38,908 bases of DNA, from positions 1-38,908 of the forward strand of contig PHET01000021.1 of NCBI GenBank assembly GCA_002841275.1, read 5' to 3'. This document shows, in pieces, positions 1 to 38,908 of the stretch. Below the pieces are notes generated by a model. The model was not told the origin of the DNA and made no database searches. It saw nothing but the letters and a program-made list of their open reading frames with translations. This DNA is from Actinobacteria bacterium HGW-Actinobacteria-7. GTDB taxonomy: Bacteria; Actinomycetota; Coriobacteriia; Anaerosomatales; PHET01. Both the position numbers and the translations under genes were made by a program. The first letter of the stretch is position 1; the number at the start of each line of letters is the position of its first letter.

Positions 1-92
1 CCTGTTCAGTTGTGGCTTCGACACCAACAACCGTTCAGGACGGGGTCCTCAACTGTCAACAACCTATGTGGGAACTACAACTAGGCTACTCG

Positions 93-1472
93 CTATACCT
101 TGCTTGCCGCGTCGATCGCTGCAGCCTTGATGACCTCACCGACAGTCGGGTGGCCGTGCACGGTCTCCGCCAGCTGCCCGACGGTGATGCCCCATCGCTT
201 GGCGACGGCGACCTCTTGGATGATCTCAACGGCGTGTGGGCCGACAATCTGACAGCCCACGATCAACCCTGTGCCCTTCTCGGCCACCAGTTGCACGAAC
301 CCATCGCTCTCACCTTCGCCTAGCGCCTTGCCGTTGGCGGCGAACTTCGAGATGGCCTGGATCGCATCGACACCGCGCTCCTTGGCGCCATCGCGCGAAC
401 TGCCCACAACGCCGACCTCCGGGAAGGTGTAGACGGCCGCAGGAACCGCCGAGTAGTCGAGCGACTCGAGGTGTTCCTCGCCCTTGAGCGCCGCGACCGC
501 ATTACGTGCAGCCAGCACGCCCTCCTCCTCGGCGACGTGCGCGAGCATCATGCCGCCGATAAGGTCACCGATCGCGTACACGCCCTCGATGTTGGTGCGG
601 AAGTACTCGTCGGCCTTGATCGCACGACGGTCGAACTCGATGCCGGCCTCCTCGAAGCCGAAGCCGGCGGAGTTAGGCACGCGACCCACTGCGCTCATGA
701 CGATGTCACTCTCCAGAACGCCACCACTCTTGAGCGTCGAGAACATTCGCCCGTCGCGACGCTCAACCGACTCGACCGCGTCGCCAATATGGAACTCCAC
801 GCCCTTCTCGGCCAGCGCGGTCTGCATCGAACGTGCGACGCGCTTGTCGTTGCCGGGAAGCACCTGGTCCATGAGCTCGACGACGATCACCTTCGAGCCG
901 AACGCCGCGTACGCGCACGCGAACTCGAGCCCGATGACGCCTCCGCCGATAATCACGATGCTCTGCGGGATCTCAGTGAGTGACACGGCGTTGTCGCTCG
1001 TCCACACGCCCTCCAGCTCGTGGTCGATGCTCGGAAGCTTGAAGACGAGCGAACCAGTGGCGAGGATGACGGCGTCAGCCTCGACCGTTCGGCTTGATCC
1101 GTCCGCCACGGCGACCTCGATGGTGCTCGGGCTCGAGAGCCGACCCTCGCCAGCGATGACTTCGACCTTGAGGCGCTTCGCCATGCTCTCGATCTGGCCC
1201 ACCAGCTCGTCGACCACGCCTTCCTTGCGGGCGCGCAGGCGCGCAACATCGACCGTAGCGACTGAAGCGTTCAGCCCAAACTCATGCGCATCTCGCGTGT
1301 CGGCGACGATATGTGCCGAGCGCAGGATGGTCTTGGTGGGGATGCATCCCCAGTTCAGGCAGGTACCGCCAAGACGCTCGCGCTCGACCAGCACCACATC
1401 GGCACCCAGACGGGCCGCCTCGAAAGCCGCCGAGTATCCGCCGGGGCCGCCACCAAGTACAGCGATACGCAT
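93..1472 (-). CDS. lpdA: Dihydrolipoyl dehydrogenase (E3 / glycine cleavage L-protein)
   Basis: FAD-dependent disulfide oxidoreductase of 459 residues that re-oxidises protein-bound dihydrolipoamide with NAD+. The N-terminal FAD-binding GGGPGG is at residues 7-12. The redox-active pair is Cys38 and Cys43 in GGTCLNWGCIPTK. A second Rossmann motif, GGGVIG, lies near residues 176-181. The C-terminal dimerisation domain carries the catalytic HGHPTVGE, with His441 and Glu446. Length and motif order are standard, so the gene looks intact. The ATG start is preceded by AGGAGG five bases upstream. It is the last gene behind metH-metV-metF, 80 bases after metF, and may also have its own promoter in that gap. 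Beside one-carbon genes the likely partner is the glycine cleavage H-protein, but no gcv gene or 2-oxoacid dehydrogenase gene lies in the window, so the partner complex is inferred. Confidence 0.95.
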   Translation of the reverse strand: MRIAVLGGGPGGYSAAFEAARLGADVVLVERERLGGTCLNWGCIPTKTILRSAHIVADTRDAHEFGLNASVATVDVARLRARKEGVVDELVGQIESMAKRLKVEVIAGEGRLSSPSTIEVAVADGSSRTVEADAVILATGSLVFKLPSIDHELEGVWTSDNAVSLTEIPQSIVIIGGGVIGLEFACAYAAFGSKVIVVELMDQVLPGNDKRVARSMQTALAEKGVEFHIGDAVESVERRDGRMFSTLKSGGVLESDIVMSAVGRVPNSAGFGFEEAGIEFDRRAIKADEYFRTNIEGVYAIGDLIGGMMLAHVAEEEGVLAARNAVAALKGEEHLESLDYSAVPAAVYTFPEVGVVGSSRDGAKERGVDAIQAISKFAANGKALGEGESDGFVQLVAEKGTGLIVGCQIVGPHAVEIIQEVAVAKRWGITVGQLAETVHGHPTVGEVIKAAAIDAASKV

Positions 1473-1514
1473 GAAGTCCTCCTGATATGCACCGGAATCA
1501 CGAAACGTGCGGGT

Positions 1515-1520
1515 AGTGTA
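1515..1520 (-). promoter_or_regulatory. Candidate extended -10 element for lpdA
   Basis: On the minus strand the metF-lpdA gap contains TGCTACACT, an extended -10 type element (TGn followed by TACACT), 42 bases before the lpdA ATG. No convincing -35 is seen. The same TACACT hexamer precedes the Nudix, EamA and pcrA genes, which supports it as a housekeeping -10 variant here. It would let lpdA be transcribed separately from the metHVF operon. Confidence 0.4.
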
Positions 1521-1552
1521 GCACCCGGATGGTTGCCCGAATCGGCCGCTGA

Positions 1553-2422
1553 CTACAGTCCCGCGCCCTCGAGAATACGCTCGACCACGTCGTCCGCTCC
1601 CAGAGGCATGACGTGCACGCCGTGGGCGATGTCGCGGATCTCACGCACCTGTTCGGTGGCCAGCGCAATCGCCTCAGCCATTGGATCCGCGGCGCCCTTG
1701 ATGCGACTCCCGATATGGTCGGGGATCATCATGCCGGCGAGCTTGGTGTTGACGAAGTCGATCACACGACCGTTCTTCAGCAGCAAGATGCTCGCGATGA
1801 GCTTCACGCCATACGGGGCGAGTGCGTCGACGGCGCGCGCCAGCTTGTCTGTGTCCATGACCGCCTGGGTCTGGAAGAACGTAGCCCCTGCCTCTGCTTT
1901 CTGCACCGCGCGCTCCAGCTGGATCTCCCACGGTTCGGCTTCGGGAAACATCGCGCCGCCGAGAAGAAACCCCGTCGCTCCGGTCAACTCGCTGCCGTTC
2001 ATGTCGACGCCCTCGTTCATGCCCTTGGCTACCGCGAGCAGCTGCGTGGAGTCGAGGTCGAACACGCCTTTGGCCTTGGTGTGGTCGCCGCTTCGCGGGT
2101 CATCACCGGTGACCATGAGCACGTTTTCGAGCCCCAAGGTCCAAGCGGCCAGCAGGTCGCTCTGTAGAGCAAGTCGGTTCCGGTCCCTGCAGGTCTGCTG
2201 GAAGATCGGCTCGTAGCCCGCCTCGAGCGCGGCCTTCGAAGCGGCCAGCGAGCTGAGATGCAGTGTGGCACCTTGATTGTCCGTGATGTTGATGGCGTGG
2301 CAGAGCGGCCCCAACGTGTCCAGGCTGGCGCGCATCGCCGAGTAGTCCGTGCCATGGGGCGGAGCCACCTCGCCGGTGATCACGAACTCACCGCGATCGA
2401 GCGCATCCCTCAGCCGACTCAT
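1553..2422 (-). CDS. metF: Methylenetetrahydrofolate reductase, MetF
   Basis: TIM-barrel flavoprotein of 289 residues that reduces 5,10-methylene-tetrahydrofolate to 5-methyl-tetrahydrofolate. It has the N-terminal strand with the expected catalytic Glu (GEVAPP, Glu18), the INITDNQGA segment, the VTGDDPRSGDH segment and the FFQTQAV segment, all conserved in the MetF family. The ATG overlaps the metV stop as ATGA, implying translational coupling. Adjacency to metV is the arrangement found in acetogens and other anaerobes, where a MetV partner accompanies MetF. The electron donor may therefore not be NADH, but that cannot be read from sequence. No C-terminal extension is present. Confidence 0.93.
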   Translation of the reverse strand: MSRLRDALDRGEFVITGEVAPPHGTDYSAMRASLDTLGPLCHAINITDNQGATLHLSSLAASKAALEAGYEPIFQQTCRDRNRLALQSDLLAAWTLGLENVLMVTGDDPRSGDHTKAKGVFDLDSTQLLAVAKGMNEGVDMNGSELTGATGFLLGGAMFPEAEPWEIQLERAVQKAEAGATFFQTQAVMDTDKLARAVDALAPYGVKLIASILLLKNGRVIDFVNTKLAGMMIPDHIGSRIKGAADPMAEAIALATEQVREIRDIAHGVHVMPLGADDVVERILEGAGL

Positions 2423-3078
2423 TGGCCTTTCCTCTCGCGCGTGTTGATCGAGCCGGGCTTGAGCTTCACCGAGTTGTCCTTGGCCGGAATCACGCGCGTC
2501 GCACTGCGGCCCTGCTCGGCAAGCCTGCGCTTAATACGGACGTGCGTGCACTCGCGATCGGTCTGCACCTCGCACATGCCGTTCCACATCCCGCCACACG
2601 GCCCGTTGAGCAGCCCCTTGGGGCAGGTCGTCACCGGGCATATGCCTGCGGTCAGATCGAGCACGCAGTCGCCGCAGGTCTGACAGCGCTCTTCGTACAC
2701 GCCGCTGCGCAGCACGGTCCCCAGAAACGCGCTTTCGAGTCCGGGGAAGACCGGCTTCTTCACGGCATCGGCCACCGTCTGCACGCCCGCACCACACGCG
2801 AGCACGACCACCGCGTCCGCGGCGTCCACTGACCCGAAATGCTTCCGGGTCTCAAGCTTGGTGCCGCCCAGGTGGCAGGCGACCTCGCCCACCGCCCAAC
2901 CAGTCACCTGATAGCCATCGGCCTCCAAGCGCGCCTTGGCGACCGCCAGCTCCTTCTCGCCGCCGGTATGCGCCACCGTCGCGCACTGACCGCAGCCCAT
3001 CAGGAACACCGATTTGGCGTCGATGCTCTCAAGATTCGCCTTGATACGCGCCCAGTCGCGCGGCTTGGTGACGATCAC
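2419..3078 (-). CDS. metV: MetV-like methylenetetrahydrofolate reductase C-terminal (Cys-rich) protein
   Basis: Cysteine-rich protein of 219 residues matching the MTHFR_C / MetV family, a small partner subunit of MetF in anaerobes. The N-terminal part has CGQCATVAHTGG. A central CGAGVQ and the C-terminal run CQTCGDC, CPVTTCPKG, GPCGG and MCEV provide many candidate metal ligands. The start is placed at the GTG overlapping the upstream metH stop (GTGA), with AGGGG eight bases before it. The open frame extends 29 codons further upstream, but that part lies inside metH and shows no family similarity. Order and overlaps (metH-metV-metF) suggest the MetVF complex makes methyl-tetrahydrofolate that the upstream methyltransferase consumes. 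Confidence 0.88.
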   Translation of the reverse strand: MIVTKPRDWARIKANLESIDAKSVFLMGCGQCATVAHTGGEKELAVAKARLEADGYQVTGWAVGEVACHLGGTKLETRKHFGSVDAADAVVVLACGAGVQTVADAVKKPVFPGLESAFLGTVLRSGVYEERCQTCGDCVLDLTAGICPVTTCPKGLLNGPCGGMWNGMCEVQTDRECTHVRIKRRLAEQGRSATRVIPAKDNSVKLKPGSINTRERKGQ

Positions 3079-5525
3079 TGTTCGCCCCTCGCAATCGCGG
3101 TTCGCACGACATCGACGCACCCGGGCGCATCGGCCGAGTACCCCGCGCCGATCTGGTCCGCCCACTCCTGCGTGACCACCGCCCCGCCCACGAACACCGG
3201 CAGCTGCGAGAACGCATCACGCAACGCCGACACCGTCGCGGTCATCGCGGGAAGCGTCGTGGTCATGAGAGCCGAGAGGCACACCGCATCGGACCCGGCG
3301 GCGGCCTCCAGGATCGCCTCGGCGGGTACGTCCACGCCCAGGTCAGCGACCTCGAAGCCCTGACTCTCCAGCAGCGAGACGCAGATGTCCTTGCCAATCG
3401 AATGGATATCGCCCTTCACCGTCGCGAAGACGACCTTGCCTGCCGAGGAACCCGCCCCGCCCTCGGGCAGGTGCTGTTTGATTCGCGCCACCGCGGCTTT
3501 CATCGCCTCGGCCGCAACCATCATCTGGGGCAGGAACACCTCGCCGCGCCCGTAAGCATCACCCATGCGCTGGATCGCGGGCGTCAGCACCTCTGCGATA
3601 ACGCGCTCCGCAGGAGTGCCCGCAGCGATGACCGCATCGGCCAGCTCGGGAGCCGCGTCGGAGTCACCTCGAAGCACCGCCGTCTCAAGCGCCACGCGGG
3701 GATCGGTAGCTGCTGTGCCCTCGCTCACGCTGCCGGTAGCGGCCTCGACACCGGCAGCGGCCTTTTCAAGCGCCGACTCGTAGGCGGCAGTCCATGCGGG
3801 CCACGCCTCACCGTGCGCGTCGGGGCTCTCGCCGGCCACGCGCGCCTGACTTGCGAGCCGCACTGCCTCCATGGCCACATGATCGCCCGGATTCGCAATC
3901 GCCGAGTCCAGCCCGGCTGCAGCCGCAGCGTCAATGAACGCCGCGTTGAGCAGAGCGCGGTCGGGCAGACCATGCGAGACGTTCGACACACCCAGCACCG
4001 TTGCCAGCCCGGCCGCGTGCGCCGCACGCACCGCAGCGACCGTCGTTGAGGGCGCCTCGGCGTCAGTCGCGGCCGTCATCACCAGAGCGTCGACCACCAG
4101 GTCGTGGTCGAGCATGCCGAGCGACAGCGCCGCAGAACGGATGCGCTCGATGACCGCCATGCGTCCTTCGGCGGTCGTAGGAATCCCCGTGTCATCGAGC
4201 GCGAGCGCTACGACGGCCGCACCGTAGCGAACCGCCAGCGGAAGTACCGCTTCGAGCGACTCAGGATCGCCGTTCACGCTGTTGATCAGCGCGCGGCCCG
4301 GATACACGCGAAGCGCAGCTTCCAGCGCGAGCGGGTCGGTGGTGTCCAGTACCAGAGGCAACTCACTGGTGCCAACGCAGGCGAGCACGGCGGCCGGCAG
4401 TGTCGCCACCGCATCGACTCCGGCGGCACCCACGTTCACATCCAGAAGATCGGCACCCGCCGCCTCCTGCTCCGAGGCAAACGTGCGCACAACACTCATC
4501 GACCCTGCCAGCAGCGTCTCTTTGAGCGTCGGCTTGCCAGTGGGGTTGATGCGCTCACCGATTACGCGCAGCGGCTGGCCCGGCCCCAGGACCACGGTAC
4601 GCCGAGGACCCGCAAGTACGGTTCCCGAGTAACCCCGGCCGGAAATCGCAACGATGTCTTTGTCTGCAACCGCATCGACGATCGCGCCTGTATAGGCTGG
4701 CGACGATCCGCAGCACGACCCTATGGCCGCTGCCCCGGCACGCCACGCGCGCTCCGCGAATGCACCCATCTCATCGGGTGTGCCCGGGAACACGGTCTTG
4801 CCCTCCGCGTTGAGCGTGGGCAGACCCGCGTTGGGCTGCACGACGATCGGCAGCGTGGTCGCGGCTACCATCTGACCCAGAAGCGGCAGCATCTGTTCCG
4901 GGCCCAGCCCGCAGTTCATGCCCACTGCGTCAGCACCGGCGGCTTCGAGGATCACAGCCGCTGTCCCAGGATCGGTTCCCGAGAGATCCATCCGGCCAGA
5001 CAACCCGAACGTGCAGCTTGCGATGACCGGCAGGTCGCACACGCTCTTGGCTGCGAGCACCGCGCATCGGGCTTCCGCGATGTCGGTCATGGTCTCGATG
5101 AAGATCGCGTCGGGCCCCTCGGCAGCGAGTGCCGCAGCCTGCTCCGCGAACGCCGAGAAGACCTCTTCGAACGTCGCGGTTCCCAGTGGCTGCATCACAA
5201 GGCCCGTCGGACCGATGTCGCCCAGTACGTGCGGAGCACCGTGCTGCTTCGCTACGCGCACTGCCGCCCGGTTGAACTCCTCTACGCGGTCGGCATAGCC
5301 GTACTCCGCGAGTTTTGGGCCTGAGCCCCCAAAGGTGTTGGTGATACAGCAGTCGCTACCCGCGAGCGCATAGAGGCTGAGCACCTGGCCCACCATATCG
5401 GGCGCAGTCACGTTGAGCAGCTCGGGACACTCGCCTGCCGGCAGGCCGGCACTCTGGAGCATCGTGCCCATTGCTCCGTCAAGTACGAGCACTTCTCGGC
5501 CGAGTCTCATCATGATGTCAGGCAT
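3075..5525 (-). CDS. metH: Cobalamin-dependent methionine synthase, short form without AdoMet activation domain
   Basis: 816-residue corrinoid methyltransferase with three recognisable modules. Residues 1-300 form the homocysteine-binding barrel, with zinc ligands Cys205, Cys271 and Cys272 (GMNCG and GSCCGSSP). Residues about 315-580 form a pterin-binding barrel starting with RVIGERINPTG. Residues about 610-816 form the B12-binding cap and Rossmann domain, with cobalt-ligand His708 in DIHSIGKD. It should transfer the methyl group of methyl-tetrahydrofolate to homocysteine. It ends right after the B12 domain, so the roughly 330-residue AdoMet-binding reactivation domain of E. coli MetH is missing. 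Short forms like this occur in Thermotoga and many anaerobes. The ATG has GGAAGG seven bases upstream. No cobalamin riboswitch fits in the 39-base gap before it. Confidence 0.92.
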   Translation of the reverse strand: MPDIMMRLGREVLVLDGAMGTMLQSAGLPAGECPELLNVTAPDMVGQVLSLYALAGSDCCITNTFGGSGPKLAEYGYADRVEEFNRAAVRVAKQHGAPHVLGDIGPTGLVMQPLGTATFEEVFSAFAEQAAALAAEGPDAIFIETMTDIAEARCAVLAAKSVCDLPVIASCTFGLSGRMDLSGTDPGTAAVILEAAGADAVGMNCGLGPEQMLPLLGQMVAATTLPIVVQPNAGLPTLNAEGKTVFPGTPDEMGAFAERAWRAGAAAIGSCCGSSPAYTGAIVDAVADKDIVAISGRGYSGTVLAGPRRTVVLGPGQPLRVIGERINPTGKPTLKETLLAGSMSVVRTFASEQEAAGADLLDVNVGAAGVDAVATLPAAVLACVGTSELPLVLDTTDPLALEAALRVYPGRALINSVNGDPESLEAVLPLAVRYGAAVVALALDDTGIPTTAEGRMAVIERIRSAALSLGMLDHDLVVDALVMTAATDAEAPSTTVAAVRAAHAAGLATVLGVSNVSHGLPDRALLNAAFIDAAAAAGLDSAIANPGDHVAMEAVRLASQARVAGESPDAHGEAWPAWTAAYESALEKAAAGVEAATGSVSEGTAATDPRVALETAVLRGDSDAAPELADAVIAAGTPAERVIAEVLTPAIQRMGDAYGRGEVFLPQMMVAAEAMKAAVARIKQHLPEGGAGSSAGKVVFATVKGDIHSIGKDICVSLLESQGFEVADLGVDVPAEAILEAAAGSDAVCLSALMTTTLPAMTATVSALRDAFSQLPVFVGGAVVTQEWADQIGAGYSADAPGCVDVVRTAIARGEQ

Positions 5526-5564
5526 AGCGCACCTTCCTGCACAGGCGTGTGATACGGAGCAGCC

Positions 5565-6008
5565 CTACAGGCAGTTAAGGCGCCAGAGGGCCGCCGCGAC
5601 GATATCCGAATGGTCGAATGCGAGCTCCTTGGGAAGCTTGCCGACGGAGAACCACCGCGCCTCAGCGGCGTCATCACCCGAGACCACGAAGGGCTCTTCG
5701 AGGCCGATGTCGGCCAAGTACGCCGCGCTGGCAGTCCATCCGCGAGGGTCACGGCCGGGATCTGCGAACGTGCCGATGGGAACCAGTGGGCCTTCCCAGA
5801 TCAGTCCGGTCTCCTCGGCCAGCTCGCGACGCGCAGCAGCAACAGGTCGCTCACCCTCGTCGACGAACCCGCCGGGCAGCGCCCAGCAGTCCTTGTGCGG
5901 CTCAGCGCCTCGACGCACGAGCAGCACCCTGCGGTCAGTGGGCTCGCCACAGAACACGACGGTGTCGCAGCACAGGGCCGGGCGTGGGTAGTCATAGGTG
6001 TATTGCAT
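5565..6008 (-). CDS. Nudix hydrolase (COG1051, ADP-ribose pyrophosphatase-like)
   Basis: 147-residue Nudix protein. The Nudix box runs from Gly47 to Leu69 with the expected G-x5-E-x7-REUxEExGU spacing (GFVDEGE ... [10 protein letters not shown]), so all metal-binding glutamates are present. The N-terminal PRPAL and the CWALPGGFV entry resemble the COG1051 group, which includes ADP-ribose and NAD-related pyrophosphatases; the exact substrate cannot be assigned. The only good start is the ATG at 6008. No Shine-Dalgarno sequence precedes it, and a TACACT -10 element ends six bases upstream, so the mRNA probably begins at or next to the ATG. It is the first gene before metH, 39 bases upstream of it on the same strand. 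Confidence 0.88.
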
Positions 6009-6014
6009 GTGACC

Positions 6015-6020
6015 AGTGTA
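6015..6020 (-). promoter_or_regulatory. Candidate -10 element placing the start site at the Nudix ATG (leaderless)
   Basis: TACACT on the minus strand is separated from the Nudix ATG by only six bases (GGTCAC). With the usual 6-8 base distance from -10 to +1, transcription would start on the ATG itself. Lack of a ribosome binding site agrees. No clear -35 hexamer is visible at 16-18 bases. Confidence 0.5.
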
Positions 6021-6088
6021 GCGTTAATGTCCCGCCTCGCCGAGAAAACCCTCCCGCATTGTGTAGCCCTTGCGCGAGTCGTCTGGAC

Positions 6089-6094
6089 TACACT
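6089..6094 (+). promoter_or_regulatory. Candidate -10 element for the EamA transporter gene
   Basis: TACACT in the divergent gap between the Nudix and EamA genes, 35 bases before the TTG start. It is the same hexamer as on the opposite strand at 6015-6020. The -35 region is weak. Confidence 0.4.
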
Positions 6095-6129
6095 GACAAT
6101 CTCAGCAGCCCGTCCTGTGTGGAGGCACG

Positions 6130-7107
6130 TTGTCCAAGCGAGCACGAGTCATCCTGTCTATGCTCACCTTGTATGTCGTATGGGGCACGACATACCTGGG
6201 TATCAAGGTCGGTTTGGACGGGAGTCTGCCGCCTGCCCTGTTTGCTGGCCTGAGAACGGTGCCGGCCGCGTTGATCCTGTTCGCGCTCGCCGCGTTCAGA
6301 GGATCGAGCCTTCGCGTCGAGCCCAGTGCGCTCAGTATCCTGAGCATCGTGGGAATCCTCCTGCTCGTGGGCGGCCAGTACGGAACCATACTCGCCGAGC
6401 AGTACGTGCCTTCGGGCCTCTCGGCACTCATCGTGGCACTGCTTCCGCTCTGGATCGCACTCGCGGAGTCGGTCTTCCCGGACATGCAACGGCCCGGGCG
6501 CCTGGGCTGGCTGGGCCTCATCGTGGGATTCACCGGGCTGGGAATCCTACTCTGGCCGCGACTCACCGGCGTGAGCGCAGGCGCACGCGAGTTCCTTGGT
6601 ATCGGCATCCAGATTCTCGCCACCTGGCTGTGGACCGCCGGTTCGATCTACAGCAAGCGGAACCCGTTGCGCGTCGACGGGATCGTCGCGACCGCCTACG
6701 AGATGCTCTTCGCGGGCGTGGTCACTCTGGCGCTCGGCACGGCGCTGGGTGAGTGGCGGCACTTCTCCCTCACGCCCAAGGGCGCGGGGGCCCTCGCCTA
6801 CCTCACCGTGGTAGGCAGCTGCATCGCGTTCACCGCCTTCGTGTACGCCCTTGCGAACCTGCCCGCCAGCAAAGTCATGACCTATGCGTACATCAATCCC
6901 GTGATCGCCGTGTTCGCAGGGTGGCTTGCCGGCCGCGTCGGTCTCGTTCCGCCCGAGCCCGTCAGCGCGGCGATGTTCATCGGGATGATCGTCATCGTAT
7001 CGGGCGTCGCGCTCACGACCGCATCGCCCACGCTGCCACCCCGAAGACCCGGAAAGCCCCTTGGCGACGCCGAGAACCACCTCGAACCCGTCCCAAGCGA
7101 AGTCTGA
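6130..7107 (+). CDS. EamA/DMT-superfamily membrane transporter
   Basis: 325-residue integral membrane protein of the drug/metabolite transporter superfamily. It has two tandem EamA repeats and about ten hydrophobic segments. The first repeat opens with VVWGTTYLGIK and a GLR motif in helix 2; the second repeat begins around residue 160 and contains the S-x-A-Y-L/V-V-G-S pattern near the end. Such proteins export metabolites or amino acids, and the substrate is unknown. The chosen start is TTG, with GGAGG four bases upstream; the next in-frame ATG lies inside helix 1 and would cut it. The hydrophilic C-terminal tail of about 35 residues is rich in Pro and Arg. The gene is convergent with the PASTA gene, leaving an eight-base gap. 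Confidence 0.85.
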   Translation: MSKRARVILSMLTLYVVWGTTYLGIKVGLDGSLPPALFAGLRTVPAALILFALAAFRGSSLRVEPSALSILSIVGILLLVGGQYGTILAEQYVPSGLSALIVALLPLWIALAESVFPDMQRPGRLGWLGLIVGFTGLGILLWPRLTGVSAGAREFLGIGIQILATWLWTAGSIYSKRNPLRVDGIVATAYEMLFAGVVTLALGTALGEWRHFSLTPKGAGALAYLTVVGSCIAFTAFVYALANLPASKVMTYAYINPVIAVFAGWLAGRVGLVPPEPVSAAMFIGMIVIVSGVALTTASPTLPPRRPGKPLGDAENHLEPVPSEV

Positions 7108-7115
7108 GTTCCTGC

Positions 7116-7928
7116 CTACTCCCCGGAGAGTATGAACACCCGGGAGCCTTCGGCTGCCAGCACCCCGGGCGCCGGATCCTGCTGAAACACGATTCCCGAA
7201 GAGCCGTCGCGCCACTGGATCATCGAACGCGGATCCAAGCCCGCGACCTTGAGTGCCTGGGTCGCTCTGTAAGGCGTCATCCCAATGGTATCCGGAACTT
7301 GCACCTGCCCGGGCGGCGGAGGTCCGAGTGACATCTTCGCCTCGACTGTCGACCCCAGCGGAGAGATCTCACCCGGTTCGGGCGACTGACTGTAGATGAC
7401 ACCTCGGGGCCTGGTCTTGGTGTATCCCCCGGTGCACGAGAGGTTGTAGCCGTCGTTTTCAAGTAGTTCATCGGCTCGGAGCTCTGTGAGCCCCACCACG
7501 CTGGGAACACGGTTGTCGGCGGCTTCCATCCCCTCTGCAGTGCCGCTCTCGGAGCCTACCGAGAACGCCACGACCACCACGACAAGCCCGCCCTTGACCA
7601 GCTTGGTTCCGGCCCGGGGCTTCTGAGACGCGACGGTTCCGGGAGTGACCTTACTGCTGAACGCTGAGTCGACTTCAGCGACAAAACCAGCTCGCTTGAG
7701 CATCTCGGTCGCCGCGTCGCCGGTCATACCCACAACATTGGGTACCGTTGCCGCGGTGAGCATCGAGTTCGAGGTTCTGGAGCCGGACGACGCCGGCACT
7801 TGCCCGTAGTGTAGGAACACCCATATGACCACGACGAACACTATCGCGAGCACGGCCCAGGACAGCCAAGCCGAACGCCGCCGATCACCGTCGCGATCGT
7901 CGCTAGGCTCTGTGTACTCCTCGGTCAC
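7116..7928 (-). CDS. Membrane-anchored protein with three PASTA domains
   Basis: 270-residue protein with a short acidic/basic cytoplasmic head (1-19), one transmembrane helix (about 20-40) and an extracytoplasmic part with three PASTA repeats at roughly 62-125, 143-205 and 212-268. These carry the typical VPNVVGM, VPSVVGL and VPDTIGM openings. PASTA domains bind muropeptide or beta-lactam-like ligands and usually sit on PknB-type kinases or PBPs. No kinase or transpeptidase domain is present here, so a wall-sensing or wall-anchoring role is inferred only. The GTG start has GAGGAGG five bases upstream. The C-terminus is complete, so this is not a broken kinase tail. Confidence 0.85.
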   Translation of the reverse strand: MTEEYTEPSDDRDGDRRRSAWLSWAVLAIVFVVVIWVFLHYGQVPASSGSRTSNSMLTAATVPNVVGMTGDAATEMLKRAGFVAEVDSAFSSKVTPGTVASQKPRAGTKLVKGGLVVVVVAFSVGSESGTAEGMEAADNRVPSVVGLTELRADELLENDGYNLSCTGGYTKTRPRGVIYSQSPEPGEISPLGSTVEAKMSLGPPPPGQVQVPDTIGMTPYRATQALKVAGLDPRSMIQWRDGSSGIVFQQDPAPGVLAAEGSRVFILSGE

Positions 7929-7966
7929 CGCGTCCTCCTCGCGTGCACCGCCCCCGATGCGACTAC

Positions 7967-7972
7967 AGGATA
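7967..7972 (-). promoter_or_regulatory. Candidate -10 element for the PASTA gene
   Basis: TATCCT on the minus strand, 38 bases before the GTG start, is the best -10 match in the 199-base gap shared with the divergent SHOCT gene. No clear -35 was found. The rest of the gap holds CTCAAAATGAG, a small inverted repeat at about 8030-8040, of unknown use. Confidence 0.3.
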
Positions 7973-8127
7973 GCGCGCTCCGCCCAAACGGTCTTCATTC
8001 CATCTCCACACTCGATACATCGGCGATTCTCAAAATGAGGCAATACTCAATTCAAGAGCTGACGCCGCACGCGTCATGGCGGAGTTGCGGCTCGACAAGA
8101 CCCGCACTGGAGACGAGGAGGCGCGCG

Positions 8128-8334
8128 ATGGCACTGGGCATATTCGCGGCAATCGCATTGAGCCTCTTCTTGGCGTGGTCGATATCACGCGCGGACCAGA
8201 ACCGAGTGCAGACCTCCTCGATTGACCCCGCCTCTCCCCTCGACGAGGCCGAGCTCATCCTTGCCGCCCGCTATGCGCGCGGCGTCATCACGCGTCAGGA
8301 ATACGATGACATGTTGGTGATTCTGAGACGCTGA
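8128..8334 (+). CDS. Small membrane protein with C-terminal SHOCT domain
   Basis: 68-residue protein. Residues 3-19 form a hydrophobic segment (GIFAAIALSLFLAW). The C-terminal 30 residues match the SHOCT short domain: PLDEAELILAARYARG followed by ITRQEYDDML. SHOCT domains are short helical hairpins often found at the C-terminus of small bacterial membrane proteins; a role in oligomerisation is proposed, but no function is established. The ATG has AGGAGG six bases upstream. The frame is open far upstream, but that part has no ribosome site and runs into the divergent gene. A strong hairpin follows the stop. Confidence 0.75.
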   Translation: MALGIFAAIALSLFLAWSISRADQNRVQTSSIDPASPLDEAELILAARYARGVITRQEYDDMLVILRR

Positions 8335-8386
8335 TCGCTTCTTCCCAGGCGTTGTCCCGCGCCTGCCCCCTTCCCCTCCTTGTTGT

Positions 8387-8422
8387 GCGAAACGGCCCGG
8401 ACGCCATTCCGGGCCGTTTCGC
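8387..8422 (+). terminator. Perfect 15-bp hairpin after the SHOCT gene
   Basis: Left arm 8387-8401 and right arm 8408-8422 are perfectly complementary (GCGAAACGGCCCGGA against its reverse complement), with a six-base loop. No T run follows, so it resembles the U-less terminators reported in GC-rich bacteria. It separates the SHOCT gene from the ABC operon promoter. Confidence 0.6.
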
Positions 8423-8452
8423 ATGTCCGACTATCTCCTAAGCCACGAGGGG

Positions 8453-8458
8453 TAGAAT
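8453..8458 (+). promoter_or_regulatory. Candidate -10 element of the ABC exporter operon
   Basis: TAGAAT lies 69 bases before the first ABC gene and just after the hairpin at 8387-8422. An identical hexamer precedes thrC. No good -35 is seen. Confidence 0.4.
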
Positions 8459-8527
8459 CCGCACTGTCGAGTTCGTTTCTGCGAACCGCACAACACCGGC
8501 GGTCACCTTCCATGCTAGGAGCCCTGT

Positions 8528-10315
8528 ATGTCTGCTGCCCTGGTCAGAGCGCTGCGCTTCATGCGCGCCTACGCTCTGTGGGCGGTCCTGGGTGTTCTGG
8601 CCGTGCTTGCATCGGCTATCGCCGACCTGATGAGCCCTCAGCTGCTCAAGCGCCTGATAGACGTCGGCATCACGCTCAACCAACCTGGCACCATCATCTC
8701 GTCCTCGCTGCTTCTGGTCGCAGTGGCGGCCGCCGGCGGACTGGCGAGCTTCATACAGGGCTACTGCTCGGCCCGTGCCAGTCATGGCGCCGCATTCGAC
8801 ATGCGCAACGAGATCTTCGACAAACTCCAACGACTCTCCTTCGCCTACCACGACCGCGCGCAGACGGGCCAGTTGATTACCCGCGTGACCAGTGACGTCG
8901 ATCTGGTCAGGGAGTTCGTTGGCGGTGGGCTGGTCCAGGCGGTTTCGGCGGTGCTGCTCCTGATGGGTGCGGTCACTTTGCTCTTTGGACTGAACGCGCA
9001 GCTGGCATGGATCGCCTTGCTGGTCTTGCCCGCTACGATCGGCGTGCTCTTCTTCTTCGTTCGGCGTCTCGGCCCGATGTTCAGGCTGTTCCAGATGCGA
9101 CTGGCGGCGCTCAACACAATCCTCCAAGAGAATGTCGCTGGTGTACGTGTGGTTCGCGCCTTCGCTCGTGAAGCGTTCGAGATCGAGCGATACGACCACG
9201 CCAATCGTGAGCTCCTAGAGCAGGGACTCACGGTTCGTCGCACAGTGGCGAATGCGTTTCCGTTGCTCTTCAGCGTGGGCACCATCGGAGTCGGGCTGGT
9301 CACGTGGGCGGGGGCGGTACAGATCGTTCACGGAACCCTGACCGTGGGGGCGCTCGTAGCCTTCAGCGCGTACCTGTTCTTGTTGCTGCAACCGTTGTTC
9401 GTCCTGGGATTCGGGGCGCAGCAGATCGCGCGTTCAAGCGCGAGTGCCGAACGCCTCTTCGAGATACTCGACGCACCGGAGGACGTGGAGGAGAAGCCCG
9501 GAGCGACCACGCTGGGCCGACTGAGCGGGCGGGTGCTCTTCTCGAATGTCCACCTCAGGTACCCCGGCACGACGACCGAGACGCTCACCGGGGTGGACCT
9601 GGATGTCGCCGCCGGCACCACCGTCGCAGTCGTGGGTGCGACGGGCTCGGGCAAGACCTCACTTGTGAACCTGGTATCGCGGTTCTACGACCCCACGAGC
9701 GGAGCGGTGATCGTCGACGGCCATGACGTCCGGGATGTGACGTTGAGTTCGCTTCGACGACAGGTCGGTTTCGTCATGCAGGACTCGGTGCTCTTCTCGG
9801 GCACCGTGCGAGAGAACATAGCCTACGGGCGGCCGGACGCGAGCGACTCCGACGTCGAGTCTGCGGCGCGCGCGGCTCAGGCCCATGAGTTCATCACCCG
9901 CCTGCCTGAGGGCTACGAGACACGCGTCGGTGAACGCGGCGTCAAGCTCTCCGGAGGGCAGCGCCAACGCATCGCCATAGCCCGTGCCCTTCTGATAGAC
10001 CCGCGCATTCTCGTGATGGACGACTCGACGTCATCGGTGGATTCAGAGACCGAAGCAGCGATTCGAGCCCAACTCGACATCCTCATCGAAGGCAGGACAT
10101 CATTCATCATCGCGCAGAGGCTTGCCACCGCACGCAAGGCCGACGTGGTGGTGGTCCTCGAGGACGGACGCATCGCAGACAAGGGTACGCACGCCGAGCT
10201 GATGGAACGTTCGTGCCTGTACGCGGAGATAGCGGCAAGCCAGCTGGTCGGCGACGAAGTCGCCGAGGGCCCTGCGGACCACGGCACTGTCGACAACCCG
10301 GACAGGGCGAACTGA
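8528..10315 (+). CDS. Heterodimeric ABC exporter, subunit with degenerate NBD
   Basis: 595-residue half-transporter with an N-terminal six-helix exporter domain (about 1-320) and a C-terminal ATPase. Walker A is GATGSGKTS (Lys376) and the signature is LSGGQRQR. After Walker B the catalytic Glu is replaced by Asp499 (MDDSTSSVD), and the switch His is replaced by Gln530 (IIAQRL). The same combination marks the degenerate-site subunit of heterodimeric exporters such as TM287/288, LmrCD and BmrCD. The ATG has AGGAG six bases upstream. Its stop overlaps the start of the next ABC gene by one base. The PadR gene after the pair suggests regulation by, and export of, a hydrophobic or toxic compound. 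The substrate is unknown. Confidence 0.93.
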   Translation: MSAALVRALRFMRAYALWAVLGVLAVLASAIADLMSPQLLKRLIDVGITLNQPGTIISSSLLLVAVAAAGGLASFIQGYCSARASHGAAFDMRNEIFDKLQRLSFAYHDRAQTGQLITRVTSDVDLVREFVGGGLVQAVSAVLLLMGAVTLLFGLNAQLAWIALLVLPATIGVLFFFVRRLGPMFRLFQMRLAALNTILQENVAGVRVVRAFAREAFEIERYDHANRELLEQGLTVRRTVANAFPLLFSVGTIGVGLVTWAGAVQIVHGTLTVGALVAFSAYLFLLLQPLFVLGFGAQQIARSSASAERLFEILDAPEDVEEKPGATTLGRLSGRVLFSNVHLRYPGTTTETLTGVDLDVAAGTTVAVVGATGSGKTSLVNLVSRFYDPTSGAVIVDGHDVRDVTLSSLRRQVGFVMQDSVLFSGTVRENIAYGRPDASDSDVESAARAAQAHEFITRLPEGYETRVGERGVKLSGGQRQRIAIARALLIDPRILVMDDSTSSVDSETEAAIRAQLDILIEGRTSFIIAQRLATARKADVVVVLEDGRIADKGTHAELMERSCLYAEIAASQLVGDEVAEGPADHGTVDNPDRAN

Positions 10316-12108
10316 TGGCCGGCCCGAACGCCTCGGCATCGCTGCGCTCGATTGCGAAAGACGAGAAGCCCCAATCCACCCGAGCCGTCACCAGCCGGCT
10401 ACTGCGGTATCTGCTTGCCCATCGCAAGCCGGTGGCACAGGGCATAGCGTGGCTGGTCGCATCGTCGACCGCCGTGGCGGCGACCCCGGCACTGATCGGG
10501 AAGCTCATCGACATAGCCCTCGCGAATACAGACGGCGGCAGCACACGGGCTCTGACCGCTCCCGCGCTGGTTCTGGTGGGTGCCACGCTGCTTGGATGGT
10601 ACGCGCAGCGGATGCAGATCCTGACACTGGGAACAGCGGGGCAGCTTGCTCTGTATCAGGTGCGTGCCGAGGTGTTCGCGAAGGTGGTCGACCTGGATGT
10701 CGGCTATTTCGAGTCGGTTGAGTCAGGCGACCTGATGAGCCGGCTGATCAACGACATCGAGCAGATCAACTCGTTTCTGGCGCAAGGCTTTCGACGACTA
10801 CTCTCCTCGGCGTTCAGCCTGACCGCCACTCTGGTGTTCATGCTGGTGGTGGAATGGCGCCTGGCCGCTGCGACGTTGCTGGTTGTCCCGGTGATGCTGG
10901 GCGTAACACGGCTGTTCGGGATGATTGCACGCCGCGCGTTTCGAAAGCGACAGGAGGCCATCGGCGATGTGTCGGCGACCCTCGCCGAGGAGTTGGGCGG
11001 CATCAAAGTCGCTCAGGCGTTCGACCGAACGGACCGAAATCGTGACGCATTCGCTTCGCGCAACGCGGTGAACCGCGACGCGAACATCGGGGCCGCGGTG
11101 GTCTCCTCGGCATTCTCGCCGGTACTCGCCGTGATATCGACGGCCGCCAGCGCTTTGGTTGCTGCTCTAGGAGGCTGGGGGGCCGCGCGCGGGCTCATCA
11201 CTATCGGAGTGGTGGTGGCGTTCCTCAACTACGCGCGTCAGTTCTTCAACGCGGTGACGCAGCTGTCCTCCCTGTACTCGGAGACCCAGTCCGCACTGGC
11301 TGGAGGTGAGCGCGTATTCCAGCTCATCGACACCGTGTCGGAAGTGGCCGATCTCCCGGACGCCGTACCTGCGACCGCCGTGCAAGGACGAATCGAGTTT
11401 TCCGGAGTGCGCTTCGTGTACCGCACCGGCCCTGAGATCCTCCACGGCATCGACCTCACGATATCCGCTGGCGAGACCATCGCGATCGTCGGTCCGACCG
11501 GCGCCGGCAAGACCACACTCATCAACCTCGCTGCGCGCTTGTACGACCCCACTGGGGGCTGCGTGCTGCTCGACGGACGCGACCTGCGCACCTTGACGCT
11601 GGATTCGCTGCGGGGGAGCTTCGGCATCGTCTTGCAGGAACCGTTCCTCTTCTCGGGCACCGTCGCCCAGAACATCCGGTACGGAAGCCTGACCGCCACC
11701 GACGAGCAGGTGCGACGAGCTGCCGAACTGGCCGGGGCGGCCTTCATCCACGAGCTCCCTGACGGCTTCGAGACCGCGATCAGCGAGCGCGGCGCCACGC
11801 TGTCGACCGGACAGCGGCAGCTTCTGGCATTCGCCCGGGCGATCGTGGGCGACCCGGCCGTGCTGATTCTCGACGAAGCCACTTCTTCGGTGGACACCAG
11901 GACCGAGCTGCTCATCCAGAAGGGCCTTCGAAACATCCTCGAGGGCCGCACCGCGCTGATTATCGCGCACCGCCTCTCCACCGTGCGTGACGCGCACCGG
12001 ATCGTGGTCCTCGAAGACGGCCGAATAGTCGAGCAGGGGACCTACGGCAGCCTGCTTGCGGCCCATGGGGCATTCTCCGCCCTTCACGACGCTCAGTTTG
12101 GCGACTGA
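10315..12108 (+). CDS. Heterodimeric ABC exporter, subunit with catalytic NBD
   Basis: 597-residue partner half-transporter: membrane domain about 30-340, ATPase about 350-597. It has a canonical Walker A (GPTGAGKTT), Walker B with Glu521 (LILDEATSSVD) and switch His552 (IIAHRL). Its signature is altered to LSTGQRQ (residues 496-502). Paired with the upstream subunit this gives one consensus ATP site (its own Walker A/B/His with the LSGGQ of the partner) and one degenerate site. The start is the ATG in TGATG at the upstream stop; the open frame runs 34 codons further upstream inside the first ABC gene, but that part is Arg-rich and unlike the family. No terminator is evident in the 167-base gap after it. 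Confidence 0.93.
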   Translation: MAGPNASASLRSIAKDEKPQSTRAVTSRLLRYLLAHRKPVAQGIAWLVASSTAVAATPALIGKLIDIALANTDGGSTRALTAPALVLVGATLLGWYAQRMQILTLGTAGQLALYQVRAEVFAKVVDLDVGYFESVESGDLMSRLINDIEQINSFLAQGFRRLLSSAFSLTATLVFMLVVEWRLAAATLLVVPVMLGVTRLFGMIARRAFRKRQEAIGDVSATLAEELGGIKVAQAFDRTDRNRDAFASRNAVNRDANIGAAVVSSAFSPVLAVISTAASALVAALGGWGAARGLITIGVVVAFLNYARQFFNAVTQLSSLYSETQSALAGGERVFQLIDTVSEVADLPDAVPATAVQGRIEFSGVRFVYRTGPEILHGIDLTISAGETIAIVGPTGAGKTTLINLAARLYDPTGGCVLLDGRDLRTLTLDSLRGSFGIVLQEPFLFSGTVAQNIRYGSLTATDEQVRRAAELAGAAFIHELPDGFETAISERGATLSTGQRQLLAFARAIVGDPAVLILDEATSSVDTRTELLIQKGLRNILEGRTALIIAHRLSTVRDAHRIVVLEDGRIVEQGTYGSLLAAHGAFSALHDAQFGD

Positions 12109-12215
12109 CCGGACCCAGCGAGCGTCAAATCGGCACTCAATCCCTACATGAGCCTTCTTTCACGTCATCTACCAGCACAAACTCTGAAACCCTCAACCCT
12201 TGCTTGACCATTGCC

Positions 12216-12243
12216 TTGTCATATATGACTGGTCTATTATATG
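12216..12243 (+). promoter_or_regulatory. AT-rich promoter/operator region of the PadR gene
   Basis: A locally AT-rich stretch unlike the surrounding DNA. TTGTCA (12216-12221) is followed after 16 bases by TATATG (12238-12243), with TATTAT overlapping at 12235-12240. CATATA (12220-12225) and TATATG form an inverted repeat with a 12-base spacer that covers the promoter. PadR proteins bind dyads of this size and repress their own gene, so this is a likely autoregulatory operator. The exact -35/-10 pair is uncertain. Confidence 0.5.
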
Positions 12244-12275
12244 TTCTATCCTATATTCACCAAAGGAGTCCTCGA

Positions 12276-12875
12276 GTGTCGCTTGACCACGCAATCCTCG
12301 GTCTGTTGAGTGAACGCCCCCGCTCGGGCTACGACCTGAAGACGCGGTGCTTCGACGACGCCCTCAAACCCTTCTGGACTGCCGATCAGGCCCAGATCTA
12401 CCGCACTCTGGAGCGCCTGAAAGCCGCCAAGCACGTCTCGGTCACCACACGTCGGTGTGCTGGCCGTCCCGATCGTCGCATCTACGAGATCACCCGATCG
12501 GGGCGCGAGCAGCTTGATGCGTGGCTCGCCCAGGCACACCCCTCCCCAACGCTCAGGGACCCGTTTCTCCTGCAGCTCTACTTCGGGGCGTCCGTGCCCG
12601 ATGACGATCTTCTCGGTGTGCTGGAGTCGCGGCGCGCTGAGCACGAGCGCAGGCTGGAGGAGCTGCGTCTGGCGGCGTCTGAACTCGCCGCCGGGAAGCT
12701 GGGACCGCGTACCGAGGTTCTGCGTCAGACCGCGCTGGACGGTGCGGCCGAAAGGGAACGAGCGCTCATCAGCTGGCTCGATGACTGTATCCATGCGGTC
12801 ACCGAAGGCGCGCTCCCCGGCTCAGAGGGCAGGGGAATCGGTCAGCGGCATCTGTTTGGGGCAGAGCCGGCGTAG
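12276..12875 (+). CDS. PadR-family transcriptional regulator
   Basis: 199-residue PadR regulator of the long type. The N-terminal winged helix (about 5-85) has the family pattern LDHAILGLLSERPRSGYDLK and an ARG-type wing (RPDRRIYEITRSGREQL). The C-terminal helical dimerisation part (about 95-180) begins LRDPFLLQLYFG and includes a long coiled helix rich in Glu and Arg. PadR proteins usually repress nearby drug-efflux genes and are released by ligand. It follows the two ABC genes, which fits. The GTG start has AAAGGAG seven bases upstream; the frame is open upstream to about 12204, but that part is the promoter. Confidence 0.9.
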   Translation: MSLDHAILGLLSERPRSGYDLKTRCFDDALKPFWTADQAQIYRTLERLKAAKHVSVTTRRCAGRPDRRIYEITRSGREQLDAWLAQAHPSPTLRDPFLLQLYFGASVPDDDLLGVLESRRAEHERRLEELRLAASELAAGKLGPRTEVLRQTALDGAAERERALISWLDDCIHAVTEGALPGSEGRGIGQRHLFGAEPA

Positions 12876-12906
12876 TATGGTGCCGGCAGGGCGAGAGGGG
12901 ATGCGT

Positions 12907-13521
12907 GTGAGAATCATCGCCATCGATGCAAGCAGGGGCCGCGGAGTGCTCAGTCGCTCCGTCGAACTGGCAGCGAAGTCGGCGGAGAACGCCGGCGCGA
13001 CGGTCGAACGTGTGAGACTCGCCGACTACGACATCCGCTTCTGCACCGGCTGCAAGATGTGCCGATACACCGGAGCCTGCAAGATAGATGACGACCTCCC
13101 CCGCTTGGCTCAGCAGATATCCGAGAGCGACGGCGTCATCTTTGGCACCCCCGCATACTTCCGCAAGGCCGACCGCGCACTCCAGGCCGTCATGGACCGG
13201 CTGTCCAGCTTCTTCGCAGACAACGGTCAGCTCCGCCTCCCCGGATTCTCCGAGCGCGAGATCCCGCTGGTGCCTGTCGCCAGAGCAGCCAAGCGTGCCG
13301 TTATCATCACGGCCACCTCAGCACCTGAGCCCATCGCGACCTTCTTCGGTTACGGCACCGGCCCCATCCGCGAGCTGCGCCGCTCTCTTGGCTCGGGTGG
13401 GATCCGCACGGTGGGATCGCTCGCCGTGTCAGGGACCTGGTCGCGAACCCGCCCCGCACTCGACATCTGGGAGTGCGACAAGGCCGAGTCACTCGGACGC
13501 GTTCTGGCAGGCAAGATCTAG
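12907..13521 (+). CDS. Flavodoxin-fold NAD(P)H-dependent FMN reductase / iron-sulfur flavoprotein-like
   Basis: 204-residue flavodoxin-fold protein. The N-terminal strand IIAIDASRGRG forms the FMN phosphate loop. C-x2-C-x2-C-x5-C (CTGCKMCRYTGAC, followed by KIDDD) matches the cluster motif of iron-sulfur flavoproteins. FGTPAYF resembles the second FMN-binding loop. Proteins of this group shuttle electrons or reduce flavin, quinone or similar substrates in anaerobes. The start is set at GTG 12907, which has AGGGG six bases upstream; ATG at 12901 and ATG at 12877 are alternatives, with less suitable spacing. It follows PadR by 31 bases and is probably co-transcribed. The C-terminal 60 residues are less typical, so cluster binding is inferred. 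Confidence 0.78.
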   Translation: MRIIAIDASRGRGVLSRSVELAAKSAENAGATVERVRLADYDIRFCTGCKMCRYTGACKIDDDLPRLAQQISESDGVIFGTPAYFRKADRALQAVMDRLSSFFADNGQLRLPGFSEREIPLVPVARAAKRAVIITATSAPEPIATFFGYGTGPIRELRRSLGSGGIRTVGSLAVSGTWSRTRPALDIWECDKAESLGRVLAGKI

Positions 13522-13567
13522 CCCGAGCACCAGTCGTTGCGACGGCGACGATCGCGCTTTCCAACGC

Positions 13568-14749
13568 TCAGCCCAGCAGCTGGTCCATCACCTGTCGGCC
13601 CGGATCCAGCACAAGGCGGGTTCTGGCGGCCCAGTACTGATCGTAGGCCCTGGCACCGTTGGACTCGATCCCGGGACCCCACAGGATGAACGGCACCGGC
13701 TCCCCAACGTGCGTCTTGATCTCTATGGGGGTCGCGTGATCCGGCATCGCCAAGATGCGGAGCTCCTCGGAACAGCGCCTGATCCTCGACACGATCTCAC
13801 GATCGATAGCCTCGATAGCGGCGATCTTGCCTGCGATATCTCCGGCGTGACCCATCTCATCCGGGGACTCCACGTGGATGACCACCAGATCGTGGTCCGC
13901 CAGAGACGCGAGCGCTCCTTCAGCCTGCGCCACATAGTCGGTGTCTGGCCCGTCGGTCACCCCCGGGATCTGCAGGCGGTCGATGCCCGCGAGCACCGCG
14001 AGGCCATTGAGCAGATCGACGCCACTGGTCATCGTGGCGTCCACACCGCGCTTCTCGGCGAACGGCACCATTCCGGACGGACGCACTCCCGGCCAGAACG
14101 GCCACACGTCCGTTGCAGGCAGGGCCCCAAGATCGGCCCTGCACGTATTGACGGCGATATTCGCGAGCAAAGGGCGCGCCCGGTCCATGTACTCCAGAAG
14201 CAGCTCCTCTCCGGGCCCGGAGGGAAGCAATCCCGCAATTGGCTTGTCCGAGATGTCGTGAGGTGGGGTGTACACCAGGTCCAGCAGCTCCGGGTGCCCT
14301 TTGACGACCAGAATGTGCCGGTATGCCACGCCCGGATAGAGGCGGAACGTCTCATCATCGAGCGCTGTGGCCATGTGAGTGACGATAGCCCGCGACTCTT
14401 CGGTGGAGATGTGGCCCGCGGCGTAGCTGGTCATCACACCTTCGTGGATGGTTACGAGGTTCAGCCGCAGCGCCACTTCGTCTGAGGCGAGCTCGATTCC
14501 CATGCTCGCGGCCTCGATCGCGCCACGTCCCACGTAGTCGTCGGCTGGGTCGTATCCCAGTATCGAAGTACATGCTGCTGCCGATGAGGGCTCCGCCCCG
14601 ACCGGAACGGTTTGGGCAAGCCCTACCTGACCTTCGCGCGCAAGCGCATCGAGGTGCGGCGTGGACGCTGCCTGGAGACAGGTCTTCCCACCGAGTTCGG
14701 CCAACGGCCAGCCAGATGCACCGTCCAAGATGACAACGACGTACTTCAT
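13568..14749 (-). CDS. apgM: Cofactor-independent phosphoglycerate mutase, archaeal type (ApgM)
   Basis: 393-residue member of the alkaline-phosphatase-like aPGAM family, which interconverts 3- and 2-phosphoglycerate in glycolysis and gluconeogenesis. It opens with KYVVVILDGASGWP, carrying the first metal-ligand Asp. The GAEPSSAAACTSILGYDP region holds the candidate catalytic Ser. The C-terminal metal site is seen in HVESPDEMGH and MPDHATPIEIKTHVGEPVPF. The start is ATG 14749, with AAGGG five bases upstream; the open frame upstream (51 codons) lacks family similarity. An extended -10 like TGGTACCCT (minus strand, hexamer 14781-14786) sits 31 bases upstream, next to two GGTACC palindromes. The gene is divergent from thrC across 263 bases of otherwise unremarkable DNA. 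Confidence 0.9.
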   Translation of the reverse strand: MKYVVVILDGASGWPLAELGGKTCLQAASTPHLDALAREGQVGLAQTVPVGAEPSSAAACTSILGYDPADDYVGRGAIEAASMGIELASDEVALRLNLVTIHEGVMTSYAAGHISTEESRAIVTHMATALDDETFRLYPGVAYRHILVVKGHPELLDLVYTPPHDISDKPIAGLLPSGPGEELLLEYMDRARPLLANIAVNTCRADLGALPATDVWPFWPGVRPSGMVPFAEKRGVDATMTSGVDLLNGLAVLAGIDRLQIPGVTDGPDTDYVAQAEGALASLADHDLVVIHVESPDEMGHAGDIAGKIAAIEAIDREIVSRIRRCSEELRILAMPDHATPIEIKTHVGEPVPFILWGPGIESNGARAYDQYWAARTRLVLDPGRQVMDQLLG

Positions 14750-14973
14750 GGATGCCCTTCGTTGATTCGGGTACCGGTACAGGGTACCAGCGAGTTGCGC
14801 CGACTCGTCACGACCGTTACCCGCGCGGCGGAGTGCGTCGCCGGATTGTCGCTCTCGTCTATGACCGTCCGACAGCCCCGGCCAAGATGCCTGCCGCCGC
14901 AACTGGGAAGATAGACGTAGAGCTGGTTGGCGGCTCGGCCGGACCCAATTGTCCCCGCCACCGCGCAGTAGAG

Positions 14974-14979
14974 TAGAAT
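14974..14979 (+). promoter_or_regulatory. Candidate -10 element for thrC
   Basis: TAGAAT, preceded by an overlapping TAGAGT, lies 33 bases before the thrC ATG. It is the same hexamer as upstream of the ABC operon. There is no leader peptide, T-box or riboswitch-like structure that I can see in the leader. Confidence 0.4.
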
Positions 14980-15012
14980 CTTCGCACTATCGCCTCAGTC
15001 AGGACCTACCAC

Positions 15013-16554
15013 ATGAAGACCGTGACGACCTACCTCGATACTCGCGGCCTCGGCCACGGGAACCATACCTTCACCGACGTCGTCGTTACCGGCATTGCGC
15101 CGGGCGGCGGTCTGTTCGTTCCTGAGTCGCTGCCCCACCTCACACTGCCCGAGATACTGGCCTTCTCGGCCATGCCCTACTGGCGTAGAGCAGCGGCTGT
15201 CTTCACGCGCTGCGGGGTGGATCTGCCTTCCGACCGTATCGACCTTCTCATGCGACAGGCATACGGCGCTCAGTGGTCCGATGAGAGAATCGCCGTGATC
15301 GAAGAGGTCGTGGCGGGCATGCACGTACTCGAACTCTGGCACGGCCCGACCAGCGCCTTCAAAGACATGGCGCTGCAATGCATGCCCCAGTTCTTCAGCG
15401 AGGCGATCAGTCGCAAGCAGGAACGGGAGGAGCTCAGCGACGACATACTCATTCTCGTCGCCACCTCAGGCGACACCGGCAAGGCCGCGCTCGACGGGTT
15501 CGCCGATCGCCCCCACACGCGCATCGTAGTCTTCTATCCGGTCAACGGAGTCAGCGATATCCAGCGACTGCAGATGGTCACTCAGCAGGGCGACAACGTG
15601 GCAGTCTTTGGGGTGCGAGGCAACTTCGATGACTGCCAGAGCGCCGTCAAAGAGGCGTTCGCCGACGAGGAGTTCCGCTTCTGGCTCCACACTCACGCCG
15701 GTGTCCGCCTGTCCAGCGCCAACTCGATCAACTGGGGACGCCTCATGCCCCAGATCGTGTACTACGTGAGTGCGTACGCCGACATGGTGGCCTCTGGAGG
15801 CGTCGTGGCCGGTGAACCGATGGACGTCTGCGTCCCCACCGGCAATTTCGGCAACATCCTGGGTGCCTACTATGCACGCGAGATGGGCGTGCCTATCGGC
15901 CGACTCATCTGCGCCAGCAACGAGAACAACGTGCTCGCTGACTTCATCGCTACGGGCGTCTACGACATCTCTGACCGGGATTTCGTCACGACGCCCTCCC
16001 CCTCCATGGACATCCTGATCTCGAGCAACCTCGAGCGGCTCCTGTATCATCTCGCGGGCCCCGAGGCGGTTCGCGGTTGGATGGGCGAGCTTGCCCAGAA
16101 CAAGCGCTTCCAGATCGACCGTGAGACGTTCAAGACCATGCGCGAGTTCATGGTGGGCGACTATGTGAGCAACGATGAGTCACTCGCCACGGTGAAACGC
16201 GTATTCGACGAGACCGGATACCTGATGGATCCGCATACCGCCGTTGCGTGGGAGGTCGCTGAGCGGACGCACGACCACAACCCGATGCTCGTGGTCTCGA
16301 CGGCGCACTGGGCGAAATTCGGTGCCGACGTGCTGCGCGCGCTGTATGCGGTCCCGTACGCAGCACCGCTGCCCGCCGAACTGGACGAGCTCTCTGGGGT
16401 CGATGTCCTCGCCAAGGTGCAGGAAATCGCCCCGACAGCCGCACTCGTGCCTCGGGCGCTTGCGGAACTCGACTCGGCGAAGGTTCGTTTCGCGAGCACC
16501 GTCGATTCGGGCCGCGACGGCATCGTCGCCGTGGTGGAGGACTGGTTGAGCTAG
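15013..16554 (+). CDS. thrC: Threonine synthase
   Basis: 513-residue PLP enzyme that converts O-phosphohomoserine to threonine. PLP-binding Lys117 lies in GPTSAFKDMALQ. Other family marks are VATSGDTGKAAL, FYPVNGVSDIQRLQM, GNFDDCQ, SSANSINWGR and VPTGNFGN, the last being the phosphate-binding loop. Length matches the long bacterial/fungal class (about 500 residues) with the extra N-terminal domain (YLDTRG at residue 7 onwards). The ATG has AGGA eight bases upstream. No thrA or thrB is adjacent, so the threonine genes are scattered in this genome. Confidence 0.95.
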   Translation: MKTVTTYLDTRGLGHGNHTFTDVVVTGIAPGGGLFVPESLPHLTLPEILAFSAMPYWRRAAAVFTRCGVDLPSDRIDLLMRQAYGAQWSDERIAVIEEVVAGMHVLELWHGPTSAFKDMALQCMPQFFSEAISRKQEREELSDDILILVATSGDTGKAALDGFADRPHTRIVVFYPVNGVSDIQRLQMVTQQGDNVAVFGVRGNFDDCQSAVKEAFADEEFRFWLHTHAGVRLSSANSINWGRLMPQIVYYVSAYADMVASGGVVAGEPMDVCVPTGNFGNILGAYYAREMGVPIGRLICASNENNVLADFIATGVYDISDRDFVTTPSPSMDILISSNLERLLYHLAGPEAVRGWMGELAQNKRFQIDRETFKTMREFMVGDYVSNDESLATVKRVFDETGYLMDPHTAVAWEVAERTHDHNPMLVVSTAHWAKFGADVLRALYAVPYAAPLPAELDELSGVDVLAKVQEIAPTAALVPRALAELDSAKVRFASTVDSGRDGIVAVVEDWLS

Positions 16555-16612
16555 GCCCCTTCCTCCAGCATCGATTCACGCACCGGCACGACCTGGCACC
16601 AGTCAGAGGCGC

Positions 16613-16618
16613 TAGACT
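16613..16618 (+). promoter_or_regulatory. Candidate -10 element for the 79-residue gene
   Basis: TAGACT lies 33 bases before the ATG, in the 97-base gap after thrC. It is similar in sequence and spacing to the thrC -10 element. No terminator after thrC is obvious. Confidence 0.35.
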
Positions 16619-16651
16619 GTCTCAACTACTTCGCACAACGGACGGAATCGC

Positions 16652-16891
16652 ATGGCCGACGACGACAAGGAGCTGCTGCAGCGGTTCATCGAAGCGCTGT
16701 ATCGCGACACGAAGCGTGTGTCACGACTCGATGCCGTCATGCGGGCCGAAGCGCTTGATCTGCCTGAGGATCTTCTCGGCATCGTGAACCTGCTGCCGCC
16801 GGGGACCTACGCCAGACACCGCCTGTGCAACCAGTTGAACTCCGCATTGAAAGGCCACGGCTGGAACAGCCGGTTTGGGACGGTGGACTGA
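16652..16891 (+). CDS. Small conserved-looking hypothetical protein
   Basis: 79-residue soluble protein that I do not recognise. It is predicted to be mostly helical, with an acidic head (MADDDKELLQRFIEALYRD) and a basic tail. The segment LPPGTYARHRLCNQLN resembles a surface loop followed by a helix, and the single Cys lies there. It has no membrane segment, signal peptide or known motif. Reasons to call it real are a -10 element at a sensible distance, a plausible GGACGGAA ribosome site and a stop that overlaps the GNAT start in TGATG. A regulatory or adaptor role is possible but unsupported. Confidence 0.65.
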   Translation: MADDDKELLQRFIEALYRDTKRVSRLDAVMRAEALDLPEDLLGIVNLLPPGTYARHRLCNQLNSALKGHGWNSRFGTVD

Positions 16892-17436
16892 TGTTGTACT
16901 ACCCGGAGCTGACCGACGGCACCATCTCGCTTCGCGCGTGGTCCCTTGACGACGTGCCCGTCGTGCATCGCATGGTCCAAGACCCAGAGATCCCCCGCTT
17001 CCTGTCGATTCCCCCGAATCACACGATCGAGAACGTCTCCAAGTGGATCGCCGGCCGCGATGCGGACCTCGCGACAGGACGCAGCGTCAGCCTCGCGATC
17101 ACCGATGTCGGAGACGGTCGCCTCCTTGGGTCGGTCAGCCTCGAGCTGTCCTGCGCCGACGACGCAATCGGTGAGATAGGCTACTGGATCGCCGCCGAAG
17201 AACGGGGCCGCGGAATCGCATCGGCTGCGGTGACCTTGATCGAAGGCTGGGCGTTTGAGACCTTGGGGCTGGGTCGTCTGGAGATCACGACACATCCGGA
17301 AAACCAGACCTCGCAACGAGTCGCGCTCGCCAACGGCTTCCGAGAAGAAGGCGTGTTGCGCGCGTACCGGCTGCACCACGGCAAACGCGTCGATCTCGTG
17401 ATGTTCTCCAAGCTACCCGGGGATACTCGAGACTGA
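16891..17436 (+). CDS. GNAT acetyltransferase, RimJ/RimL type
   Basis: 181-residue acetyltransferase of the RimJ/RimL-like Acetyltransf_3 group, which uses acetyl-CoA to modify an amine of a protein N-terminus or small molecule. It begins ISLRAWSLDDVP, has a long central sheet, and carries the CoA pyrophosphate-binding loop in GYWIAAEERGRGIA (about 98-111). ENQTSQRVALANGF is the usual C-terminal CoA-side helix. The start is ATG 16891 in TGATG with the upstream small gene; 22 further in-frame codons upstream lie inside that gene and were excluded. It is convergent with the ATP-grasp gene, 18 bases apart. The substrate is not predictable. Confidence 0.85.
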   Translation: MLYYPELTDGTISLRAWSLDDVPVVHRMVQDPEIPRFLSIPPNHTIENVSKWIAGRDADLATGRSVSLAITDVGDGRLLGSVSLELSCADDAIGEIGYWIAAEERGRGIASAAVTLIEGWAFETLGLGRLEITTHPENQTSQRVALANGFREEGVLRAYRLHHGKRVDLVMFSKLPGDTRD

Positions 17437-17454
17437 CGCTTTGACGGCTGCTCT

Positions 17455-18498
17455 CTAGAGGGTGTTCATCTGTACGTTCGAGAAGCGGCGCTTGTACGCG
17501 CCCATGTAGTCGACCTTGCGCTCGAGCGCCTCGATCACACCGTGAGCGAAGTTCACCTTCTCGAACGTCTGGGCGCTGCCCAGGCCGCCCGGCGAGAACA
17601 CGTTCACTTCCATGAGTTTGTCGCCCACGATGTCGAGCCCGACCAGGAACATACCGTCAGCAACCAGCTTTGGCCTGACGATCTCTGCGATTCGGAGGTC
17701 ACGCTCGGTGATCTTGGCTTGGGCGATGGTACCGCCCGCATGCACGTTCGAGCGGATGTCATCGCCCTGCCTGACTCGACGGAACGCCGCGTAGTGGCCT
17801 TTGAACTTGAACGGCCGCCCATTCATCATGAACAGCCGCGTGTCGCCCTGCTCGGCCTCTTCGAGGTACTCCTGCGCGATCACGTAGCCGTCGCGCGTGA
17901 GCGCATCGATCATCTGGTTGAGGTTCTTGTTCGAAGCATGGTCGACGAGAAACACACCCTTGCCCCCGCTGCCCTGCAGCGGCTTGAGGACCGCTCGCCC
18001 TCCCTCGTCCTTGACGAACTGCTTGATCTCATCGCGATCGCGGGTGATGAGCGTCCGAGGGCGCACTTCCTCCGGGAACTGCTGGAAGTACATCTTGTTC
18101 ATCGCCTTGGCCAGCCCGTTGGGGTCATTCAGCACGATGACCCCGTTGCGCATGGCAAGTCGGCCGAAGTCGATTCCGGCGTTCTGCCGCCACGGGTCCT
18201 CAACGTCTTGCGAAGGATCGTTTCGCAGCATCAGCACGTCGAGGTCGTCTACCGTGATACGGCGCGTACGTGCGCTCTTGCCGCGGAGACCCGAGAGATA
18301 GGCCGCACCGCTCGAGTACTTGTCCTTGGGGGCATGCTTCGCGCGCGCCCTGATCTTCTCATCGGTGTCGTAGGCGAAGTCGCCCGGCGTCATGACCCAC
18401 GCCTCGTGGCCTCGATTGATCGCCGCTACGCCAAGCCGCGTGGTCGTGTAGCCCGCGGTCTCGGTCTCGATGTCGTTGACGAGGAACCCGATTCTCAT
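17455..18498 (-). CDS. Glutathione-synthase-like ATP-grasp ligase
   Basis: 347-residue ATP-grasp protein resembling prokaryotic GshB. The N-terminal domain starts RIGFLVNDIETETAGYTTTRL. The middle has LRNDPSQDVEDPWR and LNDPNGLAKAMNKMY, close to the GshB substrate-domain patterns. The ATP-grasp core includes RAVLKPLQGSGGKGVF, IAQEYLE and GLDIVGDKLMEVNVFSPGG. GshB joins gamma-glutamylcysteine and glycine, but Actinomycetota usually rely on mycothiol or ergothioneine and no gamma-glutamylcysteine ligase is in the window. Another carboxylate-amine ligation is therefore equally possible. It lies 112 bases after the N-formylglutamate amidohydrolase gene on the same strand. The AAGGA box is 12 bases from the ATG, a long spacing. 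Confidence 0.82.
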   Translation of the reverse strand: MRIGFLVNDIETETAGYTTTRLGVAAINRGHEAWVMTPGDFAYDTDEKIRARAKHAPKDKYSSGAAYLSGLRGKSARTRRITVDDLDVLMLRNDPSQDVEDPWRQNAGIDFGRLAMRNGVIVLNDPNGLAKAMNKMYFQQFPEEVRPRTLITRDRDEIKQFVKDEGGRAVLKPLQGSGGKGVFLVDHASNKNLNQMIDALTRDGYVIAQEYLEEAEQGDTRLFMMNGRPFKFKGHYAAFRRVRQGDDIRSNVHAGGTIAQAKITERDLRIAEIVRPKLVADGMFLVGLDIVGDKLMEVNVFSPGGLGSAQTFEKVNFAHGVIEALERKVDYMGAYKRRFSNVQMNTL

Positions 18499-18610
18499 GT
18501 GCTGTCGTGATCCTTTCGGAAGATCAATCCGGTGGTGAGCGGAAACCGACTCAGTATGCGGCCTCGGGCTGCAATGCGGAAGATGATTTCACAGAGAACT
18601 TACACGGGTC

Positions 18611-19405
18611 TTACCCCATCGTTTCGATAGCTCTGACCAGCGCGGGAACGGCCGATCCCAGTGCCATGCGGATCCGCTCAACGGCGCTCGAGTCAACAGC
18701 ACCGGTCCACTCGTCCATGTAGGTCTTCTTGAACTCGATCGAGAGCGCCGCTCCCGTGCCCGGAAATGTCTCTGCCACCCAATGGGCGAAATGACCGCCT
18801 CCGAACTTCACGTTCTCACGACAGTCGAAGCCGGATGTTTCCATTGCCGCCGAGAAGCACTCGACGACCCCCGCCCAACGCTCGCGGTCCAGGCGCCGTG
18901 TCCCGAGGTTGACCTCGGGGTTCTCGCGCTCGTCCGCGCCCGGCTGTTCTGCGCCGTCGCGCCGGTGGTTGTAGCTGTGCAGATCGAGCACGACGAATCG
19001 CCCGTGCTTCTCGGCAAGACGCGAGAGCAGGTCGAACGCCGTCGCATAGAAGGTGTCGTACGCCGCGCGCGAGACCCGGTCCTCGTCATCCGGCAACTCA
19101 CTGCGGTAGACGCGCAGACCCCAGGCATCCTGCGGACCCTGGTAGACCGCTCGAAAACGGGGCCTGTTCAGATCGATCTCGAAGCGCGAGCGGAGGACCT
19201 CGAGAAGCGGGAGTCCCCGGGGGGCCATCCGCGCGGTGTGCGGGTCCTCCTCGCGCAGCCGCTCGTCATCACCCAACGCCAGATACGACTCCAGCCCGGG
19301 GCGCACCGCGTGACCGGCATGCAGAGCCAAAGCCAGAACGGGGCCGTCTCCGTCGACGATGCGCGCAAGCGGCGCACCTCCGGCGTCGATGACACGCTCG
19401 CTCAC
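18611..19405 (-). CDS. N-formylglutamate amidohydrolase family protein
   Basis: 264-residue metal-dependent amidohydrolase of the FGase family (HutG-like, distantly related to zinc carboxypeptidases). LHAGHAVRPG holds the first candidate zinc ligands. VLDLHSYNHRR carries the second metal/active-site block, and GGGHFAHWVAET plus SIEFKKTYMDEW form the C-terminal site. HutG releases formate and glutamate, but no other histidine-degradation gene is near, so a related acyl-amino-acid substrate is possible. The start is the GTG overlapping the methyltransferase stop (GTGA); the open frame continues upstream 164 codons inside that gene without similarity. Pairing with a GshB-like ligase suggests shared work on a glutamyl compound. 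Confidence 0.82.
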   Translation of the reverse strand: MSERVIDAGGAPLARIVDGDGPVLALALHAGHAVRPGLESYLALGDDERLREEDPHTARMAPRGLPLLEVLRSRFEIDLNRPRFRAVYQGPQDAWGLRVYRSELPDDEDRVSRAAYDTFYATAFDLLSRLAEKHGRFVVLDLHSYNHRRDGAEQPGADERENPEVNLGTRRLDRERWAGVVECFSAAMETSGFDCRENVKFGGGHFAHWVAETFPGTGAALSIEFKKTYMDEWTGAVDSSAVERIRMALGSAVPALVRAIETMG

Positions 19406-19980
19406 GGGCGCTCTGCCGTCACAAGCCAGTGCCACGGAAGAGCGTCCTCGTGAGCCTGCGCCGAAGCGAACCCGACACTCGAAAGCAGCGCTACCACATC
19501 GTTTGCGGATACGCGGACCTCCTGCGGAGGACCTTTGGGAGTGTCGCCGGGTGCCCAATCGACAATGAGCAGCTGACCGCCCGGAAGCAGCATCCTGTAC
19601 GCCTCGGTGCAGATCGCCCGGGGATCCGCCAGCTCGTGGTGGAGATTCAGCATCACAACCAGCTGCGCCGTACCATCCGGCAGCGGAACGGTCGTCTCCT
19701 GACTCAACACCGGTACCATGCGGCCGGCGGCGACCTCGGGGCGATGTTCGCGCATCCAGTCGAGCATCACCTGCTCGGTATCGGCCGAGTAGACCGTCGC
19801 GCCAGGGGCCATCTCGGCGAACTTCGCAGAGAACAATCCGGTCCCCGCGCCGATCTCGATGATGACCTCGGGTGACGGGTCCTCGAGCGCCCGCCACATC
19901 ACCTCGGGCCGCATTGTCTCGAAACGGCCCGTGTCGTCGAGCTTGTGGATCTTGGCGAGATCGAACTTCAGATGTGCCAT
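19402..19980 (-). CDS. SAM-dependent methyltransferase (class I)
   Basis: 192-residue Rossmann-fold methyltransferase. Motif I is IIEIGAGTGLFSAKFAE (about 40-56), with the acidic ribose ligand in YSADTEQ. Post-motif ATG-to-LHHELADP and LLPGGQLLIVDW are the usual motif IV-V region. The start MAHLKFDLAKIHKLDD resembles the small UbiE/YcgJ-like group, whose members methylate diverse small molecules or metalloids. No Cys motif of arsenite methyltransferases is present. The ATG has GGGAG four bases upstream. The gene lies 19 bases after nhaA and overlaps the amidohydrolase start by four bases, so all three are likely co-transcribed. Confidence 0.83.
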   Translation of the reverse strand: MAHLKFDLAKIHKLDDTGRFETMRPEVMWRALEDPSPEVIIEIGAGTGLFSAKFAEMAPGATVYSADTEQVMLDWMREHRPEVAAGRMVPVLSQETTVPLPDGTAQLVVMLNLHHELADPRAICTEAYRMLLPGGQLLIVDWAPGDTPKGPPQEVRVSANDVVALLSSVGFASAQAHEDALPWHWLVTAERP

Positions 19981-19999
19981 GTGTCTCCCGTCAGGTGAA

Positions 20000-21346
20000 C
20001 TAGACGGCCGCCTCGGCGTCTGGAGGCGCTACATAACGCAACCACAGGTAGCCCAGCACGCCTGCAACCACCGAAGCAGCCAGAATCGCGACCTTCGCTT
20101 CAGTCTGGACTCCCTGGGTACGGAAGGCCAGATTCGCGACGAACAGCGACATCGTGAAACCTATTCCCGCAAGCAGCCCTGCGCCAACCAGGTGTCTCCA
20201 CGTCACACCGGAGGGCAGCGACACCACGCCCAGACGTACAGCGAGCCACGAGGCACCCACGACGCCCAGCGGTTTACCCACAACCAGACCAAGGAAGACA
20301 CCCATGCCCCACGCGTGCACTCCGCCGCCACTCGCGTCCACAAGACGGATTCCTGCGTTCACCAGTGCGAACAGCGGAAGGACTGCAAAGGCGGTCAGGG
20401 GGTGGAGCGCGATTTCAAGCCGCTGAAGTGGAGCTGTGCTGGTGATCGCTGCGTCCTTGATTCTCAAAGCCGCGTACTGTTGGTCGTAGTCTTCGAGGGT
20501 ATGTGCACCAGGGACATCCGCCTGTTCGATGACCTCGAGCTGTGTTCGTGCGAACTTCGAGAAGGCGATGGGTGAGATCCTCGCCGTGGCGGGAATCGCG
20601 AACGCGGCCACCACCCCGGCGATCGTGGCATGGATTCCCGAGTTCAGCACGCAGAACCACAGCGCGCCTGCGACAACGAAGTACCAGGTCGGCTGGTCGA
20701 TACCCATCCGGTTCATAACGACCAGCAGCAGCAGGGGAACAAGCGCGAGGAGAAGCCACGATGTGGCGATCCGCTCGGTGTAGAACAGAGCGATGACGAT
20801 GATCGCGCCGATGTCATCAGCAATGGCCAGGGCCGAGAGAAACACGCGCAGCCCCGTGGGGATCCGGGAACCGAGGAGGGCAAGCACTCCAAGGGCAAAA
20901 GCTATATCGGTCGCCATGGGAACACCCCACCCACGAGCCGCGGCGCCTCCTGAGTTGACCAGTGCGTAGATGCCTGCCGGAACGAGCATCCCGCCTAGTG
21001 CCGCCACAACCGGAAGTGCGGCGCCACGAACAGACGACAGCTCGCCAACGATGAACTCACGTTTGATCTCCAGCCCCACTACAAAGAAGAACAACGCCAT
21101 GAGCGCGTCGTCCACCCAATGTGCGAGTGACTGGTCGAGCTTCATGTCGAGCAGGAAGAACCCGGCATGCTCGTGCCAGAACGCCTCGTATGCGGGGTTA
21201 AGCGACGTATTGGCCAGCGCCAGGGCAGTGACTGTGGCCGCCAGCAGCACGAGCGCCCCTGACGTCTCCTGCTGCATGAATGCCGAGAAGCTGTCGGCGG
21301 CCCGTCTGATGGCCCCGGAGCCGCGCGGAGGCCGCATGTCTGCCAT
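20000..21346 (-). CDS. nhaA: Na+/H+ antiporter NhaA
   Basis: 448-residue NhaA antiporter that expels sodium in exchange for protons across the inner membrane and supports pH and salt tolerance. It has about twelve membrane segments. The ion-binding pair Asp177-Asp178 lies in LAIADDIGAI, and Asp147 lies in ATDIAFALG; these correspond to Asp163/164 and Asp133 of E. coli. The FFFVVGLEIKREF segment is highly typical. The C-terminal half includes a cytoplasmic loop of about 50 residues (THTLEDYDQQYAALR type) before a conserved LHPLTAF. The ATG has GGGTGAG five bases upstream. The gene lies 25 bases after the GNAT gene, so they probably share a transcript. Confidence 0.95.
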   Translation of the reverse strand: MADMRPPRGSGAIRRAADSFSAFMQQETSGALVLLAATVTALALANTSLNPAYEAFWHEHAGFFLLDMKLDQSLAHWVDDALMALFFFVVGLEIKREFIVGELSSVRGAALPVVAALGGMLVPAGIYALVNSGGAAARGWGVPMATDIAFALGVLALLGSRIPTGLRVFLSALAIADDIGAIIVIALFYTERIATSWLLLALVPLLLLVVMNRMGIDQPTWYFVVAGALWFCVLNSGIHATIAGVVAAFAIPATARISPIAFSKFARTQLEVIEQADVPGAHTLEDYDQQYAALRIKDAAITSTAPLQRLEIALHPLTAFAVLPLFALVNAGIRLVDASGGGVHAWGMGVFLGLVVGKPLGVVGASWLAVRLGVVSLPSGVTWRHLVGAGLLAGIGFTMSLFVANLAFRTQGVQTEAKVAILAASVVAGVLGYLWLRYVAPPDAEAAV

Positions 21347-21371
21347 TGCTACTCACCCTCCCAAGCGCCGG

Positions 21372-21866
21372 TCACAGTACCAGCTCCATCACGACGAGAT
21401 CGATCCAACGGTCGAACTTCCTGCCCACGGATCGCAGGTAGCCCACACGCTCGAACCCCACCCGCTCCGTCATCGTGAGGCTGGCGGTGTTCTCGGCGAC
21501 GATCTGACTCAAGAGAGCGTGATGGCCCGCTACTCGCGCGGCCTCGACCAACGCGGAAAGAACCACGGCCCCTATGCCTTGACCGGTCGCATCCGGTGCC
21601 AGATAGACCGTCACTTCGGCGGTGTGCGCCCAGCCCGGCCGAACGCCCCAGGGGGTCAGTGCGCCCCAACCCACGACCACGCCGTCCCGCTCGGCTACGA
21701 GCACCGGATGTGCGTCCCCGTGCTGCTCGAGCCACGCTTCGCGCTCCTCCACCGTCTTACCGATCGTATCGAATGTGGCGGTGGACGTGGCTATGTAGTG
21801 GTTGTAGATCGCGGCGATCACCGCTGCGTCACTGCTCTGGGCGCGCCGCATTCTCACATCGGACAT
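21372..21866 (-). CDS. GNAT acetyltransferase, phosphinothricin/methionine-sulfoximine acetyltransferase-like
   Basis: 164-residue acetyltransferase of the COG1247 group (Pat/MnaT/YncA). Its opening VRMRRAQSSDAAVIAAIYNHYI and the following STATFDTIGKTVEER are characteristic. VTVYLAPDATGQGIGAVVL (about 87-105) is the acetyl-CoA loop, and the C-terminal part has ERVGFERVGYLRSVGRKFDRWID, as in the family. Family members acetylate methionine sulfoximine, phosphinothricin or other amines; the native substrate is usually unknown. The ATG has GGAG six bases upstream. It is the first gene of the run leading through nhaA to the ATP-grasp gene. Confidence 0.85.
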   Translation of the reverse strand: MSDVRMRRAQSSDAAVIAAIYNHYIATSTATFDTIGKTVEEREAWLEQHGDAHPVLVAERDGVVVGWGALTPWGVRPGWAHTAEVTVYLAPDATGQGIGAVVLSALVEAARVAGHHALLSQIVAENTASLTMTERVGFERVGYLRSVGRKFDRWIDLVVMELVL

Positions 21867-21981
21867 CCGTGGCTCCCAAGCGTCTCAGATGGGTTCGAAC
21901 AGACAGTATATGGAGGGTACGTGAAACGTGGCCTAGGCTCCACAGCATGGCACAGCCGTTGCTCATTGTTGACCAAGAGCT

Positions 21982-22076
21982 GGGCGACCCGCCTAACCCT
22001 CCCCCCTCGGGTGGGAAACGCCCCTCACAGTGTTGCAGGACGCGCCTACCCCCCCTCAGGCGCGTCCTGTCTTTTT
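21982..22076 (+). ncRNA. 6C small RNA (two C-loop hairpins), actinobacterial class
   Basis: The strand opposite to both flanking genes carries two successive hairpins with C-rich loops, as in the 6C RNA class of Actinobacteria. The first is CCCGCC (21988-21993) with GGTGGG (22010-22015), one G-U pair, and a loop containing six consecutive C (22001-22006). It is enclosed by GGGCG (21982-21986) and CGCCC (22019-22023). The second is a 12-bp hairpin (22036-22069) whose loop has seven C (22049-22055), followed by a T run. A further small hairpin (21961-21980) lies just upstream. The 5' end is approximate; no clear promoter was found. 6C RNAs in mycobacteria and Streptomyces act as trans-acting regulators through their C-rich loops; targets here are unknown. 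Confidence 0.82.
22036..22076 (+). terminator. Intrinsic terminator, second hairpin of the 6C RNA
   Basis: CAGGACGCGCCT (22036-22047) pairs perfectly with AGGCGCGTCCTG (22058-22069) around a ten-base C-rich loop, followed by TCTTTTT (22070-22076). The T run makes it directional on the plus strand, where no protein gene precedes it. Confidence 0.88.
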
Positions 22077-22137
22077 CTCACGAGTTTCCGGGAAGCACCC
22101 TTCGAAGCGCCGAGAACCGCTTTCGGGCTGCTCCAAC

Positions 22138-22932
22138 CTAGCCGAAACGGCCTGTGATATACGACTCTGTCCGCTTGTCGGACGGGTTGGTGAACATGAG
22201 CCTGGTGTCGCCCACTTCGACCAGCTGTGCCGGCCGCTCCATTGACTCTCGCAACATGAAGGCGGTCTGGTCGCTGATGCGGGCCGCCTGCTGCATGTTG
22301 TGGGTGACGATGACTATGGTGACCGTCCTCTTCAGCTCAGCGATGGTGTCCTCGATCTGCTGCGTCGAGATGGGATCCAGGGCACTGGCGGGCTCATCCA
22401 TCAGCAGTACCTCCGGCGCCGTTGCGAGGGCACGTGCTATGCAGAGACGCTGTTGCTGACCGCCGGACAGCTCAAACGCGTGCTTCTTCAGAGAGTCTTT
22501 GACCTCGTTCCACAGGGCAGCGCGCTTGAGCGAGTCCTCGACAAGCCCGTCGAGTGCCGCGCGTGAACGCACGCCATGGGTCCGCGGCCCGTAGGCGACG
22601 TTGTCGTAGATCGAGAACGGGAACGGGTTGGGCTTCTGGAATACCTGCCCAACTCGCATCCTCAACTCGACCGGATCGACCGAGCGGTCGTTGACCTCCA
22701 CACCGTCGAGAAGGATCCGACCCCCGACCTTCACGTTGCCCAGCTCGTCGTTCATGCGGTTCAGGCAGCGCAGTAGTGTCGACTTCCCACAACCTGACGG
22801 ACCGATGAGCGCGGTCACCGCTTGTGGAGGGATATGCATGTTCACGCCGGCCACGGCTGTCTCGGACCCGTAGGTCACAGAGACATCGTGAAGGTCGAAC
22901 ATGCCGGTGGTGGTCGCGGGGGCCGTTACCAT
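22138..22932 (-). CDS. pstB: Phosphate ABC transporter ATP-binding protein PstB
   Basis: 264-residue ATPase that powers high-affinity phosphate import through PstCA. Walker A is GPSGCGKST, the Q-loop is in [16 protein letters not shown] (the PNPFP stretch is typical of PstB), the signature is LSGGQQQR and Walker B is [12 protein letters not shown]. The end SYITGRFG is the usual PstB terminus. The start is ATG 22932, seven bases inside the pstA end, with AAGGAG nine bases upstream; an in-frame upstream extension of 30 codons lies inside pstA and is not family-like. It is the last gene of pstSCAB. PhoU, often next, is absent. Confidence 0.95.
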
Positions 22933-23792
22933 CTGATCTTGCTCCTTTGCCGAGAACGCCACGTAGCTGCGGCGACGTTGATGATCCCCACTCCTGCGAC
23001 AAGCACGAGCGCGGTACCCCACACGATGTGCGGAGCGGGCTTAACGGCCTGGGTGGCCATGATGTAGAGGTGATACGGCAGTGCCATGGTCTCGCCAAAG
23101 ACCGTCGACGGAATCGGCGCGTAGAAGGCGACAGCGGTGACCAGGATCGGCGCCGTCTCGCCCGCCGCACGCGACAGACCCAGGATCGAACCGGTCACGA
23201 TTCCCGGGGCTGCGGCCGGTAGAACCACCCGGACGATGGTTCTCAGCCGAGAAGCGCCCAACGCCAGCGACGCCTGCCGAAGGTCCTTGGGGACCTGCCG
23301 CAGGGCCTCCTCGGTAGAGGTGATGATCACCGGAAGCGTCAGACACGCGAGAGTGAGTGCTCCCGCGATGACGGATCTGCCGAACCCGAACGTCAACACG
23401 AACAGCGATAGCCCGAAGAGCCCGTAGACGATCGACGGGACGCCGGCCATGTTCGCGATCGACAGCCGGACGACGCGAGTGAACGTGCCCCTGGGCGCGT
23501 ACTCGGCAAGGTAGATTCCGGCCATGACTCCGATCGGCAGCGAGAACGCAGCCGTCCAGAAGGTGAGCAGCATGGTGCCCCAGATAGCAGGCCAGATACC
23601 TCCTGCGGTCATGTTCTTGCGCGGCGGTTGGGTCAGGAACTCCCACGAGATCGACCCGGCGCCACGGTAGACGATGTAGCCGATGACGAAGAGTACGAGA
23701 CCGACGACCAGAAACGCCGCAAGCCCCGTTATGGTCTTGGCGACGGACTCGATGGCCCGTGCACGCTTCACACGCGCAGTAGACGCTTTCAT
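22926..23792 (-). CDS. pstA: Phosphate ABC transporter permease PstA
   Basis: 288-residue permease with six membrane segments. It begins with a basic cytoplasmic tail and the first helix around residues 20-42. [26 protein letters not shown] is the typical PstA extracytoplasmic loop. The EAA loop with the conserved Gly is at [21 protein letters not shown]. The start is the ATG in ATGA overlapping the pstC stop; a GTG three codons upstream is an alternative. It pairs with PstC to form the channel. Confidence 0.94.
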
Positions 23793-24712
23793 CGGCGCCA
23801 CTTCTTTCGCTGACGCTCAAGCACGATGTCGGCCGCCAGGTTGATCGCGAATGTCACCGTGAACAGCACGAGACCCATGGCGAACAGCACCGAGTAGTGC
23901 AGGCCGCCTTGGACCACTTCAGCCATCTCGCCGGCGATGGTACCCGGCATGGTGCGCGCCGAGACCAGAGCGGTATCGGGAATGATGCCTGAGTTGCCCG
24001 CGAGTATCAGCACGACCATCGTCTCACCGATCGCCCGGCCGAGGCCCAGCATCACAGCAGCGAAGATGCCCGAGGATGCCGAGGGCAAGACGACCTTGTA
24101 CACGGTCTGCCACTGCGTGTTGCCCAGTGCCAGCGAGCCGGTACGGAGGTCCTTTGGAACCGCGTGGAGCGCATCTTCAGAGATGGTGATGATCGTAGGT
24201 AGGGCCATCGCGCCCACGACGATGCCGGCCGTGAATGCGGTGAGCCCTGTGTCGAGGTTGAACCACTCGCGCACGTGCGGGGCGAGAAGCGCGATGCCAA
24301 GCAATGCGAGCACGACCGAGGGGACCGCGGCCATGAACTCGATGATCGACTTGGTGACCTCTTTGGTACGCCTGCCGGCGAACTCCGAGATGTAGATCGC
24401 AGCGGCGACGCCAACGGGAATGCACAGAACCATGGCAACTGCGGTCACCCAGAGCGAGCCCACCTCGGCGGGGAGGAAGCCGAACTTCGCGTGTTCGCTT
24501 GTAGGAAACCAGTCCGTGCCGCTGACCATGTTCCACAGGCCGACCTCGCGCAGGGCGCGCGAGGAGTTGATGACCAGGAACACCGTGATCGCGGCGAGGA
24601 TGACGATCGCCGCGATGCCGCTTAGACCTATGAGCTGGGTGACGACACGGTCAGCCGCCCGGCGAAACGCCGGGCGGCTGAGGCGCCGTCCTGTGGTGGA
24701 CGTGTCTGCCAT
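23789..24712 (-). CDS. pstC: Phosphate ABC transporter permease PstC
   Basis: 307-residue permease with six membrane segments. The long N-terminal loop includes LWNMVSGTDWFPTSEHAKFGFLP, as in PstC. The EAA loop is EDALHAVPKDLRTGSLALGNTQWQT. The segment GETMVVLILAGNSG is typical of the family. It starts three bases after the pstS stop, so it is probably translated by coupling. It forms the channel with PstA. Confidence 0.94.
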   Translation of the reverse strand: MADTSTTGRRLSRPAFRRAADRVVTQLIGLSGIAAIVILAAITVFLVINSSRALREVGLWNMVSGTDWFPTSEHAKFGFLPAEVGSLWVTAVAMVLCIPVGVAAAIYISEFAGRRTKEVTKSIIEFMAAVPSVVLALLGIALLAPHVREWFNLDTGLTAFTAGIVVGAMALPTIITISEDALHAVPKDLRTGSLALGNTQWQTVYKVVLPSASSGIFAAVMLGLGRAIGETMVVLILAGNSGIIPDTALVSARTMPGTIAGEMAEVVQGGLHYSVLFAMGLVLFTVTFAINLAADIVLERQRKKWRR

Positions 24713-24715
24713 GGA

Positions 24716-25579
24716 CTACTGCGGCAGGGGTACGAAGCCCTGGTCGGCGACGATCTTCTGGCCGTCGGCACCAAGGATCCACTCGATGTATGCCTGCATG
24801 ACGCCGGCAGGCTTTCCGTTGCTGTACATGTAGAGATCGCGAGACAGCGGGTAGCTCGCGTCAAGGACCGAGTCCACGCTGGGGGCGACACCCTCGACAG
24901 TGACCTCCTTGATGGCAGGACCCGCGTTCTGAGCGTAGCCAAGGCCGACGTAGCCGATGGCCGCAACATTGCCCTTGACCTCATCGACGATGGCCTGGTT
25001 GGAGGCGAGGAGCTTTGCCGCCTTCGCGTACTCCGCGTCCTTGCCCACAACGGCCTCCTTGAAGAACTCATAGGTGCCAGAAGACGAGTCGCGAGACAAC
25101 AGGACGATCGCCTTGTCAGCACCGCCGACGTCCTTCCAGTTCGTGATCTCGCCGCGGTAGATCTTGCCCAGCTGCTCGACGGTGAGATCGGCAACCTGGT
25201 TCGCGGGGTTCACGACGATGGAGATGCCGTCCTTGGCGATTACCGTCTCAACGGGATCGACGCCAGCGGCCTTGGCCTGTGAGATCTCTTCGGCCTTCAT
25301 CTCACGAGACGCGTTGGCAAAATCGACGGTGCCGTTGATGAGCGCAGCGATGCCGGTACCCGAGCCGCCGCCCTTGACCGAGATCATGACGCCGGGGTTC
25401 ACGTTGCCGAACTCCTCGGCCCACGCCTGGCCCATGTTCACGATGGTGTCAGAGCCCTCGACGTTGATGGCTCCGGTGAGCTCTGAGCCTGTGCCCGAGT
25501 CCTTCGTCGCCTTACCGCCACAACCGACGAGCGCAACTGCCAGAGCTGCTGTGAGTGCCAGTGCAATCCACTTCTTCAC
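24716..25579 (-). CDS. pstS: Phosphate-binding lipoprotein PstS
   Basis: 287-residue extracytoplasmic phosphate receptor. It has a lipoprotein signal peptide with lipobox LVGC (Cys20), so it is anchored on the outer face of the membrane. The phosphate-binding loops are EGSDTIVNM near residue 43, GGGSGTGI near 71 and SRDSSSGTYE near 161. TNWKDVGG and YPLSRDLYMYSNG are also typical of PstS. The GTG start has AAGGGGAG five bases upstream. It is the first gene of the pstSCAB operon, and a candidate Pho box lies in the 208-base divergent gap with the response-regulator gene. Confidence 0.95.
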   Translation of the reverse strand: MKKWIALALTAALAVALVGCGGKATKDSGTGSELTGAINVEGSDTIVNMGQAWAEEFGNVNPGVMISVKGGGSGTGIAALINGTVDFANASREMKAEEISQAKAAGVDPVETVIAKDGISIVVNPANQVADLTVEQLGKIYRGEITNWKDVGGADKAIVLLSRDSSSGTYEFFKEAVVGKDAEYAKAAKLLASNQAIVDEVKGNVAAIGYVGLGYAQNAGPAIKEVTVEGVAPSVDSVLDASYPLSRDLYMYSNGKPAGVMQAYIEWILGADGQKIVADQGFVPLPQ

Positions 25580-25677
25580 TGCGACTCCCCTTCTGCTGGT
25601 TCAATGACAAACGAGGTGGGCCGGATGGCCCGCTGAAGTCACTCTACGTAGGTATCCATGCCCAGTGGTTGCACGAA

Positions 25678-25717
25678 AGTAAACTCGTAGGGGTATGAAT
25701 GTAAAACGTCTGTGAAA
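25678..25717. promoter_or_regulatory. Candidate Pho box between pstS and the PhoB-like gene
   Basis: Three related heptamers sit on one helical face: AGTAAAC (25678-25684), TGTAAAA (25700-25706) and TGTGAAA (25711-25717). The starts are 22 and 11 bases apart. On the minus strand they read GTTTACT, TTTTACA and TTTCACA, like the TTTACA-type repeats bound by PhoP/PhoB with 11-bp periodicity. They lie between the divergent pstS and regulator genes and could serve both. The matching promoters are not clear. Confidence 0.5.
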
Positions 25718-25787
25718 TGGCTCACGTCCTCAGGCGCAGGCGTGCCATGATGAGCACAACAGCCCGCCCGACCCAGGGAGACCGCGC

Positions 25788-26501
25788 ATGTCGACCATCC
25801 TCATAGTCGAGGACGACCCGATCATTCGCCAGACCGTCGAGTACGCCCTCAAGCGCGCGGGGTTCCAAACCCATTCGACCGGCGACGGGGCACAAGCACT
25901 CGAGCTTGCCGAGAAGACCTCCCCCGACCTGGTTCTGCTCGATCTGATGCTCCCGGGCATGGACGGCTACCAGATCGCCGAACGCCTTCGCGCGACCGAC
26001 AAGGAGACCGGAATCATCATGGTCACCGCGTTGGACACGGATCGCGACAAGGTCCGCGGGCTCGACGCCGGCGCCGACGACTACCTGACCAAGCCGTTCT
26101 CGATGGATGAGCTGCTCGCACGCGTGCGCGCCAACCTGCGGCGCGTTCGAACCCGCGGCACACTCAACGACGACAAGAGGCTCGAACTGGGTGACCTGGT
26201 GATCGAGCCCAAGAGCTTCCGGGCGTCGGTCGCAGGAGCACCGGCGAAGCTGCGTCTCAAGGAGTTCCAGTTGCTGCACGCGATGGCGAAGCGCGTCGGC
26301 CAGCTCTGCACGCGGGAGATGCTCGCCGAGGAGGTCTGGGGCTACGAACACATGACCTCTTCGCGCACTATCGACGTCCACATCCGGCGCCTCCGCCAGG
26401 CGGTCGAAGACCCGTCTGCCTTCACCTACATCCAGACCGTCCACGGCATGGGCTACCGGTTCGAGCCTGTGCCGAAGGACCCTGACCTGGACCCATCGTG
26501 A
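25788..26501 (+). CDS. OmpR/PhoB-family response regulator (phosphate regulon candidate)
   Basis: 237-residue response regulator. The receiver domain (1-120) has the acidic pocket Asp9-Asp10, phospho-acceptor Asp52 (LLDLMLPG), Thr80 and Lys102 (LTKPF). The C-terminal winged helix (about 135-232) ends RTIDVHIRRLRQAVEDP ... VHGMGYRFEP, as in PhoB/PhoP. Its stop overlaps the kinase start as GTGA. Divergence from pstSCAB and the repeats in between make it the likely activator of phosphate uptake, called PhoB or PhoP in other bacteria. The assignment rests on context. Confidence 0.92.
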   Translation: MSTILIVEDDPIIRQTVEYALKRAGFQTHSTGDGAQALELAEKTSPDLVLLDLMLPGMDGYQIAERLRATDKETGIIMVTALDTDRDKVRGLDAGADDYLTKPFSMDELLARVRANLRRVRTRGTLNDDKRLELGDLVIEPKSFRASVAGAPAKLRLKEFQLLHAMAKRVGQLCTREMLAEEVWGYEHMTSSRTIDVHIRRLRQAVEDPSAFTYIQTVHGMGYRFEPVPKDPDLDPS

Positions 26502-28249
26502 AGCGACTCACCGGGTCACTACTCGCACGCCTGGTCCTCGGCTACGCACTCATAGCCGTCGTGTTCGCCTCGGCATGGCTGTGGTCTCTGTACGGTCCAC
26601 TGAAGCAGGCGGCGCTCAACCAACAGCAGCGTAACCTCACGGCGGTCGCCCAAGCGGCGGCACTGGTCGCGGCGCACTCCACCGAAACGCCCGGTGCTAT
26701 CGCTCGGCAGCTTGTCGCCCGCACCGACCTTCGCTTGACCATCATCGCGTCCGACGGGCGAGTGCTGGCCGACTCCAACTTCGCCGCATCAAGCATGGAA
26801 AACCACCTGCACCGACCGGAGGTCGTGGCCGCGCTCGCCGGACAGACCGGCGTGGCACGTCGGGTATCTCGAACCGAGAAGCAGGAAGAACTGTACGTGG
26901 CCGTACCTGCCTCTGTGGGCGGCGGCCGGGTCGCGCTGCGCGTTTCGCAGCCACTTGCCCAGATCGAACAGATCGCAGCCCGCTCCCGTCGCATGGGCCT
27001 GGCGCTGCTCGCTGGCTCGCTCATTCTCGCCGTCGGCATCGCGATACTCACCACACGCCAGGCGACCTATCCCATCGGAGTCCTGTCCCGGACCGCCGAG
27101 AAGATGGCAGACGGCGATCTCAGTGTCGTCGTCCCCACGGTCCCTACCGACCTCGAAGGACTGGCAGACGCCCTAGCGGCACTACGAAACCAGATGCGCG
27201 CGAGAATCGAGGCCCTTGAGTCCGAGAAGGTCACGCTCCGTACCACGCTCGATGGACTGGGCGAGGCCGTCCTACTGCTGGAGGGTGCGGACATCCGTCT
27301 GGCCAACGCGGCCGCCAGCCGACTATTCCGGACGCCAGTGGGTGGTTGGAGGAACACGCCGCTCTCCGCGGCGGGTCTCCCTGGGGGGCTTGAGGCCGCA
27401 ATCGATGCACATCGGATGGGCCAAGAGACCTACGCGTCCACCTTGCCGCCGGATCCAACGGGCCGGGTGCTTCGATTGCTCGTCGCCCCGTTGGGGCGTG
27501 GGGCGGCTCCGGGACGGACCATCGTCTCGGTAGCGGACGTCACCGAACTCGCGCGGCTCGACAGTGTGCGTCGCGATTTCGTCGCCAACGCGAGCCACGA
27601 GCTCAAGACACCGGCAGCCGGAATCCGACTACTGGCGCAGTCCGCGGAGATTGCGGCCTCGGACGGCGACGTCAAGCAAGCACTCGTGTTCGCCGGCCAG
27701 ATCGAGGCCGAGGCCGCACGGCTGCAAAGGCTCGTCGGCGATCTGCTGGACCTGTCTCGACTGGAGGCTGTGCCGGCCCCAGACGCGGTGACCGACGTGC
27801 GGCAGGTCGTCGAGAACGCTGTAGTGTCACATCGATCGGCGGCTGCGCGGAAGGGACTCGAGGTTGTCACGGACTTCTCGGCCGTTCAAGGTCGTGATGT
27901 GTACGTGGCTGCCGACAGAACCGACGTCGCTATCGCGCTCGACAACCTGCTGGACAACGCGATCAACTACACGAACGCGGGCTCGGTGCGGATAGCCGTC
28001 GAGGCCCTGGACGCACGGATAGCGATATCGGTGACCGACACCGGACCGGGCATACACCCCGAACACCAGCCACGCGTCTTCGAACGCTTCTACCGTGTCG
28101 ATAAAGGGCGTGACCGTGGCGCGGGCGGAACGGGACTCGGGCTGGCGCTGGTGCGCCATGTTGTCGACAGGAGCGGCGGATCCGTCACGCTCGATTCGAG
28201 CCCAGGCGAAGGTTCCCGATTCACCCTGAACCTGCCCAGAGCGCTCTAG
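26498..28249 (+). CDS. PhoR-like sensor histidine kinase
   Basis: 583-residue membrane kinase. It has TM1 about 10-31, an extracytoplasmic sensor about 32-165, TM2 about 167-186, HAMP about 188-240 and a PAS-like region about 245-350. The HisKA domain has phospho-acceptor His367 (FVANASHELKTP), and the HATPase domain shows DNAINYT, DTGPGI and GGTGLGLALV. The layout matches PhoR of Gram-positive bacteria. The GTG start overlaps the regulator stop, so the two proteins are made together. The sensor domain is not recognisable beyond a generic single-Cache/PAS-like size. Co-location with pstSCAB points to phosphate control. Confidence 0.92.
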   Translation: MKRLTGSLLARLVLGYALIAVVFASAWLWSLYGPLKQAALNQQQRNLTAVAQAAALVAAHSTETPGAIARQLVARTDLRLTIIASDGRVLADSNFAASSMENHLHRPEVVAALAGQTGVARRVSRTEKQEELYVAVPASVGGGRVALRVSQPLAQIEQIAARSRRMGLALLAGSLILAVGIAILTTRQATYPIGVLSRTAEKMADGDLSVVVPTVPTDLEGLADALAALRNQMRARIEALESEKVTLRTTLDGLGEAVLLLEGADIRLANAAASRLFRTPVGGWRNTPLSAAGLPGGLEAAIDAHRMGQETYASTLPPDPTGRVLRLLVAPLGRGAAPGRTIVSVADVTELARLDSVRRDFVANASHELKTPAAGIRLLAQSAEIAASDGDVKQALVFAGQIEAEAARLQRLVGDLLDLSRLEAVPAPDAVTDVRQVVENAVVSHRSAAARKGLEVVTDFSAVQGRDVYVAADRTDVAIALDNLLDNAINYTNAGSVRIAVEALDARIAISVTDTGPGIHPEHQPRVFERFYRVDKGRDRGAGGTGLGLALVRHVVDRSGGSVTLDSSPGEGSRFTLNLPRAL

Positions 28250-28279
28250 CCAAGCGCGGCAACACCAAACACATCACCG

Positions 28280-28301
28280 CGAGGCGCAAGACTACGCCTC
28301 G
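28280..28301. terminator. Candidate bidirectional hairpin between convergent genes
   Basis: CGAGGCG (28280-28286) and CGCCTCG (28295-28301) form a perfect 7-bp stem with an eight-base loop. It spans the stop codon of the giant glycosyltransferase gene and lies 31 bases after the kinase stop. No T run flanks it on either strand, so termination is only suggested. Confidence 0.35.
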
Positions 28302-31300
28302 TCACACGCCCGGTAAAACACCTCGAGCGCCTGCTGGTTGTATGCACTGAAGTTGACCGGGAGCTGCTGGAGCGAGCCATCCAAGAACGCTTTCATCGCA
28401 TCCACAAGTGCCTCCTCTCCATCATCGACCAGGCGCCCGGTGTCGGCGAACAACACCTGCGATTCCGGTGTGCCGACGGCGAGAGTGGCAAGGCCCAGCG
28501 CAGCCGCCTCGAGGGTGGTGACTGACGGATCGACTGCTCGTGTCGGCGCAACGAGGCAACCGCACTGCGCGATCACCGCTAGTTCGCTAGCTGAACTCAC
28601 GACGGTGACGTTCGACTCGACGCTCACCTTGCGAACCGCCTGTGCGAGCTGAATGGCACTCGCACCGTGGTCCAGGAGGAACAGATGTGCGTCCGGAACC
28701 CCCACGCACACCTTCGAGAATGCCGACAGCGTCCGCAGTTGATCATCGCGGCCTCGGTCGGCCATCACGAAGGTGCGTTCAGCGGGTGCGGGTAGCACAA
28801 CCCGCTGTGGCCCGTTTCCTGAACGCCCTGTCTCGTCAGGCACGATCAGTGTCCGCACACCGTCGGACACCTCAACGGCGAACGAGCCAGCGTCCGACGC
28901 GATCACGGCCGTGTCGATCATGCGTACGAATGGAGCGTCCGAAGCGCTCAGAATCGCCGAGAAGCCCGGCTCTTCCGTCTCCGTCCCCCGCCACGTCGAC
29001 GCGCTCTTCCCGTGGTCGACAAGGAACCGACGTATTGCGGTTCCGCATGCCAAAAGGCCCGAATGGAGCACCGATCCACCGGTCAGGTCCCATGCGACGT
29101 CGAACTCGCACGGGCCGAACAGCCGGGCCCATTCTCGGGTTAGAAGAGTTGCAGGCGGGTCGGTTCTATCAGGTCTCTCAGCCCACGACGCCAGTCTGAT
29201 TCTCTCGGCCAATGTGAAGTTGCCCTGGCTCGAACGCAGGAACGTGCGCACATGTGCGGGCAGCCGCTGGAGGTTCTCTCGCTGCCCCTCGTCATCGCGG
29301 TAGCGGGCGAACACACTGATGTCAAAACGATTGGGATCGATTCGGTCCAGAAGTGCGAGCAGCGAGCGGGACTTCTGCCCTCGTCGGAACCCTCCGGTAT
29401 GGATCAGCAGCCGCGTCTTCCCGCCATCAAAACCTGTGCGAGCGCGCACGTCCCGACTGTCTCCAAAGGCCGCATCAAGTACCCGCTGGGTCGCATGCCC
29501 GTCTTCGAACGGCAGCAACCTGCGGCGAAGACTCTCATACCGCGTCGCGTAGAGCTCGCTGTCGGCTTCGGCATGCACGATGCACGCGGCCACCGACTCG
29601 GCATCGGTGGTGACAGGACCAGGTAGCTCCTCGGGCCGGAGGTAGACCCCTCTTTCGTGCATGTAGTCTTCCACGTCCTTGATGTAGAAGACGATCGGCC
29701 GTCCGGTGACCATGTAGTCCACGAAGATGCTCGAGTAGTCCGAAATGAGAACGTCAACCGCACTGAGAAGCTCGTTGGTGTCGAAATCCGCAGGAACCAA
29801 CATGCTCGCGAGCCGGTCCTCAGCAGCGAGATGCGCCGCAGTGAGCGGATGGAGCTTCAGCAGGATCGTGTAGTCATCCTCACCGAGACGTGCCACAAGC
29901 GATTCCACGAACGCCGTCACCTCGTCGACGGTGTCCTGCGGTTCCGAGATGCTGCTGCCGCGCCACGTGGGCGCGTAGAGCACCACCGTGCGGTCCGAAC
30001 CGGCAGCGAACCCTGCCGAGCGCAACTTCGCGCGCTGCTCCTCGCGGTCCGCGTTCACTGTCAAATCGAGGCGTGGATGTCCAGTCTCAAGGATCGTGCC
30101 GCGGTACAGCCCTGTGAGCCGATGACTGCGAAGATACAGGGCATCTGACTCGTAGTCGGAACCGGATACCAAGTAGGTGCACTGCATCAATACCCTGAGG
30201 ACGTTTCGCGCCTCGACACGACCGTTGGGGATCTCGAAACCCATCTTCTTGATGGGGACTCCGTGCCATGTGTTCAGCACCACCTGCCCTTCTCGGCGCT
30301 GGAAGTACGTGGGCAGAGAGCCGTTCGTGATGATATGACCGGCCGTAGCAAGAGCGCGAACGTGTTCGGCGGAGTCGCGTTCGACAAAGCCGATTCGTCC
30401 GCCGGCGAACTGCCGTCTCAGGCTGCGGAGTGTCTCTTCCTTGCGGATCACCCATGCAAACGAGTACCGCTCGTATGTCGAGTCGTCGAGCATACGAAGA
30501 ACCAGTGCGCGTGGGTTGCATCGCACGGTGTCGTCGAGCAATGTCTCCACGACTACCAGATTCGGATCGATCCGGGTCCCGCGAATGTCTCGTGCGTACC
30601 GCGCGCGCAAACGCAGAGAAGCGGTTGTAAGGTAGGCCGAGAGCTCGCCGAACACCAGTCGCACCCGACCGGTCACTGGCGCGAACGCCCTGGACAAGCG
30701 CCTGTGAACTCCGCGGCTCGCCCTCTTCGCCACTCGGACCAGCGCCCTGCCCGCACGGACATGTGGCGCGGGCCGTCGGGGAGCACGCTTGAGGCTCACG
30801 TTGCCCATCGTGGTCACAGCCAGCGCGATGCGGCCCGTGCCCACGGCTTCTATCACGCCGCCGGCTGCGAGTCTGACGAAGCGGTGATCATTGCGTAGCG
30901 CGACGCTGAGGTAGACATCCCAGATGCCGTCATCAAGCGCGACGAATGCGGAACCGAACTTCACCTCGAACCCGATTGCGCCGTCAGCAGCCGGAGAGGC
31001 GGTGACATCGAAGTATCGTGCGCCAACCACGGTGTCACGTGGCCGCAGATACAGACGCACCGTCGGACCCTCCTTGAGCCCATCGACTCCCAGCCGCCCA
31101 CGCACCAAGCAACCGCGCCTCGATATCCGAATCTCCGTAAGGTTGGCGGTCATCGGGGGGAGACACACCCGTCGATCGCGCTGTTCAAGTGCTGCGCGGT
31201 ATACCTCGAGCCACCCCGCGACGCACTTCTCGGCCGAGAACCGCTCGGTGATCGCCAAGGCAGCCCGCCCCATGCTCCGCTGACGTTTGGGATTCAAGAA

Positions 31301-32716
31301 CAGCTCCGCCATCGCGCCAGCGAGCGCCGCCTCGTCGCCATAGGGCACGAGTATGCCGTCGACGCCATCTCTGAGCATGTCTCGCGGACCGTACTTGCCG
31401 TCGTATGCGACCACCGGCGTCCCTGCCGCCAGTGACTCCAGCATCACCAAGGGGAAGCCCTCACGAATGCCCGCCAGGACCGAGAACGTGGCGCGCCGGA
31501 ACACCGAGATCGCGTCGTCGGTCAGCCCCATCACGCGCACGCGGCCCTCGAGCCCGAGTTCTGAGATCAGGGTTCCATAGTCATCCTGAAGCGGGCCCAT
31601 GCCCCACAGCTCAAGGCGCGCGTCTGGCACCCTCTCCAAGACCATGTGAAACGCTCTGATCGCGTGGTCCCAGTTCTTGCGATCCTCGAATCTGCCGATT
31701 CCAACAGCGAGCTTCGTGTCGACCACCGCAGACTCGGCCGGCACCGCAGGCGGCGCATCGTGCGGCACTGCGTGCAGGGTCGTCCGCGGACCATACTCGT
31801 CTGCGATATCGTCCCGGTGTGTGGCGGTGATCAATGCGAACGCATCGAAGTCGCTCAGGCGGCTGAGGACACGTGCGTGCTCCGGCATCGCAGGCGAGCC
31901 AAGGGTGTGCGGGTAGTCCAGGTGGCTCGAGTGCAGCATCATCACCTTGGCGACCCTGGGGGCGCTCATGTCGAGCACCGCACGGACGATGTGGTGGCTT
32001 TCAGACTCCACCTGGAAGATGGAATCCGCACAACCAGCCGCGTAGCTCTCCAGCCATGAGGTCCGAATCGCAGCCAGCCCACCGACGCGGGTCGTGGTTC
32101 CCTGCTCATCCCGAAATGCGACGAGCCAGCGCCGGCCATCCTCCGGATCACGGCGATAGTGCACACGGCATCTGCCGCTGGGATCGAGATAGCGCCGTTC
32201 CAGTGAGGAACCAGAAACGGGGTCGAACTCCTCCGTGCTACGCAGACGACCTGCGAAATCGAACGACTCACGCCACATCGTCCTGCCTAGCTGGTCCAAC
32301 GCGACACGTACGCGTCTGCCCGCGGGGTCGGTCTGCTCGGCGATCTCCGCTCCCACTGGGTCGGCCACATGGGGATCCGGCTCGTCAACCTCCGCCTGCG
32401 TGTCCCTGGCCGCACCCTGAACCGCGAAGAAGGGCGAGCTCTCGCCCCCGTCCAGACCCGCATCCTGGAACAGGTTCTTGATCACGACGAACTCGCCGAC
32501 AAGCCCCGCCTCGGCCATCCGAGACACGGATAGGTCCGTATCGGGATCGAAGTTGACTGTGAGGACGGTGACCTGCTTGCCTAGCCGGTCACTCACCAGC
32601 GTCGCCTTGTGCAGGGCGTTGCGCGTCAGGCCCCCTCGCCAGAACCACACGTCGCTGAGCACAACGAACAGCCCCACGTCCGCAAGTGTCGCCTCTACAG
32701 ATTCACCACTCGACAC
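28292..32716 (-). CDS. Giant GT4 glycosyltransferase / TagF-type glycerophosphotransferase fusion
   Basis: 1474-residue soluble protein with three parts. Residues about 10-515 form a GT4-type GT-B transferase, with VGIGRFEDRKNW and the EGFPLVMLE motif (Glu419, Glu427). Its Gly/Arg-rich beta insertion (about 130-215) resembles that of TagE/TarM-type teichoic-acid glucosyltransferases. A beta-rich linker (520-640) and a basic stretch follow. Residues about 715-1085 match the CDP-glycerol glycerophosphotransferase family: NTWHG (815-819), GHPRLD (879-884), APTWR (915-919) and SDYSS (992-996). Residues 1100-1474 look like a second, weaker GT-B fold (HTGGFRRGQKSRSL ... TTLEAAALG). It probably polymerises and glycosylates a glycerol-phosphate-like wall or capsule polymer. 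The GTG start has GGGAG six bases upstream. It follows the PAP2 gene by 50 bases. Confidence 0.85.
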   Translation of the reverse strand: MSSGESVEATLADVGLFVVLSDVWFWRGGLTRNALHKATLVSDRLGKQVTVLTVNFDPDTDLSVSRMAEAGLVGEFVVIKNLFQDAGLDGGESSPFFAVQGAARDTQAEVDEPDPHVADPVGAEIAEQTDPAGRRVRVALDQLGRTMWRESFDFAGRLRSTEEFDPVSGSSLERRYLDPSGRCRVHYRRDPEDGRRWLVAFRDEQGTTTRVGGLAAIRTSWLESYAAGCADSIFQVESESHHIVRAVLDMSAPRVAKVMMLHSSHLDYPHTLGSPAMPEHARVLSRLSDFDAFALITATHRDDIADEYGPRTTLHAVPHDAPPAVPAESAVVDTKLAVGIGRFEDRKNWDHAIRAFHMVLERVPDARLELWGMGPLQDDYGTLISELGLEGRVRVMGLTDDAISVFRRATFSVLAGIREGFPLVMLESLAAGTPVVAYDGKYGPRDMLRDGVDGILVPYGDEAALAGAMAELFLNPKRQRSMGRAALAITERFSAEKCVAGWLEVYRAALEQRDRRVCLPPMTANLTEIRISRRGCLVRGRLGVDGLKEGPTVRLYLRPRDTVVGARYFDVTASPAADGAIGFEVKFGSAFVALDDGIWDVYLSVALRNDHRFVRLAAGGVIEAVGTGRIALAVTTMGNVSLKRAPRRPAPHVRAGRALVRVAKRASRGVHRRLSRAFAPVTGRVRLVFGELSAYLTTASLRLRARYARDIRGTRIDPNLVVVETLLDDTVRCNPRALVLRMLDDSTYERYSFAWVIRKEETLRSLRRQFAGGRIGFVERDSAEHVRALATAGHIITNGSLPTYFQRREGQVVLNTWHGVPIKKMGFEIPNGRVEARNVLRVLMQCTYLVSGSDYESDALYLRSHRLTGLYRGTILETGHPRLDLTVNADREEQRAKLRSAGFAAGSDRTVVLYAPTWRGSSISEPQDTVDEVTAFVESLVARLGEDDYTILLKLHPLTAAHLAAEDRLASMLVPADFDTNELLSAVDVLISDYSSIFVDYMVTGRPIVFYIKDVEDYMHERGVYLRPEELPGPVTTDAESVAACIVHAEADSELYATRYESLRRRLLPFEDGHATQRVLDAAFGDSRDVRARTGFDGGKTRLLIHTGGFRRGQKSRSLLALLDRIDPNRFDISVFARYRDDEGQRENLQRLPAHVRTFLRSSQGNFTLAERIRLASWAERPDRTDPPATLLTREWARLFGPCEFDVAWDLTGGSVLHSGLLACGTAIRRFLVDHGKSASTWRGTETEEPGFSAILSASDAPFVRMIDTAVIASDAGSFAVEVSDGVRTLIVPDETGRSGNGPQRVVLPAPAERTFVMADRGRDDQLRTLSAFSKVCVGVPDAHLFLLDHGASAIQLAQAVRKVSVESNVTVVSSASELAVIAQCGCLVAPTRAVDPSVTTLEAAALGLATLAVGTPESQVLFADTGRLVDDGEEALVDAMKAFLDGSLQQLPVNFSAYNQQALEVFYRACDEA

Positions 32717-32766
32717 GCGGTTCTCCCAACAGAGCGGGCGTCACCCGCACGACATGACAGGAATGC

Positions 32767-33405
32767 TCAGTCCGCTGATTGCGAGAGCGATGCCGCCCCC
32801 AGTGAAAGCGACAGGAGGACCCCTCCCAGCAGCCAGGACGCGACCACGTCACTGGCAAAGTGTACCCCGAGATAGACCCGAGAGAGCCCCACCGCCACTG
32901 GGTACACGAGGCACGCAATGACCGAGGCTCTCTTCACCAACCGCGACGCCGCCGAATGCAGTATCGAGTAGGCCAGCGCCGCGCCAAGACACAGACTCGC
33001 CATCGCGTGCCCAGAAGGGAACGAGTACGACTGCGGCAGCGCGATCAGTGCACTCTCGGCCGGGGGCCTGAGCCGCACGAACTGCCCCTTGGCGATTGCG
33101 GCGATCAGGCTTCCGCCTGCCACGAGAACCACCGAGAAGAGCGCAGCGACACGGCGTCGGCGCACCATCTGCCAGGTCACCAGCGCAAACACCGCCGCGG
33201 TGACGACAACCCCTCCCCCCGTGACAGTCACGAGCTTCATGACCCAGGTGAGCCACGGCGTCCGGAGCGAAACGATAGCCGCACTGACCACAGCGTCGAA
33301 CCTCTGCACTTCAGACTCGTAGGCGAAGTCGGTACCCAGCTCCCAGAAGCCGACAAGACAGGCGATAGCGGCGGTCGCGCTGGCATAGAGTCGACCGCGC
33401 CTCAC
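32767..33405 (-). CDS. PAP2-family membrane phosphatase
   Basis: 212-residue membrane protein of the PAP2 superfamily with five or six membrane segments. All three catalytic motifs are present: K-x6-RP (Lys106 to Pro114), SGH (131-133, in FPSGHAMAS) and SR-x5-H-x3-D (Ser175 to Asp186). Members dephosphorylate phosphatidic acid or undecaprenyl pyrophosphate at the outer membrane face. The start is the GTG overlapping the pyrophosphatase stop (GTGA); the frame continues upstream 22 codons inside that gene without a membrane pattern. Between a pyrophosphatase and a polymer-building transferase, recycling of the lipid carrier is a reasonable inference. Confidence 0.88.
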   Translation of the reverse strand: MRRGRLYASATAAIACLVGFWELGTDFAYESEVQRFDAVVSAAIVSLRTPWLTWVMKLVTVTGGGVVVTAAVFALVTWQMVRRRRVAALFSVVLVAGGSLIAAIAKGQFVRLRPPAESALIALPQSYSFPSGHAMASLCLGAALAYSILHSAASRLVKRASVIACLVYPVAVGLSRVYLGVHFASDVVASWLLGGVLLSLSLGAASLSQSAD

Positions 33406-35030
33406 GCGCCGAAAGCCTCGACGAGCCTGGCCGCGATCTGCTTCTTGCGAGACAGCACCCCGGGCATCCACGCGCTGCCGGCCTCAAGACTGATGCCCAG
33501 CGCCCGCTCGGCAAGGCGCACCTTCCCCACAGCGAGAATCTCCGATCCTTCACGCACGATGTCCGTGGCCATGAGCAACACCAGATCGTATCCCCGCTGC
33601 TCCAGCAGAGTCTCCATCGCGGACCGGATCTCGTCGGCATGAGCCATCACTTGTGCCAAGTCAACCGCTTCGTACTGAGCGATGGCCGTGACCACGTCGC
33701 CCGCTCGGTACTCCTTGACGTCGTTGCGCACGACTTTCTCGGAACTGAAGGTCTCACCTTCGGTGCGTGATCGGAAGAGCTCCATCCCGAGCTCGTCGAC
33801 GTCGACGTGGGCAATACCCGCGAGGCGCGTAGCCGTCTCCCGATCGAGATCAGTCGTTGTGGGCGACTTGAGCAGCACGGTATCGGTAAGCACCGCACCC
33901 AGCAGGATTCCCGCTATCGCCCCCGGAACCTCCACACCAAGCGCCTCGTAGCGCGACGCGACGATAGTCGCCGTAGAGCCAACCGGCAGATTGAGGAAGA
34001 GGATCGGGCCGGGGGTCTGAATGTCGCCGACCCTGTGGTGGTCCACGATCTCGACCACGCTCGCGTCCTCGATACCCGGTGCTGACTGCGCGGCCTCGTT
34101 GTGATCGACGAGCACCACGCGGCGCCGGATGCCACGGGCGATGTCGGTACGCGTGAGCATTCCTTCGCAGCGGCCGTCCTCGTCGACGACGATCGCCTCT
34201 CGATGCACGCTGGCAAGCAGGTCCTCGGCGGCTTCGCCCAACAGCGTCTCGGGACTCACTCTCAGTGCATCGGTCTCCATGAGGTCACCGACCGCGTGAG
34301 CGAGCGAGACAAGCCGTGCCGAGGAGTACGTGTCGCGCTCAGTCGCAATGAGCGCGATCCCACGCTCGCGAGCAAGCTCGACCACCGAAGCGGCTGGCTT
34401 CACGCCGCCGGTGACCACCAAGCACGCAACACCCGCCTCAAGCGCCATAGGCTGAGTGCGGACACGATCGCCCACGATGAGCACGTCACCAGACGAGACG
34501 AGCGAGACCACCGTCTCAGGCTCCGAGGCACCAATGAGCACGCTTCCGCTCACCGATCCCGCCGTGTCGCCCGCAAGAAGCTCGCCGTCGAGCACGCGAA
34601 CCAGCCGCGCGACCGAAACCGGCATGTCGGCGAAACCGGCGATCTCGGTCTCGTCGAGGTAGCGTTCTGCCAGAAGGCGCTGGCTGATCAGACCGACCAC
34701 ACCGCCGTCTTCTGCCACAACAGGTAGCGCGCGCACATCGTGTTCTCTCATGAGGCGACCGGCCTCGAGCATTGATGCAGACGGCGCAATCGTCAGCGCG
34801 CCCTCGGTCATCACATCGCGCACGCGTGTGTGGACGTGATCGACTTGGGCGGGAAGCTCGAGGCCGAAGCGTTCGAACGCCCATCGGGTCTCGGTGGGGA
34901 CGGGTCCCAATCGCGCTGGAATGTAGACAGCGTCCGGGTCAGTGATGTTCTTCAGGTGCGCGTAGGCGACCGCCGAGCAGATCGAGTCGTTGTCGGGATT
35001 CTTGTGGCCGAAGACCAGTACCGGTCCCAC
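33402..35030 (-). CDS. ppaC: Family II inorganic pyrophosphatase with CBS-DRTGG regulatory insert
   Basis: 542-residue manganese-type pyrophosphatase that hydrolyses cytosolic PPi. The DHH domain begins FGHKNPDNDS (residues 7-16) and resumes after the insert with VLVDHNE (about 307-312) and the DHH motif (330-332). DHHA2 occupies roughly 410-542, with the substrate-binding SRKK near the end (GVLSRKKQIAA). The insert holds CBS1 (about 68-128), a DRTGG domain (about 150-245, with VVTGGVKP) and CBS2 (about 251-302). Enzymes of this design, studied in clostridia and Eggerthella, are inhibited by AMP/ADP and activated by ATP or diadenosine polyphosphates. The GTG start has GGAGGAG five bases upstream. 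The gene is 34 bases after pcrA. Confidence 0.95.
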   Translation of the reverse strand: MGPVLVFGHKNPDNDSICSAVAYAHLKNITDPDAVYIPARLGPVPTETRWAFERFGLELPAQVDHVHTRVRDVMTEGALTIAPSASMLEAGRLMREHDVRALPVVAEDGGVVGLISQRLLAERYLDETEIAGFADMPVSVARLVRVLDGELLAGDTAGSVSGSVLIGASEPETVVSLVSSGDVLIVGDRVRTQPMALEAGVACLVVTGGVKPAASVVELARERGIALIATERDTYSSARLVSLAHAVGDLMETDALRVSPETLLGEAAEDLLASVHREAIVVDEDGRCEGMLTRTDIARGIRRRVVLVDHNEAAQSAPGIEDASVVEIVDHHRVGDIQTPGPILFLNLPVGSTATIVASRYEALGVEVPGAIAGILLGAVLTDTVLLKSPTTTDLDRETATRLAGIAHVDVDELGMELFRSRTEGETFSSEKVVRNDVKEYRAGDVVTAIAQYEAVDLAQVMAHADEIRSAMETLLEQRGYDLVLLMATDIVREGSEILAVGKVRLAERALGISLEAGSAWMPGVLSRKKQIAARLVEAFGA

Positions 35031-35064
35031 GATGTCTCCTCCAGTTGACGTGCCCTATCGGTGA

Positions 35065-37356
35065 CTACTGCTTGATCTTGACGATAGGAGCGTACCCGAC
35101 CAGCAGCTTCTTCGTCTCGCGAGTCCGGTCGAATCGGATCTCGAGTGCGTCGCCATTGACGGTCGTGACCGTACCCCGGCCGAAGACCTTGTGGTCAACC
35201 GCGTCTCCTACCGAGAAGGTCTCGGTCTGTTCCTTGCGCTTGGGGCCTGCGGAACGCGCACCGAACGCGCCACCGCCAGCCGAACTCCCAGCCGCCGGTA
35301 CCTGCCTCGTTCCGCTGCCGAACACGCGCCCGCCGCTCTCGGCAGTACCGTGCCCGTAGCTTCCGCTGCGGTCTCCCCGCTTCTCCCAGCCCGTGCCCGA
35401 GAAGCCCACCGAGCCCACGCCCGACGCCTCCACGTGCTCGGCCGGAATCTCGCCGATGAAACGGCTGGGCGAGTTGTGCTGGGTGACGCCGAAGATCGAC
35501 CGCGAATAGGCGTGCGTGAGGTAGAGCCGTTCGCGCGCACGGGTGATGGCGACATAGGCCAGCCGTCGCTCCTCCTCGAGACTCGCGGGCTCGAACATCG
35601 AGTTCTGGTGCGGAAAGATTGACTCCTCGAGCCCCGCCACGAACACCACCGGGTACTCGAGTCCCTTCGCGGTGTGCACCGTCATGAGAGTCACGAACTC
35701 GTCGACACACTCATCGACCGAGTCGAGGTCCGTGCGCAGCGCAAGCCACTCCATGAACGCAGGAAGACTGGGCTCATCGTGACTCGCGGCGAACTCGCTG
35801 ACGACCGTGAAGAACTCGCGGATGTTCTCGGCGCGTCCCAGGGCCTCGTCGGTGCGCTCGGCCTCGTAGGCGGCGATGAGGCCGGCTTTCTCGACGATCA
35901 TCTCCACGAGGTCGCGCAGGTCGCCCTCGAGCACGCGCAGCTCATCGAGTATCTGAGTGAAGCCAAGCAGGCTCATGCGGGCGCGTGCGGCCAGCCAGTC
36001 CTCTTCGACCGCCGCGCGCATCGCATCTTCGAACCCGACGTTACGCTCACGGGCAACAAGCTGCACCTTGTCGATGGTGCTGTCGCCGATGCCACGCTTG
36101 GGCGTGTTGATGATGCGCTTGAGCGATATCTCGTCGGCCGGGTTGACCACGGCCTTGAGATAGCCCATCACGTCGCGGATCTCGGCACGATCGAAGAACC
36201 GCGTGCCGCCCACGATCTTGTAGGCGATGCCCGCTCGCAGCAACGCGTCTTCCAGCGAGCGTGACTGTGCGTTGGTGCGGTAGAAGATCGCGAAGTCCGT
36301 ATAGCGGCGGTGCTCGGCGCGTCCCAGGCGCTCGATTTCGCCGGCAATGAAGCGGGCCTCGTCGCGCTCGTCGCTCGCCAGGTAGCTCGCGATCTTCTCA
36401 CCCTCGGCGTTGCTCGTGAACAGCGTCTTGGGCTTGCGGTTCGTGTTGTTGGCAACCACCGCGTTGGCAGCCATCAGGATCCGCGCGGTCGAGCGGTAGT
36501 TCTCCTCGAGCTTCACAACTGTTGCCTCGGGGTAGTCGTGCTCGAACTCGAGGATGTTACGGATGTCGGCGCCGCGCCACGAGTAGATCGACTGGTCATC
36601 GTCGCCCACCACCATGAGATGGCGGTGCTTGGCAGCGAGCAGGTTGGTGATCGCGTACTGCGCGTGGTTGGTGTCCTGGTACTCGTCGACGCTGATGTAG
36701 CGGAACCGGTCCTGGTAGGCGTCGAGCACCTTGACGTTCTCGGAGAGCAGCCGATGCGTGTTCACGAGCAGATCGTCGAAGTCCATGGAGTTGGCCGCAA
36801 GCAGACGCGTCTCGTAGCGCGCGAAGATCTTGGCTGCGGCCTTGTCCAACGGCGTGAACGAGCTCTCGGCAAGCGCCGCAGCCCCCATCAGCTCGCTCTT
36901 CGCGCTCGAGATGCGGCTCCGCACCGCATTGATGGGGTAGCGCTTGTCGTCGTACTCGAGCTCCTTCATGACCTCACGCACGAGACGCTTGGAGTCATCG
37001 TCATCGTAGATCGTGAAGTTGGAGGTGAAACCCAAGAGCTTCGCGTCAGTGCGCAGCATTCGCACGCACATGGCGTGGAAGGTCGAGACCCACATCGCGC
37101 GCGAGCTGTACTGCCCGGGAAGTGAGCCAAGCAACGTCGCCAGTCTCTCACGCATCTCGGCGGCAGCCTTGTTGGTGAAGGTGATCGCGAGAATCTCGTG
37201 CGGGCTGACGCGCTTGTCCGTGATCAGGTGCGCGATACGGTACGTGAGCACGCGCGTCTTGCCGGATCCAGCGCCCGCGAGCACCAAAAGCGGGCCCTCG
37301 GTGGTCTCGACGGCTTGGCGCTGCGCGGGGTTCAGGGAGGTGAGATCGAGTGTCAT
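35065..37356 (-). CDS. pcrA: ATP-dependent DNA helicase PcrA/UvrD
   Basis: 763-residue superfamily 1A 3'-5' helicase that unwinds DNA in nucleotide excision and mismatch-related repair and removes proteins from DNA. Motif I is GAGSGKTRVL (Lys33), motif II is VDEYQDTN (near residue 225), motif III is GDDDQSIYSWRGAD and motif IV is LEENYRS. VHTAKGLEYPVVFV (motif V) and YVAITRARERLYLTHA (motif VI) follow near residues 560-620. The C-terminal tail ends in a Tudor-like domain (VGDAVDHKVFGRGTV ... IRFD), which binds RNA polymerase in PcrA. The ATG lies nine bases after a TACACT -10 element, with no ribosome site, so translation may be near-leaderless. It is the likely first gene of the run to the giant glycosyltransferase. 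Confidence 0.96.
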   Translation of the reverse strand: MTLDLTSLNPAQRQAVETTEGPLLVLAGAGSGKTRVLTYRIAHLITDKRVSPHEILAITFTNKAAAEMRERLATLLGSLPGQYSSRAMWVSTFHAMCVRMLRTDAKLLGFTSNFTIYDDDDSKRLVREVMKELEYDDKRYPINAVRSRISSAKSELMGAAALAESSFTPLDKAAAKIFARYETRLLAANSMDFDDLLVNTHRLLSENVKVLDAYQDRFRYISVDEYQDTNHAQYAITNLLAAKHRHLMVVGDDDQSIYSWRGADIRNILEFEHDYPEATVVKLEENYRSTARILMAANAVVANNTNRKPKTLFTSNAEGEKIASYLASDERDEARFIAGEIERLGRAEHRRYTDFAIFYRTNAQSRSLEDALLRAGIAYKIVGGTRFFDRAEIRDVMGYLKAVVNPADEISLKRIINTPKRGIGDSTIDKVQLVARERNVGFEDAMRAAVEEDWLAARARMSLLGFTQILDELRVLEGDLRDLVEMIVEKAGLIAAYEAERTDEALGRAENIREFFTVVSEFAASHDEPSLPAFMEWLALRTDLDSVDECVDEFVTLMTVHTAKGLEYPVVFVAGLEESIFPHQNSMFEPASLEEERRLAYVAITRARERLYLTHAYSRSIFGVTQHNSPSRFIGEIPAEHVEASGVGSVGFSGTGWEKRGDRSGSYGHGTAESGGRVFGSGTRQVPAAGSSAGGGAFGARSAGPKRKEQTETFSVGDAVDHKVFGRGTVTTVNGDALEIRFDRTRETKKLLVGYAPIVKIKQ

Positions 37357-37365
37357 AGCCGAGGT

Positions 37366-37371
37366 AGTGTA
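37366..37371 (-). promoter_or_regulatory. Candidate extended -10 element of pcrA, near-leaderless
   Basis: TGCTACACT on the minus strand is followed by only nine bases before the pcrA ATG, giving an expected 5' leader of about two or three bases. The hexamer and extension are identical to those before lpdA. The nine bases show no Shine-Dalgarno motif. Confidence 0.5.
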
Positions 37372-37414
37372 GCACGCATCCTAGGGACCGGCGCGCGGTT
37401 TTCAGCACCAAATG

Positions 37415-37442
37415 AAGCGGGCCCGCATAGGCGGGCCCGCTT
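37415..37442 (-). terminator. Hairpin terminator after the DAHP synthase gene
   Basis: AAGCGGGCCCGC (37415-37426) and GCGGGCCCGCTT (37431-37442) form a perfect 12-bp stem with a four-base loop. It lies 23 bases after the aroF stop. On the minus strand the stem ends CTT and is followed by CATTTGG, a weak T run. It also insulates pcrA. Confidence 0.72.
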
Positions 37443-37465
37443 GAGTTCCAGCTAGATGGCGCCGA

Positions 37466-38263
37466 CTATCCGAGCTGCTTGTCCACGGACTCGGCAACGC
37501 GCCCCAGCTCGGCCATCAGCGAGCGAATCCCGTCCAGATCAAGCGACTGCGGCCCGTCACAGAGCGCCTCACGCGGGTTGGGGTGTACCTCAACCATGAT
37601 GCCGTCGGCACCAACGGCGACCGCGGCACGGCTCAGTGCGGGCACGAGGTCCGCGCGGCCTGCCGGGTGCGACACATCGACGATGATGGGCAGCAGCGAG
37701 AGACTGTGCACGACCGGCACCGCAGTGATGTCGAGTGTGAAACGGTAGGCGTTCTCGAAGGTACGGATGCCTCGCTCGCACAGGATTACATTCTCGTTGC
37801 CGTTCATCGTGATGTAGTTGCTCGCCTGCAGCCACTCTTCAATCGTGGCAGCCATACCGCGCTTGAAGACGACCGGCTTGCCGCTGTCCGCAGTCACTTC
37901 GCCGACCTTGCGCAGCAAGCTGAAGTTGGCCATGTTGCGCGTGCCGATCTGAATCATGTCGGCGTACTCGTGGATCTTCTCGGCATGGGCGGAGTCGGTG
38001 ACCTCGGTGACTACCAGCAGGCCGTACTCATCGGCGGCCTCGCGCATCATGATCAGACCCTCTTCTTCGAGGCCCTGGAACGAGAACGGCGAGGTGCGCG
38101 GCTTGTAGGCGCCACCACGCATGACCTTGATTCCCAGCTCGGAGAGGGTGGCCGCGACCTCGCGCATCTGTTCGCGGCTCTCAACCGAGCACGGTCCAGC
38201 GATGATGGTGCACTTGTCCCCTTGTGTGACGGCGCCGATCGCCGCGCCGTTCTGCGCGCCCAT
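37466..38263 (-). CDS. aroF: 3-deoxy-7-phosphoheptulonate (DAHP) synthase, short type I-beta
   Basis: 265-residue DAHP synthase that condenses phosphoenolpyruvate and erythrose-4-phosphate, opening the shikimate pathway. Motifs are IAGPCSVES (about 23-31), GAYKPRTSPFSFQG, VFKRGMAAT, CERGIRTFE and VDVSHPAGR, with metal and substrate ligands conserved. It lacks the N-terminal ferredoxin-like regulatory domain found in Thermotoga and is close to the barrel-only form. The start is the ATG in TGATG at the chorismate mutase stop, with GAGGGG nearby. In short I-beta enzymes, feedback control can be supplied by a chorismate mutase, here encoded separately just upstream. Confidence 0.94.
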   Translation of the reverse strand: MGAQNGAAIGAVTQGDKCTIIAGPCSVESREQMREVAATLSELGIKVMRGGAYKPRTSPFSFQGLEEEGLIMMREAADEYGLLVVTEVTDSAHAEKIHEYADMIQIGTRNMANFSLLRKVGEVTADSGKPVVFKRGMAATIEEWLQASNYITMNGNENVILCERGIRTFENAYRFTLDITAVPVVHSLSLLPIIVDVSHPAGRADLVPALSRAAVAVGADGIMVEVHPNPREALCDGPQSLDLDGIRSLMAELGRVAESVDKQLG

Positions 38264-38544
38264 CAGCCCCTCATCTCCTTGGCGACATGCAGGATGGCTT
38301 CGTAGATCTCGCGCAGGTCGTCGCCGTAAAGCGGCCCCTCGTTGCACCTGGCAACGTTGGTGAAGATCTCCTCTTCACGCTTGGGATCGTAGAGTCCCCA
38401 GTGCGCGGCAGGCTTGAGCCCGCGGATATCGAGCGAGCACTGTGCGCGCTCGTTGAGAAGCTTCACGAGCTGGCAGTCGATCTCGTCGATCCTCGAACGA
38501 ACCTGTGCGATCTTCGCTTGGGCGTCGGAGTTCTGGTCCGGCAT
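38263..38544 (-). CDS. Chorismate mutase, AroQ class
   Basis: 93-residue all-helical chorismate mutase that converts chorismate to prephenate for Phe and Tyr. RSRIDEIDCQLVKLLNERAQ (about 15-35) is the long first helix with the catalytic Arg. DPKREEEIFTNV and LREIYEAILHVAKEM follow as in AroQ. The start is ATG 38544, with AAGGGGG six bases upstream. An in-frame ATG at 38580 would begin inside the likely promoter and was rejected. The stop overlaps the DAHP synthase start, so the two are coupled, and a mutase-synthase complex giving feedback control is possible. The spacing of Arg and Lys active-site residues appears normal, but I did not align it. Confidence 0.88.
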   Translation of the reverse strand: MPDQNSDAQAKIAQVRSRIDEIDCQLVKLLNERAQCSLDIRGLKPAAHWGLYDPKREEEIFTNVARCNEGPLYGDDLREIYEAILHVAKEMRG

Positions 38545-38565
38545 GACGCGCCCCCTTCGAAACGT

Positions 38566-38571
38566 TGTATA
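38566..38571 (-). promoter_or_regulatory. Candidate -10 element for the chorismate mutase operon
   Basis: TATACA inside the palindrome TGTATACA, 21 bases before the ATG on the minus strand. TG precedes it directly. No strong -35 is visible. Confidence 0.4.
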
Positions 38572-38638
38572 CATCGGCACCGCTCATGCGATTCAGCGAT
38601 TATCGCACGGGATCTATCGGAGGACTACGCCGAGCACG

Positions 38639-38656
38639 CCTGAAGGTAGCTTCAGG
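38639..38656 (-). terminator. Small hairpin downstream of the MazF-type gene
   Basis: CCTGAAG (38639-38645) and CTTCAGG (38650-38656) form a perfect 7-bp stem with loop GTAG. It begins 23 bases after the toxin stop. No T run follows, so it is a weak candidate. Confidence 0.35.
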
Positions 38657-38679
38657 ACGGCAGGCGGCAGGATCGGTGT

Positions 38680-38908
38680 TCAGTCGAGTCCGAGCGAGAT
38701 GCGCAGAGCGGTGTCGACGCGAGCCATGGTCGCGTCATCGAGGGTTGCGAGCGGTCGACCGCTCAAGCGCGACTGGTCCACGGTTCGAATGTGTGCGCAG
38801 TCCACAGTGGAAGTGCGCGCAAGCACGCCCTCGGGCACTCGCACCAGAAACGGAAACGGCCGATATGGTCTCGTGGTGATCGTCGCGATGATCGTCAACC
38901 GACTGGCA
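38680..38908 (-). CDS. MazF/PemK-type toxin, C-terminal part (cut by the window edge)
   Basis: The frame is open to the right edge, giving 75 C-terminal residues. The pattern matches the MazF/PemK endoribonuclease fold: LTIIATITTRP is the strand after the RP-type loop, FLVRVPEGVLARTSTVDCAHIRTVD corresponds to the DSxxxxxQIRTxD-like region, and the end MARVDTALRISLGLD is the typical last helix. MazF toxins cleave mRNA and are held by a partner antitoxin usually encoded just upstream, here outside the window. The N-terminal active-site residues are also outside, so activity cannot be judged. The TTG at 38898 is not a credible start, as conserved sequence continues upstream. Confidence 0.72.
   Translation of the reverse strand, partial: ASRLTIIATITTRPYRPFPFLVRVPEGVLARTSTVDCAHIRTVDQSRLSGRPLATLDDATMARVDTALRISLGLD

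Follow-up and report, generated by a model that had tools for sequence, protein, structure and literature searches.

The window analysed here is a stretch of 38,908 nt (contig PHET01000021.1) from Actinobacteria bacterium HGW-Actinobacteria-7, a member of the Anaerosomatales (Coriobacteriia) whose genome is called G000 below. Judged from comparative sequence evidence, the stretch between a GNAT acetyltransferase gene and pstB holds a real small-RNA gene that is conserved across the order. Its parts are given below, scores being those of R1, a calibrated covariance model built on 58 relatives.

21372..21866, minus strand: GNAT acetyltransferase gene, divergent neighbour (Pfam)
21948..21962, plus strand: sigma-54 (RpoN) -24/-12 element TGGCACAGCCGTTGC, an exact TGGCAC-N5-TTGC, shared upstream of the copies of order relatives
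21974..22076, plus strand: predicted small RNA, ~102 nt (R1 match 21972-22075 at 71.2 bits, covariation, fold z -5.2)
~21977..22026, plus strand: hairpin 1, bipartite stem with CTAACCCTCCCCCCTC-type loop (fold and covariation)
22001..22006, plus strand: C6 run in loop 1, putative seed (loop-column conservation)
22035..22070, plus strand: hairpin 2, terminator stem of 13 bp, loop ACCCCCCCTC with C7 at 22049-22055 (fold and covariation)
22071..22076, plus strand: intrinsic-terminator T-tract, CTTTTT (sequence)
22138..23022, minus strand: pstB, converging on the RNA; start codon provisional (Pfam ABC_tran)

The 5' end of the predicted RNA was placed 12 nt past the GC of the promoter element, which puts the transcription start near 21974, and the 3' end was placed at the T-tract. 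A sequence-only reading of the window had described two hairpins with C6 and C7 loops on the strand opposite to pstB, the second a T-tailed terminator, and both lie there, at coordinates it gave correctly to within a few bases. It was equally right that no protein gene precedes the terminator on its strand: with pstB ending at 22138 and the GNAT gene beginning at 21866, both on the minus strand, no credible coding gene is left on the plus strand, where the long frames 20970-22157 and 21596-22141 overlap the RNA but are antisense to called genes. The GNAT neighbour is retained in close relatives only. Scans of the locus for sigma-70 promoters and terminators found nothing; the terminator scan permits loops of up to 8 nt only and for that reason misses hairpin 2. 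Elsewhere in the window, phoU is absent between pstB and the RNA, and a PhoB/PhoR-like regulator-kinase pair is divergent from pstS (25788-28249). At two loci (L011 and L012, reverse strand) a third C6-loop hairpin (AACGGCCCGCCTCCCCCCAGGCGGGCCGTT) lies between the RNA and pstB, ~140 nt past the promoter.

The 117-nt stretch folds at -51.3 kcal/mol, as against -34.3 +/- 3.2 for shuffled versions (z -5.3), and none of 200 shuffles was as good. In a structural alignment of the 58 relatives, comprising 26 base pairs, the pairs were formed in 91.4% of cells and two-sided compensatory changes were seen at 20 of them (10 of 15 in helices 1 and 2, and 10 of 11 in helix 3, which forms hairpin 2). Altogether 121 cells showed such changes, compared with 31 in shuffles and 23-29 with slid partners, and the retention of one structure across the order with compensation above these controls indicates more than chance. 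The C-loops are 95-97% conserved, the stems 85%, and the modal C-run is six in each loop (58 sequences); stems drifting by compensation around fixed loops are the pattern expected if the loops are the working part.

R1 detects the RNA in 59 of the 61 Anaerosomatales genomes, mostly in two copies each. In a sample of 296 Actinomycetota genomes (292 outside the order), it matched the four that belong to the order and gave a single weak match elsewhere, which lacks C-loops. The match in genome G216 (34 bits), having neither the C-loops nor the promoter, was rejected.

The sigma-54 promoter element and the rpoN operon

The promoter element, which the sequence-only reading had overlooked, was found by lining up sub-threshold matches to the 6C model from order relatives. 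Of the 61 order genomes, 51 have the element together with two C-runs, and none has the reversed control pattern. A partly independent test used 34 copies found with an RNA model containing no promoter: 32 carry the element with at most one mismatch (21 exact, 11 with one mismatch) at a gap of 7-10 nt to the model start, a level of matching reached by ~0.2% of random stretches. TGGCACN5TTGC is not enriched genome-wide, so that its weight lies in position and conservation, and a search for an activator-binding site upstream of the promoters found no shared dyad. With the element at a fixed distance, in a genome encoding both sigma-54 and an activator, the C-loop RNA looks to be transcribed by sigma-54. 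A ClpC-like gene also has an exact sigma-54 site ~95 nt upstream (L040; G000:C18:77008-77022, minus strand).

G000 encodes a single rpoN, with AID, CBD and DBD domains, and one strong full-length Sigma54_activat protein (receiver-AAA-HTH_8), both on contig C27, where they share an operon with a gene for a PAS-HisKA kinase, in the order rpoN-kinase-activator. As the only strong candidate, this activator presumably drives the RNA. All 17 untruncated regions of the order that were examined retain this operon, and rpoN is present in 58 of 61 order genomes as against 10 of 296 in the phylum sample. In 15 of the 17 regions a further sigma-54 element lies behind the activator gene and, where a zinc-ribbon/CcdA operon can be recognised, precedes it; in G000 the site is exact (L069:6936-6950; G000:C27:12935-12949, minus strand) and lies right after the activator gene, 41 nt ahead of a small membrane/zinc-ribbon gene and CcdA. 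G003, one of two genomes without an R1 match, also has neither the post-activator site nor CcdA there. A 2025 survey describes the Actinomycetota as effectively without functional RpoN (PMC12316311), whereas this actinobacterial order keeps rpoN, the kinase and activator that go with it, and an output that can be recognised. Another actinobacterial family, f38, also has rpoN (L295 in G089; G296; G339), which in G089 lies in the same rpoN-kinase-activator operon; the C-loop RNA pattern was not found in these three genomes.

Relation to 6C RNA

The sequence-only reading had assigned the RNA to the 6C class (B11 in mycobacteria), actinobacterial RNAs of ~75-100 nt with C6-C8 loops, an assignment that the Rfam comparison did not support. 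No family exceeded its cut-off when the window was scanned at gathering thresholds and at E<=10; the best sub-threshold match was 6C itself (RF01066), which scored 23.5 bits where the cut-off asks for 47 (E 0.76 per genome), a score at chance level for a genome, so that "6C" here names a likeness and not a shown membership. None of the 61 order genomes passes the cut-off either (best 39 bits). Among controls from the phylum sample, real 6C reached 89 bits in one family (L241-L243) and Streptomyces-like 6C 43-46 bits; the cut-off is therefore strict, and the window falls well under even those.

The likeness is one of layout: both RNAs have two stem-loops, each with at least six C in the loop, and in both the 3' hairpin is an intrinsic terminator with no coding gene on its strand. 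Descent from a true 6C RNA that diverged and later came under sigma-54 is accordingly an alternative with some claim, given this identical arrangement of two C-loops and terminator, the many order genomes that RF01066 scores below threshold but as high as 39 bits, the 15-25 bits that R1 gives on real 6C genes, and the failure of Streptomyces-like 6C to reach the cut-off. We nevertheless consider it unlikely, given the chance-level score of the window and a stem architecture of another kind, in which an internal loop divides hairpin 1 into two stem parts and a longer linker of 10-15 nt comes after it, whereas 6C has two simple hairpins in direct succession. Nor was a sigma-54 element found upstream of real 6C genes; the Anaerosomatales RNA differs from them in this promoter, in its pstB and pafBC settings and in having two copies per genome.

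Layout alone is moreover no proof of descent, since similar layouts occur outside the phylum. A pattern scan for TGGCAC-N5-TTGC with two C-loops and a terminator hairpin recovered apparently unnamed RNAs in other gene surroundings from Myxococcota and Bdellovibrionota MAGs (L083, L127, L093, L099, L100). R1 scores these at 17-31 bits or not at all, values that do not establish common descent with the Anaerosomatales RNA. Two of them (L083, L127) adjoin a gene whose sequence, judged by eye and not by a family scan, looks FHA-like and sigma-54-activator-like. One pattern match, L078, is from Desulfovibrio; the matches L085, L090, L094, L098, L102, L108 and L128 were discarded, being either chance matches or truncated. 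The C-loop RNA is filed here as an uncatalogued RNA family, neither 6C nor Pxr.

Gene settings across the order

Among 76 distinct copies, 43 lie just upstream of pafB and co-directional with pafB-pafC (identity confirmed by WYL, WCX and PafC-HTH domains), 28 lie tail-to-tail with pstB, four lie upstream of a gene for a PIG-L/LmbE-type deacetylase (L081, L106, L109, L136), and one was left unassigned. The second copy of G000 is one of the pafBC type (G000:C1:227489-227588, minus strand; L233:7490-7589; R1 76.5 bits), directly upstream of pafB-pafC and preceded by a one-mismatch sigma-54 element, CGGCACGGGTATTGC. Upstream of another pafBC pair, tandem R1 matches of 51.7 and 34.9 bits (L235:5228-5426) may represent a tandem duplication. 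A small-RNA gene with its own terminator, convergent with pstSCAB, had been proposed from the window, and the 28 distinct loci bear out that position. As to the accompanying question of a link to phosphate control, synteny with pstB is conserved, but a special tie is not supported, as the sister copy at pafBC makes the phosphate setting just one of two or three that are equally conserved. The phosphate link is at present one of conserved synteny and not evidence of control.

Such strict gene settings could also signal a local role in cis: one copy would attenuate pafBC as its leader, and the other would act on the pst transcript, at its 3' end, as antisense RNA or road-block. The fixed positions of the 43 and 28 copies speak for this; however, one RNA with the same loops serves neighbours that are oriented in opposite ways, no gene lies downstream of the pst copy, and loops more conserved than stems point to pairing in trans, so that we regard a cis role as rather improbable. 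We hold it somewhat more doubtful still that the pst RNA, its pafBC twin and the zinc-ribbon/CcdA operon belong to one sigma-54 regulon, of three units or more, that serves the order as a dedicated stress circuit and in which the RNA also acts on the adjacent pafBC, possibly as the RNA partner of this Sm-fold WYL regulator. For PafBC an RNA ligand has been proposed, with 6C discussed (PMC6789036), and the present data place a C-loop RNA beside pafBC. That the hairpins are merely a bidirectional pstB terminator or a chance product of a GC-rich intergenic stretch, as the distance of less than 70 nt from hairpin 2 to the pstB stop might suggest, is refuted by comparative evidence: the pstB strand lacks a T-tract, both hairpins show covariation, a sigma-54 element is present, and the sister copy at pafBC faces no converging gene.

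Candidate targets and likeness to known C-loop RNAs

We favour, as the likely reading, a trans-acting small RNA driven by sigma-54 whose C-loops pair with G-rich ribosome sites and block translation. In response to a presumed signal, the kinase and NtrC-type activator whose genes share the rpoN operon would switch on sigma-54 polymerase at TGGCAC-N5-TTGC, yielding an RNA of ~100 nt with its 3' end at the RNA's own terminator hairpin. The invariant C-rich loops (of the CCUCCCCCCUC and UCCCCCC type) would then pair with the G-rich ribosome-binding sites of several mRNAs, and this pairing would block their translation. The pst-side and pafBC-side copies probably share most targets, differing in dose or fine specificity.

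That G-rich ribosome sites could be partners of the loops had been suggested from the window, and they remain plausible candidate targets. In a comparison drawing on a 240-kb stretch of contig C1, complements of at least 7 nt occur near the start codons of 36 of 268 genes against an inside-gene background of ~22, a modest excess that is inseparable from ordinary Shine-Dalgarno signal and so speaks against the idea more than for it; at 8 nt or more the figures are 13 against ~6 of 268 genes, about twice the within-gene background. Candidates include a ParA-like gene on C1 (147822-148619), with GAGGGGGG at -11, and nhaA in the window, with GGGAGGGT at -16. With the RNA of this order, which has cultured members (PMC9686372), the signal and targets of C-loop small RNAs become testable.

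The best reading, drawn by analogy, likens the working mode of the RNA to mycobacterial 6C/B11 and its control logic to Pxr of Myxococcus. In M. abscessus the loops of 6C/B11 pair with G-rich 5'UTRs, as proven by compensatory mutations (PMC10470900), and because the loop words are the same, pairing with ribosome sites would be the likeliest mode here too. Pxr of Myxococcus xanthus is a ~108-nt small RNA with a sigma-54 promoter and a kinase/NtrC-type pair in its control, and a single C-to-A change in its loop 1 kills function (PMC5684412, PMC5568312); that this loop has a C6 run is evident from a primer and a probe given in that work (GCTGAAGGTGGTTCCCCCCACCCCTTCAGC). The Anaerosomatales RNA resembles it in having a sigma-54 promoter and a C6 run in the first loop. 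It differs in that Pxr, from another phylum, has three stem-loops and a regulator gene directly upstream, whereas this RNA has two hairpins and the only strong activator of G000 lies with rpoN on C27; the likeness is one of promoter and loop rather than a demonstrated sequence homology. 6C/B11 and Pxr, which have been studied separately, are thereby joined in one hypothesis, in which C6 loops may be general seeds against ribosome sites.
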